From Phycisphaerales bacterium (GTDB taxonomy: Bacteria; Planctomycetota; Phycisphaerae; Phycisphaerales; UBA1924): a DNA stretch of 64,000 nt. The stretch is taken from contig JAJDDM010000080.1 in the NCBI GenBank assembly GCA_029260315.1, positions 1 through 64,000 on the forward strand. The letters are read 5' to 3'. Position 1 is the first letter of the stretch. Each line of letters starts with the position of its first letter. Position numbers and translations under genes: made by a program. The notes under the pieces were generated by a model. It was given only the letters and a program-made list of their open reading frames with translations, was not told the DNA's origin and searched no databases. Positions 1-64,000 of the stretch are shown piece after piece.

Positions 1-118
1 CCCGCGATGCCGGCGCGCAACACGACGCTTCAGGCGAATCAGCGACCTGGGTGAGCCCGACAGTACCAACAAGGCAGCACCCCGCAAGCGAGGACATCAG
101 GATCTTCGAGAGCGGCAT
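1..118 (-). CDS. Secreted protein of unknown function, 3' part beyond window
   Basis: The ATG (complement 116-118) is preceded by GAAGGGA on the minus strand. The 39 visible residues start with a Lys-containing n-region and a hydrophobic stretch holding a Cys pair, followed by a second Cys pair around residues 33-34, so an exported Cys-rich protein is likely. It lies 66 bases after merT-merP in the same direction and is probably the next gene of the mercury operon. A thiol-rich metal-binding or transport accessory is plausible, but the gene is cut by the window edge and no family can be named. Confidence 0.5.
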   Translation of the reverse strand, partial: MPLSKILMSSLAGCCLVGTVGLTQVADSPEASCCAPASR

Positions 119-184
119 GGTTGGGTTCCCTTCGTGATGAAGCGCCGCCGACGCCCGGCGGCTGGTTCAGCAAGTACGCGGCGT

Positions 185-892
185 TCATTGGTCGCCGGAT
201 ACGGGTGTCGCTGTGTATCCGTGCCGCATCGCGGCGGCTTGGATCTGCTCGACGGCATCGGGGGCCGAGGTCTCAACCACGGCTGTCTTCGATCCGTAGT
301 CGACCTCGGCGGCAACCACACCGTCGATCTTGGCAAGGTCTGCTTGAAGCGTTACGGCGCACGCCTCGCATGTCATTCCCGTGACATCGAACCGCACCGT
401 GGTGAGCGAGCTGTCGCTTGTCGCCCCCACGCCGGCGGTTTGGCCGTACAGCGTGTTGGCCACGACACCGGCGTACTTCGGAAAGAGCACGAAACTCGCC
501 ACGAATACGGTTGCCGTCCACAGCATCAGTTGTGGAAAGACACCTCGCCTGCGTGGCTCGGTCTCGCATGCATCGTCTTTGCACGCCCCCGTAGCGCACG
601 GCGATTTGCGAAAGTACATCTGCCAGAACGCAGCCGCAAGAAACGCGATCGCCACGACGGCGAGCAGTGGACGCCAACGCTCGAAAAACGCACTTACGCC
701 CGCCGCAGAAGCGCCAAACGCCAGGAGCAGAAGCGGCAGCCAGCAGCAGGCCGACGAAAGTACGGCAGTGATAACCGCGCCGAATGCGGAAGCGCCTCCG
801 GCGATGCGTCCACGATTGCCGGTCTCGGAATCGCCGGTGGCTGTGGTGCCGCAGCAATCGGAGTCATCTGGGTGGGTGGTGTGATCTTGCAT
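185..892 (-). CDS. merT: Mercuric transport protein, MerT-MerP fusion
   Basis: This 235-residue protein should carry Hg(II) across the inner membrane to MerA. Residues 31-90 form MerT-like membrane segments with the vicinal Cys49-Cys50 pair in the first helix. A loop with Cys99, Cys104 and Cys109 follows, then a third hydrophobic segment near 118-136. Residues about 163-230 are an HMA/MerP-type domain with the GMTCEAC motif (Cys175, Cys178). MerT is normally about 116 residues with a separate periplasmic MerP, so this is a one-chain fusion. Residues 10-14 hold an extra Cys pair. It starts 13 bases after merA and is probably co-transcribed with it. Confidence 0.88.
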   Translation of the reverse strand: MQDHTTHPDDSDCCGTTATGDSETGNRGRIAGGASAFGAVITAVLSSACCWLPLLLLAFGASAAGVSAFFERWRPLLAVVAIAFLAAAFWQMYFRKSPCATGACKDDACETEPRRRGVFPQLMLWTATVFVASFVLFPKYAGVVANTLYGQTAGVGATSDSSLTTVRFDVTGMTCEACAVTLQADLAKIDGVVAAEVDYGSKTAVVETSAPDAVEQIQAAAMRHGYTATPVSGDQ

Positions 893-905
893 GGGCGCAT
901 TCCCT

Positions 906-2348
906 TTACATGGCGCAGCAACTCAAGGCGGCGATATCCTTGCCAAAGGCGATGGTCGCGAGTTTCACGCCCTCGCCGAGCGTGAGGTAGGGATGGAAAC
1001 TTGAACGAATCTGCTCGACCAAGATGCCGTAGCGGATCGCCAGCGCGATCTCCATGAGCAGTTCCGAACCCTCGGGCGCAAGAATGCGCGCGCCGACGAG
1101 ACGATCGCTCGCTTTATCCCGCACCAGCGTGATGAACCCTCGGGTATCGCGAGCCGCCAACGCACGGGGAACATGGGTCAGCGGCAGCGTCGCGCTCTCG
1201 GCGTCGATGCCCTCTGCCCGCGCCTGCGCCTCGTCGAGCCCGACGCCGGCGACTTGTGGATCGGTGAAGATCACCCACGGCAGCGCTGTGTAGTCTCGCT
1301 TCGTGCTTCTTCCGAGAATCGCGTTCTCGGCGGCCAGCTTGCCTTCGTAGGCGGCGGTGTAGACGAACTCGGGATCGCCGATCACATCGCCCGCGGCGTA
1401 TACGCCCGGCGCCGACGTGCGAAGTGTATCGTCAACGGCGACGAACCCGTGATCGTCGAGTTCGACACCGGCGCCCTCGAGGCCCAAGCCGGAGGTGTTC
1501 GGGCGTCGCCCCGTCGCGGCCAGGATGTGCGAGGCCGTGAACTTCCTGGTCTGCCCGTCCACCGCTGCCTCGACGACCGCTTGGCCGCCCTCGCGGCGCA
1601 CACTGCGCGTCTCCACGCCCGTGACCACCTCGATTCCCTCTTCGCGGAAGTACGCGGTGAGCGCGTCGGTGATCTCGGGCGACTCCGTGGGCAGGATCCG
1701 CTCGGACCGCTGAAGGATGGTGAGGCGAGTCCCAAAGCGCGCCATCATCTGGGCGCATTCAAGCGCCACATAGCGCCCGCCGAGAACGATGAGCGATTCC
1801 GGCAACTCATCCAATTCGAACAGCGACTCGTTCGTCAGGTAGCCCGTGTCCGCCAAGCCCGGGATCGGGGGCACGAACGGCGCGACACCGGTCGCGATCA
1901 GAATACGATCGCCCGCGATCCGTTCCCCGTTCACCTCGATGGTGTCGGCCGACACCATCTTGGCTCGCCCCTCAACCAGGCGTACGCCGTCGAGCGGCGC
2001 GACGACATCCAGGTACTTGGCCTGGCGCAACTGTGCCACGAGCTCTTGCTTCTGCCGGTTCACGGCGGCGAAGTCCGCCACCCGGCTCGTGCTCTCGATG
2101 CCGTCGAAGCTGTGATGCGCAGCGCGGTGATGCGCTTCCGCCGACCGGATCAACGTCTTGGATGGCACGCATCCAACATTCACGCAGGTGCCGCCGATCG
2201 GGAGGCGGTCGTTGATGATCGTCGCCGAAGCGCCCAACTCGGAGGCGCGGATCGCGGCGGCAAAGGCCGCCGACCCGCCGCCGACGATGACGATGTGGGC
2301 TTCTCCATCACGGCTAGATGCTTCCGGCACGGAACAGCAGTTCGACAT
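906..2348 (-). CDS. merA: Mercuric reductase MerA
   Basis: Flavin-dependent reductase converting Hg(II) to Hg(0) with NADPH in the cytoplasm. The FAD-binding GGGSAA loop is near residue 23, the redox disulfide motif GGTCVNVGCVPSK is near residues 52-64, a second Rossmann segment lies near residue 190, and the C-terminal tail ends LSCCAM, the vicinal Cys pair that distinguishes MerA from other pyridine nucleotide-disulfide reductases. At 480 residues it lacks the N-terminal HMA domain of many MerA proteins and carries only a short Cys-Cys N-terminus. It sits between the csoR-like regulator (33-base gap) and merT-merP in one leftward operon. Confidence 0.95.
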   Translation of the reverse strand: MSNCCSVPEASSRDGEAHIVIVGGGSAAFAAAIRASELGASATIINDRLPIGGTCVNVGCVPSKTLIRSAEAHHRAAHHSFDGIESTSRVADFAAVNRQKQELVAQLRQAKYLDVVAPLDGVRLVEGRAKMVSADTIEVNGERIAGDRILIATGVAPFVPPIPGLADTGYLTNESLFELDELPESLIVLGGRYVALECAQMMARFGTRLTILQRSERILPTESPEITDALTAYFREEGIEVVTGVETRSVRREGGQAVVEAAVDGQTRKFTASHILAATGRRPNTSGLGLEGAGVELDDHGFVAVDDTLRTSAPGVYAAGDVIGDPEFVYTAAYEGKLAAENAILGRSTKRDYTALPWVIFTDPQVAGVGLDEAQARAEGIDAESATLPLTHVPRALAARDTRGFITLVRDKASDRLVGARILAPEGSELLMEIALAIRYGILVEQIRSSFHPYLTLGEGVKLATIAFGKDIAALSCCAM

Positions 2349-2381
2349 CGGTGCTCCTCGGGCAATAGGCGCTATGGCGTT

Positions 2382-2681
2382 TCAGGACCACTTCAGCATG
2401 GACGACAGCGCCTTCATCGCGGTGTCGAACCGCTCCTCCGCATTGGGCGCTCCGCACTGGGTCAAACACAGGCGGAGTTCGAGGTCGACCAATCGAACGG
2501 TTACGCGATTGAGCGCCGCCTTGACCGCCGCGATCTGCGTCAGGAGGTCGTCGGCGCAGCGCCGCTCTTTAACCATCCGCTTGACCGAACCGACATGGCC
2601 CTCGATACGGCTCAAGGCATTGACAAGTGCCCGAACCTGGTCGTCTTCGAGGTACGTCGATGCAGTGGCCTGCGTCTTCAT
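2382..2681 (-). CDS. CsoR/FrmR/RcnR-family metal-sensing repressor
   Basis: This 99-residue all-helical protein matches the CsoR/RcnR (DUF156) family: a RIEGHV segment near residues 25-30, then the ERRCADDLLTQIAAV region with Cys42. Classical copper CsoR uses Cys-His-Cys. By my alignment the His position four residues before the second Cys is Glu here, and the C-terminal ligand region has Cys72 and an extra Cys76, so an all-thiol site is likely. It is the first gene of the mercury operon, where a MerR-type activator would be usual, and should repress its own operon through the GC palindrome just upstream. Mercury as the inducer is inferred from context. Confidence 0.85.
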   Translation of the reverse strand: MKTQATASTYLEDDQVRALVNALSRIEGHVGSVKRMVKERRCADDLLTQIAAVKAALNRVTVRLVDLELRLCLTQCGAPNAEERFDTAMKALSSMLKWS

Positions 2682-2693
2682 GCTAAGAAGAAT

Positions 2694-2710
2694 ATCCCCC
2701 CGGGGGGGAT
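2694..2710. promoter_or_regulatory. Probable CsoR-type operator of the mercury operon
   Basis: A near-perfect palindrome, AT + six C + seven G + AT, lies 13 bases upstream of the repressor start codon. G/C tracts flanked by A/T are the known operator type for CsoR/RcnR-family repressors. The position overlaps where the promoter or leader of the leftward operon must lie, fitting autorepression. The assignment is by resemblance and position. Confidence 0.7.
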
Positions 2711-2839
2711 TATTCCAGCCGCGACGACAATCGGCGTCGCGACATCGTCCGACTCCGAACTTGGCCCCCGAGATCAGGCTTCAAGCCCGATACGGCGGCG
2801 GGAGGGTCACGAGAATCTCAAAAAAACCAAACAAACCCC

Positions 2840-2867
2840 TTCAACTGCGTTTGGAATCTGTTACAAT
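2840..2867 (+). promoter_or_regulatory. Candidate sigma-70-type promoter for leaderless gene at 2874
   Basis: TTCAAC (2840-2845) and TACAAT (2862-2867) are separated by 16 bases. The ATG lies only 6 bases after the -10 hexamer, with C residues between and no Shine-Dalgarno, so a leaderless transcript is likely. The -10 is one mismatch from TATAAT and the -35 is weak. Confidence 0.45.
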
Positions 2868-2873
2868 ACCCCC

Positions 2874-3536
2874 ATGCCCGCACCCAGCCCACAACCCGAC
2901 CAACCCCCCGACCACCACACCCTCCTCGAAGCCTTCCTCTCCCCCTCCCAGGGCCTCCTCACCCTCGCCAAGTCCTATAACCTCTCCCTCGACCAACTCC
3001 TCACCTGGGCCGAGTCCGACCGCACCCAATCCGACATCGCCACCCTCGAGCGTCTCGCGGCGATCCGCACCCGCGCCATCGCCGCCCAGGCCCAGGCCGC
3101 CGCCACCTCCCGCCTCATCCAGATCACCGCAAACGCCCCCGACGAGTACGAAGACCCCCGCCTCGCCTGGCGCATCAACGAATCCTCCCGCAAAGCCGCG
3201 ACCTTCCTCCTCCGCATCACCAACCCACCCGGTGCCACTGGCGGCTCGCCCGCCAGTGCTGCCACTCCGCGCCCACCCAAAGACCCACCTGCCGGCTCAC
3301 CTACCCCCCGTTCCCCCAACGCGCCCATCCCCTTCCCCTCCCGCACCTTTCCCAACCCGCGCAAAAAAGAGCGCCCACAGGGCACGCCCCACCCCATCTT
3401 CCCTCTGCGCCCTCTGCGTTCTCCGCGGTGCAACTCCCCTCCGTGGCCCTCCGTGGCCCTCCGTGTTTCAAATCCCCCCTTCGCCGGCCCTGCCGGATCC
3501 GGTATAGTCCGATTCGAGTGGGGTGGAGAGCTTCTC
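2874..3536 (+). CDS. Small hypothetical protein, HTH-like N-terminal region, no stop codon of its own
   Basis: The ATG follows a good -10 hexamer directly. The first about 115 residues look like a real protein: an acidic N-terminus, a segment reading LAKSYNLSLDQLLTWAES that could be a helix-turn-helix, then an Ala/Arg-rich helix with repeated AAQAQAAA-type spacing. Codons end almost always in C, unlike the G-ending codons of its neighbours. After about residue 120 the translation becomes Pro/Arg-rich, runs through a CACAGAG-type repeat, and stays open in frame to 4604 through the next gene. The true 3' end was therefore probably lost. The family was not recognised. Confidence 0.4.
3402..3470 (+). 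repeat. CACAGAG/CTCCGTG-type dispersed repeat, copy A (half element)
   Basis: On the plus strand this reads CTCTGCG-CCCTCTGCG-TTCTCCGCGGTG, then three CTCCGTG units about 9 bases apart. It matches the right-hand half of the larger elements at 9682-9857 and 18837-18969. It lies in the open frame following the small gene at 2874 and upstream of the esterase gene. Confidence 0.6.
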
Positions 3537-4604
3537 ATGCGCAGCACAACATTGGGCGGATTCGCGACATTCCTCGTCGTCCTCGGCTCCGCGACTCACG
3601 CCCAGGACCAGGACTTCGTCGACGGCGGGCGCGGCCCGGTGCCCCTGTGGCTGCCGACGGACTACGACCCGACCGAGCCATTGCCGCTGATCGTCGCGCT
3701 GCACGGCTACAGCCAGAACAGCGCGGCGATCGAGAGCTACTTCAACCTGGTGCAGCAGGTGGAGGGTGGGCGTTTTCTGTACTGCGTGCCGCAGGGGACG
3801 GTGGACGCGATCGGCGAGCGGTTCTGGAACGCGACCGACGCGTGCTGTGACTTCTTCGACACGGGCGTCGATGACTCGGGGTATCTGCGGGGCTTGGTCG
3901 AGGCGATTCAGGGCGAGTACGCCGTGGACGAGCTGAGCATCCATTTCATGGGCTACTCCAACGGCGGGTTCATGGCCAACCGGATGGCGTGCGAGCACGC
4001 GGATCTGGCGGCGTCGGTGATCTCGCTCGCGGGGCGGAGTTATCGGGACGTGAGCGAGTGCTCGCCGAGCGAGCCGGTGGCGGTGCTGCACATCTCGGGG
4101 ACCGCCGACGACGTGATCCGCCACAACGGCGGATGCACGTTCATGGGCTGCTATCCGAGCGCGGAGGACTCGACGCGGTTCTGGGCGGGGTACGACGGAT
4201 GCGATCTCGTGTCGCGCGATATCGGCGTGCCGTTCGATCTGGACGTGAGCGTGGCGGGGAACGAGGCATCGGCGAGGATCTATGACCAGAACTGCGACGC
4301 CGGGGTGTCGGAGTTGTGGACGCTCGTGGGATCGGATCACGGGCCGCGGTTCTGGAGTGGGGGGCTCGGGGAGGGGCCGGAGGACAATCGGCTGGCGCCG
4401 CTGGCGGTGGATTGGCTGCTTTCGCATCGCAAGGGCTGCGCGGCGGACCTGACCGGGGACGGCGAGGCGGATAGCGACGACTTCTTCGCGTTTCTCGATG
4501 CGTTCGCGGGTGGGGATCTGGGCGTGTGCGATCTCGATGACGATGGGGATTGCGATGCGGATGATTTCTTCGCGTATCTGGATGTGTTTGCGGTGGGGTG
4601 CTGA
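3537..4604 (+). CDS. Secreted LpqC/PHB-depolymerase-like esterase with GC-type dockerin tail
   Basis: 355 residues starting with a signal peptide (Ala-rich, cleavage near Ala22). An alpha/beta-hydrolase domain of the polyhydroxybutyrate depolymerase/LpqC/feruloyl-esterase type follows. Visible are the oxyanion segment ALHGYSQNS, nucleophile motif GYSNGG with Ser141, the Asp region SGTADDVI and the His region GSDHGP. Residues about 300-355 hold two Asp-rich calcium-loop units (DLTGDGEADSDDFFAFLD and a second copy) and end in Gly-Cys, the dockerin-like C-terminus seen in Phycisphaerae surface proteins. This start was chosen for the signal peptide and the GGGTGGAGAG leader, although the frame is open upstream to 2874. 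The substrate is unknown. Confidence 0.8.
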   Translation: MRSTTLGGFATFLVVLGSATHAQDQDFVDGGRGPVPLWLPTDYDPTEPLPLIVALHGYSQNSAAIESYFNLVQQVEGGRFLYCVPQGTVDAIGERFWNATDACCDFFDTGVDDSGYLRGLVEAIQGEYAVDELSIHFMGYSNGGFMANRMACEHADLAASVISLAGRSYRDVSECSPSEPVAVLHISGTADDVIRHNGGCTFMGCYPSAEDSTRFWAGYDGCDLVSRDIGVPFDLDVSVAGNEASARIYDQNCDAGVSELWTLVGSDHGPRFWSGGLGEGPEDNRLAPLAVDWLLSHRKGCAADLTGDGEADSDDFFAFLDAFAGGDLGVCDLDDDGDCDADDFFAYLDVFAVGC

Positions 4605-4632
4605 GTTCGAACTGGGATTCACTCGTCATCGA

Positions 4633-4706
4633 CGAGCCCGACGCGCGAGCGAGGTGAACACGCAGCGCCCGCATTTGGCGTTTTCCTCGCTCGCGCTTCG
4701 GGCTCG
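4633..4706. repeat. 22-bp inverted repeat, planctomycete-type palindrome and possible bidirectional terminator
   Basis: Arms 4633-4654 and 4685-4706 pair at 21 of 22 positions (core GCCCGAAGCGCGAGCGAGG) around a 30-base centre. It lies between two convergent genes, the esterase ending at 4604 and pntB ending at 4716, so it could end transcription from both sides. Similar GCCCGAAGCGCAAGCGAGG repeats are, from memory, frequent in planctomycete intergenic DNA. Confidence 0.75.
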
Positions 4707-4715
4707 TAATCTGCG

Positions 4716-6113
4716 CTAATGCTTTGGGCGGAGGCGTTCGACAAGCTTTGTCTTGGACTCCCGCGCATCCCCGAACAGCATCACCGTATTCTCGTGATAG
4801 AACAGCGGGTTGTCCACCCCGGCGTAGCCGCTGGACATGCCGCGCTTGAGCACGACGACGACCTTGGCGTGCCAGGCCTCGAGCACCGGCATGCCGTAGA
4901 TCGGGCTCGACGTGTCGGTCTGTGCGCCGGGGTTGACGATGTCGTTGGCCCCGATCACGATCGCGACGTCGGTGTCGCGGAACAGGCCGTTGATCTGGTC
5001 CATCTCCTCGACGATGTCATAGGGAACGCCCGCCTCGGCGAGCAGCACGTTCATGTGCCCCGGCAGCCGCCCGGCGACGGGGTGGATCGCGAAGCGCACG
5101 TCGCAGCCGCGGGCGCGCAGGATCTGGGTGAACTCCTGGACCGCGTGCTGGGCCCGGGCGACGGCCATGCCGTAGCCGGGGATGATGACCACGCGCTTGG
5201 CGGACTCGAGGATATCGGCGAGCTGGTGGACGTCGGTTTCTCGCACCGTGCCTTGCTCGGCGCCTGCGCCGGGGGCCTTGCCCTCGGCGGTGCCGAAGCC
5301 GCCGAAGACGACGTTGAGGATCGAGCGGTTCATCGCCCGGCACATGATGATCGAGAGGATCGCGCCGCTGGAGCCGACGAGCGCGCCGGTGACGATGAGC
5401 AGGTCGTTGGCGAGCATGAACCCCGCGGCGGCGGCGGCCCAGCCGGAGTAGCTGTTCAGCAGCGAGACGACGACGGGCATGTCTGCGCCGCCGATGGCCC
5501 AGACGAGGTGCGCGCCCATCACCAGCGTGATGATGGTCATGGCGATCAGGGGGATGAGCCCACCCTGATCCGCGGCCCCGACGAACGGGACAGCCAGAGC
5601 GATCACTGCGAGCGATGCGAGGGCGTTGAGTACATGGCGTCCGGGCAGGAGCAGCGGCCTTCCCGAGATCGTGCCCTTGAGCTTTGCCCACGCGATGAGC
5701 GAGCCGGTGAAGGTGATCGCGCCGATCGCGACGCCGACCCAGACCTCGACGAGATGGACCGTGCGTTCTGCGCCGCTGATCGCGTCGTGGTGGAGGTAGG
5801 ACGAAAACCCGACGAGCACGGCGGCGAGGCCGACGAAGCTGTGCAGGAGCGCCACGAGCTCGGGCATCGCGGTCATCTGGACGCGTGCGCCCATGAGTGC
5901 GCCGATGATCGCACCGGCGAGGATCGTGGGGATGATGAGCGTCAGGCTCTGGATGTCGTCGTTGAGCAGGGTTGCGACGATGGCCAGCGCCATGCCGAAG
6001 GCGCCGAGGATGACGCCCCGTCGCGCGGTTTCCTGGCGGCTGAGCCCGCCGAGGCTGCCGATGAAGCAGACGGCGGCGACGAGGTACACCATGGCGAGCA
6101 CGCCCGGGCTCAT
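4716..6113 (-). CDS. pntB: NAD(P) transhydrogenase subunit beta PntB
   Basis: Membrane and NADP(H)-binding subunit of the proton-translocating transhydrogenase, which transfers hydride between NADH and NADP+ using the proton gradient. The roughly 465 residues match family length. The N-terminal half holds about nine membrane helices; the C-terminal domain has the NADP-site motif [11 protein letters not shown], then [20 protein letters not shown] and [10 protein letters not shown]. The start MSPGVLAM was chosen because its ATG overlaps the pntA stop (ATGA), and the frame upstream of it is Arg-rich nonsense. It is convergent with the esterase gene. Confidence 0.96.
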
Positions 6114-7672
6114 GCGCCCTCCCGCCGGAACATCCGCAGCATGCGTTGGGTGACGAGGAAGCCGCCGGCGATGTTGATGGTGGCGACGAGGACGGCGATG
6201 CCGCCGAGGATCGCGGCGGCTGTCCACTCGCCGGAGCCCGCCTGGAGCAGTCCGCCGATAATGATGATGCCGCTGATGGCGTTGGTCACGCTCATCAGCG
6301 GGGTGTGCAGCGCGGGCGTGACGTTCCAGACGACCTGCCAGCCGACGAAGCAGGCGAGGATGAAGACGGTGAAGTGGGGGAGGAAGCTCTGCGGGGCGTA
6401 TCGCCCGAGCATGAGCATGAGCCCGACGAGCACGAGTGCGGCGATGCCGGTAATGGCGGTTCGCCTGCGCGGATTCGCCGGCGCGAGCGGCTTGAGGGCC
6501 GTCGGCTCGGGCTTCGTGGCGGACGCAGCCGGCGGTGCGGGCGAGGGCATCTTCGGCGGCGGGGGCTCCAGACGCTCGCCCTCGTGCATGATCGTCGCGC
6601 CGCGGACGATCTCGTTCTCGAGGTCGATCGTGAGCGCGCCGTCGGTGGTCATTTCCTTGACGAGATTGGCGACGTTGGCGGCGAAGAAGCGGCTGGCGGT
6701 CTCGCCCATGCGTGAGGGCAGGTCGGAGTACCCGATGACCTTGACGCCCTCGATCTCGATGATCTCATCGCGGCGGGTTCCTTCGCAGTTGCCGCCGCGG
6801 AGGGCGGCGAGATCGAGGATGACCGAGCCGGCGCGCATCGCGCGCAGAGCCTCACGCGTGATGAGCAGCGGCGCGGGGCGCCCGGGGATCAGCGCGGTCG
6901 TGACGATGATGTCGATCTCGGGGGCCTGGGCGAGGACGAGATCCTGCTCGGCCTTGAGGATGTCGTCGGCGAGCACCTTCGCGTATCCGCCCTCGCCCTC
7001 ACCGTCGAAGTCCAGGTCGAGTTCGAGGAACGTGGCGCCGAGGCTCTCGACCTGCTCGCGGGTCGGCGGGCGGGTGTCTATTGCGCGGACCTCTGCGCCG
7101 AGGCTGCGGGCCGCGCCGATCGCCGCGAGGCCCGCGACGCCCGCGCCGATGACCAACACGCGTGCGGGCCTAGAGCTACCCGCAGCGGTGACCTGGGCGC
7201 CGAGCGGGCGGTCGAACTGGGCCGCGGCCTCGATGACGGCGCGATACCCCGCGAGGCTCGCCATTGAGCTGAGGACGTCCATGGACTGGGCCCGCGAGAT
7301 GCGCGGCACGCGATCGAGCGCGACGACCGACGCTTTCTTCGAGGCGAGCGTCGCCATGGCCTCCGCGTCGGGATCGCCATCGAACAGGCAAATGATGATC
7401 GCGCCGTCTCGCACGCGCGATGCTTCTTGGTGCGAGGGTGGGCGGACCTTGAGGATGACCGCCGCGTCGCTCCAGCAGTCGTCGGCGATCGATGCGCCCG
7501 CGTCGCGATACGCACCGTCGGCAAAGCCCGAGTCCTCGCCGGCTCCTGTCTCGGCCGTGACCTCGAAGCCGAGGGAGATCAGGCGGGCGACGCTCTCGGG
7601 CGTGCCGGCGACTCGCCGCTCGCCGGGGACCGACTCCTTGGGCACTGCGACGTTGATATCAGTCCTCCTCAT
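6110..7672 (-). CDS. pntA: NAD(P) transhydrogenase subunit alpha PntA
   Basis: NAD(H)-binding subunit of the transhydrogenase, about 520 residues, full length with the C-terminal membrane part included. It begins with the typical INVAVPKES...RVAGTPE segment, has the Rossmann loop [20 protein letters not shown] near residues 170-190, a Pro/Ala linker near 385-410, and three or four C-terminal membrane helices. Translation is coupled to pntB by ATGA. The ATG at 7672 gives [10 protein letters not shown]; a TTG nine bases upstream (7681) is the alternative. A GGAGG lies just inside the ORF after this ATG, so the exact start is not certain. Confidence 0.95.
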
Positions 7673-7769
7673 ACCCAACAAGATCCCGGGAGAGCTTTGA
7701 GGCTAGGCGGAATCGCATCCGTGGGTGGATCGGGGCGGAAAAACCGTGGCCGGGGCGGGTTCTGGCCAG

Positions 7770-7777
7770 TACCCTTG
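7770..7777 (+). promoter_or_regulatory. Candidate -10-like box TACCCTTG upstream of FG-GAP gene
   Basis: GGCCAGTACCCTTG lies 55 bases upstream of the start at 7825. A very similar GGCCGATACCCTTG lies 70 bases upstream of rmlA, and CATACCCTCG lies 52 bases upstream of the M14-S9 gene. No -35 box stands out, so this is only a shared-motif call. Confidence 0.3.
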
Positions 7778-7824
7778 GGGCGGAGTCGGGGAATCTGCTG
7801 GGCTATGGAGAGAGGGGCCCGAGA

Positions 7825-9645
7825 ATGCGAGCGAGATGCGTTGTGAATGTCGCGGCGATGGTGGCGGTCGCCGGCACGGCACGCGCGCAACTCGACGAGC
7901 CCTTCCCGGCGGTGTTCGAGCTCTCTTCGCTGTCGGCGGACAACGGCGGTGACGGAACGCTCGGCATCGTGATCGAGGGGATCCTGCTGGGCGATCGGGC
8001 CGGGTTCTCGGCGGCGTCGATCGGCGATCTCAATGGCGACGGCGTCGATGACCTGCTGATCGGGGCGTATCGCGCTGACCCGAACGGGATGTCCGTCGCC
8101 GGTGAGGCATACGTCGTCTTCGGGCGGGCCTCGGGCGAGTATCCGGCGGAGCTGGCGCTGGAGGATCTGGACGGCGCCAACGGCTTCGAGGTCGAGGGCC
8201 TGGACGTTGGCGATCAGATCGGGCGGGCGGTCTCGTCGGCGGGTGATATCAACCACGACGGCTTCGACGATCTGGCGATCGGCGCTTCGCTGGCGGATCC
8301 GGACGGACGCATCAACGCGGGCATCACATACATCATCTACGGGCGCGACGCGATCAACGGCGAGCCGTTTCCGCGCCAGTTCGATCTGGACTCGCTGGAC
8401 GGGACGATCGGCTTCCGGATCGACGGGGTCGAGGCCGAGGAGATCGCGGGGGTGGGCGTCGAGCGGGCAGGGGATGTCAACGGCGACGGCATCGACGATC
8501 TGGTAGTTGGCGCCGACTACGCCGACCCGGGCGGGCGGTATTCCGCGGGTCGTTCCTACGTCGTGTTCGGGCGCGACACCGCCAACGCCGGCGAGTTTCC
8601 TGCGGCGTTCCAGCTCTCCTCGCTCGACGGCACCAACGGGTTCGCGATGCACGGCGCGGGCGAGGGGGATCGCAGCGGCGGGGCGGTCGCGGGGATCGGC
8701 GACGTGAACGGCGACGGCCTTGACGATGTCATCGTCGGTGCGCGCCAGGCGGATCCGCTTGGGCGTGAGGACGCCGGGGCGGGTTATGTTGTGTTCGGGC
8801 GGCCCGGGGCCTTCCCGCCCGCGATCGAACTGGCGGCACTGAACGGCGAGGACGGATTCGCCATCGCCGGCGTGGATTTCCGCGATAGACTGGGCGTCGC
8901 GGTCGGCGCGGCGGGAGATATCAACGGCGACGGCATCGGCGACCTGGTCATTGGAGCATACTACGCGGACCCGGGCGGCAGGGCGTATGCGGGCGAGTCG
9001 TATGTCGTCTACGGGCGGGATACGCGGGGCGGCGAGCCGTTCGAGCCGATGCTCGATCTGCGGGATCTCGACCAGGAAACTGGGTTCAGGATGAGCGGGC
9101 TGGAGGCGGGCGATCGCAATGGGTACGCCGTCGCGGCGCTCGGCGATGTCAACGGCGACGGGCGGGGCGATCTCGTCGTTGGCGCGGCGGGGGCGAGCCC
9201 CGATGAGATGATGTTCGCGGGGACGAGCTATGTGATCTACGGTCGCGACGCGAAGGACCCGTTCCCGGCCGAGTTCGATCTCGCGTCGCTGGACGGCACG
9301 ACCGGCTTTCGGATCGAGGGCGTCGCGCCGAGCGATCGGTCCGGCAGCGAGGTGTTCCACGCGGGCGATTTCAACAACGACGGGACGCCGGATCTCGGCA
9401 TCGGCGCGTGGTTTGCAGATCCCGGCGGCGGCAGGCCGACGGCGGGGCAGACCTCGGTGATCTTCGGGCGGACCCGCTGTGCGGCGGATCTCGATGGGGA
9501 CGGCGACGCCGATTCGGACGATTTCTTCGCGTACCTGGACGCGTTCGCGAGTGGCGACATGGATACTTGCAATCTGGACGGCGACGCGGACTGTGACTCC
9601 GATGATTTCTTCGCGTATCTCGATCGCTTTGCCGGCGGGTGCTGA
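7825..9645 (+). CDS. Secreted FG-GAP (integrin-alpha-like) propeller protein with GC-type dockerin tail
   Basis: 606 residues with a signal peptide ending near ARAQ. Seven repeats can be counted, each of the form GD-(V/I/L)-NGDG-x-DDL-x-IGA followed about 25 residues later by Y-V-V-F/Y-GR, matching a full seven-bladed calcium-binding propeller. The last about 55 residues repeat the dockerin-like pair DADSDDFFAYLDAFASGD / DCDSDDFFAYLDRFAGGC and end Gly-Cys, as in the esterase at 3537. The likely role is a surface or extracellular binding protein; no ligand can be named. It is preceded by GGAGAGAGGGG. Confidence 0.85.
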   Translation: MRARCVVNVAAMVAVAGTARAQLDEPFPAVFELSSLSADNGGDGTLGIVIEGILLGDRAGFSAASIGDLNGDGVDDLLIGAYRADPNGMSVAGEAYVVFGRASGEYPAELALEDLDGANGFEVEGLDVGDQIGRAVSSAGDINHDGFDDLAIGASLADPDGRINAGITYIIYGRDAINGEPFPRQFDLDSLDGTIGFRIDGVEAEEIAGVGVERAGDVNGDGIDDLVVGADYADPGGRYSAGRSYVVFGRDTANAGEFPAAFQLSSLDGTNGFAMHGAGEGDRSGGAVAGIGDVNGDGLDDVIVGARQADPLGREDAGAGYVVFGRPGAFPPAIELAALNGEDGFAIAGVDFRDRLGVAVGAAGDINGDGIGDLVIGAYYADPGGRAYAGESYVVYGRDTRGGEPFEPMLDLRDLDQETGFRMSGLEAGDRNGYAVAALGDVNGDGRGDLVVGAAGASPDEMMFAGTSYVIYGRDAKDPFPAEFDLASLDGTTGFRIEGVAPSDRSGSEVFHAGDFNNDGTPDLGIGAWFADPGGGRPTAGQTSVIFGRTRCAADLDGDGDADSDDFFAYLDAFASGDMDTCNLDGDADCDSDDFFAYLDRFAGGC

Positions 9646-9681
9646 GAGGTTCTCACCACGGCGTTGCTTTCTACAGAGTTA

Positions 9682-9857
9682 CTCACCACTGAGGCACAGA
9701 GGGCACAGAGAAAGCCAGTTCACCACGGGGTGGCGCGGAGTTGGAGGGCTGGGAAACCACTCGCTTCGGTCTCGGACTCCGTGTAACTCCGTGGTTCAAA
9801 CTTCTTCCTCTCTTGTTCTTCTCAAGCACTTTTCTCCTCTGTGCTCTCTGTGGTGAG
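9682..9857. repeat. CACAGAG-type inverted-repeat element, copy B
   Basis: The left end CTCACCACTGAGGCACAGAG (9682-9701) and the right end CTCTGTGCTCTCTGTGGTGAG (9837-9857) are imperfect reverse complements about 130 bases apart. Internal TTCACCACGG and CTCCGTGGTTC units pair as well. The 176-bp element fills most of the gap between the FG-GAP and PHP genes and could fold as one long hairpin. No ORF inside. Confidence 0.7.
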
Positions 9858-9886
9858 TATTGTGTCGGTCTGTTGAAGGGGATCTC

Positions 9887-11032
9887 ATGCAAGTGGGGCT
9901 GTGGTGTGTGATTCTGGTCGTTTCGGGTCAGGTTGCGGGGTGCGGAGCGACCGGCGGCGGGCATTGGTACAAGGGCAACACGCACACGCACACCGAGCTG
10001 TGCGGACACGCCGACAGCTCGCCCGAGGCGGTGGCTCGGTGGTATCTCGAGCGGGATTACAACTTCCTGGTGCTGAGTGAGCACAACATCTACATCGACC
10101 CGGCGGATGTCAAGCTGCCGGCGGACGCCCGCGAGGATTTCATCCTGGTCGCGGGCGAGGAGATCAGCGGGAACGAGGTCATCCACACGACGGGATTCAA
10201 CATCGACTCGCTCGTGGACTGGACGCACAATAGCGAGCACAAGCACGAGATCATCCAGAGCCATGTCGATGGGACGATCGAGGCCGGAGGGCTGGCGATT
10301 CTGAACCATCCTAACTTCCACTACGCCGTCACCGCCGACGACATGTTGCCGGTCGATCACCTCCACTTCTTCGAGCTGCACAACGGGCACCCGGCGGTGC
10401 GAAACGAGGGCGACGCGGACCATCCGAGCACCGAGGAGCTGTGGGACGAGCTGCTGACCCGCGGCATGCTGATCTACGCCGTCAGCTCCGACGACGCGCA
10501 CGAGTTCAAGACGTGGAGCGACGATGTCTCGAACCCCGGTCGGGGATGGATCATGGTGCGGAGCGAGGAGCTCACGCCCGATGCGCTCGACGCGGCGATG
10601 CGGGCGGGAGACTTCTACGCGACAAGCGGCGTCATGTTGCGCAGGCTGTCGTTCGGGGGCGGGGTGTATCGGGTCGCGGTCGATGAGGGAGCGACCCAGC
10701 GGGCCCTGGCGTCGCCGCATGTGCGGGGGCGGATCGATCGGGGGGTGGATGTCGGGGAGCTCGCGCTCGGGTGGCTGATCGAGTGGGTGGGGCCGCATGG
10801 CGAGGTCCTCGCTTCGTCCACGGGGGCGTCCGGCGAGTTTCGCCTGGAGGGCGGGGTGGCGTATGTGCGCTGCCGGGTGAGCTTCGTGCGGCGGAGCGAG
10901 CGCGGGGTCGAGCGGTTTGTAGCGTGGACACAGCCTGTGTTTACCGATGACCGTGCGGGCGCTGGCGGCGGGGTTTGCGGCGAGCGCGGGCGGGTTCTGA
11001 GTGATCTGGGTGGGCCCCTGAGCGGGCGCTGA
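9887..11032 (+). CDS. PHP-domain-like lipoprotein
   Basis: 381 residues. The start gives MQVGLW... with lipobox VAGC (Cys19), preceded by GAAGGGGA. Metal-binding motifs of the PHP (polymerase and histidinol phosphatase) fold follow: THTHT (His33, His35), SEHN, AGEEI, ILNHPN and SSDDAH, in the usual order. It is probably a metal-dependent phosphoesterase or hydrolase at the cell surface or in the periplasm. The final about 100 residues form an unassigned C-terminal beta-rich domain and an Arg/Gly tail. The substrate is unknown. Confidence 0.75.
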   Translation: MQVGLWCVILVVSGQVAGCGATGGGHWYKGNTHTHTELCGHADSSPEAVARWYLERDYNFLVLSEHNIYIDPADVKLPADAREDFILVAGEEISGNEVIHTTGFNIDSLVDWTHNSEHKHEIIQSHVDGTIEAGGLAILNHPNFHYAVTADDMLPVDHLHFFELHNGHPAVRNEGDADHPSTEELWDELLTRGMLIYAVSSDDAHEFKTWSDDVSNPGRGWIMVRSEELTPDALDAAMRAGDFYATSGVMLRRLSFGGGVYRVAVDEGATQRALASPHVRGRIDRGVDVGELALGWLIEWVGPHGEVLASSTGASGEFRLEGGVAYVRCRVSFVRRSERGVERFVAWTQPVFTDDRAGAGGGVCGERGRVLSDLGGPLSGR

Positions 11033-11157
11033 GGCTGGGACGACTCGGGAATCGTTGAACCGCGGGCTGCCGGGCGGTACAAAGGGCTGGCGGGCGGACG
11101 GTTCATACCCTCGTCCGAGAATCTTCCCCTGACGCTCGAATCCGATCCAAGACGGAG

Positions 11158-14100
11158 ATGGCCGACATGATGATGCGTGTGATCCTCGCCCTCTCGCTGG
11201 GCCTGTGCGGCTCGGCACCTGCCCAGGTTGAGTCGGACGCCCCGCAGACGGTCGGCGAGGCGAGCGGGTTCGCCAGGACGGGGACGTCGGCGGATGTCGA
11301 GGCGTTCCTGCGCGAGATCGACGGGGCGAGTGATCGGACGTGGCTGTCGTCGATCGGGCGGTCGCACGAGGGGAAGGAGCTGCCGCTGCTGGTGATCGCG
11401 GATCCTCCGGTGCGGAGCCCCGAGGAGGCGCGCGAGAGCAAGAAGCTGGTCGTGCTGTTGTTCGGGAACATCCATTCGGGCGAGACCTGCGGCAAAGAGG
11501 CGCTGCAGATGCTGGCCCGCGAGCTGGCGCTGGGCGAGCGGTCGGATTTGCTCGACGATCTGGTGGTGTGTCTGGTGCCGAACTACAACCCCGATTCTAA
11601 CGACAAGATGGCGCCGGACAATCGGCGGGGACAGAACGGGCCGGAGGAGATGGGGCTGCGCCACAACGCGCAGGATCTCGATCTCAACCGCGACTGGATC
11701 AAGATGGAGGCCCCCGAGACGCGGGCGCTGGTGCGATTCATGAACCGCTGGGACCCCGCGGTCATCGTCGATACGCACACGACCAACGGGTCGAATCACC
11801 GCTACACAATCACCTATCAGGGGCCGAAGCACCCGGCGGGGGATCCGGGGCTGATCGGGTTCGTGCGCGACACATTCCTGCCGGCGGTCGATGCGCGGTT
11901 CGAGGACCAGAGCGACTACAAGGCGTTCTTCTACGGCAACTTCGATGGCGAGCACACCAAGTGGACGACGTATCCGGCGTGGCCACGGTACGGCGCGGCG
12001 TATCGCGGGCTGCGGAACCAGATCGCGGTGCTGTCGGAGGCGTACGCCTACGCGACGTTCGAGGATCGCGTGCTGGGGACGCTGGAGTTCTGCCGGGCGG
12101 TGCTGGAGGAGGCTGCGGAGCACAAGGACGCGATTCGCAAGACCATCAGAGCGGCCGAGGCGTTCAACCGGTCTTCGGAGAGCCGCGAGGTGGCGCTGCG
12201 CGAGCGGCCGGTGCCGTTCGAAGAGAAGGTCACGGTGCTTGGCTATCAGGAGTACGACGAGCAGAGCAATCGCGTCGAGGCCAGCGATGAGGAGCGCGAC
12301 TACAAGGTCGAACTCATCAACGACTTTCAGGCGACGCTGAGTGTCGATCGGCCGTGGGCGTATCTGATCCCGCGCGAGCATCAGTCGATAGCGACGCACC
12401 TCCAGCGCCACGGCATTGAGGTGCTCGAGGTCCGCGAGGAGATGGAGCTGGACGGCGAGGTGTACCGGATCGACGAGATGGCTCACGCGGAGCGCGAGTT
12501 CCAGGGGCATCGGGCGCTGAACATCTCGCGGGTGACGCCGATCACGCGCGGCGTGCGGGTCGCCCCGGGGTGGTACCTGGTGCGGACCGAGCAGGATCTG
12601 GGGCAACTGGCGTCGTACATGCTCGAGCCGCAGGCGACCGACAGCCTGGCGAGTTGGAACTTCCTGGACGAGGCACTTGAAGCCGGCGGGGAGTATCCGA
12701 TCGTTCGCGTGGTCGAGGAGTCGGCGATCCTGACCAGGCAAGCCCGGGCGTTGGCGGAAGATCGCGAGACGCCCAAGCGGTTGACGTTCGAGATGCTATA
12801 TGAGGGTCGGAATCGCCCGGACCTGGACGGCTCGGCGGCGAGCGGGCTGGCGTGGGTCGATGACGAGCATTACCGCCAGCGCAAGGGGGGCGAGCAGCTC
12901 GTGGTCCACGCGCGGACGGGGCGCGTCCGCGAGGCGGAGATCACGACCGACGACTTCGCGGATCGGATCGCGGCGTTTCCGGCGATCGACCGCGACGAGG
13001 CGGGGAAGATCGCCCGGCGCAGCTTCGCCAACCCAGGCGAGCTCGGCGGGGTGTTCTCGCATGATGGCGACCTGTACTTCGTCTCGGGCGACGCGACGCA
13101 TGGCGTTCGGCTGACGAGCTCGCCGGCCGTCGAGGAGGCGGCGCAGCTCAGCCCCGACGGCAAGTCGGTCGCGTTCGTGCTGGACAACAACCTGTGGATC
13201 GTCGATGTCGAGACGCAGGCCGCGCGGGCGCTGACGACCGGCGGCACGGACACGCTGCGCAAGGGCAAGGCGAGCTGGCTGTACTACGAGGAGCTGTTCG
13301 GGCGCAACTGGCGGGCGTTCTGGTGGAGCCCGGACTCCCGAAACCTGGCGTTCCTGGAGACCGACAGCAGCGCCGTGCCGCGGTACACGATCGTGGACAA
13401 CCAGCGGCGGAAGCAACGCGTCGAGGTCGAGCGGTACGCGCGTCCCGGTGAGCGGAATCCGCACGTCGAGATGGGCGTCGTCTCGCGCGAGGGCGGGGCG
13501 GTGAGGCAAGTGGATCTCTCGGCGTATGACGACGGGCTGTACCTGGTGAGTCATGTCTCGTGGACGCCCGACGGCTCGAATGCGATCGTGCATGTCCAGA
13601 ATCGGATCCAGACGTGGGTGGACATTCTTCAGGTTCCGGCCCGCGGCGGGACGCCCACCAAGCTGATGCGCGACGCGACCGAGGCGTGGATCGACTCGCC
13701 GGGCGCGTTCCGGTATCTGGAGGACGAATCGTTTCTGATGAGCTCGGAGCGCGACGGGTTCCAGCACTGGTACCGCTACGACAAGGATGGCTCGCTGATG
13801 GGGCAGGTGACCGAGGGTGCGTTCGAGGCCCGCTCGATCGAGCATATCGATGAGGACGGCGGCTGGCTGTACTTCACGGGCACGGTCGATTCGTCGATCG
13901 CGAACAACCTGTATAAAGCGCGCCTCGACGGGAGCGAGCGGACGCGACTGACCAACGAGCCGGGGTCGCACGCGGTGACCATGAGCCCGGACGGGTCGAT
14001 GTTTATTGATGCGTGGTCGGCGATCAATGAGACGCCGCGGGTGGCGCTGCGGTCGAGTGCGGACGGAGCGCTGATCCGCTGGATCGACACGAACCCGGTG

Positions 14101-14976
14101 TATGAGCTCGATGACTATCAGTTGGCGATTATTGAGCACATGAAGATTCCGACGCGGCGGGAGGGCGTGGAGCTCGAGGGGATTTTGCATCTGCCGGCGG
14201 ACTTCGATGCGAGTCGAGAGTATCCGATCTGGGTGATGACCTACGCCGGGCCGCACTCGCCGACGGTGCGCGACAGCTTCCAGGGCGGGCGGACGTGGGA
14301 GCAGTTGCTGTGCTCGGCGGGGATCGTGGTGCTGCGGACGGATCCGTATCCGGCCAGCGGCAAGGGGGCGCAGAGCGCCTGGGAGAGTTATCTGAACATG
14401 GGCGTGCGGGAGCTGGAGGATCTGGAGGACGCGGTCTCGTGGGTGCTGGAGAACGAGTGGGCCGACGCGTCGCGCGTCGGGATCAGCGGGCACTCCTTCG
14501 GCGGGTACATCACGTCGTACGCGCTGACGCACAGCGAGCTGTTCAGCGCGGGGATCGCGGGCGCGCCGGTGACGGACTGGCGCGATTACGACACGATCTA
14601 TACCGAGCGGTACATGTCGACGCCGCAGGAGAACCCAGAGGGGTATGAGCGGACGAGCGTGGTGGAGGGGGCCAAGGACCTGCACGGTCGGCTGCTGATC
14701 GCCCACGGCACGATCGACGACAACGTGCATCTGCACAACTCGATTCGGCTGATCTCGGCGCTGCAGCGGGCGAACAAGCTGTTCGAGACCGCGATCTATC
14801 CCGGCAGCCGGCACGGGATCCGCTCGGGGCAGTATCGCCGATATCAGTGGGACTTCATCAAGCGGACGATGGGCGTGGACGGTTCCGGCTACGAAGGAGA
14901 CTCCACCGGCGAGCCGGTGGAGTCCGAGGCGGACCGGGTGATCGACGCGAGATCGCGCGGCCCGGCCCAGCGATAG
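11158..14976 (+). CDS. Two-enzyme secreted peptidase: M14 carboxypeptidase fused to S9 dipeptidyl-peptidase
   Basis: 1272 residues with a signal peptide ending near PAQ. The N-terminal part (about 30-560) is a zinc carboxypeptidase of family M14: NIHSGE with His106 and Glu109, third ligand VDTHTTNG with His207, and catalytic LSEAYAY with Glu294. From about residue 590 a DPP-IV-type beta-propeller begins, and the C-terminal alpha/beta-hydrolase has GHSFGG (Ser1113), GTIDDNVH (Asp1187/1188) and SRHGIR (His1219). Both catalytic sets look complete. The two families are normally separate proteins; one chain would couple carboxy-terminal trimming with dipeptide removal. It is preceded by GACGGAG. 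Confidence 0.88.
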   Translation: MADMMMRVILALSLGLCGSAPAQVESDAPQTVGEASGFARTGTSADVEAFLREIDGASDRTWLSSIGRSHEGKELPLLVIADPPVRSPEEARESKKLVVLLFGNIHSGETCGKEALQMLARELALGERSDLLDDLVVCLVPNYNPDSNDKMAPDNRRGQNGPEEMGLRHNAQDLDLNRDWIKMEAPETRALVRFMNRWDPAVIVDTHTTNGSNHRYTITYQGPKHPAGDPGLIGFVRDTFLPAVDARFEDQSDYKAFFYGNFDGEHTKWTTYPAWPRYGAAYRGLRNQIAVLSEAYAYATFEDRVLGTLEFCRAVLEEAAEHKDAIRKTIRAAEAFNRSSESREVALRERPVPFEEKVTVLGYQEYDEQSNRVEASDEERDYKVELINDFQATLSVDRPWAYLIPREHQSIATHLQRHGIEVLEVREEMELDGEVYRIDEMAHAEREFQGHRALNISRVTPITRGVRVAPGWYLVRTEQDLGQLASYMLEPQATDSLASWNFLDEALEAGGEYPIVRVVEESAILTRQARALAEDRETPKRLTFEMLYEGRNRPDLDGSAASGLAWVDDEHYRQRKGGEQLVVHARTGRVREAEITTDDFADRIAAFPAIDRDEAGKIARRSFANPGELGGVFSHDGDLYFVSGDATHGVRLTSSPAVEEAAQLSPDGKSVAFVLDNNLWIVDVETQAARALTTGGTDTLRKGKASWLYYEELFGRNWRAFWWSPDSRNLAFLETDSSAVPRYTIVDNQRRKQRVEVERYARPGERNPHVEMGVVSREGGAVRQVDLSAYDDGLYLVSHVSWTPDGSNAIVHVQNRIQTWVDILQVPARGGTPTKLMRDATEAWIDSPGAFRYLEDESFLMSSERDGFQHWYRYDKDGSLMGQVTEGAFEARSIEHIDEDGGWLYFTGTVDSSIANNLYKARLDGSERTRLTNEPGSHAVTMSPDGSMFIDAWSAINETPRVALRSSADGALIRWIDTNPVYELDDYQLAIIEHMKIPTRREGVELEGILHLPADFDASREYPIWVMTYAGPHSPTVRDSFQGGRTWEQLLCSAGIVVLRTDPYPASGKGAQSAWESYLNMGVRELEDLEDAVSWVLENEWADASRVGISGHSFGGYITSYALTHSELFSAGIAGAPVTDWRDYDTIYTERYMSTPQENPEGYERTSVVEGAKDLHGRLLIAHGTIDDNVHLHNSIRLISALQRANKLFETAIYPGSRHGIRSGQYRRYQWDFIKRTMGVDGSGYEGDSTGEPVESEADRVIDARSRGPAQR

Positions 14977-15002
14977 AGAACTCGGCGGTCGAGAGTTGAG
15001 GC

Positions 15003-15992
15003 TCAGTTCGACTTGTTGACCTGGAGCACGAAGACCGAGTCCATGTCGCCGACCGGGTTCATGCTGAGGACAACGAAGTGGCCGGCGGTCGTCGTGATGG
15101 TTGTCTCAAACTGCGTGGAGACGCCGGGGACGTACTGGGGCGGATCGCTTGAGACCTGGCGTCCCTCGGACTTGGCTTCCACCTGGATATCCAGTCGGAG
15201 CGCGTCGTCGGGCGCTGAGCGGAGGCGACCGTTGATCTGGTGCTCCCAGGTGGCGTCGAGGTTGCTGACAAAGTGTGAGCCGAACTCTTCCTCGGTCGCG
15301 ACGCGGAGGATTGATTGGGCTCCAAGCTTGAGGCCGGTCACGCCGTAGCGGGCGAGCTCGTCGGTGACGGGCTTGAGGTCGTCGGGCACGTCGCGGGTCG
15401 CGCCGGAATCGCCGCCGACGAGCCAGAGGAGGCGGACGCTGAGCTCGCTCGGGGCCGCGGGGTCGGAGGCGGGCTGGTCCATCAAGTCGAGCAGCGTGGC
15501 GAGGGCCTCGAGGTACGCGGTGTTCCCGCTTGCGATGACCTGGTTCTGGCGGGCGTCCAGGGCGAGCTGGAGCGAGCTTATGTCTCGGTCGCTGGTGCGG
15601 AGGAGCTGGGAGAGGGTGGCGAGCATCCGATTGTCGGCCTCGGCGTGCTGCAATGGAAAGGCGCGGACCAACTTCTCGCGCGATTGGGGTGGGTTCTGGC
15701 GGGTGACTTCGACGTCGATCTCGGCGAGCAGTTGCTTGGCGTCTTCGATCGAATCGGGTGAGCCCATCACGATCAGCGAGTTGGTCCGATGCTCGGGCGT
15801 GACCCTCGCGCCGTGCAGGACGCGCTGGAGCGTTGCGCCGACGTCCTCGGCGACGCCGTGCTTAAGCGGGAGCACCTCGACGCGCTGCTCAGGCTGGGAC
15901 TCGGTGGGAGTCTGCTGCGCGAGGACCTGCGAGGCGATGCAGGCGAGCACGCTCGTGCCCGCGATGATCTTGGCTTGCGTCCGCTGGAACAT
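15003..15992 (-). CDS. Secreted protein with secretin N-domain-like repeats
   Basis: 329 residues with a signal peptide ending VLAQQ. Residues about 40-110 read like a secretin N1/N2 domain (VEVLPLKHGVAEDV...TPEHRTNSLIVMGSPDSIEDAKQLLAEID), and a second copy follows at about 120-190 ending in LDLMDQPA. The C-terminal 130 residues are beta-rich and show no secretin pore signature, so this is not an outer-membrane channel by itself. The start MFQRTQ has AAGGAG eight bases upstream. It is the last gene of an ECF sigma / anti-sigma cassette and overlaps the anti-sigma ORF by 104 bases. Confidence 0.7.
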   Translation of the reverse strand: MFQRTQAKIIAGTSVLACIASQVLAQQTPTESQPEQRVEVLPLKHGVAEDVGATLQRVLHGARVTPEHRTNSLIVMGSPDSIEDAKQLLAEIDVEVTRQNPPQSREKLVRAFPLQHAEADNRMLATLSQLLRTSDRDISSLQLALDARQNQVIASGNTAYLEALATLLDLMDQPASDPAAPSELSVRLLWLVGGDSGATRDVPDDLKPVTDELARYGVTGLKLGAQSILRVATEEEFGSHFVSNLDATWEHQINGRLRSAPDDALRLDIQVEAKSEGRQVSSDPPQYVPGVSTQFETTITTTAGHFVVLSMNPVGDMDSVFVLQVNKSN

Positions 15993-16428
15993 GGGATGAA
16001 CTCCTTGGCTGGGGTGATTGCGGCGGGTCCGGGAGCGCAGGCGCCGTGGCTCCCGGATCGACCTCTGACTGTGGTTCGGGCTCGACGTGGCGCTGGTAGA
16101 CGCGCACGATCGTGACATTAGGGTGAGACGAGGCCAGGTGTTGGGTCATGTAGGCGCTGTCGAGCTCGACCTCGGCGGGGCGTGCGGGCCCGGCGAGTTG
16201 AGGCTCGATCGGATCGCCCGTCCTCGGCCGCGATGGGCCGGACGGACCCAGCGTTGTCAGCAGCGCGACGCCGGAGGCGAGCGCGCCGAGCAGGGCGGTT
16301 CCCGCGACAGTCCGGCGAGCGAGCTGGCGACGGACGATGCGCGCCTGGACGCGATCGATCAGCGCCGACGGGGTCGGCTCGCTGTTGCGCGTCGCGGAGA
16401 GAAGGTGATCGAGTTGATGGTCGTCCAT
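15889..16428 (-). CDS. Membrane protein, probable anti-sigma factor
   Basis: 179 residues starting MDDHQLDHLL, with a short cytoplasmic N-terminal region, one membrane helix near residues 41-62 (TVAGTALLGALASGVALLTTL), and a Pro-rich extracytoplasmic tail. Its start overlaps the stop of the ECF sigma gene (TGATG), the normal arrangement for an anti-sigma partner. No zinc-binding HxxxCxxC motif is visible. The last 34 codons overlap the next gene in another frame; either the tail is genuinely overlapping or the reading frame ends early through an indel. Confidence 0.6.
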   Translation of the reverse strand: MDDHQLDHLLSATRNSEPTPSALIDRVQARIVRRQLARRTVAGTALLGALASGVALLTTLGPSGPSRPRTGDPIEPQLAGPARPAEVELDSAYMTQHLASSHPNVTIVRVYQRHVEPEPQSEVDPGATAPALPDPPQSPQPRSSSHVPADASQDHRGHERARLHRLAGPRAADSHRVPA

Positions 16429-16946
16429 CACGGGGCCACCTCCGATCGGCGGCGGGTCTCGCACGCCTCGAGGACGCGCTGGCGGGCGAGCGAGAGGCTG
16501 GCCTTAACCGCGCCGGGCGAGATGTCGAGCACGGCGGCAATCTGCGGGTTGCTCAGACCCTCCATGGCGCTCAGGAAGAGCACGTCTTTCTGACGCTCGG
16601 GCAGGGTCTCCATGGCGGCGAGGACCGCCCGAACCTCGTCGTCGAGATGGACGAACGCATCGGGGGCTGCGGCGGACCTCCGGGCGGTCTCGCCGACGCG
16701 TCGGGCAGATCGCCGGCGGACCCTGGCGCGCCGGCGGTCATCCAGCCAGGCGTTGCGGGCGATTGCGAAGAGCCAGGGCGTCGCCCCCTGCTCGTCGCGA
16801 AGCCGCTTGCGATGGGTCCAGGCCTTGAGCATGGTGTCCTGTGCCAGATCCTCGGCGACGTGCGGATCTCGCGTGAGGTGCACGCAGAATCGATACAGGG
16901 GCGGCATCAGCCGCTCGAGCATCGATCTGAGCTCGCTCGATCGCAC
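16428..16946 (-). CDS. ECF-family RNA polymerase sigma factor
   Basis: 172 residues, normal for group 4 sigma-70. Region 2 includes EDLAQDTMLKAW and FAIARNAWLDDRRR; region 4 includes LPERQKDVLFLSAMEG and SNPQIAAVLDISPGAVKASL. The start is GTG with AAAGG 7 bases upstream. It is followed directly by the probable anti-sigma gene and then the secretin-domain protein, all leftward. Its regulon is not visible here, but the downstream gene is a candidate target. Confidence 0.9.
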   Translation of the reverse strand: MRSSELRSMLERLMPPLYRFCVHLTRDPHVAEDLAQDTMLKAWTHRKRLRDEQGATPWLFAIARNAWLDDRRRARVRRRSARRVGETARRSAAAPDAFVHLDDEVRAVLAAMETLPERQKDVLFLSAMEGLSNPQIAAVLDISPGAVKASLSLARQRVLEACETRRRSEVAP

Positions 16947-17194
16947 GCGGGCCTTTCGGATTTCCTTGCGAGCACGCCGCCCGCCTCAGACAGGACAACG
17001 CTCAGGATATTGGTTGGTCAAAGACGCGCGGCAAGAATCCCAGGCACCCAGAGCGATCAGCAGGCAGTTGCGGCGTCAGAGCCTTGTATCGGGATTTCGG
17101 CTCTGCAACCGTCCACGCCCACGGTGCGGCCCGGCCGGCTGGCAACGAGCCCCGTCGCGGAGAACTAATCGCGGACGCGGGATGTGGTCGACGC

Positions 17195-17848
17195 TCAGGC
17201 CGAGCGTCTGCGCCGGGCGCTGAGCCCACCGAGACCGAGCAGCGCGAGCCCCGCGGCACTCGGGAGCGGGATCATCGTCGGCGGCCCGCCCACGAAGCTG
17301 TCGCTCTCTTCGTCCTGGCCAATCGAGCGGACGTGCATGCCGACGCGCAATCCGCCGTTGTTCAGCGATTGCGCCAGATCGGTGAACGTGGTGCCGGTCT
17401 GATAGGTGAATCGAATAGTGAGCCGATCCGTTGCGCGATTGATGCCCTTGTTGGGGTTGCCCTGCGCATCGCCCAGCAGCGAGAATGTCACGTCGAACGG
17501 ATCGCCGAGCGTCTCCCCGCCGGGCAGGTCCGGAGGTGCGGCGCTGCCCCAGTTGAAGTCGGTCCCGACCTGCTCGAAGATCGACCCCGATTCGAGGTTC
17601 TGCCCGGTCGGTCGCCCGTTATCGATATAGATCTCGCTGATCGCGGACTGGATGCCGACGCCGTTGGTGAACACGAAATCCACGACCGAGCTGTCGCCGA
17701 TGACCTCTTGGATCGTGAGCCCGAACTGGCTCTCGACGTTCTCGGTCGCGTTGCTGGTGATCCGCGTGAACGGGACATCCACGCTATCGGCTACCGCTGG
17801 AACGGCCAGGGCTGCAACCGTGGCCGCGACAAAGCTGCGAAGGGTCAT
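17195..17848 (-). CDS. Exported protein with PEP-CTERM-type sorting signal
   Basis: 217 residues: a signal peptide ending VADS, a beta-rich body, and a C-terminal tail IPLPSAAGLALLGLGGL followed by ARRRRSA. Pro-rich box, hydrophobic helix and Arg cluster is the layout recognised by exosortases, with PLPS in place of PEP. The start was chosen because GGGAGAGAAAGAG stands directly before the ATG, a leader shared with other such genes in the window. It should be processed by the exosortase encoded at 34328. Function otherwise unknown. Confidence 0.75.
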   Translation of the reverse strand: MTLRSFVAATVAALAVPAVADSVDVPFTRITSNATENVESQFGLTIQEVIGDSSVVDFVFTNGVGIQSAISEIYIDNGRPTGQNLESGSIFEQVGTDFNWGSAAPPDLPGGETLGDPFDVTFSLLGDAQGNPNKGINRATDRLTIRFTYQTGTTFTDLAQSLNNGGLRVGMHVRSIGQDEESDSFVGGPPTMIPLPSAAGLALLGLGGLSARRRRSA

Positions 17849-17986
17849 CTCTTTCTCTCCCGAACTCCCACCTCGGCGGGTGAAGGGATCGATCCCCGCC
17901 CGAGATACTCTACGATACGCCAATTCTGGCGACTTGGCAGCAGAGATTTGGTGAGAACCGGCAATCTGGCGCGGTGGGTGGGCCGA

Positions 17987-17994
17987 TACCCTTG
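17987..17994 (+). promoter_or_regulatory. Candidate -10-like box TACCCTTG upstream of rmlA
   Basis: GGCCGATACCCTTG lies 70 bases before the rmlA start and matches GGCCAGTACCCTTG before the FG-GAP gene at 12 of 14 positions. It may mark a promoter of a shared regulator or the host's -10 consensus; only resemblance supports this. Confidence 0.3.
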
Positions 17995-18056
17995 ATGCGG
18001 CGTCGATCCGGACGAGGAACGTATTATCGGTCTGATTCCTGAGAGGGGTGGTGGGC

Positions 18057-18821
18057 ATGAAGGGCGTGATCCTCGCGGGTGGGCTCGGCACCAGGCTGCG
18101 CCCGCTAACCCTGGTAACCAACAAGCACCTGCTGCCGGTGTTCGATCGCCCGATGGTCCACTACCCGATCGAGTGCCTGGTGCGGGCGGGGATCAACGAG
18201 ATCCTGATCGTCACCGGCGGCGAGCACGCCGGGGACTTCCTGAAGCTGCTCAAGAACGGCAAGGATCTCGGCGTGCGCCACCTGGAGTACGCGTATCAGG
18301 AGGGTGAGGGCGGGATCGCCGACGCGTTGAAGCTCGCCGAGGACTTCGCCGACGGCGCCAAGGTCTGCGTCGTGCTGGGCGACAACATCATCCAGGGGAA
18401 CCTGAGGCGGGCCGCGGGGGACTTCTTCACCCAGCCCAGCGGCGCGAAGATCCTGCTCAAGGAGGTCCCGGACCCCGAGCGGTTCGGCGTCGTGCGGTTC
18501 GAGGGCGACGATCCCGGCGGGCGGGTGACGGAGATCATCGAGAAGCCCACGGACCCGCCGAGCAGGTACGCGGTGACCGGCATTTACTTCTACGACAACG
18601 ATGTGTTCGACATCTGCCAGACACTCAAGCCGAGCGGGCGGGGGGAGCTGGAGATCACCGACGTGAACAACGCGTATTTGCAGCGCGGCGATCTGACCCA
18701 CGAGGTGCTCGATGGGTGGTGGACCGACGCGGGGACGTTCGAAAGCCTGCTGCGGGCGGCGAATCTGGTCGCCGACGGCGGGGCGAATCTGGCGGAAGTT
18801 CCTGTCGTGGCGAATGCTTGA
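18057..18821 (+). CDS. rmlA: Glucose-1-phosphate thymidylyltransferase RmlA
   Basis: 254 residues. It forms dTDP-glucose from dTTP and glucose 1-phosphate, step one of dTDP-L-rhamnose synthesis. The signature GGLGTRLRPLT is at residues 8-18, then NKHLLPVFDRPMVHYPIE, the Mg-binding VVLGDNI near 103-109, and EIIEKPTDPPS. It is shorter than the about 290-residue tetrameric RmlA, as in the short archaeal-type enzymes. GAGAGGGG lies upstream of the ATG. First of four rml genes on this strand, separated from rmlC by a repeat element. Confidence 0.93.
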   Translation: MKGVILAGGLGTRLRPLTLVTNKHLLPVFDRPMVHYPIECLVRAGINEILIVTGGEHAGDFLKLLKNGKDLGVRHLEYAYQEGEGGIADALKLAEDFADGAKVCVVLGDNIIQGNLRRAAGDFFTQPSGAKILLKEVPDPERFGVVRFEGDDPGGRVTEIIEKPTDPPSRYAVTGIYFYDNDVFDICQTLKPSGRGELEITDVNNAYLQRGDLTHEVLDGWWTDAGTFESLLRAANLVADGGANLAEVPVVANA

Positions 18822-18836
18822 GATTCGATGAAGAGG

Positions 18837-18969
18837 ATTCACCACAGAGGGCGCAGAGGAAGGCGATGAAGGGGTTGGATCTGGGAGTTGGTGGGGCACT
18901 GGCAGCTTGGGTGGGGGCGTTTGGTCCTCCGCCTTCGCTCTCGGTGTCTGCGTGTCTCCGTGGTGCATC
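18837..18969. repeat. CACAGAG-type inverted-repeat element, copy C, inside the rml operon
   Basis: The left end ATTCACCACAGAGGGCGCAG and the right end GTCTCCGTGGTGCAT are imperfect reverse complements about 105 bases apart. The element lies between rmlA and rmlC and brings no ORF. It matches copy B at 9682 in end sequences and in size class. Confidence 0.65.
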
Positions 18970-18984
18970 TGAACGGAGGTCGGC

Positions 18985-19479
18985 TTGACACCCGGCGCGA
19001 TCCCAGTCTTTGCAGGCTCCATGAGCGACGCGTTCGCGCAGGCGGTGGAGGCGAATGAGCCGCGGTTTGTCGGAGCGTCGATCCACGCCGACGATCGCGG
19101 CTGGTCGATCATGAACCAGATGCTGGGCGTGCTCGATCCTGCCGGGCAGATCAACTACTCGGTGCAGTATCCGGGCGTGGTCAAGGCCTGGCATCGCCAC
19201 GCTCGACAGACGGACTTCTGGCTATGCGTGATGGGCAATCTCAAAGTCGGCGTTTACCGAGACGACGTTCGCCAATCGTGGATGGCGGTGGTGGGCGAGA
19301 GGCGTCCGGGGGTCGTGATCATCCCGCCGACGCTCTGGCACGGGGCGGCGACGGTCGGGCCGGGGTCCGCCGGGCTGCTGTACTATGTCACCCGCGCGTA
19401 CGACCCGGCGAATCCCGACGAGGAGCGAACGGCGCACGACGCGTTCGCGGGCTTCCCCTGGACGGTTGAGCATCGATGA
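18985..19479 (+). CDS. rmlC: dTDP-4-dehydrorhamnose 3,5-epimerase-related cupin, RmlC-like
   Basis: 164 residues of the cupin fold. The core VVKAWHRHARQTDFWLCVMGNLKVGVY is typical of RmlC-like sugar epimerases (VIKGWHxHxxQTD). It should epimerise C3 and C5 of the 4-keto intermediate. The start is TTG with ACGGAGGT five bases before it; the first in-frame ATG is 36 bases further in and has no such site. The stop overlaps the rmlD start (ATGA). It is slightly shorter than classical RmlC (about 180), closer to the archaeal-type form. Confidence 0.85.
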   Translation: MTPGAIPVFAGSMSDAFAQAVEANEPRFVGASIHADDRGWSIMNQMLGVLDPAGQINYSVQYPGVVKAWHRHARQTDFWLCVMGNLKVGVYRDDVRQSWMAVVGERRPGVVIIPPTLWHGAATVGPGSAGLLYYVTRAYDPANPDEERTAHDAFAGFPWTVEHR

Positions 19480-20360
19480 CCGGCGGCCCGCTCGTGAGCG
19501 GCCCCCTCGCGGAGCGCGGGGCAGTGGTGCTCGGCAGCGCCGGGATGCTCGGGCGGGCGTTCTGTGAGCTGCTGGAGTCGCGAGGCGTCTTCCACACGCG
19601 CGCGACGCGCCGGACCTGTGACCTCGCCGATCCCGAGTCGGTCGCTCGAGCGCCGATCCCCGATCGGGACGTGTGGATCAACTGCGCCGCGTGGACGGAT
19701 GTCGATGGAGCCGAGGAGCAAGAGGACGCGGCACTCGCCGTCAACGGTGGCAAGGGGCTGCGGCGTCTGTGCGATCGGATCGCTGCCGCCAAGAGCGTGC
19801 TGGTTCATTTTTCCACGGACTATGTCTTTGACGGGCGTGCCGACGAGCCGTACGCGGTCGATCACCCGCGCGAACCGATCAACGCGTACGGGCGGACCAA
19901 GGCCGCGGGCGAAGCAGTCATCGAGTCGTCCGGCTGCGAGCACCTCATCATCCGTACGAGCTGGCTGTACGCGCCTTGGGGAAAGAACTTCATGCGGACC
20001 ATCGCGCGACGCTGCGGCGAGTTGGAGGAACTTCGGGTCGTAAACGACCAAGAAGGCCGCCCGAGCTCGTGCGAGCACTTGGCCAGAGCCACGCTCGCGC
20101 TGCTCGATCGCGGGGCCCGTGGGATTTTTCATGTGACCGATGGAGGAGCATGCACCTGGCACGAGTTCGCCCGCGAGATCGCGGCGATCCTCGGCTCCTC
20201 GTGCCGAGTCGAGCCATGTCCGACTTCAGAATATCCCCGACCCGCCGAGCGCCCCGCGTACAGCGTGCTGGATCTGGCCCGGACCGAGGAACTGATCAGC
20301 CCGATGCCACACTGGAAAGACAATCTCAAGGGTGTGCTCGCCCGATGGGAGAGGGAGTAG
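19476..20360 (+). CDS. rmlD: dTDP-4-dehydrorhamnose reductase RmlD
   Basis: 294 residues of the short-chain dehydrogenase superfamily, giving the last step to dTDP-L-rhamnose. The NADPH loop is GSAGMLGRAF near residues 20-29, with CDLADPESV, INCAAWTDVDGAE, the catalytic region FSTDYVFDG, then the YGRTKAAGE Tyr/Lys motif and RTSWLYAPWGKNFM. It is translationally coupled to rmlC by ATGA. Confidence 0.95.
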   Translation: MTGGPLVSGPLAERGAVVLGSAGMLGRAFCELLESRGVFHTRATRRTCDLADPESVARAPIPDRDVWINCAAWTDVDGAEEQEDAALAVNGGKGLRRLCDRIAAAKSVLVHFSTDYVFDGRADEPYAVDHPREPINAYGRTKAAGEAVIESSGCEHLIIRTSWLYAPWGKNFMRTIARRCGELEELRVVNDQEGRPSSCEHLARATLALLDRGARGIFHVTDGGACTWHEFAREIAAILGSSCRVEPCPTSEYPRPAERPAYSVLDLARTEELISPMPHWKDNLKGVLARWERE

Positions 20361-20447
20361 GCTTCTCGTTGCGGCCGGCGATTGGCGCCCGTGATCTTGA
20401 GCCCCGCGATCTGATGAGCCCCGTATCCTGTAGAGCATGGAGACAGC

Positions 20448-21497
20448 ATGAGCCAACGCGAGTTCCAGCACGTCCTGCTCACCGGCGGGTGCGGATTCAT
20501 CGGTACAAACTTCGTCCGTTTCTTCCTCGAGCAGCGTCCAGACGCTCGCCTGACCAATCTCGACGCCCTGACGTATTCCGGCAACGCCGAGAGCCTGCGC
20601 GATCTGGAGGATGAGCCGCGGTATCGCTTCGTGCATGGGAACATCCGCGATCGGCCGACGGTGGATGCGCTGGTACGCGAGTGCGACGCGGTCGTACACA
20701 TGGCCGCCGAGAGCCATGTCGATCGCTCGATCCAGGACGCATCGCCATTCATCTCGACGAATATCGGCGGCACACAGACCATCCTGGATGGCGTGCGACA
20801 AGCAAAGGGCGACGGGCATGATGTCCGGATGTGCTATGTGAGCACGGACGAGGTGTACGGGCAGCTGCCGCTGGATCGTCCGGACCTGCTGTTCCGCGAG
20901 GACACGCCGCTGGCGCCGAGCAGCCCGTACGCCGCGAGCAAGGCCGCGGGCGACATGCTCTGCGCGGCGTACCACCACACGTTCGCCCTGGACATCGTGA
21001 CGACGCGCTGCAGCAACAACTTCGGACCGTACCAGTTTCCCGAGAAGGTCATCCCGCTGTTTGTGACGAACCTGATCGAGGGCGAACCGGTGCCGCTGTA
21101 CGGCGACGGGCGCAACGTCCGCGACTGGCTGCATGTGCTCGACCACTGCGAGGCGGTGCTGCGTGTGCTCGAGGGCGGCGCATCGGGCGAGGTCTACAAC
21201 GTCGGCGGCAACAACGAGCGGTCGAATCTCGAACTCACCCACGAGATCCTGCGTTGCATGGATCAGGGCGAGGAGATGATCCGCCCCGTTGCCGACCGGC
21301 TCGGGCACGATCTGCGCTATGCGATCGACGCGGGCAAGATCGAGCGTGAGCTGGGGTGGGAGCCGACGCGGTCGGCCTGGCCCGGCGCGCTCGAGGCGAC
21401 GATCGACTGGTATCGTGAGAATGACCAGTGGTGGCGTCGGGTCAAGAGCGGCGCGTACCGCGAGTATTACAGATCACAGTACGGCAGGACCAAGTAG
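20448..21497 (+). CDS. rmlB: dTDP-glucose 4,6-dehydratase RmlB
   Basis: 349 residues, full length. The NAD loop is GGCGFIGTNFVRFF near residues 12-25, with HMAAESHVDRSI, the STDEVYG segment and the YAASKAAGDML (YxxxK) motif, then RCSNNFGPYQFPEK. It converts dTDP-glucose to the 4-keto-6-deoxy sugar. The ATG follows 87 bases after rmlD; ATGGAGACAG serves as leader. Last gene of the rightward rml group; converges with the small lipoprotein gene. Confidence 0.96.
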   Translation: MSQREFQHVLLTGGCGFIGTNFVRFFLEQRPDARLTNLDALTYSGNAESLRDLEDEPRYRFVHGNIRDRPTVDALVRECDAVVHMAAESHVDRSIQDASPFISTNIGGTQTILDGVRQAKGDGHDVRMCYVSTDEVYGQLPLDRPDLLFREDTPLAPSSPYAASKAAGDMLCAAYHHTFALDIVTTRCSNNFGPYQFPEKVIPLFVTNLIEGEPVPLYGDGRNVRDWLHVLDHCEAVLRVLEGGASGEVYNVGGNNERSNLELTHEILRCMDQGEEMIRPVADRLGHDLRYAIDAGKIERELGWEPTRSAWPGALEATIDWYRENDQWWRRVKSGAYREYYRSQYGRTK

Positions 21498-21528
21498 CAG
21501 AGCCGGGCGGCTCTCGATCATCGACCCC

Positions 21529-21732
21529 TCAGCCGCCGGAGTCGTCGACCGCGTCATCGACGGCGTCTTCGACCTCTTCACCCGCGTCCTCGATGGCATC
21601 TGCCGACTCTTCCGCCGCGTCCTCGACGGCCTCCGCCGGATCGTCGGCATCCTCGCAGCCCACGAGGCCGGCGGCGAGCAATGTGGTCGCCGCGAGAAGC
21701 GCGGGCGTTCGAAGGTGTTTGAATGATCTCAT
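21529..21732 (-). CDS. Small acidic lipoprotein
   Basis: 67 residues: a positive N-terminus, a hydrophobic stretch and lipobox LVGC at Cys26, then a strongly acidic Glu/Asp/Ala tail with heptad-like EDA repeats. CAGGAG stands nine bases before the ATG. Similar small entericidin-like or acidic lipoproteins are common next to DUF1328 genes, which is the case here (gene at 21769). Function unknown. Confidence 0.65.
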   Translation of the reverse strand: MRSFKHLRTPALLAATTLLAAGLVGCEDADDPAEAVEDAAEESADAIEDAGEEVEDAVDDAVDDSGG

Positions 21733-21768
21733 TGAAAAGGGACTCCTGTTACCGGGCGAACCGGCCAT

Positions 21769-21945
21769 CTACACACGGGTCGACCGGCCCTTGGTCATCC
21801 CGAAGATCAACGAGAGAACGAAGAGCACGAGGAACACGAAGAAGAGGATTTTTGCGATCGAGGCGGCACCAGCGGCGATTCCCGTGAAACCGAAGACCGC
21901 CGCGATGATCGCGATAATGAAGAACGCCAGTGCCCATCCGAGCAT
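21769..21945 (-). CDS. DUF1328 (YtjA-family) small membrane protein
   Basis: 58 residues, starting [20 protein letters not shown] and with a second helix reading [17 protein letters not shown], the two-helix pattern of the DUF1328/YtjA family. AAAGGAG lies seven bases before the ATG. It is followed by the small lipoprotein gene in the same direction. Members of this family are often linked with envelope stress, but the molecular role is unknown. Confidence 0.85.
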
Positions 21946-22006
21946 GAGTAGCTCCTTTAACTAAGAGAGGCTACCGGCGCAGGATAGGTAAAGTCAAGTG
22001 CGCCGG

Positions 22007-22678
22007 TTATCTCGAATGGGGGGTTTCATGCATGCGAGATCGGCGACGCGGTGCGACAAACGTCGCAAGAAGCACCGCCAGAGTCGCGGGCGCGGGCGTG
22101 AGCACGAACACGTCCACGTCCGCGTCCGGATCGAATCCCTGCCCATTCGGGTCCAGACCGATGACGGCAAAGTGCCCGTCGGCGGGCTCGGCGAGCCCCC
22201 AGGGTGAGACGTCCACGCCGAGCAGCGTTCCCAGCGCATCGTCGAACGCGCCGCCGACGGTCGTGCCGCCGATCGAGAAGACTCCGCCGGCGTCGATAAT
22301 CGAGCCGTCCTGGACCGCGACGGCGGCCGTCGAATAGCTGTTCTCGCTGCCCGTCGCATCGACTTGGACGATCAGATCACCGGCGGTGATGCTCCCGCCG
22401 TCGAACTCCAGGCTGAGCTCGAAGGCGAACTCGGTGCCCAGCGCGCCCGGCGTGTTCTGGCGAACGCCGTCGACGAGCAGGTCGAGAATCTCGGCGTTGC
22501 CGTCGAGTCGCTGCGGCGTGTTGAAGATCTGGATCGTGCCCGTGAAGTCTTCGCTCAACGGACCGCTGGCCTGAGCCGAGAGCGCATTGATATCGACCGC
22601 CAGCGTCACCGGCATGGCCGACGCCACCGAAGCGCCCACGCCCAGCCCCCCGAGCACAACATATCTCGCGATCCGCAT
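22007..22678 (-). CDS. PEP-CTERM-type exported protein, paralogue 1 of 3
   Basis: 223 residues with a signal peptide ending ASA. The body shares with the genes at 22900 and 24817 the pattern D-(I/V/A)-(N/D)-A-x-SA-x-ASG-x-(L/F)-SE-(D/S/G)-FTG, the phrase NAEILD-x-LVDG, a GSENSY box, and LLGVDVSPWG. The C-terminus TPAPATLAVLLATFVAPRRRS is a weaker sorting signal with 9 further residues after the Arg cluster. GGGAGAGACAAAG precedes the ATG. Likely exosortase substrate; function unknown. Confidence 0.7.
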   Translation of the reverse strand: MRIARYVVLGGLGVGASVASAMPVTLAVDINALSAQASGPLSEDFTGTIQIFNTPQRLDGNAEILDLLVDGVRQNTPGALGTEFAFELSLEFDGGSITAGDLIVQVDATGSENSYSTAAVAVQDGSIIDAGGVFSIGGTTVGGAFDDALGTLLGVDVSPWGLAEPADGHFAVIGLDPNGQGFDPDADVDVFVLTPAPATLAVLLATFVAPRRRSRMHETPHSR

Positions 22679-22835
22679 CTTTGTCTCTCCCAGCCCGAAC
22701 ACAACTGTTCTTCCGACAGTCGAAAGACCACCCAGAGGGAATGTGCCCCGGTTCGCGCGGCTCGGCAAGGAATCCATGGAACGAACTTGACCAACGGGTC
22801 CGTTTGTGATGGCAGTCGATCGGCGCCAATGAGAA

Positions 22836-22857
22836 CGGCGGCCCCTTCGGGCCGCCG
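22836..22857 (-). terminator. Hairpin terminator after the gene at 22900
   Basis: Nine-bp GC arms (22836-22844 and 22849-22857) flank a four-base loop. On the minus strand the stem is followed by TTCTCATT. It lies 42 bases after the stop of the leftward gene at 22900, so it should end that transcript. Confidence 0.65.
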
Positions 22858-22899
22858 CATCTCTCAACTCTCCAGCTTCGTGCTGGTGAAGCGCGTGGC

Positions 22900-23556
22900 T
22901 CAGAGCCGACGTCGACGCCCGAGGAGCGTCAGGAATCCCACGCTGGCCATACCTGCGGCGGCGGGTGTCGGCACGGCGATGAACACGTCAACGTCGGTGT
23001 CCGCGTCCGCGTTGCCCGCGTCGGGTTCGAACGCGATCTGCGAGAAGCTGCCGGAGACCGGCTGAACGCTGCCCCAGGTGGAGACATCGACGCCCAGGAA
23101 GGTCCCGAGGGGAGCGTCGAACAGGCCGTCGAATGTCAGGCCCCCGATGAGGAAGATGCCGCCGATATCGAGGATCGCGACCCCGCTGGTGGGCGCGATG
23201 TCGGCGGTGTAGGAGTTCTCGCTGCCGGACTGATCGACCGCGAGCGTCAGCGACCCATCGGTGATCTTGCCGGCGGCGAAGGAGATGGTCATGTCGAAGG
23301 CGAAGTCGCCGACGCCGGCGCCGCCGGTGGACTGTGCCGTCCCGTCGATCAGCACATCGAGGATCTCGGCGTTGCCGTTGAGATCCGCGTCTGTCGCGGT
23401 GTTGAAGACGTGCAGGTCGCCGGTGAACGACTCGCTGAACGTGCCGCTCGCCTCGGCCGACAGCGCGTCGACATCGACCTGAAGGACGTTGTCGGCCAGC
23501 GCGCCGGCCGTGGCTCCTGCCGCGGCGATCATCGCCATGACTCGTGCAACTCTCAT
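22900..23556 (-). CDS. PEP-CTERM-type exported protein, paralogue 2 of 3
   Basis: 218 residues with a signal peptide ending ALA. The body has VDVDALSAEASGTFSESFTG, NAEILDVLIDG, GSENSYTADI, GLTFDGLFD and FLGVDVSTWGS, closely matching the gene at 24817 and more loosely the one at 22007. The tail VPTPAAAGMASVGFLTLLG-RRRRL fits an exosortase sorting signal. A GA-rich leader (AAGAAGAGAGAGAGAG) precedes the ATG. Unknown family with a conserved about 190-residue domain. Confidence 0.75.
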   Translation of the reverse strand: MRVARVMAMIAAAGATAGALADNVLQVDVDALSAEASGTFSESFTGDLHVFNTATDADLNGNAEILDVLIDGTAQSTGGAGVGDFAFDMTISFAAGKITDGSLTLAVDQSGSENSYTADIAPTSGVAILDIGGIFLIGGLTFDGLFDAPLGTFLGVDVSTWGSVQPVSGSFSQIAFEPDAGNADADTDVDVFIAVPTPAAAGMASVGFLTLLGRRRRL

Positions 23557-23897
23557 GATCTCACTCTCTCTCTCTTCTTGGGTCGGGTTTCTTGCAACGT
23601 CCTGCGCGCCATGGTGGTCCGCACATGGCAATCATGCGCGAAAACCGTCACATTGATCGAGCCCGCTGACGTTTTCGGCGAAGGTTCCGGTTATGCGACG
23701 TGCGTTTGTTGGTTATCGCCGGTTCGCCTCGTCCGATCAGTCGAATGGCCGACGCGATTCACCGTTCGCGATGGCGAGCGGAGACCTGACCCGCCGGCTG
23801 GCGCACGTCGGACGGTCCGTGACGGGCACCCTGCGCATTGGAGCGCCGGCTGGCGGATCGTCGTCGATGATGGGTGTGCCGGCGAGTTATCGCTACA
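23557..23897. other. Gap of about 340 bases without a gene
   Basis: This stretch between two leftward PEP-CTERM-type genes should contain the promoter of the gene at 22900. Short open frames on both strands lack plausible starts and composition, and no hairpin other than the terminator at 23898 stands out. Confidence 0.5.
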
Positions 23898-23930
23898 AAG
23901 AATCGGCCCGGATCATCCGGGCCGATTCTT
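23898..23930 (-). terminator. Strong hairpin terminator after the gene at 23951
   Basis: Arms of 16 bp (23898-23913 and 23915-23930; core AATCGGCCCGGAT) form a perfect palindrome around a single C. It starts 20 bases after the stop of the leftward gene at 23951. The minus-strand 3' flank is TTCTTTG. Confidence 0.75.
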
Positions 23931-23950
23931 CGTTGATATGCAAACGGTGA

Positions 23951-24682
23951 CTATCGCCGACGCCGCAACCCGACGAGACCGATGCCGGCCAGCGCCATCG
24001 CGGATCCGGAGGGCAGCGGGATCGTGACGAAGAGCCAGTCCTGCGTGGTGCCGCTGTCGCCGAACTTCGAGCCGTCGGAGTTCAGCGTGTTCCAGCCTCG
24101 CCCCACGAAGTTGTGGGGGATGCCCGGGTTGCGATGGTTATCGGAGCGGAGCACGAACGAGTTGTTGTTGTTATCGGTGCGGTCGTAGAAGAGCCACTTG
24201 TTGCCCGCGGCGACGTCCGTGTTGCCCTGGGAGCGGATCCAACCCGCGTTCTGGGCGCTGTTCGGACTCACCTTCCAGCCGTCGGCGATCTCGACGACGT
24301 TGAACGAGTAGTCCATAAAGATGTCGTAGAGCCCGGCACCGAAGTCGGGATTGCCGTCGTCGCCGTCGTCCTGCCCGCCGAAAACCGTGCCCGCGATCTC
24401 GATCCGGAACTGATTAGCAACGACCTCGAACACCTTCACGACGACGCCGGCGCCGTTGGTGCTGAAAGAGAACGTCGTGTCCTTGCCGGCACCGCCGACG
24501 CCTCCGGCGAACCCGCCCTCGTCCGAGGCCTGGGAGAAGAGGCCGTCAAGGCGGAGCCCGTAGGGCGGCGGGTTGATGTTGCCGTCGGGGTGGTCGAGGG
24601 CGCGTTCCTGGAGGATGAGCGTGTCGGCCGACGCGATAGATGCAACCGTCAAGCCAACGCACACGGGGAAACATACACGCAT
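23951..24682 (-). CDS. PEP-CTERM-type exported protein
   Basis: 243 residues. It starts MRVCFPVCVGLTVASIASA (signal peptide), has a Gly/Asn/Asp-rich beta body with DGKT-poor, Trp-containing segments such as GWKVSPNSAQNAGWIRSQGN, and ends in TIPLPSGSAMALAGIGLVGLRRRR, a sorting signal with PLPS box. It does not share the repeat pattern of its three paralogous neighbours. GAGAGAGAAA precedes the ATG. Likely exosortase substrate; body family not recognised. Confidence 0.72.
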   Translation of the reverse strand: MRVCFPVCVGLTVASIASADTLILQERALDHPDGNINPPPYGLRLDGLFSQASDEGGFAGGVGGAGKDTTFSFSTNGAGVVVKVFEVVANQFRIEIAGTVFGGQDDGDDGNPDFGAGLYDIFMDYSFNVVEIADGWKVSPNSAQNAGWIRSQGNTDVAAGNKWLFYDRTDNNNNSFVLRSDNHRNPGIPHNFVGRGWNTLNSDGSKFGDSGTTQDWLFVTIPLPSGSAMALAGIGLVGLRRRR

Positions 24683-24816
24683 TTTCTCTCTCACTTCTCT
24701 CAATCTCATCCGGACACGGGTCATTCAATCCATGCCGGGCCCGTCCCACTCACACATACCTTCCCAACGCATCTCTGCGTCGGTACGCGATTACGTCGAA
24801 CGACTTTCCAGATTGA

Positions 24817-25482
24817 CTAGCGACGCCGGCGAACGACGATCCCGCTGAGGCCAAGGCCAGCCAAAGCTGCGCCCGAGGGGAGCGGGATCATGACGAACAC
24901 ATCGGAGTCAACATCGGCGTCCTCGTGCGACGCGTTCGGCTCGAAGGTGATGGTTGAAAAGAAGCCCGGCACGGGCTGAGCGCTGCCCCACGGGCTGATG
25001 TCAACCCCGAGGAACGTGCCGTCGTCATCGGCGAACATGCCGTCGAACGTCAGCCCGGCGATGTTGTAGGTAAAGCCCGCATCGCCCACATCCTGAATGG
25101 CGACTCCGGTCGTCGGGCGAATGTCTGCCGAATAGGTGTTCACTGAGCCGGTCTCGTCGACCTTGACGGTCACGTCGCCGGCCGTGATCCTGCCGGTGTC
25201 GAACGTGATGTTCATCTCAAAGAAGAACTCGTCAGCGTCCGCCCCGCCGGTCGTTTGTGGAGTGCCGTCGACGAGAATGTCGAGGATCACCGCATTGCCA
25301 TTGGTGTCGGGATCGGCCGGGGTATTGAACAGCTTGAATGTCCCCGTGAACCCTTCGCTGAATGCGCCAGATGCGGATGCGCTCATTGCGTCCGCGTCGA
25401 TCTGGAACACCAGTGGTGCGGCCATGGCGCCGCCGGCCAATGTCACAACAACCCCACCCGCCACAAGACTCTTCCGATTCAT
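24817..25482 (-). CDS. PEP-CTERM-type exported protein, paralogue 3 of 3
   Basis: 221 residues with a signal peptide ending MAAP. Conserved with the gene at 22900: DADAMSASASGAFSEGFTG, NAVILDILVDGTPQTTGG, a GSVNTYSADI box, GLTFDGMF and FLGVDISPWGSAQPVPG. The C-terminus MIPLPSGAALAGLGLSGIVVRRRR is a clear sorting signal. GGGAGAG lies upstream of the ATG. It is the first PEP-CTERM-type gene downstream of the exosortase operon. Confidence 0.77.
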   Translation of the reverse strand: MNRKSLVAGGVVVTLAGGAMAAPLVFQIDADAMSASASGAFSEGFTGTFKLFNTPADPDTNGNAVILDILVDGTPQTTGGADADEFFFEMNITFDTGRITAGDVTVKVDETGSVNTYSADIRPTTGVAIQDVGDAGFTYNIAGLTFDGMFADDDGTFLGVDISPWGSAQPVPGFFSTITFEPNASHEDADVDSDVFVMIPLPSGAALAGLGLSGIVVRRRR

Positions 25483-25735
25483 CGCCACTCTCCCATAGTT
25501 CCGGCACGCTCTCAAGCACCAGATATTTTCCACCCTCACACATCCGGAAGACGGACCCGAATGCTCCGGTATGCCAACGCACTACCGGACCGGAGTCTAG
25601 TGGAACTCTCCCAGATCAGCAACGCTCCAGAGGGAATTTTTGTAGATTTTTTGCGTATTTGACGCCCGCCAAGGTCCTATAACTCAGAAGGCTTTGGGAC
25701 GCTGCAAACGTCCGAATCCACCGTCGCTGGTGGGT

Positions 25736-28700
25736 TTAGAACTGCTCGCGGATCTTCTCGATGCGGGCTTGGAGCTGCGGCCGAATCACATTGACGGGCA
25801 ATGCATTGAGCGTCGCACGAGCCTCCTCGGTCCTTCCCAACGCGAGAAGTGCTTGAGCCTGCCCGACCCACAGGTCTGCCTTTGGCTCCGATAACGGCAG
25901 ATCGAAGGCTCGTTGATAGGACGCCAGGGCATCTGCCGGTCGATCAAGGCCCAACTCGACCAGGCCCTTGGTATCCAGCAGGCTCACCATCGTTCCATTG
26001 TCGTGCGGCAGCTTGGCGAGCAGCGCGATCGCGGTCTCGATTCTCGCCAGGGATTGGTCGTCGAGTTGTCCGAGTTGGTAATCGACATAGACGGCGTTGT
26101 TCAGGATGAGCGGGTCGGGCTCGCCGCTGCTCTTGGCGATCGAGCTGTCGTACCAGCGGGCGGCGGCGTGAAGCTCTCCGAGATTGGAATAGCTCGCGGC
26201 AAGGCGGGCGCAGTCGGGCGCATCCAACTCGTTCTCGCTAAAGGTGGAGAGAAGCTCCACAACCCTGCGAAAATCTTCCGACGCACTCGATTGAGCCGCG
26301 GCGGCGTACCAGTGACGGGCGAGAACCTTGGCGTCTTCCGGTGAGGGCTCGAAGGACCGCTCGGCCCAGGCGATCCAGGCTCTGCGCGCTTCGGGGGAGG
26401 CGCGGGAGGCGGGGATCCAGTCGAGCGACACGATGGCCCACCCGGGGTCGGCGGCGACAAGCCGGTCCAGGATCGCTTGCGATTCGGCGAGCCGATCGGT
26501 GGCGACAAGGATCTGGACGACTTGGGCAATCTCGGGGGGTGCCTCTCCGGTGTCCGGAGGTCCGGCATTCAGTGCGATTGCTTCGGCTCGTTCCCTATTG
26601 GCCGAGGCCCACGGCAGGGCGTCCTGGGCTTGAGCAAGATCGAGTTGCAGGCCGGCGATCAGCCGATCCGCAGGCGCGGTTCTGGGCGTGCTCCGGCGGC
26701 GCCACTCGCGGGCGAACACGAGCGCCGACGGAAGGTCACCGGCCTCGATGGCGACGACGGCGGCCAGCTGGGTCGCGGCGGGATCGGCGGCGGCGCGGGA
26801 GACGAGTTGGCGGGCCTCACTCAGCGCTTCACTCAATCGACCGTCAGCGCGCAGGACTCGCACGAGCTGGACGCTCGCGTGCGCTGAGGTGGGGTATCTG
26901 GCGAGGATGGCGCGGAGCTCTGCGACGAGCTGCGCCGGCGGGATCGGCTCGCGCTCATGTTCTTGCAACAGTTCTGCGACCGCCGCGGCGTCCGGTGACA
27001 TGTCGGACTTCAGCCCAAGGGCGAGCTGTTCGCGTTGATTGCGCAGGTCTATCAGAGCGGGGTCGTCGGGAAAACGTGTCAGAGCGTCCTGGAGGGTGTT
27101 GTCGAATGCCTCATTGCGGCCATTGCGCGCATGAAACTCGGCGAGACGCGTGGCAAATCGCGGAGCCTTGGGCGCCAGCTCGCTGAGTATCCTCTCGGCG
27201 TCGGCGGGTTTTCCGATTCGAGACAAGAACTCGGCTCGGGCCAGCGCCGCGTCGTCCGGTGGGAGTCGCTGCTCGAGGCTCGCGAGCAGCGCTTGGGATC
27301 GGGCCGGCTCACCGATCGCGTCATGGAACGCGGCGGCGTCGACAACGATCGTCCATGACGCGGAAGGGTCCGAGACAGCTCGCGCGTACGCGTCGCGGGC
27401 GCGCGACATGCGGCCTGCGCGCGACCACAGGCGAGCGATCTGGCCTTGGAGCGTGGGGTTGCGATCCGGGCCGGCGATGGCTGCCAAGGCCTCGGCGGCC
27501 TCGGCGAACAGGCCCCGGCGTTCGAAGAGGGTCGCGACCTCGGCACGCTCGGCGTACGAGAATGTCGCGTCGGTCGCCAATGCCCGCAGGCGCGCGTCGG
27601 CTTCCTCAAATCGGCCAAGCTGCTGCAAGTTCCGGATCGACCGCAGCGTGATCGCCGGAAGCACCTGGGCGCTGGCGGAGGTCCGTTCGTACAGGTTGGC
27701 GGCTTCATTCAGGCGCAGGCGTGCCGCCTGGCTACTCAACTCGGGGTTCTGGGCTTCGCGCATGGCCCCCTCGGCGGCGAGCAATAGCACACGCGGGTCC
27801 GGGGATTGTCTGGTTAAGAGTGGGGCCAGCACGTCGGTGCGCACGCGGGACGATTGGTCGGGCGCGAAGCTCAGGATCCAGCGGGCCTCATGCGGGCGCC
27901 AGGCCAGCCCGTCTTCTCCGAGGATCGTTTGGAGGCGGTCGATCACGGCGCGGCAGGCCGCCTGGTCGGTCCAGAGGGCCGAGGTCGAGAGCGCTGCGAG
28001 CTGCGCTTGAGCGTTGGCGGTCGCGGCGTTGGCCCGTTCGATGACCTCGGCTTCGAATACGTCCGGGAGGAATCGCGCGAGGTACCGATCGCGCGCAGCG
28101 TCCAGATTGGCGAGCGTCGGCTCGCTGGCGGTGGTCAGCGCCTGATCCAGGATGGCCAGGCCCTCGGGGACCGAGCCATCGACGGCGGCGTGCGTCGCCT
28201 GTGCCAGGAGCACCGATGGGTGCTCGGTGTCCTTGGTCATCGCCAGATCCAGCAGGTCCTGAGCAATGCCAGCGTCGACGGTCATCATGAGCCGAGCGAT
28301 CTCCGCGAGCGTGCCGGCGTCCGCCTCTTCGGCGCGATCGATCGTTCTGGCGGCGATTTGTTTGGCAAGGTCTTCGCGGTTGAGCGCGATGTACATGCTC
28401 ACGACGTGGGGCATGCCGCGGATGCTCGCGTCGTCTTGGTTGAGGTTCGACGAGAGCGAATCGATAATCTCCTGGGAGAACTCCCGGGAGAGCAATCCGG
28501 CACCGGCGAGAATCCCGACGGACTTGGGGAGCATCTCGCTGACCCGTCCGTCTCCCGCGAGTGCGACGGCGTCGGTCGTGACCTCGAGGGAGCGCCGGTA
28601 CATCCCCGCGTCGAAGAGAGCCTCGCCGAGTCGGCCCGCGGCGACGTACGCCGGGCCCCGCGGGGATTCGACGATCGATCGCTCGAAGGCGTCGGCCGCC

Positions 28701-29953
28701 GCGAGCGGATCGCCGAGGCGCATGCGTGCCTGTCCACGGACAAAGTGCACGAGCCACCGCAGGCCGGCATTGTCCGAGAGGGCGCCAAGCACGGTCTCGG
28801 CCTCGCGGAACTCCCCGGCGTCGATCAGCGCCGAAGCGTGGGCGAGTTCGAGCCAGTAGCGGGCCTCCGCGGAGGCCCGCCGCTCGAGCTCTGCCTCGAT
28901 CGACGGATCATCAATGCCGATGAGCATCGCCCATCCGAGCGCCTCGGTCGACGCGGTGTCCGCGGGCGACGCGGCGGACTCGAACGCCGAGAATGCGTCG
29001 GCGGGGCGGCCGTCCATCCAGGCGCCGATCGCTCGCTCCAACTCGGCGTGCCGGGCAAGATCCGGCGAGGCGAGAGCAAGGTCCAAGAACCTCGCTCGCG
29101 CGGCTCTTGCCAGTTCCCTGAGGTTGTTCTCGCGAGCGAGATTCGCGATTCGGTGAATCGGGATCGACCAATGGCGCAGTTGCGTCGGCGAGAGCGAATC
29201 GAGGCGAGCGCCACGCAGGCTCTCGTGCAGTGCGGTGACCGACTCGTCGACAAGGTTCAGTTGGAGCAAGAAATCGAAGCGAAGGAGGCCGAAGCGGACA
29301 TCGTCGGCGTGGTCCTGGTAGACCTGCTCCATTTGTGCGCGGAGCTCGCGTTCGCTCGGGCGGCGATTCGCCGGCAGCGACATCACGGTGTGGAACCACA
29401 TCGACTGGGCATCGAGATCGCCGGGATACTCCTCGCGCAGGATCCGGGCGGCTTCGAGGGCATCATCCCAGCGGCGCAGAGAGACAAGGACGGCGGCCCG
29501 TGCACTCAATGCGTTGTAATGTGCGCTGTCTATGGAGAGCACCTGGTCGGCGGCTTGGAGGGACTCGCTGAGCCTGCCGGCGCGGGCGTAGGCGTCCAGC
29601 ACCATCTCGCGAGCTTCGAGCAGGTGGTCGGTCTCTCTTACCCGTAGCGCGTGGTCGATCGCCTGGAGAAGGAAGGTCTCATTCTCGCCCGCGGCCACCA
29701 TGAGGCTGCGGGCCAGCGCGAGATTGGCCTCGTCGTTGAATCTCTTCGAGCTCACATAGTACCGGAGGCGCTTCACGGCGGTCGTGTGGTCTCCGTCGTT
29801 GTAGGCACCGAGACCCTCTTCCAGAGCGCTTTCGATGCTCTGGGCCTTCTGTGATCTGCGGAGGAGGTATGCCCCCGGCAAGGCGCCGCCGCCGAGGACA
29901 ACAACGACAAGCGCCAGCGCCAGTCGCTTCTTTGCACGGCTGGTCATTGCCAT
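25736..29953 (-). CDS. Very large TPR-repeat membrane-anchored protein, PrsT-like
   Basis: 1405 residues: a short basic N-terminus, one membrane helix (LALALVVVVLGGGALPGAYLL, about residues 10-30), then helical TPR-type repeats to the end (for example residues 40-180 with A-x-x-L-x-x-A-Y-A-R-A-G-R-L spacing). In exosortase/EPS loci a TPR protein (PrsT in PEP-CTERM systems) is common and is thought to act in polymer assembly or export, but those are usually shorter. It starts four bases after the sugar transferase stop and is the last gene of the exosortase operon. Role inferred from context. Confidence 0.8.
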   Translation of the reverse strand: MAMTSRAKKRLALALVVVVLGGGALPGAYLLRRSQKAQSIESALEEGLGAYNDGDHTTAVKRLRYYVSSKRFNDEANLALARSLMVAAGENETFLLQAIDHALRVRETDHLLEAREMVLDAYARAGRLSESLQAADQVLSIDSAHYNALSARAAVLVSLRRWDDALEAARILREEYPGDLDAQSMWFHTVMSLPANRRPSERELRAQMEQVYQDHADDVRFGLLRFDFLLQLNLVDESVTALHESLRGARLDSLSPTQLRHWSIPIHRIANLARENNLRELARAARARFLDLALASPDLARHAELERAIGAWMDGRPADAFSAFESAASPADTASTEALGWAMLIGIDDPSIEAELERRASAEARYWLELAHASALIDAGEFREAETVLGALSDNAGLRWLVHFVRGQARMRLGDPLAAADAFERSIVESPRGPAYVAAGRLGEALFDAGMYRRSLEVTTDAVALAGDGRVSEMLPKSVGILAGAGLLSREFSQEIIDSLSSNLNQDDASIRGMPHVVSMYIALNREDLAKQIAARTIDRAEEADAGTLAEIARLMMTVDAGIAQDLLDLAMTKDTEHPSVLLAQATHAAVDGSVPEGLAILDQALTTASEPTLANLDAARDRYLARFLPDVFEAEVIERANAATANAQAQLAALSTSALWTDQAACRAVIDRLQTILGEDGLAWRPHEARWILSFAPDQSSRVRTDVLAPLLTRQSPDPRVLLLAAEGAMREAQNPELSSQAARLRLNEAANLYERTSASAQVLPAITLRSIRNLQQLGRFEEADARLRALATDATFSYAERAEVATLFERRGLFAEAAEALAAIAGPDRNPTLQGQIARLWSRAGRMSRARDAYARAVSDPSASWTIVVDAAAFHDAIGEPARSQALLASLEQRLPPDDAALARAEFLSRIGKPADAERILSELAPKAPRFATRLAEFHARNGRNEAFDNTLQDALTRFPDDPALIDLRNQREQLALGLKSDMSPDAAAVAELLQEHEREPIPPAQLVAELRAILARYPTSAHASVQLVRVLRADGRLSEALSEARQLVSRAAADPAATQLAAVVAIEAGDLPSALVFAREWRRRSTPRTAPADRLIAGLQLDLAQAQDALPWASANRERAEAIALNAGPPDTGEAPPEIAQVVQILVATDRLAESQAILDRLVAADPGWAIVSLDWIPASRASPEARRAWIAWAERSFEPSPEDAKVLARHWYAAAAQSSASEDFRRVVELLSTFSENELDAPDCARLAASYSNLGELHAAARWYDSSIAKSSGEPDPLILNNAVYVDYQLGQLDDQSLARIETAIALLAKLPHDNGTMVSLLDTKGLVELGLDRPADALASYQRAFDLPLSEPKADLWVGQAQALLALGRTEEARATLNALPVNVIRPQLQARIEKIREQF

Positions 29954-29956
29954 CTT

Positions 29957-31384
29957 CTACCCCCCGATCACTCTCTTGATCGTTTGGATGATGATCCAGA
30001 TATCCATCCGCCAGCTCTGGTGCTGCACATACTCGAGGTCGTAGCGGATCCACTCCTGGAAGTCAGTCTCGGGCTCGCGCGTGCGTTTGACCTGCCAGAG
30101 GCCGGTCACGCCCGGGCGAAGGCCCAGGCGCATCTCGCGCCACGCCGGGCAATACTGGTTCTCGTTGTCCGGACTCGGCCGCGGGCCGACGACGCTCATG
30201 TGCCCGAGCAGGACGTTGAAGAACTGGGGGAACTCATCGATCTGGCAACGGCGGAGAATGGATCCGACGCGCAGCACCCGCGGATCGTTCTTGACATAGA
30301 ACTGCGGGCCGGTCACCTCGTTGCTCGGAAGAATCTCGCTCTTGATCTTGTCCGCGTTCTTGCACATCGTCCGGAACTTCAGGCATCCGAATGGCTTGCC
30401 CTTCATCGACTGCCGCTTGTGGGCGAAGAACGGCGGCCAGCCGTCCTCCAACGCGATGGCCAGGATGATGAGCGGATAGAACGGGAGCGTGACGGCGAGC
30501 ACGCAGAGGCTGAAAACGATATCGAATACCCGTTTGGACGTTCGGCGGATCATCCGCTGGCCGGCGGTGCCCGAGAGGCGCCAGCTCGGGGCACGCAGCG
30601 CTCCCCAGTCGATCGCCTCGGTATCAGGCGGCTCGGCGCCCCCGCCGTCGGCGACGATCGCCGGTCCGACAACCGGGCTGTCACTGGAGATCGCCGCGTT
30701 CGCCCCGATCCAGACCGGTGGCACGACACGCGCATCGGGGTCGATGGATGCGGTGCGATGAATCCAAACCCCGTGGCGAAGCTCGTACACATCCGGGAAG
30801 ACCGAGCCGACGCGATGCCAGGTCCGGACCAGCTCCCTCATGGTCTCGTCGTTGCTGCCCCGATCGTGTTGCGAGAACGACGCGTCGATCGCGAGCGAGG
30901 CGGTCGCGGCCTTCGGCGCTCGCTGGCGGATCTTTGAAAGGGCGGCAGAGCGACTCTGCGGCTGGGCCCATGCGCGCGCGCTGCCTGTGTCCGGCGTGAG
31001 CCAAGCGCGGGCCAACGCGATCGAGCGATCGGCATACTCACGCCGGATGGCGTCGAGCGTGCCATCTCGGTTGACGTGGACCCTCTCTCTAAAAGAGCGG
31101 GCGGGGGACGAAGACCGAAGGCGGAGTCTGACGATGGTCGCTCTGGCGCGCCGGAGTCTCGTCAGCGCGGGCTTGGGGTCGAACAGGACGAGATCGTTCG
31201 GCTCGACGAGCAAGTAGAGCGAGGGGCCCTGCGGGACATCCCTGCCGACGCCCCGACGGATGACGCAGATCCTCCGCGATGCCCAGTAGAGATCGTGGAG
31301 GTCGCGCGCCTCGGCACCGAAACACCGCTGAACGCGGACGTCAAGGTCCGAAATCTCTCCGATCTGTTCCGCGGCGACGATCAC
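29957..31384 (-). CDS. Initiating sugar phosphotransferase with N-terminal extension
   Basis: 475 residues. The C-terminal about 200 are a polyprenyl-phosphate hexose-1-phosphate transferase (WcaJ/EpsE type): membrane helix VFDIVFSLCVLAVTLPFYPL, FFAHKRQSMKGKPFGCLKFRTM, then PQFFNVLLGHMSVVGPRP and GLRPGVTGLWQV. It loads the first sugar onto undecaprenyl phosphate. The first about 250 residues lack membrane helices, unlike WbaP/WcaJ, and include a hexapeptide-like segment WIHRTASIDPDARVVPPVWIGANAAI that may be a small left-handed beta-helix. The GTG start overlaps the preceding stop (GTGA). Confidence 0.88.
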   Translation of the reverse strand: MIVAAEQIGEISDLDVRVQRCFGAEARDLHDLYWASRRICVIRRGVGRDVPQGPSLYLLVEPNDLVLFDPKPALTRLRRARATIVRLRLRSSSPARSFRERVHVNRDGTLDAIRREYADRSIALARAWLTPDTGSARAWAQPQSRSAALSKIRQRAPKAATASLAIDASFSQHDRGSNDETMRELVRTWHRVGSVFPDVYELRHGVWIHRTASIDPDARVVPPVWIGANAAISSDSPVVGPAIVADGGGAEPPDTEAIDWGALRAPSWRLSGTAGQRMIRRTSKRVFDIVFSLCVLAVTLPFYPLIILAIALEDGWPPFFAHKRQSMKGKPFGCLKFRTMCKNADKIKSEILPSNEVTGPQFYVKNDPRVLRVGSILRRCQIDEFPQFFNVLLGHMSVVGPRPSPDNENQYCPAWREMRLGLRPGVTGLWQVKRTREPETDFQEWIRYDLEYVQHQSWRMDIWIIIQTIKRVIGG

Positions 31385-33642
31385 TTTCGGCGTCTCCGCT
31401 TCCTCTTGGCCGAGGCCGGCGGGCCGAGGACTCGCAAGGTGTCTTGCTCGCCGACCGCGGAAGCAAGGACGGCGCGCCGCGAGCGGTTCTGTTCGTTGGG
31501 ACCGCTCGCTGAGGGACGGGACATGCTCGCCGAGTACGAGTGGCTCCGGCGGAGGTCGCGCTGCGTCGCGCGATTGAACACGAGCCCGATGCAGTCGGCG
31601 CCGAGCCAGCGGATGCGTTGCAGGCTGCTCTCGACGAGCGACTCGTTCTGTCCTCTCGAGATGGTGACCAGAACGCCGTCGGCCAGGCCGCAGGCGAGGC
31701 TCGACTCCAGGCTCCCGAGCACCGGACCTGTGTCCAGGATCACCGCGTCGAACTGCTCTGTGAGCGGGGCCATGATCTGGCGGAGGCGAGACGACGAGAG
31801 GTTGGAGTCGTCCACGGACTCATCGAGGCCGGCGGGAATCACGCTGAGCCCGTCCACCTCGGTGCTCTGCACCTCGCCGTTGACGCATTCGTTCAGAATG
31901 GTCTCTCGAATGCCCTTAGATCCCTCGAGCTTGAGCTGTTTGGTCAGGCCTCGCCCGATGAGATCGAGATCGACAAGGACGGTCTTCTTCCCGCTCTTGG
32001 CCATGGAGATCGCCAGGGCCAGCGCGAGGCTGGTCTTTCCGTCGCCGGATTGGGGGCTGGTGATCGCGTAGAGGTTGCCTCGCCCGTCCCGCTCGCCGAC
32101 CTTCGCCTGGAGCAGGTTCCGGATCTGGTGGATGCTCCAGGCGGTGACCTCGTCTTTGCCGCCCCGGAGGTCACGAAGATCGGGAAGGCATCCGAGGAGT
32201 GGGGCGGTGAACGACGGCTCTTTCAGGTCCTCAATGTAGTTATACTTGCGATTGAGCAGGCCCCAGCCGAGGACGACCGCGAGGCCGAGCCCCGCGCCGC
32301 CGCCACCGCCGAGCAGCGCGTACGCCTTGCGCCGATCGGAGTACGGGTAGCTCGGGGTGGACGCGAGGGTCGTTTGGATGAACCCGACACGTTCGCTGAC
32401 GATCTCGTCGAGCATGACGCGATCCAGGGCGGCCTGTGCCTCCTCTTGCTTGGATCGGGCATTGGCGAGGTCGCGCCGGAGCTGACGAAGTGCCGCCTCG
32501 TCGACGAAGACGTCGCGGATCTCATCGTCCGCCTGCGCGAGCAGCTCGTTCGTCGCCTCCAGCATCCTGCGAAGTGATGGAAGACTGGCTTCGAGCGTGA
32601 GGCCATCGCCCGCGCCGCCGGTCGCGATGAGCATCCGCACATGCGTTCGGCGAGCCTCAAGGCGCGAGTCGAGCGCGGCGAGCTCGCCCCGGAGCCTTCG
32701 CATGACCATGTGGTTGGGGCCGAGTCGCCCACGATAGGACTCGATCTCGGCTTCCTTCGCGTCGCGGGCCGCCCTGAGCGTTTCGAGCTCCGGATCCTGC
32801 GCGAGCAGCACGAGGTCGGACGCGTCTTGATCGACAATGCTCTCGGTTCCATCGGCATCGCGCGATTCCGTTTGAGCGATCTGATGCTGCAATGCCTCAG
32901 CGCGAGCGCGGAGTCTCGAACGGCTCTCGACAAGCCTCTGATGCTGCAGAGACAGATCCGTCGTCCCGTACTTGGTGCCGATGCGGTTGATCTCGCCCTC
33001 GGCTGCCCCAGCGCTCAACTCCGCGTTCCGCGCGAGGTTCGTGAGCGTCTCGATGCGAAACTCATCGCCCTTCTTCCTTCGCTCCTCGTGCTTGGTCTTG
33101 AACGCATCGAGCACCGCGTTCGTGGCGGCCTCGGCGGCCACCGGATCCTTGTGGATGAACCAGACGTCGATCACTTCCTCGCCCGGTCTATGCACGACCC
33201 GCAGACCGTCGCGAATGGCGATCGGCGTCGCAACGTCCATGATCGACAAACGCTCCTGGCCGGTCGCGTCGCTGGCCTGCGTAATGAGCTTGTCGCGTGC
33301 CAGCCTGAGCGTGTCCGGACTCTGCACGAGAGAAACCTGCGCACGGACGTACGAGGAGAACATGGGGGGGATCTGGCTGGTGTCCGAGGGATTGAGGATC
33401 GGCTTGAGATTCGGCCGGACGTACACCTGGGCCACGCTGCGGTACACCAGATCGGCGCTCTGGAATCCGCCGATGGCGCCGATGGAGCCAAGGGCGAGCA
33501 TGAGGACAACCGCGATAAGCATGCGCCCGCGGATCGCACGCCGAAGCATGCGCACCGTGTCGATGTGCTGCTCGCCCCCGGCGGCGACCGAGTCGCCGTA
33601 GTAGATCACGTCGGATTGCTCGATCTCACCGCCCACGCTCAC
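31381..33642 (-). CDS. Wzz-type chain-length protein fused to BY-kinase-like ATPase
   Basis: 753 residues from a GTG that overlaps the epsI stop (GTGA), with GGAGG just upstream. It has an N-terminal membrane helix (LIAVVLMLALGSIGAIGG), a long periplasmic coiled coil (about 80-420), a second helix near 440-460, and a cytoplasmic ATPase with Walker A SPQSGDGKT (Lys536), Walker A' VLVDLDLIG and Walker B DAVILDTG. It should control polymer length and export. The usual Tyr-rich tail is absent; the C-terminus ends in a Lys/Arg run (KRKRRRRK) with only one nearby Tyr. Confidence 0.88.
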   Translation of the reverse strand: MSVGGEIEQSDVIYYGDSVAAGGEQHIDTVRMLRRAIRGRMLIAVVLMLALGSIGAIGGFQSADLVYRSVAQVYVRPNLKPILNPSDTSQIPPMFSSYVRAQVSLVQSPDTLRLARDKLITQASDATGQERLSIMDVATPIAIRDGLRVVHRPGEEVIDVWFIHKDPVAAEAATNAVLDAFKTKHEERRKKGDEFRIETLTNLARNAELSAGAAEGEINRIGTKYGTTDLSLQHQRLVESRSRLRARAEALQHQIAQTESRDADGTESIVDQDASDLVLLAQDPELETLRAARDAKEAEIESYRGRLGPNHMVMRRLRGELAALDSRLEARRTHVRMLIATGGAGDGLTLEASLPSLRRMLEATNELLAQADDEIRDVFVDEAALRQLRRDLANARSKQEEAQAALDRVMLDEIVSERVGFIQTTLASTPSYPYSDRRKAYALLGGGGGAGLGLAVVLGWGLLNRKYNYIEDLKEPSFTAPLLGCLPDLRDLRGGKDEVTAWSIHQIRNLLQAKVGERDGRGNLYAITSPQSGDGKTSLALALAISMAKSGKKTVLVDLDLIGRGLTKQLKLEGSKGIRETILNECVNGEVQSTEVDGLSVIPAGLDESVDDSNLSSSRLRQIMAPLTEQFDAVILDTGPVLGSLESSLACGLADGVLVTISRGQNESLVESSLQRIRWLGADCIGLVFNRATQRDLRRSHSYSASMSRPSASGPNEQNRSRRAVLASAVGEQDTLRVLGPPASAKRKRRRRK

Positions 33643-34325
33643 GCTCCCTCCGCGATGACCCGGATGACCGGCTCGATGGCTCGCAGAAACTCCCTCTTGG
33701 CGGCCTCGCGCGATTCGACCTGGAGCGAGTCCAGTCCGAGAATCTGCACCTGACCCGCGCCAAGTCCCGGCGTGAATCTGGTCGGCTCGGCCCGAGTCAG
33801 CGCGTCCATGTCCGGCAGCATGGGGGCCTCGGGCGACGGAGAGACCATGAAGTTCAGCACCGAGAGATCTCGTTCGACACCCTCTACGACGCGGGAGAAG
33901 GCATAGTTCGTCGCGGGGTGATCGCGTTGCAACATCTCGACCGGCTCGGGCACGCTGTGGACCAGGGACCAGCCGCGTGCGTTGGGATAACAGGCAGGGG
34001 GATAGTGGCCCATGAGATTGCGCGTGTCGTCGCAGTAGATGAGGAGCAGGCTGATCGTCTCGCCCGTGTGGGCGTTGCGGTACAGCCGCTGCATGATGAC
34101 AACGGGGGCGAGAATCTCGATCGCCGCGGGCTCGGGCTCGGCGTCCTCGCCCACCCAGTCGCCGATGACCATCGGCACCGATCGCACGGCGTCGCGGATC
34201 CGTGCGTGGAAGGCGTCGGTCCCCGGGACATCCCGGCTCGTCAGGCCCCCGGCGAGGATCGCAACAACCAAGAGCGCCCCGCTGAGCGCCGCAGCAAGGA
34301 TCGGACTTGTCGCAAATCGCGTCAT
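33639..34325 (-). CDS. epsI: Exosortase-associated EpsI-family protein (DUF3485)
   Basis: 228 residues with one N-terminal membrane helix (ILAAALSGALLVVAILAGG) and a periplasmic domain with the EpsI features IGDWVG, YRNAHTGETISLLLIYCDDTRN and HYPPACYPNARGW. In many exosortase loci this domain is fused to the exosortase C-terminus or encoded next to it; here it is separate, starting two bases after the exosortase stop. GGAGGGGTAGGG precedes the ATG. It probably works with the exosortase in processing or polymer attachment. Confidence 0.9.
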   Translation of the reverse strand: MTRFATSPILAAALSGALLVVAILAGGLTSRDVPGTDAFHARIRDAVRSVPMVIGDWVGEDAEPEPAAIEILAPVVIMQRLYRNAHTGETISLLLIYCDDTRNLMGHYPPACYPNARGWSLVHSVPEPVEMLQRDHPATNYAFSRVVEGVERDLSVLNFMVSPSPEAPMLPDMDALTRAEPTRFTPGLGAGQVQILGLDSLQVESREAAKREFLRAIEPVIRVIAEGA

Positions 34326-34327
34326 CC

Positions 34328-35233
34328 CTACCCCTCCGACACCGCATAAGGCATGAGCGGCACCTCGATCCAGCGGAGGATCGCGATGAGCCCCCAGAGC
34401 AGCCCGAGCGCCATCAGCAGGCTGAGCCAGCCGCTGATATCGTGCAGAAACCCGGCCATCTCGTGATCGAGATACCCGTAGAAAAGTACCGTCGGGACCA
34501 GGCGCAGCACGTTGACCACGACCGCGATCAGCGGCGATATGGCCAGAATCAAGAGGCGAACGCTCAGCCTCATCTGCACCGTGAAGACAAACGCGTAGGC
34601 GATCAGCGCCATCGCCGCGACCATCCGCATGCCATTGCACGCCTCGGCGACGGCGACGGTCTGACCATTAATGGTCAGCGAATTGCCCACGCGCGTCACC
34701 GGGGCCCCGAACAGATCCATGAAGAAGTATGTTGCCCTTGCCGAGGCTTCCTGGAGCGGGAGCGCGATCTCTACCCGCAACCTCCCGGGGACCGGCAACA
34801 AGAACGCGAGGGCGCCGAACGCGGGTGCGAGCCGCCACGCGGCTTGGATCCCAACGATGCTCAGGATTGCGCCGATAACCATCGCGATCCCGCCCCCGTG
34901 CCAGAACACCTGGTAGCCGTTGGCAAAGCCGTACCGGGCCATCGCGTAGCCGCCCAGGACTACCAGCGGGCCGACCCAGAGGTGGCGCTGCTCCCACCGC
35001 CGAAGCCGCTCACGACGATGCCAGGCAAGCCAGGCGGCGATCGGCAAAGCGAGCAGCACATGAGACTGCTCGTCCACCTCCCACCCGAGTGTGAAGATGT
35101 CCACCCAGATCGGCCACGACGCTGCTACCGCGAGCGTGGTCAGAACTCCCAGGGCAATCGCCATGCGAGGCGGAATCCACCGCCGGACTGTTGTCCGCTG
35201 CTCGTGGTTTCTTTGGTCCGTCTCGACCGTCAT
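34328..35233 (-). CDS. xrt: Exosortase (PEP-CTERM sorting transpeptidase family)
   Basis: 301 residues with about eight membrane helices. The catalytic triad of the family is complete: Cys199 in VAEACNGMR, Arg244 in NVLRLVPTV and His264 in FLHDISGW. It should cut the C-terminal sorting signals of exported proteins, five of which are encoded in the window with a PLPS/PTP box. It is coupled to the nucleotidyltransferase-like gene upstream (ATGA overlap) and to epsI downstream, within an EPS operon as is usual for the family. The subtype cannot be named without a search. Confidence 0.93.
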   Translation of the reverse strand: MTVETDQRNHEQRTTVRRWIPPRMAIALGVLTTLAVAASWPIWVDIFTLGWEVDEQSHVLLALPIAAWLAWHRRERLRRWEQRHLWVGPLVVLGGYAMARYGFANGYQVFWHGGGIAMVIGAILSIVGIQAAWRLAPAFGALAFLLPVPGRLRVEIALPLQEASARATYFFMDLFGAPVTRVGNSLTINGQTVAVAEACNGMRMVAAMALIAYAFVFTVQMRLSVRLLILAISPLIAVVVNVLRLVPTVLFYGYLDHEMAGFLHDISGWLSLLMALGLLWGLIAILRWIEVPLMPYAVSEG

Positions 35234-36171
35234 GGTCTGGTTCCTTGGGCGGACCCGTCGCGTCGAGCATGGCTCGATCGCCGAAGAACTCGATCCACGA
35301 CCTGCTCGGCGCGTTCGATCACCTCGCCCTCACACACGATCGAGCGGGCCACGATGGCCCCTGCTCGAACAACTACGCCGGCCTGAAGCACCGAGTCCTC
35401 GACGTGCGCGCCGTCTTCCACCACAACCCCCGGTCCACGGACCGTCCAATGCTCGCCGTCTCCGGTCACCCAGACGGAATCGAGCGAATCGCAGCGTTCG
35501 GCGCCGAGCGCGGCGAGTCGTGCCGCGCCGAGAAACTCCTGCGGCGTACGGAGCGGCAATGCGCCGCGCCCGCCAAGCTTGAAGACCTCAACCCGCCCAA
35601 CCCGTTGGATCCGCGGCAGCCACTGCTCCTTGAGATCCATGAAGCCACGCGATGGGACCAGATCGATCGCCTCCCGCTCGATGGCATAGATGCCCGCGGG
35701 CGTGCCGTCGGGGTTCATCGCCACCGTGGCGAGCGAGCTCGTCTCCCGGTGACGCTCCATGATCGCGTTCAGGGTGTCATCGAGGTAGCGCGCGCCCTCG
35801 AGCACGAGAACCGTGCCTTTTCCAAGTTCGTGTGCGGCGTCGCGTACAACGCCGCCCGGACCGCGATAGGGGTCCGGCTCCAGCGCAAGTTGCGCGGGAG
35901 TCGCTTCCAGCCTCGGCGTGGGGCACGCGTGTCCCGCCACCACGCGGACAAGATCCGGGTCGTCCATCACGTCGCCCAGTTTTCCGATCCAGTGATCGAT
36001 GACTCTGGAGCGGTCGGTGATGTACAGATCGAGCGTCGCGATCCCGGTCGACTGCATGAGCGCAGAGGATCGCAATCCGCCCGAGAGGATGATCGCGCAC
36101 GCACTCTTCCACGCGCCATCCAGCATCGTCGCCGAGTACAGATTTTCAGGTTCGACAGATCCCACTCGCAT
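35230..36171 (-). CDS. Nucleotidyltransferase-like protein with degenerate active-site loop
   Basis: 313 residues. An N-terminal Rossmann-like fold begins CAIILSGGLRSSALMQSTG at residues 25-43, where sugar nucleotidyltransferases have GGxGTRLxPLT, so the triphosphate-binding loop is changed. The C-terminal part (VVVEDGAHVEDSVLQAGVVVRAGAIVARSIVCEG) is a left-handed beta-helix of hexapeptide repeats, as in GlmU/Rml-type enzymes. It is first in the exosortase operon and coupled to it by ATGA. It may be a regulatory or scaffold relative rather than an active NDP-sugar synthase. Start chosen for GGGAG upstream. Confidence 0.68.
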   Translation of the reverse strand: MRVGSVEPENLYSATMLDGAWKSACAIILSGGLRSSALMQSTGIATLDLYITDRSRVIDHWIGKLGDVMDDPDLVRVVAGHACPTPRLEATPAQLALEPDPYRGPGGVVRDAAHELGKGTVLVLEGARYLDDTLNAIMERHRETSSLATVAMNPDGTPAGIYAIEREAIDLVPSRGFMDLKEQWLPRIQRVGRVEVFKLGGRGALPLRTPQEFLGAARLAALGAERCDSLDSVWVTGDGEHWTVRGPGVVVEDGAHVEDSVLQAGVVVRAGAIVARSIVCEGEVIERAEQVVDRVLRRSSHARRDGSAQGTRP

Positions 36172-36325
36172 CGCGCTCCCACCACGGCACATTATTGGTC
36201 ATGAGGACGAGGAAAACACCCCAAGACCCGTGCCGAACCGCACAATCTGCCCTCCCCATCGGCCTAGTGCGGCACCGAAGCCACTTGCACCTAGAAGCGG
36301 GTGGGTGCTTTCGAGCGATGGTCCA

Positions 36326-37669
36326 TCACGCCCGGAGGAGTCTACCAGATACCTCGTGTTTGTACGAACGCATTGCATCACGGGTGTCCACGATCAGGCG
36401 GGCGTGATGGGCTAACGCCCGATAATCAAACGCCGCGTGGTCTGTGGAGATCAAAATGGCATCGAATGACGCGATCGACTCCGGCGTGAGTTCGACGCTC
36501 TGGAGGGCCAGGTCGTGTTTGCGGACCGGGACCGTTCGGGGGATGAATGGGTCGGAATACTCGACCCTTGCGCCGAGGTTCATGAGCCGCTCGATCAGCT
36601 CGAAGCTCGGGCTCTCGCGGGTGTCGTCGATGTTGGGCTTGTAGGCGAGGCCCAAAACGAGCACGCTGGAGCCGCGGACAGCCTTGCCCTCTTCGTTGAG
36701 CGCGAGGGTGAGGCGCTCGATCACATACTCGGGCATGCGGGTGTTGACCTCGCCGGCGAGCTCGATGAAGCGGGTGGGGCGGTTGACCTCGCGGGCCTTC
36801 CAGGTGAGGTAGAACGGGTCGATGGGGATGCAGTGCCCGCCGAGACCCGGGCCGGGGTAGAAGGGCATGAAGCCGAATGGCTTGGTGCTGGCGGCGCGGA
36901 TGACCTCCCAGACGTCGATGTCCAGCTCGGTCAGCACCATCTTGAGCTCGTTGACCAGGGCGATATTGACGGCGCGGAAGATGTTCTCCAGGAGTTTGGC
37001 GGCTTCGGCGACCTCCGGGCTACTCACCTCGACGACGTGTTCGACGCCTCTTCGATAGAGAGCCGCGGCAATCTTGGTCGAGCATTCGTCCATTCCCCCC
37101 ACGAGTTTCGGGATGGAACGCGTGCTGTGAGACGCATTTCCGGGGTCCTCGCGCTCAGGGCTGAACGCGACGAAGACATCGCGCCCGATCTCGAGCCCGA
37201 CGGCCCGCTCACATGTGACGCCCATCATGGCGGGCACGAACTCGTCGCGCGTGGTCGTGGGGTAGGTCGTGGACTCAAGGACGATCAGCTGGCCCGGACG
37301 AAGCGTGCGTCCGATGGACCGTGCCGACTCGAGCACGAAGCTCAGATCGGGCTCGTGATGCGGCCCGAGAGGAGTGGGGACGCAGACCATGATCGCGTCT
37401 GCCTCGCCCAGGCGCGAAAAGTCGGTGGTGGCGTGGAACCTGTTCGAACCGGCCAACTCGGCGAAGACATCGTCACCAAGATGGCGGAGGTAGTTCGTGC
37501 CCCTTTCCAAGGCGTCAATCTTCTCACCGTCGACGTCAAAGCCAAGGATCCGCAGCCCGCCTCGGTGCAGCGCATGGGCGAGCGGCAGTCCAACGTAGCC
37601 AAGGCCAATAATCCCGGCGATCGCCTCGCCTTGTCCAAGCTTCGCGTGCAGGTTCTCGTACGCGCTCAT
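36326..37669 (-). CDS. UDP-N-acetylhexosamine 6-dehydrogenase-type enzyme (WbpA/WecC/TviB group)
   Basis: 447 residues. The NAD loop is IIGLGYVGLPLA near residues 20-31, with LESTTYPTTT, the AKLLENIFRAVNIALVNE helix (Lys225), the catalytic GGHCIPIDP segment (Cys280), and VLGLAYKPNIDDTRESPS. It oxidises a UDP-sugar at C6 to the uronic acid, most likely UDP-GlcNAc or UDP-ManNAc by overall resemblance. It gives an acidic sugar for the EPS. It overlaps the preceding small ORF by ATGA. Confidence 0.92.
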   Translation of the reverse strand: MSAYENLHAKLGQGEAIAGIIGLGYVGLPLAHALHRGGLRILGFDVDGEKIDALERGTNYLRHLGDDVFAELAGSNRFHATTDFSRLGEADAIMVCVPTPLGPHHEPDLSFVLESARSIGRTLRPGQLIVLESTTYPTTTRDEFVPAMMGVTCERAVGLEIGRDVFVAFSPEREDPGNASHSTRSIPKLVGGMDECSTKIAAALYRRGVEHVVEVSSPEVAEAAKLLENIFRAVNIALVNELKMVLTELDIDVWEVIRAASTKPFGFMPFYPGPGLGGHCIPIDPFYLTWKAREVNRPTRFIELAGEVNTRMPEYVIERLTLALNEEGKAVRGSSVLVLGLAYKPNIDDTRESPSFELIERLMNLGARVEYSDPFIPRTVPVRKHDLALQSVELTPESIASFDAILISTDHAAFDYRALAHHARLIVDTRDAMRSYKHEVSGRLLRA

Positions 37670-37857
37670 GGCTGGTCCGCTCCTTGCTCGGTCGAGGTCC
37701 GCTCACGCCGCCGCTCGACCTTAGGAGCAGCAGGAACGGGAGGGGCCGGTTCTGGAAGGTAAATCGTCCACTCTGCCGGCGCTGCTCGCTCGGCAGCCAG
37801 GCGCGCCCTACGTTGGTCTCCAGTCGCAGAGTCCTGTGAGCACGAGGCTTCGCACAA
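37666..37857 (-). CDS. Small Pro-rich ORF, doubtful
   Basis: 63 codons from a TTG without a clear ribosome site, ending with a stop that overlaps the UDP-sugar dehydrogenase start (ATGA). The C-terminal half is Pro/Glu/Arg-rich. The coupling to the next gene is the only support; this could be non-coding DNA left after gene loss. Confidence 0.25.
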   Translation of the reverse strand: MCEASCSQDSATGDQRRARLAAERAAPAEWTIYLPEPAPPVPAAPKVERRRERTSTEQGADQP

Positions 37858-37962
37858 GTTGGATCGTCATTCCGATCGGACGTTGGATCGCCACCCGGCT
37901 GGCTGCCCTTATCGCTCTCGATGCGTCAGCAGCATCGCGCGCAGGTCTGGTCGTCGCGCAAG

Positions 37963-39240
37963 TCATTGGTCCTCCGCCGCCCCGGTGTCCTCCGTTGCGC
38001 CATTGAGGACCCTCTGGACCTCCGCGACGACCCGCTCCCGAAACACACTGAAGCTGAACCGTGTCCGTATAGTTTCGCGACCGGTCGCGGCAATCGAGTC
38101 GCGTAGCGTGTTGTCGGTGAGGAGCCGAATGCACGCCTCAGCCAGCTCTGCGTCGGAGTTGCCAACAAGGACGGACTCGTTTGCGCTGAGGTGTGGTGCG
38201 TATTCCCGAAGGGCGAATGGAGTGACAACGGTCGCGCGTCCGTGATAGAGGCTCTCCGCGACCTTAATGTTCGTCCCACTGCCGTCGTAGATAGGGACGA
38301 TCGACAATGCGGCTTGAGCGTAGGCCTCATCCAGATCCTCGATGAGACCCCGGTAGTGGACTCCGGCGGGCTCTCCCATCCGCCGGCGAGCCCCTTCGGT
38401 ATTGCCGCTGCCAACAATGTCAAGGCGAGCATCGGGCACCGCGTTCCGGACGACGGGCCAGGATAGGTGGATGAACCGCTCGAGGCCGAAGAGGTTTGGG
38501 TTGTGGCCGAGATTGCCTACGAAGAGCAGTGTTCGCGACGCTGCGTCGCTTGGCTCAGGGCTCAGATCGGGCTTGGTGTAACTCGTGTACGGCACGTTGG
38601 GTAGAAGCGAAGCACGCTCGAGCCCTGGAAAGGAACGGTGGTTCGGGTTAGCGACCCACAGCCCGGCGTATTGTTCGAAACGGGCGGGCAGGCGTGCCCG
38701 GAGCCGTCGGAGCCGGCGCTTCTCGAGTCGACTCGCAATCCCGCTCGTACGCCTGTGTTGAATAGAACGTTCGAGCATCTCCGGCTGGAGATCGTCGATG
38801 TCCAAGAGCGTGGGCGCAAGGTCGGCCGCACCAGTCTTCCCTATTATGTGGGCGTAGCGGCCAACGACGAGAGTAATCTGCTCGCGCGCGATAATCTCTC
38901 TAATCGTCTCCCGCAAATGACGCTGCGGTCGATACTCGCGATCGGCGTCGCCGATCGCTCTGGCGAGGAACTCGATACGCCTGGGATGCAAGGGGTGCAG
39001 GAGCCTGAATGCGCCGGTCTGTCCGAGTTTTCGAGGCTCAAGAACTCCGATCAGGTTGTGGGTCTTGCGAAGCGTGCGTAGGTCTTCTTCGCAGAGCGGT
39101 TTATTGTGTCCGACGACGACCGTGGCAACATCGCCAACGCTCCGGAGTGACTCGTAGAGCAGGTGATTCCGCTGCGGCGCACCGTGAAATGGAGGATGGG
39201 GAACGCCGGGGCACAGGAAGAGAATCTGCGACCTACGCAT
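37963..39240 (-). CDS. GT4-type glycosyltransferase
   Basis: 425 residues of the GT-B fold. It begins ILFLCPGVPHPPFHGAPQRN, has TLLFVGNLGHNPNLFGLERFI at the domain junction, and SIVPIYDGSGTNIKVAESLYHGRATV in the donor-binding domain with the E...G signature near residue 335. The resemblance is to EPS glycosyltransferases of the sort with N-terminal asymmetric-strand opening. The ATG lies eight bases inside the end of the preceding gene. Donor and acceptor sugars are unknown. Confidence 0.85.
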   Translation of the reverse strand: MRRSQILFLCPGVPHPPFHGAPQRNHLLYESLRSVGDVATVVVGHNKPLCEEDLRTLRKTHNLIGVLEPRKLGQTGAFRLLHPLHPRRIEFLARAIGDADREYRPQRHLRETIREIIAREQITLVVGRYAHIIGKTGAADLAPTLLDIDDLQPEMLERSIQHRRTSGIASRLEKRRLRRLRARLPARFEQYAGLWVANPNHRSFPGLERASLLPNVPYTSYTKPDLSPEPSDAASRTLLFVGNLGHNPNLFGLERFIHLSWPVVRNAVPDARLDIVGSGNTEGARRRMGEPAGVHYRGLIEDLDEAYAQAALSIVPIYDGSGTNIKVAESLYHGRATVVTPFALREYAPHLSANESVLVGNSDAELAEACIRLLTDNTLRDSIAATGRETIRTRFSFSVFRERVVAEVQRVLNGATEDTGAAEDQ

Positions 39241-40531
39241 CGCGACTCCCCGCGAGGGCATTGGTCTTCAGAAGGAGCTCGGCAAGGACCTCTGCGCTGC
39301 GGCTGGCGTAGAAGTGACCGCAGCAGTGCCGCCGGGCGGATTGGCCCAATCGGCGTGCAAGAGTTGCATCCCGTGATAAGCGCTCGACCGCATCAGCAGC
39401 CTCGGTCGGCGAGTTGGAAGGCACGAGTAGCCCGCGGACGTCGTGTTTGACGAGTTCCGGTATCCCGCCGACACGCGTTGCAACAATCGGATTCGACATC
39501 GCCATGGCCTCAATGATCGCGACGCCGAGGCCTTCCTCCAGTGAGAGATGAATATAGATGTGGGCGCGCTCGTGCTCGCGACGGACTTCAAGAGGATCTA
39601 TGGCGCCGAGCAGTTGTACACGCGTGCGGACCCCAAGCTCATCGGCAAGGTCGAGTAGGCGAGTGACATATGGTCTGCTCGTGGTGTCCCCGGCGATGCG
39701 GAGCTTGGCGTGAAGCTGTCGTCGATCAAGCTCGCCAAGCATTTGTATCGCATCCAGATGCCCCTTGCAGCCGGTCAGACGGCCGCAGCTGAATAGCCGG
39801 AGCGGCTCCGCGCCGTCCCAAGGCACATATGGGGCTGATCGCCGAAACTCCTCTGTATCGACCCCGTGCGGCGCGACTTCGACGAAAGGCGGCATCGCAT
39901 CCGGTCCAAGCAGGCGCCGTCCTTCATTCTCCAGAAACTCAGAAGCCGGCGTTATGAATGTCGCCCGACGCCATTTCGCAGTCTGGTTCGGTCCAGAGCC
40001 AACGAGTGAATGGCCAGGCGCGCAACTGTATCCAATCCGTCCGAGGCGGCTTGCAAGCAACGCGATCTGGGCGGCGTTCTCGGTAAACCCGACATGCACA
40101 TGGCTGAAGCCCCGCTCATGGCCAAGTTGCACCAGCGCGGCCGCGGGGGCGATCAAGCACAGCGAACGCAAGCGGTAGCGATTGCCGCCCGTCGATCGAA
40201 GCGCACAAGAAGCTGCCGAGGCGACTCCTGGGAGTCTCGTGAGGGTGCGCATTCGTGTCGTACGGACGAGCTCGCTGAGGTAGACCGTTTCTTGATACGC
40301 CTCCTTGAGCCAGCCCTTTGCGGCTGCGACGCCCGGGGGGGGTCGCGTAGAGATCGGCACGACGCCGATTCCGAGACCTCGGAGCTGACAAATCTCACGC
40401 CAGAAGAAGGTGTGAGTGGATCGCGGGAACTGGCCGACGAGATAGCCGACAGTGCCGTGGTACGGCGTCTCGTGGCCCGCCGCCAAGCAATCTGGCTGAA
40501 CGGCCTGATAACTCGGGGGAGCGGGGTTCAC
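39233..40531 (-). CDS. GT4-type glycosyltransferase, paralogue of 42970 and 51998
   Basis: 432 residues from a GTG overlapping the small ORF stop. The N-terminal motif QFPRSTHTFFWREICQLRG is shared with two other transferases of this locus, and the donor domain has FSCGRLTGCKGHLDAI, then HLSLEEGLGVAIIEAMAMSNPIVATRVGGIPE. This is the colanic-acid/EPS type of family 4. Exact sugar unknown. It precedes the GT4 gene at 37963. Confidence 0.87.
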   Translation of the reverse strand: MNPAPPSYQAVQPDCLAAGHETPYHGTVGYLVGQFPRSTHTFFWREICQLRGLGIGVVPISTRPPPGVAAAKGWLKEAYQETVYLSELVRTTRMRTLTRLPGVASAASCALRSTGGNRYRLRSLCLIAPAAALVQLGHERGFSHVHVGFTENAAQIALLASRLGRIGYSCAPGHSLVGSGPNQTAKWRRATFITPASEFLENEGRRLLGPDAMPPFVEVAPHGVDTEEFRRSAPYVPWDGAEPLRLFSCGRLTGCKGHLDAIQMLGELDRRQLHAKLRIAGDTTSRPYVTRLLDLADELGVRTRVQLLGAIDPLEVRREHERAHIYIHLSLEEGLGVAIIEAMAMSNPIVATRVGGIPELVKHDVRGLLVPSNSPTEAADAVERLSRDATLARRLGQSARRHCCGHFYASRSAEVLAELLLKTNALAGSRDA

Positions 40532-40716
40532 TGGAATCCTCTCCTCGGCCCGCCGTCAACAGAGGTCTCGCTCGGGCGGAAGCGGGTGACCGTGCGCTGC
40601 GGGGCGCTGCGGCGTGGCCTGGGAGTCGGACGCAGCCCGCCCATCAGCACGACACCCTCGCGCACATCGGGAGGGGCATGCGCTGGCATGGTCCTGTCTT
40701 GTGCGATGACGCACAT
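40528..40716 (-). CDS. Small hypothetical protein coupled to a glycosyltransferase
   Basis: 62 residues beginning MCVIAQDRTMPAHAPPD and ending in an Arg/Thr/Pro-rich tail. A clear ribosome site (GAGGAGATTCACA) stands before the ATG, and the stop overlaps the start of the glycosyltransferase at 39233 (GTGA). Translation as a coupled leader gene is likely. No domain, signal peptide or membrane helix. Not recognised. Confidence 0.5.
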   Translation of the reverse strand: MCVIAQDRTMPAHAPPDVREGVVLMGGLRPTPRPRRSAPQRTVTRFRPSETSVDGGPRRGFQ

Positions 40717-40890
40717 TGTGAATCTCCTCGCGATCCTGTCCTGATCAGAGGTGCGTGCTAGGCGCTCCCACAACGACTCTCGGCAAAAGGCTGTCGGCCA
40801 GATCTCGGCAGGTAGCGCGGGGCAATCGACTCCGTTTGGCAGTTCCTGCCGATTCTCCGTCCCGGCTCGTGAGGGAGTCGGTGCCGTGGA

Positions 40891-41097
40891 CTATCTCCTT
40901 CGAGCAACTCTGAGGTCGGTGGACGGGATTCCTCTGCGAATGTGCTTGCGGACGGAGCTGAATGCCGGGAATGGGACCAAAGGAACGATGATCGAGTTCA
41001 TTGTGACCACATGCCCCGGCCGGATGGGTTGATGGAGAGCGTTTCCCTGGCCGATCACATCTATCTGGCCTGACGCGATCGTGGTGAGGGCGTTCAT
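40891..41097 (-). CDS. Small hypothetical protein coupled to WecG-type transferase
   Basis: 68 residues beginning MNALTTIASGQIDVIGQG, with a hydrophobic patch MNSIIVPLVPFPAF and a basic C-terminus (KHIRRGIP...RVARRR). AAGGAG lies nine bases before the ATG, which overlaps the stop of the WecG-type gene (ATGA). A small coupled protein of the EPS operon; family not recognised. A gap of about 170 bases without a gene follows before 40716. Confidence 0.5.
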   Translation of the reverse strand: MNALTTIASGQIDVIGQGNALHQPIRPGHVVTMNSIIVPLVPFPAFSSVRKHIRRGIPSTDLRVARRR

Positions 41098-41984
41098 TGG
41101 CTGCGTTCTCCTTGAAGGTCGCTCTGTGGCTGGTATCCACGGAAGCGGGCGATGAGACTTGCGCCCATGAGGCGTATGGCGAACGGAACTCCCTCGATCA
41201 GGTATCGTCGGAATAGACGCCTTGGTTCGCTGCAAAGTCGGTGGAGCCACTCAAAGCCGATGGTACGCATCCAAGGCGGGGCCCGGCGGACGTCGCCGCA
41301 GAGGAAGCTGAAGCTGATGCCCACGCCGAGCCACCAGGCGTGGGGTAGCTCGGATCGGATGCGTTCGATCAGGCGCTCCTGCTTGGGCGAGCCGAGGGCG
41401 ACGAAGACGATGTCGGGACTGGCCGAGCGGAGCGTGCTGAGCATGGACTCCATGAGCGCTGCGTCGTCCTCGAAGCCCATCGGCGGGTAGAACGTGCCCG
41501 CGATGCGCAGGGCAGGAAACCGCCCGACGAGAACCTCGGCGGCCCGCTCGGCGGTTCCCTCGTCGCCGCCGAGCAGGAAGACCGATCGCCCGTGCTCGGC
41601 GGCGCATCGGCTGAGGCTGGAGATCATGTCCGAGCCCGCGACGCGTTCGGGCAGGGGCGTCCTTTGCAGGCGGGAGGCGACGATCAGAGGCATGCCGTCG
41701 GGCACGGACAGATCCGCCCGCTCGATCATCTCGCGATAGGAGGCGTCTCTGACGGCGCGTCGGAGGTGATCGAGGTTGGGCGTGATAACGACCCCGCCGC
41801 GGCCTTGGGCGAGCTCGCTGAGGATGTGTTCGTTGGATTGCGTCTCGGTGATCGCGTGGATCTTCACGCCCATGAGCCGGATCACGGGCAGGCCCCGGGG
41901 CCCGTCGGCGCGGTCGGCCGGCTTGGCGCTGGAGTCGAAGCCGCCACTGTCCTCGGCGTGGAGTGTCTGGCTCTGGGAGATCAC
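41094..41984 (-). CDS. WecG/TagA/CpsF-family glycosyltransferase
   Basis: 296 residues from a GTG overlapping the GT2 stop (GTGA). The family signatures are visible: TPNLDHLRRAVRD, ADLSVPDGMPLIVASRL, VFLLGGDEGTAERAAEVL, and VFVALGSPKQERLIERI, the latter typical of the N-acetylmannosaminyl-transferase family (GT26). The C-terminal part WLHRLCSEPRRLFRRYL is the membrane-association segment. The first about 38 residues are a variable extension. It probably transfers a hexosamine or its acid to a lipid-linked intermediate. Confidence 0.9.
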   Translation of the reverse strand: MISQSQTLHAEDSGGFDSSAKPADRADGPRGLPVIRLMGVKIHAITETQSNEHILSELAQGRGGVVITPNLDHLRRAVRDASYREMIERADLSVPDGMPLIVASRLQRTPLPERVAGSDMISSLSRCAAEHGRSVFLLGGDEGTAERAAEVLVGRFPALRIAGTFYPPMGFEDDAALMESMLSTLRSASPDIVFVALGSPKQERLIERIRSELPHAWWLGVGISFSFLCGDVRRAPPWMRTIGFEWLHRLCSEPRRLFRRYLIEGVPFAIRLMGASLIARFRGYQPQSDLQGERSQ

Positions 41985-42955
41985 GCCGCGGCTCCGAGTT
42001 TGTCGGACCAGCGCGTGGGCCGCTCGGGCTTGAAGCGATCGGCGTACTCGGCCTCGATGCGATTGATCGCGGCCTGCTTGCCTCGGAGCAGGGCGCTCCA
42101 TTGGTATCGTCGTAAGAACGTGCGAAACTCCGGGTCTTCGAGGCGTTCGTTGCCCCGCAGCATGCTCTGGACAAACCCCCACCAGTTGGCCAGTGCGCCG
42201 ACGACAACGGGGCGCTGCGGCAGGCGGTAGATCGCGCTGGCGGTCATATAGGCGAGGCTGGTGCCCATGAAGTGCTGGCCGAAGCCGTGGCGTTTGCGCC
42301 CGGTCCAGATGCCGACGTGGCTGGAGCCCATGGGGCGCAGGTGGGTGACGTGGATCTCGGGCTCGTCCCAGGAGCGGGCGGTCCAGCCGAGCATGCGGGC
42401 GCGGTGGCAGTCGATGCCGTCCCACATGACCTGGCGAACGAAGCCGCCGATCTGGCGGAAGCAGGTGGTGCGGTAGAACTTCATGGCGCCGACGGACATC
42501 TCGTCGCCGACGCCCTCGGAGATGAGCGTGCCGTCGGGGGCCGGGTAATAGGCCTTGCCGCTGCATGTGCCGAGGCGCGGCTGGCGGGCCATGCGTTCGA
42601 GCATGGTCTCGAAGTAGCGGGGGGGGAGTTCGAGGTCGAGCTTGCAGAGGAATGGATACTGGTCGAGATCAACGGTTTCCAGCCCGGCGTAGAACGTGTC
42701 GATCACGCCCGGGCCGACGCTGCGGGAGGCCCGCTTCTCGCGCCGGACGATCCGCAGGTACGGCAGCCTCACTCGCCAGGTCTCGAGGATCTCCGGCGTC
42801 CGATCGCTCGAGCCGTCGTCCACGACGACCCAGAGCGCCGGCGGGACGGTCTGGGCGGCGACGGTGCTCAGCGTCCGCTCGGCGAAGTCCTCCTCATCGC
42901 GCGCAGGTGTGATGAGGACGTAAGCGGGTTTCTGAGTGGGCGTGTCCTGGCTCAT
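41981..42955 (-). CDS. GT2-family glycosyltransferase
   Basis: 324 residues with the GT-A nucleotide-binding opening VLITPARDEEDFAERTLSTVAAQ and WVVVDDGSSDRTPEILE, metal-site region PFLCKLDLELPP, and MSVGAMKFYRTTCFRQIGGF. No membrane helices. The order suggests addition of a side or backbone sugar in the EPS; donor unknown. It is coupled to the WecG-type gene. Confidence 0.85.
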   Translation of the reverse strand: MSQDTPTQKPAYVLITPARDEEDFAERTLSTVAAQTVPPALWVVVDDGSSDRTPEILETWRVRLPYLRIVRREKRASRSVGPGVIDTFYAGLETVDLDQYPFLCKLDLELPPRYFETMLERMARQPRLGTCSGKAYYPAPDGTLISEGVGDEMSVGAMKFYRTTCFRQIGGFVRQVMWDGIDCHRARMLGWTARSWDEPEIHVTHLRPMGSSHVGIWTGRKRHGFGQHFMGTSLAYMTASAIYRLPQRPVVVGALANWWGFVQSMLRGNERLEDPEFRTFLRRYQWSALLRGKQAAINRIEAEYADRFKPERPTRWSDKLGAAA

Positions 42956-42969
42956 GGAGTCTGTGGAAG

Positions 42970-44250
42970 CTATCGAGCGTTCGGCTCGGGAATGACGGGT
43001 GCCCGCGCGTCTCGCGGGTCGGACTGCTCACCCACGGACACGCGCGACTCGACGTGTCCGTCGAACACATCGACCATGCCCGACGCCGTCTGCGCGATAT
43101 CGTACTTGGCAACCACGGCCAGGCGTCCGGCCTCGCCCATTGCCCGGCGACGATCGGCGTCCTGAGCGAGCGTACGGATCGCCTCGGCGAGGGAACCGAC
43201 CGATGACGCATGGACGAGCAGACCGCTCACGCCGTCCTCGACCAGCTCGTGCATCCCGCCGACTCGCGTGGCGATGACCGGCAGTCCGCACGCCATCGCC
43301 TCCATGAGCACGACCGGAACGCCCTCGTTGAAACTGCTGAGAACCATGGCGTCGGCGGCATCGAGATGACGGCGAATGTCGTCCTGGCTCACTGCGCCCT
43401 GGAACGTGACTCGATCCGCGATACCCAGCGATCCGGCCTTGCATTCCAGGTCCGCTCGCAAGCTGCCGTCTCCGATGACGTTCAGGCACCAATCGACACC
43501 CATCGCATCGAGCTGTGCGCACGACTCCAGCAGGATGTGCTGGCCCTTGATGGGATCCAGGCGTCCGATCGTCAGCAATCGGATTGGCCCCTGAGCATCG
43601 CGATCGGCCGGTCGGAACTGGCCTGTGTCGATGCCGCAGCGCACCACATGCAGCCGGTCCCAGTGGGTTGGGTCGGTCCAGGTCATCACCTGGGACCTGC
43701 AGAAGTCCGATATGCAGCGAACAAACAAGGCGTTCTCGGCCTTCTGTCTGAGGCGGATCGGCTCAACGTGGTAAAAATCCGAGGGACCATGCACCGTCAG
43801 GCTGTAGCTCAGGCGTGGGTTGTACCGGGTGGCGAGCAGGGCGATCGACGCGCCGTTGTTGGCCATATGCACATGGACGTGCCGGACACGCTCGTGGGCA
43901 AGCATCTGTGCGAGCCGGATCGCCTCGATCGCGTAGGCAAGGTGCCAGACCCTCGCCCCAAGCCCCGGGGGGCTGAGTCGCTGACCCGAGAGAATCGTCC
44001 GGATGGTGGCGAGTGGATTTGTCGCGAGTCCCCGCGCGATGGACCCGATCAGGCGCGCCCCGCCGTCGAGGACGTAGCGCGTTTCGCGTGCCGCCCGTGC
44101 GTGGGCGGAGCCGATCGTCCCGGTGCGACCCGGTCGGCGGATCGAGAACGTGATGACGTCGAGCCCCTGCGCCCGGACCTGCCGAACCTCGCGTTCGATG
44201 AATGTGTGCGAGAGGCTGGGATACTCGCTGTTGAGGTAGGCAATGGGCAT
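42970..44250 (-). CDS. GT4-type glycosyltransferase, paralogue of 39233 and 51998
   Basis: 426 residues from MPIAYLNSEYPS. It shares the opening YPSLSHTFIEREVRQVRAQG with the paralogues, and the donor domain carries LLTIGRLDPIKGQHILLE and LSSFNEGVPVVLMEAMACGLPVIATRVGG, the EX7E region of family 4. The start was chosen for alignment with the paralogues; an in-frame ATG nine codons upstream is possible. Confidence 0.87.
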   Translation of the reverse strand: MPIAYLNSEYPSLSHTFIEREVRQVRAQGLDVITFSIRRPGRTGTIGSAHARAARETRYVLDGGARLIGSIARGLATNPLATIRTILSGQRLSPPGLGARVWHLAYAIEAIRLAQMLAHERVRHVHVHMANNGASIALLATRYNPRLSYSLTVHGPSDFYHVEPIRLRQKAENALFVRCISDFCRSQVMTWTDPTHWDRLHVVRCGIDTGQFRPADRDAQGPIRLLTIGRLDPIKGQHILLESCAQLDAMGVDWCLNVIGDGSLRADLECKAGSLGIADRVTFQGAVSQDDIRRHLDAADAMVLSSFNEGVPVVLMEAMACGLPVIATRVGGMHELVEDGVSGLLVHASSVGSLAEAIRTLAQDADRRRAMGEAGRLAVVAKYDIAQTASGMVDVFDGHVESRVSVGEQSDPRDARAPVIPEPNAR

Positions 44251-44325
44251 CGAGTTCTCGCGCGGGGCCGGGGACAATAGGGGTGCATCGGGCGAGACCG
44301 CGAACCGGTTCAGGCGGTGGCGGGC

Positions 44326-45375
44326 CTATCGGACGCGATGAGGCTGCTCGATAGGTTCGCATGCCGCGCCGTGTTCCACGTTGCTGGCGGGTCGTCGTAA
44401 GTCCTTGCGCACCCATCGGAGCAGACCGATCGTCTGGGCGGGCTTTGCGAGCACGCAGAATGCCGCGTACAAGATCGCATGTTTGACCGGAACGCCGGTC
44501 CTGGCCTTGCGCCACGCGATGCGTAAGAGGATGCCTAGCACGGCCAGGATGGCCAGCCCGGTAAGCCCGAGCGACCAGGGAATCCACACGGCTGATACCG
44601 CGCCGGCGGCCGCGACGGTCGGTACCGCGACTGCCCAGAACAGGGCGCTCAAGATCGTGCGGCGCGGTGTGGGGTTGCGCCAGTTCGAGCGGGCGGCGAC
44701 CGCCGCGGCCCCGTATCCGCTGCGCACCGCTCTGGGCCACCATTGGGCGAAGCTTGTCATGGCGGCGTCGTGCGTCGCCATGGGCGCGTCGATGCGGACG
44801 ACTCGCCCGCCGAGCGACTTCAATCGGCGGCAGAGGTCCGGCTCCTCGCCGGCGACGAGCGAGGGGTCGAAGCCGCCCGCTTCGCGGAACGCTGGCGCGC
44901 GGCAGGCGAATATCCCGCCGCAATGCTCCGCCTCGCCCGGCGGAACAGCCCATTCCATGTCACACAGCCTGTTGTAAACCGATCGGTTCGGGTCATCCTC
45001 TCTCAGCACGCCAGCGAGAGCGTAGATCGACGGGTCGTCGGCCATGGTCTGGGCGGCAACGCCGAGCCACTCAGGATTGAGGACACAGTCCCCATCGACG
45101 AACTGGACGATCTCCAATGCCGGGAGTTCGCGTGTCAGAGCCTCAAAGCCCTCGTTGCGAGCACGGGCGGCGCTCAGTGGACGGCGGTCGTCGAGCTCAT
45201 GGACGCGTGTCAGGCGGTCTCGAGCGAGTTCGACGCTGCCATCGGTGGACGCCGAGTCTACATAGAGCGCTGGCACGCCACCCGCGCCGATGGCGTCCAG
45301 GCAGCGCCCGAGGCGGTCACCCTCGTTGCGTCCGATTACGACGACGCCGACGCTAGGTTTCCGGTCGCGGCTCAT
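44326..45375 (-). CDS. GT2-family glycosyltransferase with C-terminal membrane segments
   Basis: 349 residues. The GT-A domain shows VVVIGRNEGDRLGRCLDAI, YVDSASTDGSVELA, the QFVDGDCVLNPEWL acceptor of the DxD class, and AGEEPDLCRRLKSLG. Two or three hydrophobic helices follow at about 245-320. The resemblance is to membrane-bound succinoglycan-type EPS transferases. It is coupled to the gene at 45372 (ATGA). Confidence 0.87.
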   Translation of the reverse strand: MSRDRKPSVGVVVIGRNEGDRLGRCLDAIGAGGVPALYVDSASTDGSVELARDRLTRVHELDDRRPLSAARARNEGFEALTRELPALEIVQFVDGDCVLNPEWLGVAAQTMADDPSIYALAGVLREDDPNRSVYNRLCDMEWAVPPGEAEHCGGIFACRAPAFREAGGFDPSLVAGEEPDLCRRLKSLGGRVVRIDAPMATHDAAMTSFAQWWPRAVRSGYGAAAVAARSNWRNPTPRRTILSALFWAVAVPTVAAAGAVSAVWIPWSLGLTGLAILAVLGILLRIAWRKARTGVPVKHAILYAAFCVLAKPAQTIGLLRWVRKDLRRPASNVEHGAACEPIEQPHRVR

Positions 45376-46274
45376 GTGGCGGATCTCCTCGGAGGCGTGA
45401 TGAGCGGGCCTCGGAGGCGCATCTTAAGGACGCGTCGGGCGCCCGATCGGAAGACGGCTCGGGCGGTCAGGAGCACGAGTTCGCCGAGATCGGTCGCCAG
45501 CGCCCACGCCCAGCCGTGGTGCTTGCAGAGGTAATAGAACCTGCTGCGGAAGTAGTGCTCTGCGATGCAGCCGGAGTAGTGTTCGTCCCGCCGGTCTCTG
45601 GAGCTGTCCCCCTGTGCGTGCTGGGCGCGCGACTCCCCGACGGCCCAAACCTGATGGCCGGCGGCGCGGGCACGCTTGCAGAGATCGGTTTCCTCGAAGT
45701 AGAGGAAGAACCGCGGATCGAACCCGCCGAGTTCCTCGAAGACGCTGCGTCTGACCATCAGCGCCGCGCCGCTGACCCATGTGGTCTCAAACGGCGGCTC
45801 GTTCGGGGCGACGACCCGCTCGTGGTGATTTCGCGCGGGCGCGCCGATCGCGGCGCGGAGGATTCGTCCGGGCGTCGGGACGCGCCCGGCGTGCTGATAC
45901 TTGCCATCGGCGCTGTGGATGGCAGGGCCCGCGATCGCCGCGGCGGGGTGGGTGTCCATGTGATCGGCGAGGCGTTTGATCGCCGACGCGGTCATCAGCG
46001 CGTCGGGGTTGAGAAACAGAATGAGCGGCGCGTCTGCCATCGAAGCGCCCAGGTTGCATCCCCTCCCGAAGCCGACGTTGTCGCCACAGTGGACGATCCG
46101 GGCCCAGGAGCCGGCCTCGGCGAGCAGCTCGCGCGTTCGATCCGTGCTGTTGTTGTCGACGATGATGATCTCGGCGTCGCCTGCGTCCTGGACATTCCGG
46201 AGCGACCGGAGGGCATCGCCGATTGATCTCTCGGATTGATACGTTACGACGACGATGGCAACGCGGGGTGTCAC
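45372..46274 (-). CDS. GT2-family glycosyltransferase, WbbL-like rhamnosyltransferase
   Basis: 300 residues from a GTG coupled to the polymerase stop (GTGA). It has VAIVVVTYQSERSIGDALRSL, IIVDNNSTDRT, LFLNPDALM and GGFDPRFFLYFEETDLCKRARAAGH, the pattern of dTDP-L-rhamnose-dependent WbbL/RfbF transferases. This matches the rml operon in the same window, so rhamnosyl transfer is likely, though still an inference. Confidence 0.87.
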   Translation of the reverse strand: MTPRVAIVVVTYQSERSIGDALRSLRNVQDAGDAEIIIVDNNSTDRTRELLAEAGSWARIVHCGDNVGFGRGCNLGASMADAPLILFLNPDALMTASAIKRLADHMDTHPAAAIAGPAIHSADGKYQHAGRVPTPGRILRAAIGAPARNHHERVVAPNEPPFETTWVSGAALMVRRSVFEELGGFDPRFFLYFEETDLCKRARAAGHQVWAVGESRAQHAQGDSSRDRRDEHYSGCIAEHYFRSRFYYLCKHHGWAWALATDLGELVLLTARAVFRSGARRVLKMRLRGPLITPPRRSAT

Positions 46275-47632
46275 GCGGCACTCCCCTGTGGCGCCGGAGG
46301 CGTGCGGCGGCGGATAGGCTGGGGCGTGGGATTGGTCATGGCTCCACCAAGCGCACCCATCGCGAGCACCCAGAGCGGATTGAGCATCGCGTTGAGGAGG
46401 CTGTCGAGAGCGAACATCAGCGTGACCATTCCCAGTGCCAGGTACGGCGCGGCCTGCGCAGAGAAGAGCCGCCGCGCTGGGATGCGAGTCAACAAGAGCA
46501 ACGCCGGCGTCAGCATGATGATCGTGACAGCCCCCAAGCCGGCCAGTCCACGCTGGCCGAGCGTGATAATCCAGAATCCGTCAGTGACCGCTGCCTTGGC
46601 GCCGCTGGCGTTGGCGGCGCGCGATCGTCCCCAGCCTCCCCAGCCGAAAATCGGGCGTTCGAGCGCCCGCTCGGCGAGAATGTTCTCGGCGTCGAATCTG
46701 CTCTGTAATGAGGACGATCGAGCGGGGGCAACGGCTGCAACGGCATTTACGAGATGCTCCCCGTGCCACACGCCGGTCGTCCGCGCGCTCATGTAGAGGG
46801 GCGCGATCGCAAGTATCGCCAGCAATGGCAGCCGGAGCCGCGCCGCTCGGCAGGCCAGGAGCACCGTGAGAAACACGGCCAATAGAACGATCGCTCCCGC
46901 ACTCTTGCAGAGGACCGTCGTGACGAGCAGCGCGATTGCCGGAAGAGCCAGGGGCACGCCGAATATCTGCCGTTCGGCACGGGTCGCCCACATCCATGTG
47001 GCGAGCAAGGCCGCGGCGGCCATGAAGAGCGCGACCGCGAGGCCATGCTCCATGAACACCATGGGCCGCCATCCGCCGAATCGGCGAGTCTGGATGAACG
47101 CGTGCTGATGGTATCCATAGACATAGTGATGCAGGTTCGGACTCATCCGGATCTCCCAGAGGCAGAACGGGAGATAGATGAGCCCGCCGATTACGATGGT
47201 TAGGGCCAGGTCGCGGATCCCCGGAGCGTCGCCCAGATAGGCCCGCCCCAATAGCCAGGGCACGCCCCAAGTGATGGTTTGGTGGAGCACCGCGGACGCG
47301 CTGTCCCAGATGCCGAGGTTGTTTGAGAGGCTTGATGCCAGTGGGATCACACACCAAACGGCCATCGGGGCGTCGATCCACCGCGGGCGGAAGTTCGCGA
47401 GTCGCGAGGGCTCGATCAGGAGCACGCCGAGCAACGCGGAAGAGACAACGACCAGGTGCTTGGAGATATCGGGCATTGCCGCCACGGAGATGCTCGCCAC
47501 GGGAAGAAACAACCATCCGAGGAGGATGGCCGCGAGCATTCCCCGGCGGGCACCGAGCAGAACCACCAGCACGGGACCGGCGGCGAGCCAGCCAATGATC
47601 GCGATTGGTACGAGCGGGTTCAGCAAGCACAA
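46271..47632 (-). CDS. O-antigen ligase/polymerase-like membrane protein (Wzy-type)
   Basis: About 453 residues, with roughly eleven hydrophobic helices and one large extracytoplasmic loop (about residues 280-340, with WHGEHLVNAV and RFDAENILAERALERPIFGWGGWG). The latter, RPIFGWGGWG, is the segment conserved in the Wzy_C/O-antigen-ligase family. It should polymerise repeat units in the periplasm. The start is unclear: TTG at 47632, or TTG at 47626 with CACGGAG at better spacing. Confidence 0.82.
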   Translation of the reverse strand: MCLLNPLVPIAIIGWLAAGPVLVVLLGARRGMLAAILLGWLFLPVASISVAAMPDISKHLVVVSSALLGVLLIEPSRLANFRPRWIDAPMAVWCVIPLASSLSNNLGIWDSASAVLHQTITWGVPWLLGRAYLGDAPGIRDLALTIVIGGLIYLPFCLWEIRMSPNLHHYVYGYHQHAFIQTRRFGGWRPMVFMEHGLAVALFMAAAALLATWMWATRAERQIFGVPLALPAIALLVTTVLCKSAGAIVLLAVFLTVLLACRAARLRLPLLAILAIAPLYMSARTTGVWHGEHLVNAVAAVAPARSSSLQSRFDAENILAERALERPIFGWGGWGRSRAANASGAKAAVTDGFWIITLGQRGLAGLGAVTIIMLTPALLLLTRIPARRLFSAQAAPYLALGMVTLMFALDSLLNAMLNPLWVLAMGALGGAMTNPTPQPIRRRTPPAPQGSAA

Positions 47633-47662
47633 ACTCCGTGGTCGCTTGTCACCATCGGCCGA

Positions 47663-49162
47663 TTACCGGCGAATCTCTGAGCGTACCCGGACGATGACGA
47701 AGAGCGCGAGCAGGCCCGCGATGGTCGCGCCAGCGGCGATTCTGAGGGAGATCTGCGTGGGAGATGCCGCGAGGTTCGTGGCGATCGCCCGGTCAACCGC
47801 CCAGGCACCGCCCGCGAGGCTGCCGGCGGCGAAGGTGAACAGTAGGTCGTCGCGGATCAGCCAGACGCCGCTGCGGGCCAGCACGACAACGTTGGCGATA
47901 TGCCCGCTCAGTGCGCCGAGAGCGGTGCCTAGGATGAATCCTCCCAATGCGAGTGTGGGCGTTGCTCCCAGCCAATAGCCAACGAGAGCGAACACAATCG
48001 TACAGATGACACGGATCAGGCTGCTGAAGGCGAGGGCGCGGGTTCTTCCCATCGCCAGCAGCACCTTGTTGGCCGAGTCGTTGAGCATCAGGATCCAAGT
48101 GGTGCTGCATGTGAGCGGGGCGATCCACGCCGCGTCGTGGTACTCCGGCTTGTAGAGCAGCTCGAAGAACAGCGGCGAGGCGACGACGACGCACACGACC
48201 GCGAGCATCCCCGCCAGGAGGACCGGGCGGCGCATGCGCCAGACTCGCCCCGGGAGGTCGCCGCTCTGCTGGCGGACGGCCTCGCTGAGCGCGGGGAAGA
48301 GGACCGTGCCGATAAGGATTGACGAGAGTTCCAGGGGGATGTAGCTGACGGTTAGCGCGATCCCGTAGACGCCCAGAACCGAGAGCGTGTCCAGCTTTCC
48401 CAGCATGAGGCGATCGGCCTGCTGGCCAAAGAACGCGATCGCCGTGCCGATGAAGACCCAGACGCCGAAACGAGCCAGGGCCCGAGCGGCGGACTTGTCC
48501 CAGGTGAACCGATTGCGGACGCCGGGGAGATAGAGGTGGCTGAAGACCGTAAAGAACAGTGCGCCGACGAGAGACCCGGCGACTAGGGCCCACTCGTTGG
48601 CCAGCACGAGCATCGCGAAGGCGATCATCGTGCCGCGGGTGACAATGGCCCTGACCAGATCGAGGATCGCCCTGTGCTTCTCGCTGAGTGTCCGGTTGAG
48701 CGTGAAGTAGCTTGTGGAGTTGAAGCCGGCGATCAGCGCCGTGACGCCGATCGCTGGCAGGATGGCGACGAGAGCCGGCTCCTCGTAGAAGATTGCGATG
48801 GGCCCGGCGATGACCAGCGTTGCGAGGGCGAGGACCACGCCGCGGATGACCTGCATGGTCCAGGCCGTGTTGAGGAACGCGTCGTCGTCGCGTTCGTTCT
48901 GCACGATCGCCGGCCCGATGCCGACCTCGCTGAACATGTTGAGCCCGCGCATGACGGACTCGGCGAGGGCGACGATGCCGAACGCCGCGGGGGTGAGGAG
49001 CCAGGCGAGGACGACATTGGTGGCCAGGCGAACGAGCTTTGCGGTGGCCCAGACGCCGAATCGCCACGAGGAGGCGGTTAGCGCCTTTGTTCGGAGTGGT
49101 CGGGAATCGACCTCGCCGGCGCTGCTGTCGGCGGTCGAGATGGTGTTTTCTGGAGGGCTCAT
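47663..49162 (-). CDS. Oligosaccharide flippase (Wzx-like, MVF/MOP superfamily)
   Basis: 499 residues with about 12-14 membrane helices. The N-terminus after a polar lead reads WRFGVWATAKLVRLATNVVLAWLLTPAAFGIVALAES, the WzxC-type start, and GIGPAIVQNERDDDAFLNTAWTMQ follows. It should flip lipid-linked repeat units across the inner membrane. It is coupled to the transferase remnant (ATGA). Confidence 0.92.
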   Translation of the reverse strand: MSPPENTISTADSSAGEVDSRPLRTKALTASSWRFGVWATAKLVRLATNVVLAWLLTPAAFGIVALAESVMRGLNMFSEVGIGPAIVQNERDDDAFLNTAWTMQVIRGVVLALATLVIAGPIAIFYEEPALVAILPAIGVTALIAGFNSTSYFTLNRTLSEKHRAILDLVRAIVTRGTMIAFAMLVLANEWALVAGSLVGALFFTVFSHLYLPGVRNRFTWDKSAARALARFGVWVFIGTAIAFFGQQADRLMLGKLDTLSVLGVYGIALTVSYIPLELSSILIGTVLFPALSEAVRQQSGDLPGRVWRMRRPVLLAGMLAVVCVVVASPLFFELLYKPEYHDAAWIAPLTCSTTWILMLNDSANKVLLAMGRTRALAFSSLIRVICTIVFALVGYWLGATPTLALGGFILGTALGALSGHIANVVVLARSGVWLIRDDLLFTFAAGSLAGGAWAVDRAIATNLAASPTQISLRIAAGATIAGLLALFVIVRVRSEIRR

Positions 49163-49524
49163 CTCGCCTCCAGCACTCGCCGGTACTGTTCGACCGCGAA
49201 TCGGGACATCGCCTCGATGCTGAACTCGTCGATGGCGCGCCTGCGTGCCGCGGCCCCGAGCCGTTCGGCTCGATCAGAATCGCAGACCACGGATCGAAGC
49301 GCATTAGTCAGCGCTTCCTCGTCTTGGCTGGGGATGAGAACTCCGGTCACGCCGTCCTCGATCGCGAGGCCCGCCATCATCCGCTCCAGCAACGCGAGGC
49401 TGAGCCCCTCGGTGTGGCAGGTCTGCACCCCGATGTCCGCCTTGCGTAGGTATGGACTCGGGGCCGGCGCCCAGCCGGGCGAATCGAACACGTCCAGCAG
49501 GTCGAGACACGCGATGAGTTCCAT
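49159..49524 (-). pseudogene. Remnant of a GT4 glycosyltransferase (C-terminal part with internal deletion)
   Basis: 121 codons match only the donor-binding domain of family 4 enzymes: LRKADIGVQTCHTEGLSLALLERMMAGL, then directly IEDGVTGVLIPSQDEEALTNALRS. In the family about 12-15 residues (PVVATxVGGxPE...) stand between these parts, and here they are missing. The N-terminal acceptor domain is absent as well; the upstream gene ends 36 bases away. It is still coupled to wzx by ATGA, so it may persist only because it carries ribosomes to the flippase gene. Confidence 0.65.
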
Positions 49525-49560
49525 GGTCTGGTCATACCGTCCGTGGTCCGGCCGCTTCGT

Positions 49561-50688
49561 TCACGCGGCTTGCTCCGTGCTTGGGACCGCGCCGAACCGC
49601 TCGAGAAATGCGCGAAACTCACGGAGATACCCGTCGGTGCGCGGCCGCAGTGATCCGAAGAGTTGCGACTCCAATCGAGTCAGCTCATCGCGAAGGACAT
49701 TCTCACAAGTCGAATCGGTCTCGCGAAAGTCGATCGGACGCTCGTCCACGACGAGCACCGAGCTCTCGGCGGACCGCATCAGCGTGGTAATCTCCTCCAG
49801 GCGGTCGGGGCAAGGGCCGAGGCTCTCGAGGTACCAGAGGTAGTGGAGCCGCCACGCGACGCTGAACGGCTTGCGTGATCGGAATCGCAGGTGGGTGCTG
49901 CACAGGTTCTTGACGTGGCAGCACGCCGTCCCGTCAATCGTGCGGACCAGTGACCGCTGTGGCGTTTGCAACTGAATCCAGGCATATGGATCGAGCATCG
50001 TCGGGCGGCCTCTGATCGACACAACCTTGTGGAAGCAGTCGACCGGACGCCAGTTAGCCCGCAGCCACTGCACGTCGATGCCCAAGCACCAGGTGCCGAT
50101 CTGATTGTCCTCCTCGGTCAGGCCATCAAAGAAAGTATGCTCCAGCCCTGTGAAACGCAGGTCTCGGTCTCGCAGCGCTCGCACGATCTCCTGGAAGTAT
50201 CGCGGGACAATGGGGTACAGGTCGAAGTCGTGCAGGACCGCATAGCGCGTCCGGCACTGCTCGAGCGCCGTCACGGTGTTCATCGAGTTGAAGAACGTCG
50301 AGACATTGACCCGCTCGACCAGCCTTCCCGGGCGCTCGGGATAGAAATGAAACTCGAGCGGCAGTCCAGGGAACTGCGCGCCGACCGACGCGATCAGCCC
50401 CTCGCCCCCGGGCTTAGGCGTGCGGTCGAACACGACGATGATCCGATGCAGTCCATCCAGATCGCACCGCTCGATGAACCGCAGGTTTACCGCCAGCAGG
50501 TGGTGCAGGTCCCATGGCGTTCCCAGCACGATGCTCCACCCCGCCTCGGGCTTACGGAGCGGCGTGAACCGCAGCATCCGACCGAGAACGAGCTTGACGG
50601 CCTCGCGGGCGAAGCGGTGCCGCAGATACCGATGCCAGCCGTGCTTCTGGCGCCAGACGCCCGGGTTCTTGTCCTTCTTCGCGATCAT
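49561..50688 (-). CDS. Probable GT-A-type glycosyltransferase of unassigned family
   Basis: 375 residues without membrane helices. It has a glycosyltransferase-like central region YAVLHDFDLYPIVPRYFQEIVRAL, where the DFD could be a metal-binding DxD, and later FTGLEHTFFDGLTEEDNQIGTW. The N-terminus is Lys/Arg-rich. It is coupled to the GT4 gene at 50685 (ATGA). No named family was recognised; alternatives include a polysaccharide-modifying enzyme. Confidence 0.6.
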   Translation of the reverse strand: MIAKKDKNPGVWRQKHGWHRYLRHRFAREAVKLVLGRMLRFTPLRKPEAGWSIVLGTPWDLHHLLAVNLRFIERCDLDGLHRIIVVFDRTPKPGGEGLIASVGAQFPGLPLEFHFYPERPGRLVERVNVSTFFNSMNTVTALEQCRTRYAVLHDFDLYPIVPRYFQEIVRALRDRDLRFTGLEHTFFDGLTEEDNQIGTWCLGIDVQWLRANWRPVDCFHKVVSIRGRPTMLDPYAWIQLQTPQRSLVRTIDGTACCHVKNLCSTHLRFRSRKPFSVAWRLHYLWYLESLGPCPDRLEEITTLMRSAESSVLVVDERPIDFRETDSTCENVLRDELTRLESQLFGSLRPRTDGYLREFRAFLERFGAVPSTEQAA

Positions 50689-52010
50689 ATTCCCGTCACC
50701 GCCAAGGCGCATCGTTCGAATGACAGCGGCATCCCAAAATCGGGCTTCTCCCGCTCTCCGACCACCCAGCGATACACTTCGCCCACCATCGACGCCTTCG
50801 TATCCCAGGTAAAGAGGGTTCGGGCTCTATGCATCGCGGCCTCGCTCATGGGCTCGATCTGTGCCGGATTGTTCGCGAGCCGCGTCAGGGATTCTCGGAC
50901 GCGGGCGACGACCTGCTCGCGCGATCCCATGGGCAGGGCAAACCCGCATCTCTCATCCACGAGCTCACCCGGCCCACCATAGTCCAGCACCAATGGCACC
51001 ACCCCCATCGCCATGGCCTCCAGCACGACCGCGCCGCCAAACTCTCGCACGCTGGGAAACCCAAGGACGTGTGCGCGTGCCAAGTGTCCCTGAAGATCGG
51101 CGTGCTCGACCCAGCCGACAAGTCGCACGCCGGAGGCGATCCCTTCTCGGGCGACCATTGCCTCCAGCCGCCCCCGCTCGGGGCCGTCGCCGATGATGTC
51201 GATCTTGATGCGTCCCTCGCGGATCAGTAGCGAGGCTCCCTCGATGAGCATGTCGCAGCCCTTATAAGGGACCAGCCGCCCGACAAATGAGACACGGATC
51301 GGATCCTCCTGGGCGAGGGGCTGGCGCTGCGGCGGCGTGCCGAACCGCGCCGGGTCGATTGCGTTCTCGGGGATATACACGCACCGGTCATGGACCTTGG
51401 CATCCATCTGCTCGAAGGTCGCCCGAGACCCGATAATCAGCGCCGACGCGTGCCGGCGCATCGATCGGTATCCGGGCACGAGCTCGTACGCCTGGCGCAC
51501 ATAGCTGAGCCATTCGCGCTCGCGCCGGCGCTCACGATCGAAGCCCTTTGGCCAAGGCAATCCGCCATTGAGCGGTCCGACCACAAATGGCACGCCGGCC
51601 TTGGCGCAGCGAGCGGCGAGCGTGCTGGGCACCGTGGGGCTCAGCGGTGTCAGGCGATGGACCACGTCGTAATCGCCCTGACGAACGCGTGGCCCGAACT
51701 CCTTCCAAATACGCGATTCGAACGCCCGATACGGGATCCACCGCATGGCCATTGAGGTCGTCCAGCCGGTGCCGTCGCCTCGGCGGATGAGCTTCTCGAA
51801 CCGGTGGATCGGGCGAGCGATCCACTCGTTGTCGATGGTCGTGAACGACTCGGGATCGACGCCAGCGCGAAGGAGGGCCTCTCGGTTTCGCGGGTGCGTG
51901 ACCAAATGGGCATCGTGCTGGCGCGCAATCGCACGGGCGTGGGAGTATCCCTCCAGCGGCACGCTGACCCACTCGGGGTTTGCAGACTCGGCGATGATCA
52001 AGACGCGCAT
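50685..52010 (-). CDS. GT4-type glycosyltransferase
   Basis: 441 residues starting MRVLIIAESANPEW. The acceptor domain has DYDVVHRLTPLSPTVPS and FVVGPLNGGLPWP, a segment seen in some exopolysaccharide transferases. The donor domain has VSFVGRLVPYKGCDMLIEGA, then FPSVREFGGAVVLEAMAMGVVPLVLDYGGPGE. It overlaps the gene at 51998 by 13 bases. Sugar specificity unknown. Confidence 0.87.
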   Translation of the reverse strand: MRVLIIAESANPEWVSVPLEGYSHARAIARQHDAHLVTHPRNREALLRAGVDPESFTTIDNEWIARPIHRFEKLIRRGDGTGWTTSMAMRWIPYRAFESRIWKEFGPRVRQGDYDVVHRLTPLSPTVPSTLAARCAKAGVPFVVGPLNGGLPWPKGFDRERRREREWLSYVRQAYELVPGYRSMRRHASALIIGSRATFEQMDAKVHDRCVYIPENAIDPARFGTPPQRQPLAQEDPIRVSFVGRLVPYKGCDMLIEGASLLIREGRIKIDIIGDGPERGRLEAMVAREGIASGVRLVGWVEHADLQGHLARAHVLGFPSVREFGGAVVLEAMAMGVVPLVLDYGGPGELVDERCGFALPMGSREQVVARVRESLTRLANNPAQIEPMSEAAMHRARTLFTWDTKASMVGEVYRWVVGEREKPDFGMPLSFERCALAVTGI

Positions 52011-53245
52011 GGCTGTTCCCGTCGGTCTTTCTCGCTCGTCGGAGGCGTGACACCCAGTTCCGACGCGATGACCCGGGCGCTGACGTCGGATCCGAATCGT
52101 TCGACGATCGCCTCTCTCGCCGCCGAGCCGAGACGTGTCGCCAGCGATGGATCACGCGCGATGGTCAGAATCGCGTCGGCGAGTTGTCCGGGCTGTCTTG
52201 GCGCCACGAGCAACCCGTTGACGCGATGGTCGATCAGTTCCGGCACGCCGCCGACGCTCGTCGCAACAACCGGCAGCTCCATCGCCATCGCCTCCATCGT
52301 CGCGACGCCTATCGCCTCGTCGTGGCTGGCCAGCGCGAAGACGTGGGCTCGCTCGAGCGTTTCGCGCACCTCGCTCTCGCCCACCGCGCCGCGCAGTGTG
52401 ACGATCTGATTCAGATCATGCTCGGTGATTTTCCGCTCGAGGTCCGATCGGGCCTGCCCTTCGCCCATGATCTCGAGCGAGCAGCTCACGCCGCGTCGGT
52501 TCAGAACAGCGACCGCGTCGATGAGATCCGCGTGACCCTTGCCCGGGTGCAGCCGCCCGCAGGTCACGACGCGCACCGTCTCGCCATCGCGAGCCGATTC
52601 ATAGGGCGTCTGTCGCACGAACTGGTCCAGCTCCACGCCCATGGAGGCGACGTGCACCGTGGCGCTGTCGACACCCGGCAGGTCCCGCAAGACCTCCGAT
52701 CGGAGTCGGCGGGTCACCGCGATCGCGAATCGGGCGTTCTGCCACTTCAGTGCTTGTGCTCCGCCGTAGTGTTCGAGCGGGCCATGCAGCGTCAGGCTGT
52801 ATCCGATGCCCGAGAGTCGCGACGCGATGAGACAGATCCAGGCGACATCGCCGCAGGAGTGCGCGTGCAGGTGCTTGATACGATCGCGTCGCACCATCGC
52901 GCTCACCATCGCGCCGATCGGAATCAGCGCGGCAAACCGCGAGCGTTCGGCGAGCGATTGGCACTCGGCCCGCATCAACAGGCGAAGACAGGCCCACCAT
53001 CCTCGCGGCCCGGAGAGCAACAGCCGCGCGGCGCCCGCGAGCGCAGCGCCGGGACGCACCGGGAGTATGTACCGGGTCTGGCTCTGGGCCCCACGCGACC
53101 AGTCGTGGCAGACCTCCGATGGCGGCGGGGGCGTCGTGCTGATCGGCTCCACCTGCAACCCAAGCCCTCGGAGGGCCTTGATCTCTCGCCAGTAAAAGGT
53201 GTGCGTCTGCGACGGGAAATGCGGCATGACGATCGCGATCCGCAC
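51998..53245 (-). CDS. GT4-type glycosyltransferase, paralogue of 39233 and 42970
   Basis: About 415 residues. The start was taken at GTG 53245 (VRIAIVMPHFPS) because GAGAGG stands about nine bases upstream; a GTG seven codons earlier is possible. It shares HFPSQTHTFYWREIKALRGLGLQVEPIST with the gene at 39233. The donor domain has VTCGRLHPGKGHADLID and ALASHDEAIGVATMEAMAMELPVVATSVGG. Most upstream glycosyltransferase of the leftward EPS cluster. Confidence 0.87.
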   Translation of the reverse strand: MRIAIVMPHFPSQTHTFYWREIKALRGLGLQVEPISTTPPPPSEVCHDWSRGAQSQTRYILPVRPGAALAGAARLLLSGPRGWWACLRLLMRAECQSLAERSRFAALIPIGAMVSAMVRRDRIKHLHAHSCGDVAWICLIASRLSGIGYSLTLHGPLEHYGGAQALKWQNARFAIAVTRRLRSEVLRDLPGVDSATVHVASMGVELDQFVRQTPYESARDGETVRVVTCGRLHPGKGHADLIDAVAVLNRRGVSCSLEIMGEGQARSDLERKITEHDLNQIVTLRGAVGESEVRETLERAHVFALASHDEAIGVATMEAMAMELPVVATSVGGVPELIDHRVNGLLVAPRQPGQLADAILTIARDPSLATRLGSAAREAIVERFGSDVSARVIASELGVTPPTSEKDRREQPCAS

Positions 53246-53266
53246 TGCTTGTAAACCTCTCACCAC

Positions 53267-53786
53267 GGTTCGGCCCGGTTCGCTCCGGCCGCGATCATGC
53301 GCTCGCCTCTACCCCTCGCTCGGGCACAAATGCCTCCTGGGTATCGACCGATCGGGGATCCTACCTGTCGGATTGGTCCTGATGATGGTAAACCCTGAGA
53401 TCCTGGTCATCCCGGACATCGTCTCGCGAGCGGGAGCAGATGAACAGGGACATCCGAACAACCTCGCCCTTCGCCGCGTGATCGCGCTGACCGGGCCGCG
53501 GGCGTGCTGCGCGTGGGAGTTGCCGCCTTGGCGTCGGCCCCTGCGCGGGGCGGGCCGCTTGATTCCGCTGCCGCGGCGCCGCGGTCACGCCTGGTTGTTC
53601 AGAGATCCCAACAGGCGGTTTCGCAAGCCGAATAGGGAACGACCGATAGCCCGACATGGAGTTTGGGACTCTCTTTGGTAGGGGCCGTCGTCGGTGGCCG
53701 GTTGATGCGGGCTGGCAGGGATTGGCGGGGAATCCATTTCCGCCGATGCCAAGCAATCGCGACCATCCGAAAGACGCAACTGTCGA
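53267..53786. other. Gap of about 520 bases without a gene
   Basis: It lies between the leftward beta-helix gene and the leftward EPS cluster, so it should hold the EPS promoter and the end of the beta-helix transcript. A perfect 14-bp palindrome CCGCGGCGCCGCGG is at 53571-53584. Open frames on both strands are Arg/Pro-rich and have no supported start. Confidence 0.5.
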
Positions 53787-55676
53787 TCAGGGCGACGAAA
53801 TCTCGTATCCCGCCTCGATGAACGAGATCACGGCCTCTGCGGTGAGTGCCGAGTCCCACGAGCCCTTGGCCTGTCGTCGTGCGGCGGCCAGGAACTCAGA
53901 CATGCCGCCCTCCATCTGAATCAACTCCATATAGTCGTCGATCGTGCGTCCGGGATCGACGAAGTCCAGGTTATCGGCGCGTACCGCGTCGGGCTCATCG
54001 GCGGTCACCCGCCAGTCGTCCAGGCCGAGGCCGGCGCCGTTGAGGCGGAATCCGCCCTGCGCGAGCCCCCCGCTCCGTTGGTACGCGTTGGCCGTGAAAT
54101 CGACCTGCATGCGGGAGTAATCGGAGATGTCGACGAGCGTCCACGAGTCGTCCGGATCGGCCAGCACGTTCGAGTCAAAGACGACGTTTGAAAGCGTTCC
54201 GCCGATGATATCCAACCCGCCATCGAGCCAATCGAACGAGATGTTCTCCCTGATGACTATGTCCCGTTGCGGGCCGCGATAGAGCCGGATGCTGAAGGTC
54301 GTGCCGCCGAAGGACGTGTCAAGGAAGTAGTTATTCTCAACGAGACCGCCATCGACCCCGTTGAGCTCCATGCCGAAGGCCTGGGGGCCGCTGCTGAGCA
54401 TGCGCCCATGTCGCATGAAGACATTACGACGAATTGTTGTGTTGCGAATGCTGGACTCGAGGCCCGCGCCATGGACGAACCCGTTGGCGTTTGCGAGAAA
54501 GAGATTGCCCTCCACGACCGGATCGATGATGCCTCCGGTATGGTTAGAACTCATGGTGCATCCGAAGCTCGACGCGCGTGCGAAGATATTATTGCGGACG
54601 ACCGGGCGCACGAGCGGGTCGGCGTCGGTGCCCTTCATGTAGCAGTTGTGGTTGAAGATCGTCGGATCTGCGAGCCCGTCCTCTCGCCACCCGTTGTGGT
54701 CGAACACGTTGCCTTCGATGAGCAGGTCATCAATCCTCTCGGAGTAGATTCCCTGGGCGTGCCCGCCGAACGGCGCTGCGGAATCAATGATCACATTGCC
54801 TCGGACCGAAACGCGGCTGCCGCCCTGTAGATTCATGCCGTTGCGGAAGTCCTCGACCACGCAGTCCTCGATGAGGATGTGACTTGTCGTGTCCTGGTTG
54901 ATCGACCGGAATCCGTCCAGGCTTGCTCCCGAATCAGCGGCCTTGAGATGAACGCCAATGACCGCGACATAGCTGTTCGCGCCCCCGAGATAGAGGCCTC
55001 CGAAATCTGGATGGCCGTGGATCAGGGGCCTGGGGCCCTCGCCGTAGCTGGTGATCACCCATGGTTCGGTCGGTCCCCTACCGCCATAGCAGGAGATGCC
55101 GCCTTGGAACTCATCGCCTCGCTTGAGGTAGATCCAGTCGGGAAACCGGCCTCGTGTCAACTCGCGAGCCCTAGCGAGCGTCTTAACCGGCATGGCCCTG
55201 GACCCTGGATTCGCGTCGTTCCCTCTGCTGGAACTGACGTAAATCCCGCGTGAGTCTGGCGAGGGAGTGAGGACAGTCCACTGGAAGCTGTCTGAATCGC
55301 CATCGCCATCGCCATCGCCATCGCCATCGCCATCATCGCCACCGCTGCCACCGCCATCGCCGCCATCGCTATCGCCATCGCCATCATCGCCACCGCCGCC
55401 ATCATCGCCACCGCCGCCACCGCTGCCACCGCCGCCATCGCCGCCATCGCCACCGCCGCCATCACCGCCGCCGCCGATGGCATGCATGACGAGGCGGGGC
55501 TTGTACTTGGTCTTGCCGAACCCGCCGCCACGAACTCGTGTGACATCTTCGACGCTCGTCAGGACGAGTCGCGGCTTGGGATCCTCCGGTTGTGCGCTCA
55601 GAGCCGGGACCGCCAGTCCGGTAATGGTTACGAGCATCAGGGCCCGACGAACCGTCTTCGGAGAGTTGTTGTTCAT
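53787..55676 (-). CDS. Secreted right-handed parallel beta-helix protein with Gly/Asp linker
   Basis: 629 residues: a signal peptide (cleavage near LSAQ), a short region, a low-complexity linker of Gly, Asp and Ser (about residues 66-127), then a pectate-lyase-like beta-helix starting GIYVSSSRGNDANPGSRAMPVKTLARA. Repeated coil turns of the N-x-I/V-x-x-N-x-F type continue to about residue 540 (for instance VVRNNIFARA, VVEGNLFLAN, TIRRNVFMRH, LVENNYFLDT). Polysaccharide lyase, epimerase or binding activity is possible; no catalytic residue is evident. Its place before the EPS cluster suggests action on the polymer. Confidence 0.8.
   Translation of the reverse strand: MNNNSPKTVRRALMLVTITGLAVPALSAQPEDPKPRLVLTSVEDVTRVRGGGFGKTKYKPRLVMHAIGGGGDGGGGDGGDGGGGSGGGGGDDGGGGDDGDGDSDGGDGGGSGGDDGDGDGDGDGDGDSDSFQWTVLTPSPDSRGIYVSSSRGNDANPGSRAMPVKTLARARELTRGRFPDWIYLKRGDEFQGGISCYGGRGPTEPWVITSYGEGPRPLIHGHPDFGGLYLGGANSYVAVIGVHLKAADSGASLDGFRSINQDTTSHILIEDCVVEDFRNGMNLQGGSRVSVRGNVIIDSAAPFGGHAQGIYSERIDDLLIEGNVFDHNGWREDGLADPTIFNHNCYMKGTDADPLVRPVVRNNIFARASSFGCTMSSNHTGGIIDPVVEGNLFLANANGFVHGAGLESSIRNTTIRRNVFMRHGRMLSSGPQAFGMELNGVDGGLVENNYFLDTSFGGTTFSIRLYRGPQRDIVIRENISFDWLDGGLDIIGGTLSNVVFDSNVLADPDDSWTLVDISDYSRMQVDFTANAYQRSGGLAQGGFRLNGAGLGLDDWRVTADEPDAVRADNLDFVDPGRTIDDYMELIQMEGGMSEFLAAARRQAKGSWDSALTAEAVISFIEAGYEISSP
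55295..55480. repeat. ATCGCC-type microsatellite inside the beta-helix gene
   Basis: An array of about 186 bases of GCCATC and GCCACC/GCCGCC units, first perfect ATCGCC hexamers and then mixed triplet-based units. All units are multiples of three, so changes in number would lengthen or shorten the Gly/Asp linker without shifting the frame. Confidence 0.8.
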
Positions 55677-55890
55677 AGCCAGAATCTTCGAATTGCTGCG
55701 CGGCGAGCCACGCAGATTGCCCGGTTTACGGCGTCGATCGTGGTCGCCGCGTCCGCCCCATCCACGCCGTCTTCCTGACCGGTGCAGTCGTTAGGGAACT
55801 CCCACCAGAGCACGACGAGCGGTCTGGTAACTGGAATCTGATACACTACTTACCGAGCGCCGGATCCTGAGTGAAAGGACCGATATTCTC

Positions 55891-57618
55891 ATGCGAACAA
55901 AGCCGATACTCGGGGCCTGTGTCGGACTCCTGGCGTCCATTGGGGCGTGGGTGTCGGCAGGCCCGGTGGTGGTTTTCCCCGCCGAGCGCACCGCCGTGAG
56001 CTGTCAGGCGACCAGTTGCGTGCCGTTCCGGGTCGCGGAAATCTCGACGGCGGATCGTGTCTTCGAAGCCGAGTCAACGGATCCGGGCTTGTTCGAGGTC
56101 GTGCGTCGGGGCGAGGTGCTTGCTGGGCAGACATTGGGTTTTGTCAGGGTTCGGGGGAAGCATTCGGGGTCTGGTTGGTTGCGGATTGGAGAAAGCAAGA
56201 TCGAGATCCACGTTTCGGATCCTATCGATGCGCCGGTGGAGCCGCGGATCGTGTCGCCGGTTGGTGCCGCGGCTGTTTGGGGAACCGTCGGGCTGAGCGT
56301 TGAGGTTGTCGATCGCCCGGGCGAGACGGTGCGGGAGATATCGGTCGCGTTGTCCGACGGTTCGCGCCTCTCGGCGGCATCTCAGAGCCCCACGTCGATG
56401 GGGCCTCATCGGCGCGTGTTCTTTTCGTTGGAGACCGATAACTTGCCAGATGGCGAGTTGGTGGCGTGGCCGGTTGCGACGAAGCCGGACGGCGACGCGG
56501 AGCGGGGGGCGGGTGTCGCGATGCGCGTGGTGCGACCCGCGGAGTTGATCCAGGGCGAGGGGGAGCAGGCGTACGACGTAGAACTTCCGGAGCGGTTTGG
56601 GCGCGGGAATCAGAGTACGGCGGTGGGAAGGAACCCGGAGGCGTCCGGCGGCGCGTACCGCAACAACGCCGGCGCTTATCCGCCATTGTGCTTCCCGATC
56701 AAAATCGAACGCGACGGCAGCTATCAGGTCATGCTCCGCGTGGCGGGGGATCTGGGCGGCGGCGCATTGCCGACGGTTGCGCTGTATGTCGACAACGAGG
56801 ATTATCCGCGGATGAGCGCTCGCCTGGCGAGCGAGCGGTGGCATCGGTTGCCGCTGGGCGGGCCGATCCGGTTGGAGGCGGGAGAGCATGTGCTGACGGC
56901 GTTCTTCGTGAACGACTTCTACGTCCCGGGCCTGGCCGATCGGAACTTGCGGATCGACACGATCGAGGTCGCGCGTTTGCCGGATGGTGCGCTCGAGTTG
57001 CCGCAACTCGCCAAGACGGGCAACGGGCTGATGGACGCGCGCCGGGACGCGATGAGCATGGCGATGATGGCGGCGTCGATGGCGGGTGCCGAGAGCGAGG
57101 CGGATCAGATGGGCGTCGCGGGGGCGGCTCTGCGGGTGGCGTTCGATCGGGTGCTGGATGGATTGCCGATCGCGGGGCAGATGGAGATCAAGGGTCTGGT
57201 ACACGCGGTGGGGGCTCTGGAAGCGGCTGATCCCGAGCGCGTTCCGCTCGTTTCGCTGCTGGTCAACGGCGAGAATGTGGCGAGCCAGCGGACGCTCGCG
57301 CCGCGGTTCTGGGTGGATGCGCCGATGTTCCGAGCGGGCGAGAACACGGTGCAGATGGTGGGCGAGATCGAGGGCGGCGCGCGGGCGGCGACGCCGATCC
57401 AGACGATGCACTACGACATCGATCCCGCGGCGATTGATCGCCCGGCGCGGCGGATGCACCGGTTCGGTCTTCGCGATGAGCGGTGGGGAGCGGACGCCAG
57501 GGAGCGATTGGCGCGCCGAGGTGGGGGCGCCGAGCAGGTCGCCTTCGCCTTCATGAGCACCGGCACGGGCACGCTGGAACTGCCGGCGGAACTGAGCGGG
57601 GCTCACGGCTGTTTCTGA
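55891..57618 (+). CDS. N-terminal part of secreted DUF1800 protein, cut by apparent frameshift
   Basis: 575 codons: a signal peptide ending VSAG, a beta-rich region, and a carbohydrate-binding-type module (about residues 212-365) with IKIERDGSYQVMLRVAGD and RLEAGEHVLTAFFVNDFYVPGLADRNLRIDTIEV. A second such module begins near residue 555 (FAFMSTGTGTLELP) and is interrupted when the frame ends with AHGCF and a stop. The next frame continues the same module. One added G in the GGGG at 57598-57601 would give an unbroken protein of about 1210 residues. Confidence 0.75.
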   Translation: MRTKPILGACVGLLASIGAWVSAGPVVVFPAERTAVSCQATSCVPFRVAEISTADRVFEAESTDPGLFEVVRRGEVLAGQTLGFVRVRGKHSGSGWLRIGESKIEIHVSDPIDAPVEPRIVSPVGAAAVWGTVGLSVEVVDRPGETVREISVALSDGSRLSAASQSPTSMGPHRRVFFSLETDNLPDGELVAWPVATKPDGDAERGAGVAMRVVRPAELIQGEGEQAYDVELPERFGRGNQSTAVGRNPEASGGAYRNNAGAYPPLCFPIKIERDGSYQVMLRVAGDLGGGALPTVALYVDNEDYPRMSARLASERWHRLPLGGPIRLEAGEHVLTAFFVNDFYVPGLADRNLRIDTIEVARLPDGALELPQLAKTGNGLMDARRDAMSMAMMAASMAGAESEADQMGVAGAALRVAFDRVLDGLPIAGQMEIKGLVHAVGALEAADPERVPLVSLLVNGENVASQRTLAPRFWVDAPMFRAGENTVQMVGEIEGGARAATPIQTMHYDIDPAAIDRPARRMHRFGLRDERWGADARERLARRGGGAEQVAFAFMSTGTGTLELPAELSGAHGCF

Positions 57619-59531
57619 CCGCACGCGGCGAGGAGTACGAGGGCCCGCCGATCGTCCGCGTCGAGTTGATCCGCGGCGATGCGGTCGAGTCCATCGGCGA
57701 GTTTCCGATCGCCGGCGGGTGGCGGACCGAGCGTCTCGAGCAGATCGAGCTTCCCGAGGGACCGAAGAGCCTGCGCGTCTCGTTCATCAACGACCACTAT
57801 CAGAAGGATGTCGGGGACCGGAATCTGCTCGTTCAGGACGTGATTCTGCGCGAGGTTGTCGAGCACGAGGACGCGTTCGCGCCGCTCGCGGAGGTCATCC
57901 ATCCGCGCGACGGCGACACTGTGTATCTCAGTGACGCGATGGTCGCGACGATCCGAGATGACGCGGGCATCGAGCGGGCTGATCTGGTCGTGGATGGCAC
58001 GCCGGTGGGCTCGCAGTCGCAGCGGAGCGGGCGGGATGGTTTGCTCGTGTTGCCCATCGCGGCGAGATCGTGGACGCCCGGCGAGCACACGGTCGCGGTG
58101 CGGGTGACGGATCAAGCGGGGAACATCGGCGAGTCCGCGCCCAGAACCATCCGTGTGCCCGAAGCGTTCCCGGAGACGCCGACGCGCCACGCCCGCGCGG
58201 TGCATGTGCTGGAGCGGTTCGGTTTCGGCCCCGATCAGCGCCAGCTCGCCCGGATTCTGGAGGTCGGCGAGCGGGCGTGGCTGACTGAACAGCTTGAGAC
58301 GGCCGGCGATGATGCTGCCGAGCTTGCGGCGCTGGGGCCGGCGCTCGTACGGTTTCCAACGGCGAGCAACGCGTACGAGACGCCTCGGCGGGCGATCCAC
58401 CACGCGATGAACACGCAGCGGCCGGCGCGGGTGCGGCTGGTGTTGTGGATCAACAACCACTTCTCGACCTGGGTCCGCAAGGTGCAGGGCGATCGCAAGT
58501 GGGCGGAGTATGTGCTCTACCACGAGCTTGGGGCGACGCGGTTCTCGCGTCTGCTCTCGGCGAGCTCGCAGAGCCCGGCGATGCTGGCGTATCTCGATCA
58601 GGATTCGTCGTACGCGGGCAGGATCAACGAGAACTACGCGCGGGAGATCATGGAACTGCACACGCTCGGCGTCGATCGCGGGTACACCCAGCACGATGTG
58701 ACGAATCTCGCCCGGCTGCTCACGGGGTCGCTGGCAAACCTGGAGGGCAACCCCGCCGCGGGCGGGATCGCGCGCGAGTACAACTACCGCTTCGACCCGG
58801 CGCTCAATGACGGGGGCGAGATGGAGATTCTCGGGGCGCGTTTCGAGACGGTTTCCCGGGCCGACCGCTATGACCGGGTGTTGAGAGCGATCGAAATCCT
58901 CGCGGCCCATCCGAGCACGGCCGAGCACATCGCGACCAAGCTGGCGCAGCACTATGTCGGGCTGCCGGCGGACGAGGGGCTCGTGGTGGATCTCACACGC
59001 GTGTTTCACGAGACCGGCGGCGATCTGCGGGAAATGTTGCTGGCGATTCTGGATCACGAGGCGTTCTGGGACGCGATGGATGAGCCGCGGATGCGTCAGC
59101 CGCTGGAGTATGCCTTGCGGCTTTCGCGCATCAGCGAGGAGGGCGACAATCCGTGGCGCGTCGGGGATTTCCTCCAGCGGTGCGGCACGCAGTTGTTCGA
59201 TCGTCCGACGCCCGACGGCTATCCCGAGGAGGACGAGGCGTACGCCGACAGCAACGCGATGATCCAGCGGTGGTCGCTGGCCAACGATCTGCGATGGGTG
59301 CTGGCGTCTCGGGTGCCGAATCCGGTGCGGTGGACGAATCCGGAGAAGGTTGAGAACTGGGATCAGCTCGTGGTGGACTATCTGGCGATCGGCGTGACCG
59401 GCGAGGTGTTGGGGGAGCGATCGAACGAGGCGGCGCTGGAGTATGTCGCGGCCCTGGAGGGCAACAGCGGGGAGCGCGTGCTGGCGCTCGCGCCGTTCAT
59501 CGCGCAGTTGCCGGAGGCGAATCTGAAGTAG
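57600..59531 (+). CDS. C-terminal part of secreted DUF1800 protein
   Basis: About 640 codons in the frame after the G tract. They start inside a carbohydrate-binding-type module (RLFLTARGEEYEGPPIVRVELI ... SLRVSFINDHYQKDVGDRNLLVQDVIL), then an Ig-like segment and the DUF1800 domain: HVLERFGFGPD, RVRLVLWINNHFST, INENYAREIMELHTLGVDRGYTQHDVTNLARLLTG. DUF1800 proteins occur with DUF1501 partners, as here at 59564. No convincing start of its own exists, so it belongs to the gene at 55891. Function of the family is not known. Confidence 0.8.
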   Translation, partial: GSRLFLTARGEEYEGPPIVRVELIRGDAVESIGEFPIAGGWRTERLEQIELPEGPKSLRVSFINDHYQKDVGDRNLLVQDVILREVVEHEDAFAPLAEVIHPRDGDTVYLSDAMVATIRDDAGIERADLVVDGTPVGSQSQRSGRDGLLVLPIAARSWTPGEHTVAVRVTDQAGNIGESAPRTIRVPEAFPETPTRHARAVHVLERFGFGPDQRQLARILEVGERAWLTEQLETAGDDAAELAALGPALVRFPTASNAYETPRRAIHHAMNTQRPARVRLVLWINNHFSTWVRKVQGDRKWAEYVLYHELGATRFSRLLSASSQSPAMLAYLDQDSSYAGRINENYAREIMELHTLGVDRGYTQHDVTNLARLLTGSLANLEGNPAAGGIAREYNYRFDPALNDGGEMEILGARFETVSRADRYDRVLRAIEILAAHPSTAEHIATKLAQHYVGLPADEGLVVDLTRVFHETGGDLREMLLAILDHEAFWDAMDEPRMRQPLEYALRLSRISEEGDNPWRVGDFLQRCGTQLFDRPTPDGYPEEDEAYADSNAMIQRWSLANDLRWVLASRVPNPVRWTNPEKVENWDQLVVDYLAIGVTGEVLGERSNEAALEYVAALEGNSGERVLALAPFIAQLPEANLK

Positions 59532-59563
59532 CACGCCGGGCTCGGCGCGCGGGAGATGGGCCC

Positions 59564-60844
59564 ATGCACCTGACACGAAGGTACTTCCTGAAGAGCAGCG
59601 GGGCGGTGGCGGCGTATCTCGGCGTCTCGCCGACGCTCGCGATGGGCTCGGCTGGCGTTACGACCCGCAGCGTCGCCGGCGGCAAGACCATCGTCGTGAT
59701 ATTCCTGCGCGGCGGGGCGGACGGGCTCAACCTGGTCGTGCCGCACGGGGATCCGCATTACAACAGCCTGCGCCAAGTCCTGCGCGTCGGTGCGCCGGGC
59801 GGTGGCGAGGGGAAGGCGATCGATCTTGACGGCACATTCGGCCTGCACCCGCGGTTGGCGTCGCTCAAGCCCTGGTTCGATTCGGGGCACGCGATCGCGG
59901 CTCACGCCGTGGGCTATGCGCACAACACGCGATCGCACTTCGAGGAGCAGGACGTCTGGGAGACGGGGATCATCGGCAACACGGTGGGCTCGGACGGCTG
60001 GCTGAACCGCCACCTGGCGACCAGCGAGGGGACGGGCCCGGTGCGGGCGGTCGCCGTGGGCGATGCGCTGCCGAGGATTCTGCACGGGCGGGCGCCGGCG
60101 TATGCGATCCGCGGGGTGAGCGACCTGACGCTGCCGGGAGAGGGCAAGAACCGCGAGCGGATGCTGGCGGCGCTGGAGCACGCGTATCGCGTGGAGCCGG
60201 GAGCGCATTCGGGTGATGCGCGACAGGTCGTGCATGAGGCGGGATCGACGACGCTCGCCGGGATCGAGCAGTTGGGGGCGATTGCGAGCGAGGATTACAA
60301 GCCCGATGCGAGCTACCCGCAGACCGAGCTCGCGCGGCGCTTGCAGCAGGTTGCGAGGCTCATCAAGGCGGATGTCGGGCTGGAGGTCGCCGAGGTTGAC
60401 TTCGGCGGTTGGGACACGCACGCGAACCAGGGGCAGGGTGCCGGGGGCACGTTCGGCACGCTCGCTCAGACTCTGGGCGACGCCGTCAGTGCGTTCTGCC
60501 GGGATCTCGGGGCGAGACTTGATGACACGCTGGTGGTCACGCTGACGGACTTCGGACGGACCGCGGCGGAGAACGGCACGCGCGGCACGGACCACGGGTG
60601 GGCGAACTGCATGTTCCTGGTCGGCGGGGCGGTCCGGCGGGGGCCGGCGGCGGGCGAGGGGCGGAAGATCGTCGCCAACTGGCCGGGGCTTGCGCCCGAT
60701 CAGCTCCACGAGGGGCGGGATCTGCTGCACACGACGGACTTCCGCGATGTGCTGGCGGAGCTGGTGACGAGCCATCTTGGCAACGACAACTTGCAGAAGT
60801 TGCTGCCGGGGCACGAGTTCAAGCGGGTCGGCCTGATCGCGTGA
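59564..60844 (+). CDS. DUF1501-family exported protein
   Basis: 426 residues. The N-terminus HLTRRYFLKSSGAVAAYLG is Tat-like (twin Arg). The body has IVVIFLRGGADGLNLVVPHGD, FGLHPRLASLKPWFDSG, VDFGGWDTHANQGQ and VTLTDFGRTAAENGTRGTDHGWANCMFLVGG, the DUF1501 signatures (alkaline-phosphatase-superfamily relation). It is 32 bases downstream of the DUF1800 gene, the usual pairing in planctomycetes. GGGAGATGGG precedes the ATG. Biochemical function unknown. Confidence 0.92.
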   Translation: MHLTRRYFLKSSGAVAAYLGVSPTLAMGSAGVTTRSVAGGKTIVVIFLRGGADGLNLVVPHGDPHYNSLRQVLRVGAPGGGEGKAIDLDGTFGLHPRLASLKPWFDSGHAIAAHAVGYAHNTRSHFEEQDVWETGIIGNTVGSDGWLNRHLATSEGTGPVRAVAVGDALPRILHGRAPAYAIRGVSDLTLPGEGKNRERMLAALEHAYRVEPGAHSGDARQVVHEAGSTTLAGIEQLGAIASEDYKPDASYPQTELARRLQQVARLIKADVGLEVAEVDFGGWDTHANQGQGAGGTFGTLAQTLGDAVSAFCRDLGARLDDTLVVTLTDFGRTAAENGTRGTDHGWANCMFLVGGAVRRGPAAGEGRKIVANWPGLAPDQLHEGRDLLHTTDFRDVLAELVTSHLGNDNLQKLLPGHEFKRVGLIA

Positions 60845-60847
60845 TCG

Positions 60848-60866
60848 GTGGGCGAAGCGAGCCCAC
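60848..60866. terminator. Short hairpin between convergent genes
   Basis: Six-bp arms GTGGGC / GCCCAC flank a seven-base loop (GAAGCGA), 4 bases after the DUF1501 stop. A G/C-rich inverted stretch follows. There is no U run. Possible bidirectional terminator for DUF1501 and the VWA gene. Confidence 0.4.
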
Positions 60867-60911
60867 GCCCCGGCGGGCGCGGGCTCGCGCGAGGGAGATC
60901 GGTTCGATTGT

Positions 60912-62084
60912 TCAGTCTGATTCGAAGGCGAGGCCGACGCGTTCGCCCTGGGCGCGGATCGCCTTGAGCAGCGCGGACTCGAGTGTCTCGCCCTGAGCGC
61001 CCTTGACGCGCTCGGCGGCGACGTAGGCGTCCCTGGCCTTGGAGAGTTCCTGGATGCGGGTCTGGAGCTTCGCCCGCTCGGCCTGCTTCTGCTCGACGTA
61101 GGCCACTCGCTCATCGGGCTTGAGGTTCTTCATCTCCTCGGGCAGCTCATCCGCGTCGATTTCTTTCAGATCGACCTCGCCCTCCTTGAACGCGTCGACG
61201 AGGTCCCACATCGCGTTGCGGTAGAGCGCGCCAGCTTTGGCGGTTGCCCGCTGAGCCGCGGCGGGTGCGCTGGCGTCCTCGGCGCTCGCGTCGGCGGCTT
61301 CTTGACGCATCCGGCCCTCGGCGGCGTGGGCGCCGTAGGCGATGTAGGTCCGGTTCAGTTCGACGCCGAGGCTGATGAGCTGTTCGTCCTGGGGGGCGGC
61401 GATGGGGGCGAGATCGGCGTTGTGGTCGATGAAGGAGTACTCGCCGTCGCCGAGGCGTGCGCCGTCGGCCCAGCCGGAGTCGATGCCGGTCTGGCGGTCG
61501 CCGCAGTGGATGGTGTTGACGATGACGCCGCGGGCGATGGCCTCGGGGACGGCCTGGCGATAATCGACGCCGCCCTGGGTGAACGGCTCGTTGCCGGCGA
61601 TGACGATCATCTTGAGGACATTACGGTCTTCGGACCAGGTCAGGCCCTTGGCGGCGGCCTCGATGACGGCCCCGCAGTACTCCTCGCCGCCGTTGGTGCG
61701 CAGGGCGAAGAGGGCCTGGGATACGGCGTCGAGGTCGCTGGTTAGCGGGAGGATCTGGCGGAGCTGGTTCTCCTGGAGGGATATCGACTGCTTGCCGTAC
61801 TCATAAAGGGAGACCTCGAGGATTGGCGGCTGTCCGTCGCGCCGGCTGGTGGCGAGTTCATTGACGATGGCCCAGAGCTGGGTCTTGGCCTGCTCGATCA
61901 GGCCGTCCATGCTGCCGGAGGTGTCCAGCAGCAGGGCGAGCTGGACGAGGGGACGCTCGGCGTCGCGGTCGATCAGGAGCGGCTCGGTCGCGGGATTGGG
62001 CTCGGCCGGGGCAGTCTGGGCCGCGGCGAGCGGGACGAGGCCGGCAAGTGTGGTGAGGGCCAGCGTTCGGGTGAGGCGTGTCAT
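60912..62084 (-). CDS. Secreted VWA-domain protein
   Basis: 390 residues with a signal peptide ending AAAQ. The von Willebrand factor A domain has the full MIDAS start ALLLDTSGSMDG (about residues 52-63), TNGGEEYCGAVIEAA, MIVIAGNEPFTQGG and VNTIHCGDRQTG. The C-terminal about 130 residues are charged helical, probably coiled coil (VAYVEQKQAERAKLQTRIQELSKARDAYVAAERV). A metal-ion-dependent adhesion or assembly role is usual for the domain; partner unknown. Confidence 0.88.
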   Translation of the reverse strand: MTRLTRTLALTTLAGLVPLAAAQTAPAEPNPATEPLLIDRDAERPLVQLALLLDTSGSMDGLIEQAKTQLWAIVNELATSRRDGQPPILEVSLYEYGKQSISLQENQLRQILPLTSDLDAVSQALFALRTNGGEEYCGAVIEAAAKGLTWSEDRNVLKMIVIAGNEPFTQGGVDYRQAVPEAIARGVIVNTIHCGDRQTGIDSGWADGARLGDGEYSFIDHNADLAPIAAPQDEQLISLGVELNRTYIAYGAHAAEGRMRQEAADASAEDASAPAAAQRATAKAGALYRNAMWDLVDAFKEGEVDLKEIDADELPEEMKNLKPDERVAYVEQKQAERAKLQTRIQELSKARDAYVAAERVKGAQGETLESALLKAIRAQGERVGLAFESD

Positions 62085-62197
62085 GGGATGGCTCCTGGGT
62101 GATTCGATGTGCGATTCATCGGTTCAACGCAGAAGGTACGGAATGGTTTCGTTGCGGGGGGTAACGGGGATGTCACGGGTGGTTTTGTGGGCTCGAT

Positions 62198-62237
62198 ATC
62201 GGCTGCGCCGATCGCGGGCGGGATGCCCGCAACCCCG
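62198..62237. repeat. 40-nt two-hairpin element, copy 1
   Basis: Hairpin one pairs ATCGGC (62198-62203) with GCCGAT (62207-62212) around TGC. Hairpin two pairs GCGGGC (62214-62219) with GCCCGC (62225-62230) around GGGAT, and AACCCCG follows. It ends 52 bases before the MBL-like gene. A second copy is at 63016-63055. Confidence 0.75.
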
Positions 62238-62289
62238 TTTCTCAGACCAGGGCGCGGCACTCGACGATCGCGGCTACATTTGGCTTGTC

Positions 62290-62973
62290 ATGGATGTGCG
62301 GGTTGTGAGCATCGGGGCCTTGGCGACGCACCCCTTGTGGGGTGAGAGGTCGGCGGTGCGGACCGGGCACGCGACGTGCTCGCTGATTCGGAGTGGGGAG
62401 GCGTCGATCCTCGTGGATCCGGGCTTGCCGGGGCAGGTGATCGCCGCGAGGCTCGGCGAGCGGGCCGGGATCGAGCCTGACGCGATCACGCACGTCTTTC
62501 TGACGAGCTTCAAGCCGGAGACGACGCGCGGGCTGGCGGCGTTCGATCGGGCGACCTGGTGGATCCACGAGACCGAACGTGAGACCGTGGGCGTGGCGCT
62601 GGCGATGGAGGCTCGGCGGGCGAGCGAGAGCGGGGACCGCGAGCTTGGTGAGACGCTCGCCAAAGATGTCGCGCTCTTGCGGAACTGCGAGGCCGCGCCG
62701 GATGAGCTGACCGGCGGCGTGAGTCTCTTTCCGCTTCCCGGAGTCTCGCCCGGCATGTGCGGGCTCATTATTAGCGAGGCGCTGGGGACGACCGTGATCT
62801 GCGGCGACGCCCTGGCGACGGTCGAGCATCTGGACCAGGGCCAGGTGCTCACGCCCGCGGCGGATGTTGATCAGGCCCGTGAGAGCTTCGGAGAGGTCGT
62901 GGAGATCGCGGATTGGATCGTGCCGGGGCGGGATAATCTGGTGGCGAATCGCGGGCGGCGGGGGGCGTTCTAG
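62290..62973 (+). CDS. Metallo-beta-lactamase-fold protein lacking the metal-binding motif
   Basis: 227 residues. The fold is recognisable from SLIRSGEASILVDPGLPG (the Asp before the first strand pair), ITHVFLT, ATWWIHETERE, and FPLPGVSPGMCGLIISEALGTTVICGDALATVEHL. However, the place of the HxHxDH motif reads SFKPET (residues 73-78), with all four metal ligands replaced, and the later HTPGH segment reads VSPGM. The protein should bind no metal, or bind differently, and so is perhaps not a hydrolase. It is the sole gene between the divergent VWA gene and proS. Confidence 0.72.
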   Translation: MDVRVVSIGALATHPLWGERSAVRTGHATCSLIRSGEASILVDPGLPGQVIAARLGERAGIEPDAITHVFLTSFKPETTRGLAAFDRATWWIHETERETVGVALAMEARRASESGDRELGETLAKDVALLRNCEAAPDELTGGVSLFPLPGVSPGMCGLIISEALGTTVICGDALATVEHLDQGQVLTPAADVDQARESFGEVVEIADWIVPGRDNLVANRGRRGAF

Positions 62974-63015
62974 CTCGCCGCGACTTGATCGTGATTGCGT
63001 TGAGCGGCTTCCATC

Positions 63016-63055
63016 ATCGCCTTCGGCGATCGCGGGCGAGACGCCCGCCACCCCG
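63016..63055. repeat. 40-nt two-hairpin element, copy 2
   Basis: Hairpin one pairs ATCGCC (63016-63021) with GGCGAT (63025-63030) around TTC. Hairpin two pairs GCGGGC (63032-63037) with GCCCGC (63043-63048) around GAGAC, then CACCCCG. It ends 36 bases before the proS start. The fifth pair of hairpin one is C-G here and G-C in copy 1. Confidence 0.75.
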
Positions 63056-63091
63056 GTATGAAGGTGAAGGGGCTTCTACACTCCCGCCGAC

Positions 63092-64000
63092 ATGAGCGAC
63101 ACGATTGCGACGACACGCCGGGGCGAGATCAAGAAATGGTCTCAGACGTTGATCCCGACCGCGCGCGAGGCCCCGGCGGATGCCGAGACGCCCAGCCACA
63201 TCCTGCTCAGCCGGGCGGGGTTCATTCGGCGGACGGGCGCGGGGATGTACAGCTACCTGCCGCTGGCCTGGCGGAGCCTGATGAAGATCTCGCAGATCGT
63301 GCGCGAGGAGATGGAGGCGGCGGGGGCGAGCGAACTGCTGATGCCCGCGGTGATCCCGATCGAGCTGTACAAGGTGACCGGGCGCGACGAGGCGTATGGC
63401 GAGCTGCTCTTTCGCGTACACGATCGGCACGGGCGGGAGAACGCGCTGGGGCCGACGCACGAGGAGGTCATCACCGACATCTTCCAGCACGCGATCAACA
63501 GCTACAAGCAACTGCCGCTGACGGTGTACCAGATCCAGACGAAGTTTCGCGATGAGTTCCGTCCGAGGGCGGGGCTTCTGCGCTGCCGCGAGTTCATCAT
63601 GAAGGACGCGTACTCGTTTCACCTGACCGTGGACGGGCCCGGCGGGCTGAACGAGACGTATGACGCGCAGTACGCGGCGTATGTGCGGGTCTTCGAGCGC
63701 CTGGGACTGGATTTCACGGTCGTGGACGCCGAGAGCGGGCCGATCGGGGGCTCGGCGAGCCATGAGTTCATGGTCAACGCCGAGAGCGGGGAGGACAAGA
63801 TCCTGGTCTGCGACTCGTCGGGCTATGCGGCGAACGTCGAGAAGTGCGAGATCGGTGAGCGGGCGTGGAGCTTCGAGGGCGAGGCGCTGGGGGATCTGGC
63901 GAAGGTGCATACGCCGGGGATGGCGAGCATCGAGGACATCGGCAGGTTCATGAAGGTGAAGCCGGCGAACATGCTGAAGACGATGGTGTTCGATGCGGGC
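63092..64000 (+). CDS. proS: Prolyl-tRNA synthetase, 5' part (cut by window end)
   Basis: 303 visible codons of class II prolyl-tRNA synthetase in the cytoplasm. Motif 1 region: LLSRAGFIRRTGAGMYSYLPLAW; motif 2: ENALGPTHEEVITDIF and QIQTKFRDEFRPRAGLLRCREFIMKDAYSFH; then GPIGGSASHEFMV. The end of the window falls in the inserted (YbaK-like) editing domain, so this is the bacterial type. The frame has no stop before the window end. The two-hairpin element lies in its leader. Confidence 0.96.
   Translation, partial: MSDTIATTRRGEIKKWSQTLIPTAREAPADAETPSHILLSRAGFIRRTGAGMYSYLPLAWRSLMKISQIVREEMEAAGASELLMPAVIPIELYKVTGRDEAYGELLFRVHDRHGRENALGPTHEEVITDIFQHAINSYKQLPLTVYQIQTKFRDEFRPRAGLLRCREFIMKDAYSFHLTVDGPGGLNETYDAQYAAYVRVFERLGLDFTVVDAESGPIGGSASHEFMVNAESGEDKILVCDSSGYAANVEKCEIGERAWSFEGEALGDLAKVHTPGMASIEDIGRFMKVKPANMLKTMVFDAG

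Follow-up and report, generated by a model that had tools for sequence, protein, structure and literature searches.

Two nearly identical 40-nt elements, each made of two hairpins, stand in front of two neighbouring genes of a Phycisphaerales bacterium, and the question raised by this locus is whether they are leader RNAs of these genes or pieces of mobile DNA. Both options had been put forward in the initial annotation of the window, i.e., of the whole 64-kb stretch of DNA that was analysed. They are weighed here against the host genome (G000), the genome of a second species of the same genus (G001, a Phycisphaerales MAG that is 70% complete) and 59 other related genomes.

Two copies of a two-hairpin element in the window

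The two copies (34/40 identity) are spaced 818 nt apart and differ at positions 5, 8, 11, 24, 27 and 34. Direct comparison confirmed what had been claimed for them, namely a length of 40 nt each, six differences, and a swapped base pair at positions 5/11 of the first stem (Table 1). The remaining differences had all been assigned to loops or the tail. This is correct for positions 8 and 24 (loop) and 34 (tail) but not for position 27. This base pairs from the 3' side with position 23 at the upper end of stem 2, as G.T in the first copy and as G-C in the second, so that the difference is a wobble at the edge of the stem rather than a loop change. Whether folded as RNA or as DNA, both copies form two separate hairpins, and the RNA fold of copy 1 is modestly better than that of shuffled sequences (z −1.4). 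Hairpin 2 comprises 7–8 bp and a loop of 3 nt (3–5 nt in copy 1). Start codons follow at the distances annotated initially: 52 nt separate copy 1 from the ATG of the MBL gene (62290), and 36 nt separate copy 2 from that of proS (63092).

Table 1. Positions of the two element copies, their parts and the adjoining genes in the window
Feature	Position	Strand	Remarks
vWA-domain protein gene (outside element)	60912..62084	−	PF00092; divergent from copy 1
Copy 1, type 1	62198..62237	+	ATCGGCTGCGCCGAT C GCGGGCGGGATGCCCGC AACCCCG; orthologous copy upstream of the MBL gene in G001, with C-G in stem 1
Hairpin 1 of copy 1	62198..62212	+	6-bp stem, G-C at pair 5/11
Hairpin 2 of copy 1, putative REP palindrome	62214..62230	+	Minus-strand head GTTG, a degenerate GTRG
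Tail of copy 1	62231..62237	+	Complement of a GTRG-type head
Metallo-beta-lactamase-fold (MBL) protein gene (outside element)	62290..62973	+	PF00753
Copy 2, type 1	63016..63055	+	ATCGCCTTCGGCGAT C GCGGGCGAGACGCCCGC CACCCCG; without counterpart in G001
Hairpin 1 of copy 2	63016..63030	+	C-G at pair 5/11
Hairpin 2 of copy 2, putative REP palindrome	63032..63048	+	Minus strand GTGG-CGGGCGTCTCGCCCG
Tail of copy 2	63049..63055	+	Complement of the GTGG head
proS, prolyl-tRNA synthetase gene (outside element)	63092..64000, past window end	+	PF00587

A dispersed family confined to one genus

A covariance-model search of the host genome and its relatives, as suggested in the initial annotation, uncovered a family of dispersed copies. 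The relatives had been expected there among the Phycisphaerae, which agrees with G001 being a Phycisphaerales MAG. The model was built from six copies and applied with strict filters, so that the 24 matches in G000 and the 20 in G001 are lower bounds; four low-scoring matches (C14:8091, C1:1049, C27:53055 and one on C439 of G001) were omitted from the tallies. None of the other 59 related genomes contained more than one weak, mostly in-gene match: a single match of this kind was present in G002, which belongs to the same genus, and in five of the 58 other relatives. These matches (G002, G008, G028, G036, G066 and G079) were dismissed as chance because they lie in predicted genes and do not resemble the family. 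Run against about 85,000 species genomes, own genome excluded, the exact pattern matched only 'Phycisphaerales bacterium OFTM188', which is the second species. The element, very probably a REP (repetitive extragenic palindrome), has about 20 copies per genome and is restricted to one Phycisphaerales genus.

One might ask whether the likeness of the window copies reflects a local duplication, or whether the palindromes arose by chance or by mutation. While the copies are merely 818 nt apart, about 40 further copies with covarying stems exist in the two genomes. The 40-nt IUPAC pattern of the pair (at most three mismatches) matched the 64 kb only at the two copies and in none of 100 shuffles, i.e., zero matches are expected. 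The genome-wide family refutes this explanation, to which we assign a negligible probability. Matches of the 3-mismatch pattern in the own genome beyond the three true copies were dropped as they look like chance matches in coding sequence.

Most copies of the family are of a second type, in which hairpin 1 is unchanged and hairpin 2 reads GGCGGC-AGGAT-GCCGCC, followed by GCCCCG. A 22-base type 2 pattern occurs at 19 places in G000 and at 18 in G001, and at no more than two in any other genome. Since the additional copies found with this pattern also have a hairpin-1-like palindrome in front, the whole two-hairpin unit appears, as far as can be judged from sequence, to be the dispersing entity. 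In rarer subtypes hairpin 1 is paired with GACCGGCAGGGTGCCGGTC-CTACC. A third two-hairpin subtype, ATCGCTTCGCGAT followed by GACCGGCAGGGATACCGGTC and CTACC, is conserved between both species in one intergenic region (C451 of G001, C124 of G000); beside it, type 2 copies stand at differing positions.

Paired changes in the stems

When 21 distinct copies were aligned without gaps, five base pairs (1/15, 5/11, 18/32, 19/31 and 23/27) proved to be changed on both sides. Doubly changed cells numbered 20, compared with 5.3 in shuffles, whereby the aligned copies are related and these counts do not represent independent events. Not one of 500 shuffles equalled the observed double-change count or covariation score; structures slid along the alignment as controls scored low. 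The same two-hairpin structure was returned unprompted by RNAalifold. The two window copies by themselves could not show selection, whereas the genome-wide family can; the earlier proposal of selection for structure over sequence is borne out at that level. Inversion of a hairpin was discarded as the origin of the swap at 5/11 because an inverted palindrome gives back identical stem arms.

An RNA that acts from the plus strand should tolerate G.U pairs and avoid A.C pairs. The wobble departures in the family are symmetric (9 G.T and 10 A.C cells) and devoid of strand bias. This pattern fits a structure that is constrained in the DNA, or in both strands, better than one constrained in a plus-strand RNA. 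Stem complementarity of this kind is already described for REPs, and a REP accounts for the compensatory swap without an RNA regulator.

Turnover between the two species

At the orthologous locus of G001 only the copy in front of the MBL gene is found, and none of the proS or MBL loci fetched from other relatives carries the element. Both forms of stem 1 (G-C and C-G) occur in both species, so that the swap at the MBL site is compatible with a double substitution or with the replacement of one subtype by another, and either may have taken place. For seven G001 copies the neighbouring genes were located in G000, and the element is missing there at six. The gmk site (G001 C329:4923) was not counted as an empty site because G000 has other or degenerate units there. 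In two further pairs of contigs (C451/C124 and C407/C127) both species share an element-bearing intergenic region, in which the elements differ in position or type. With a species identity of about 75%, insertion and deletion at the polymorphic sites are indistinguishable, and no target-site signature was seen at them.

Placement relative to genes

When genes were called with a simple codon-usage gene caller, 36 of the 40 clear copies proved to be intergenic, with non-coding DNA amounting to about 9%. On their 3' side, 20 copies face the stop codon of a gene on the opposite strand, ten of them within 25 nt, as opposed to only 12 intergenic copies that are followed by a gene start (at 11–565 nt). 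The family as a whole therefore does not share the leader-like position of the window copies, whose location before the MBL gene and proS would be incidental.

These data bear directly on the idea of a cis-acting 5'-leader RNA of the two genes, for example a riboswitch-like element or an attenuator. Such a role would agree with the placement of both window copies and of a copy on C88, each followed at 36–52 nt by a start codon in the same orientation, and with the MBL copy at the orthologous place in G001. It conflicts with the preponderance of stops over starts in the family at large, with the absence of the element from proS in G001 and from the relatives' fetched loci, and with the lack of a G.U excess on the plus strand. 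Moreover, an Rfam search of the window yielded no family at gathering score, and a promoter scan found no sigma-70-like promoter upstream of the copies. We consider a leader RNA very unlikely.

The frequent proximity to stop codons could instead suggest a bidirectional element of 3' ends, serving as a transcript terminator or as a stabiliser of mRNA 3' ends, and the GC-rich hairpins do form on both strands. Yet neither window copy has a T-run terminator according to a terminator scan, 12 copies face starts, and copies are gained or lost between the species. Proximity to stops is also compatible with a REP, since REPs often occupy 3' UTRs, and a 3'-end element as the explanation of the family strikes us as improbable. 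By analogy with REPs elsewhere, the hairpins before the MBL gene and proS might nonetheless modulate mRNA ends or supercoiling.

REP features and single-hairpin relatives

Read on the minus strand, type 1 consists of (C)GGGGTGG-CGGGCGTCYCGCCCG-C and then the companion hairpin, and by its sequence the first part resembles a GTRG-headed REP palindrome. The minus-strand head is GTGG or GTAG in most type 1 copies, GTTG in copy 1 and GCGG in type 2; the latter falls inside the GYRG head range (PMC3733652). GT(A/G)G heads, RAYTs (REP-associated tyrosine transposases) between two inverted REPs and complementary mutations were described for REPs by Nunvar 2010 (PMC2817692), and GYRG/GTGG variants, complementary stem subfamilies and PVC members by Di Nocera 2013 (PMC3733652). 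Paired stem changes, GTGG/GYRG heads, RAYT flanks, occurrence in PVC bacteria and intragenic REPs are all on record in these two studies.

The core of type 1 hairpin 2 also exists without the companion, with about 35 occurrences in G000 and a patchy distribution (0 to 79) in the other genomes of the order. In G000 these single-hairpin REPs, GTGG-CACGGGCGTCCCGCCCGTG, are spread across the genome (e.g., C59, C75, C122 and C165), and several form inverted pairs about 30–50 bp apart in a BIME-like manner. The single-hairpin relative (GTGG-CACGGGCGTCCCGCCCGTG or GTGG-GACGGGCG) stands inverted on either side of RAYT domains in G039 and G040. The 2.5-Mb genome G040 has 79 copies of a GGGCGAGACGCCC REP, which on C3, C33 and C47 forms tandem arrays with periods of 21, 36 and 40 nt. 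A further REP family of the host, GTAG-ATCGGCTCTCCGAGCCGAT, is located inside the frames of alaS (C165) and leuS (C80).

A RAYT flanked by two-hairpin units

On contig C136 of G000, a Y1_Tnp (RAYT) domain shares the reading frame of Ham1/rdgB (PF01725 and PF01797) in a gene whose end is beyond the contig edge. The domain retains the HUH motif PDHVH and the WQ motif, both described for RAYTs (PMC6006769). Two-hairpin units stand on both of its sides, inverted and with their tails outermost (ACTCGGGC-TAC-GCCCGAGT with CGGCGGCAGGATGCCGCCGCCCCG, and TTCGGCCC-TGCC-GGGCCGAA with CGGCGGCAGGATGCTGCCGCCGCCCCG); RAYTs are defined by just this kind of placement, between two inverted REPs (PMC2817692). 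Hairpin 2 and tail of one flank (CGGCGGCAGGATGCCGCCGCCCCG, 24 nt) are identical to those of dispersed type 2 copies, and those of the other (CGGCGGCAGGATGCTGCCGCCGCCCCG) are a variant with a small insertion in hairpin 2. The flanking units have first hairpins that are longer palindromes, with a sequence unlike that of hairpin 1 in the dispersed copies.

Judged by these shared sequences, the family is probably mobilised by a RAYT. Both RAYT and copies are present in G000 and both are missing from G002; in the 70% complete G001 MAG no RAYT was found despite approximately 18 type 2 copies. No RAYT with type 1 two-hairpin units on its flanks was encountered. Small free IS200-like Y1 transposase genes of G000 (about 90–150 aa; C119, C43 and C121) were rejected as mobilisers because they are flanked by palindromes of their own, e.g., CCAGGGGCTTCAGCCCCTGG.

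RAYT domains inside housekeeping genes

In-frame RAYT domains near the same loop of rdgB/Ham1, between RFVCVMxLA and RGxFxGRIG, were encountered in five genera (G000 C136, G014 C9, G016 C14, G027 C105 and G039 C66; that of G016 was confirmed with Pfam). The repeats that flank them are read through as peptides such as GTGFQPV. Likewise, RAYT domains are in frame in valS (G039 C9, G040 C143 and G071 C60) and in leuS (G000 C80), and inverted GTGG/GTAG REPs flank those in valS of G039 and G040 and in leuS of G000. The rdgB-borne RAYTs share 45–56% identity with one another, about the same as with those in valS, and may stem from repeated insertion or from old inheritance with turnover. No reports of RAYT domains inside rdgB, valS or leuS were found in the open-access literature. 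As a tentative idea that we hold to be possible rather than probable, RAYT/REP units of this order may be in-frame passengers in loops of housekeeping enzymes (RdgB in five genera, ValS and LeuS). In that case translation would yield the transposase as a domain inserted into the host enzyme, and from there it would disperse the two-hairpin elements in the genus of the window. The location of these domains raises the question of what allows a mobile transposase to persist within an enzyme with a housekeeping role.

Discussion

The 40-nt element is very probably a REP with a companion hairpin, that is, a small non-autonomous mobile DNA dispersed in one Phycisphaerales genus. Of the two options contained in the initial annotation, the mobile REP-like palindrome has been upheld and the leader RNA has not. 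The mobile REP reading is supported by a family that is dispersed, mostly extragenic and insertion-polymorphic, by the covarying stems, and by the similar units around the RAYT. Against it count the different hairpin 1 of the flanking units and the type 2 head, which is GCGG instead of GTRG.

We propose that the RAYT would bind the folded single strand through the hairpin and the GTRG or GCGG head, would cut beside the head, and would then move or copy the unit. Copies that no longer fold would go unrecognised and be lost, so that stem changes would survive in pairs, and both window copies would be insertions of this sort. Dispersal by a RAYT combined with the loss of non-folding copies could thus explain the paired stem changes, the restriction to one genus and the presence/absence differences between the species. 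What began as an odd pair of hairpins thereby becomes a defined REP family of one genus, whose host genome also encodes a plausible transposase, and this in the Planctomycetota, a phylum for which few REPs have been described.

How does this family compare with known systems? With RAYT/TnpA-REP proteins (PF01797; PMC6006769) the C136 domain shares the HUH motif (PDHVH), the WQ motif and the inverted flanking REPs with heads outermost. It differs in being located in frame inside rdgB rather than in a free-standing gene. Like Rickettsia palindromic elements (cited in PMC3733652), in-frame palindromes are tolerated inside genes; by contrast, the copies described here are mostly intergenic, and the in-frame cases are mainly RAYT-carrying units. 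REPINs and BIMEs are composites of more than one palindrome that move as a unit, as the element appears to do. Whereas a REPIN consists of two inverted REPs in one long hairpin, the element folds into two hairpins that differ in sequence and stand next to each other.

The closest system is the GTAG/GTRG REP superfamily (PMC2817692; PMC3733652), exemplified by the GTGG-type GTAG-20 of Opitutus terrae. Common to both are a short GC-rich palindrome with a small loop and, in most type 1 copies, a one-sided GTRG-type head, as well as occurrence at dispersed, extragenic places, subfamilies with complementary stems, and inverted units around a RAYT. Unlike members of that superfamily, the element has a second, nearly constant hairpin, ATCGSCTKCGSCGAT, beside the palindrome on the side opposite the head; its commonest subtype is GCGG-headed, and it is found in a single Phycisphaerales genus. 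The family differs from the REPs on record in the constant second hairpin, which makes this a two-hairpin REP unit whose second hairpin appears to travel with the REP, in the restriction to one genus, and in a RAYT inside rdgB.
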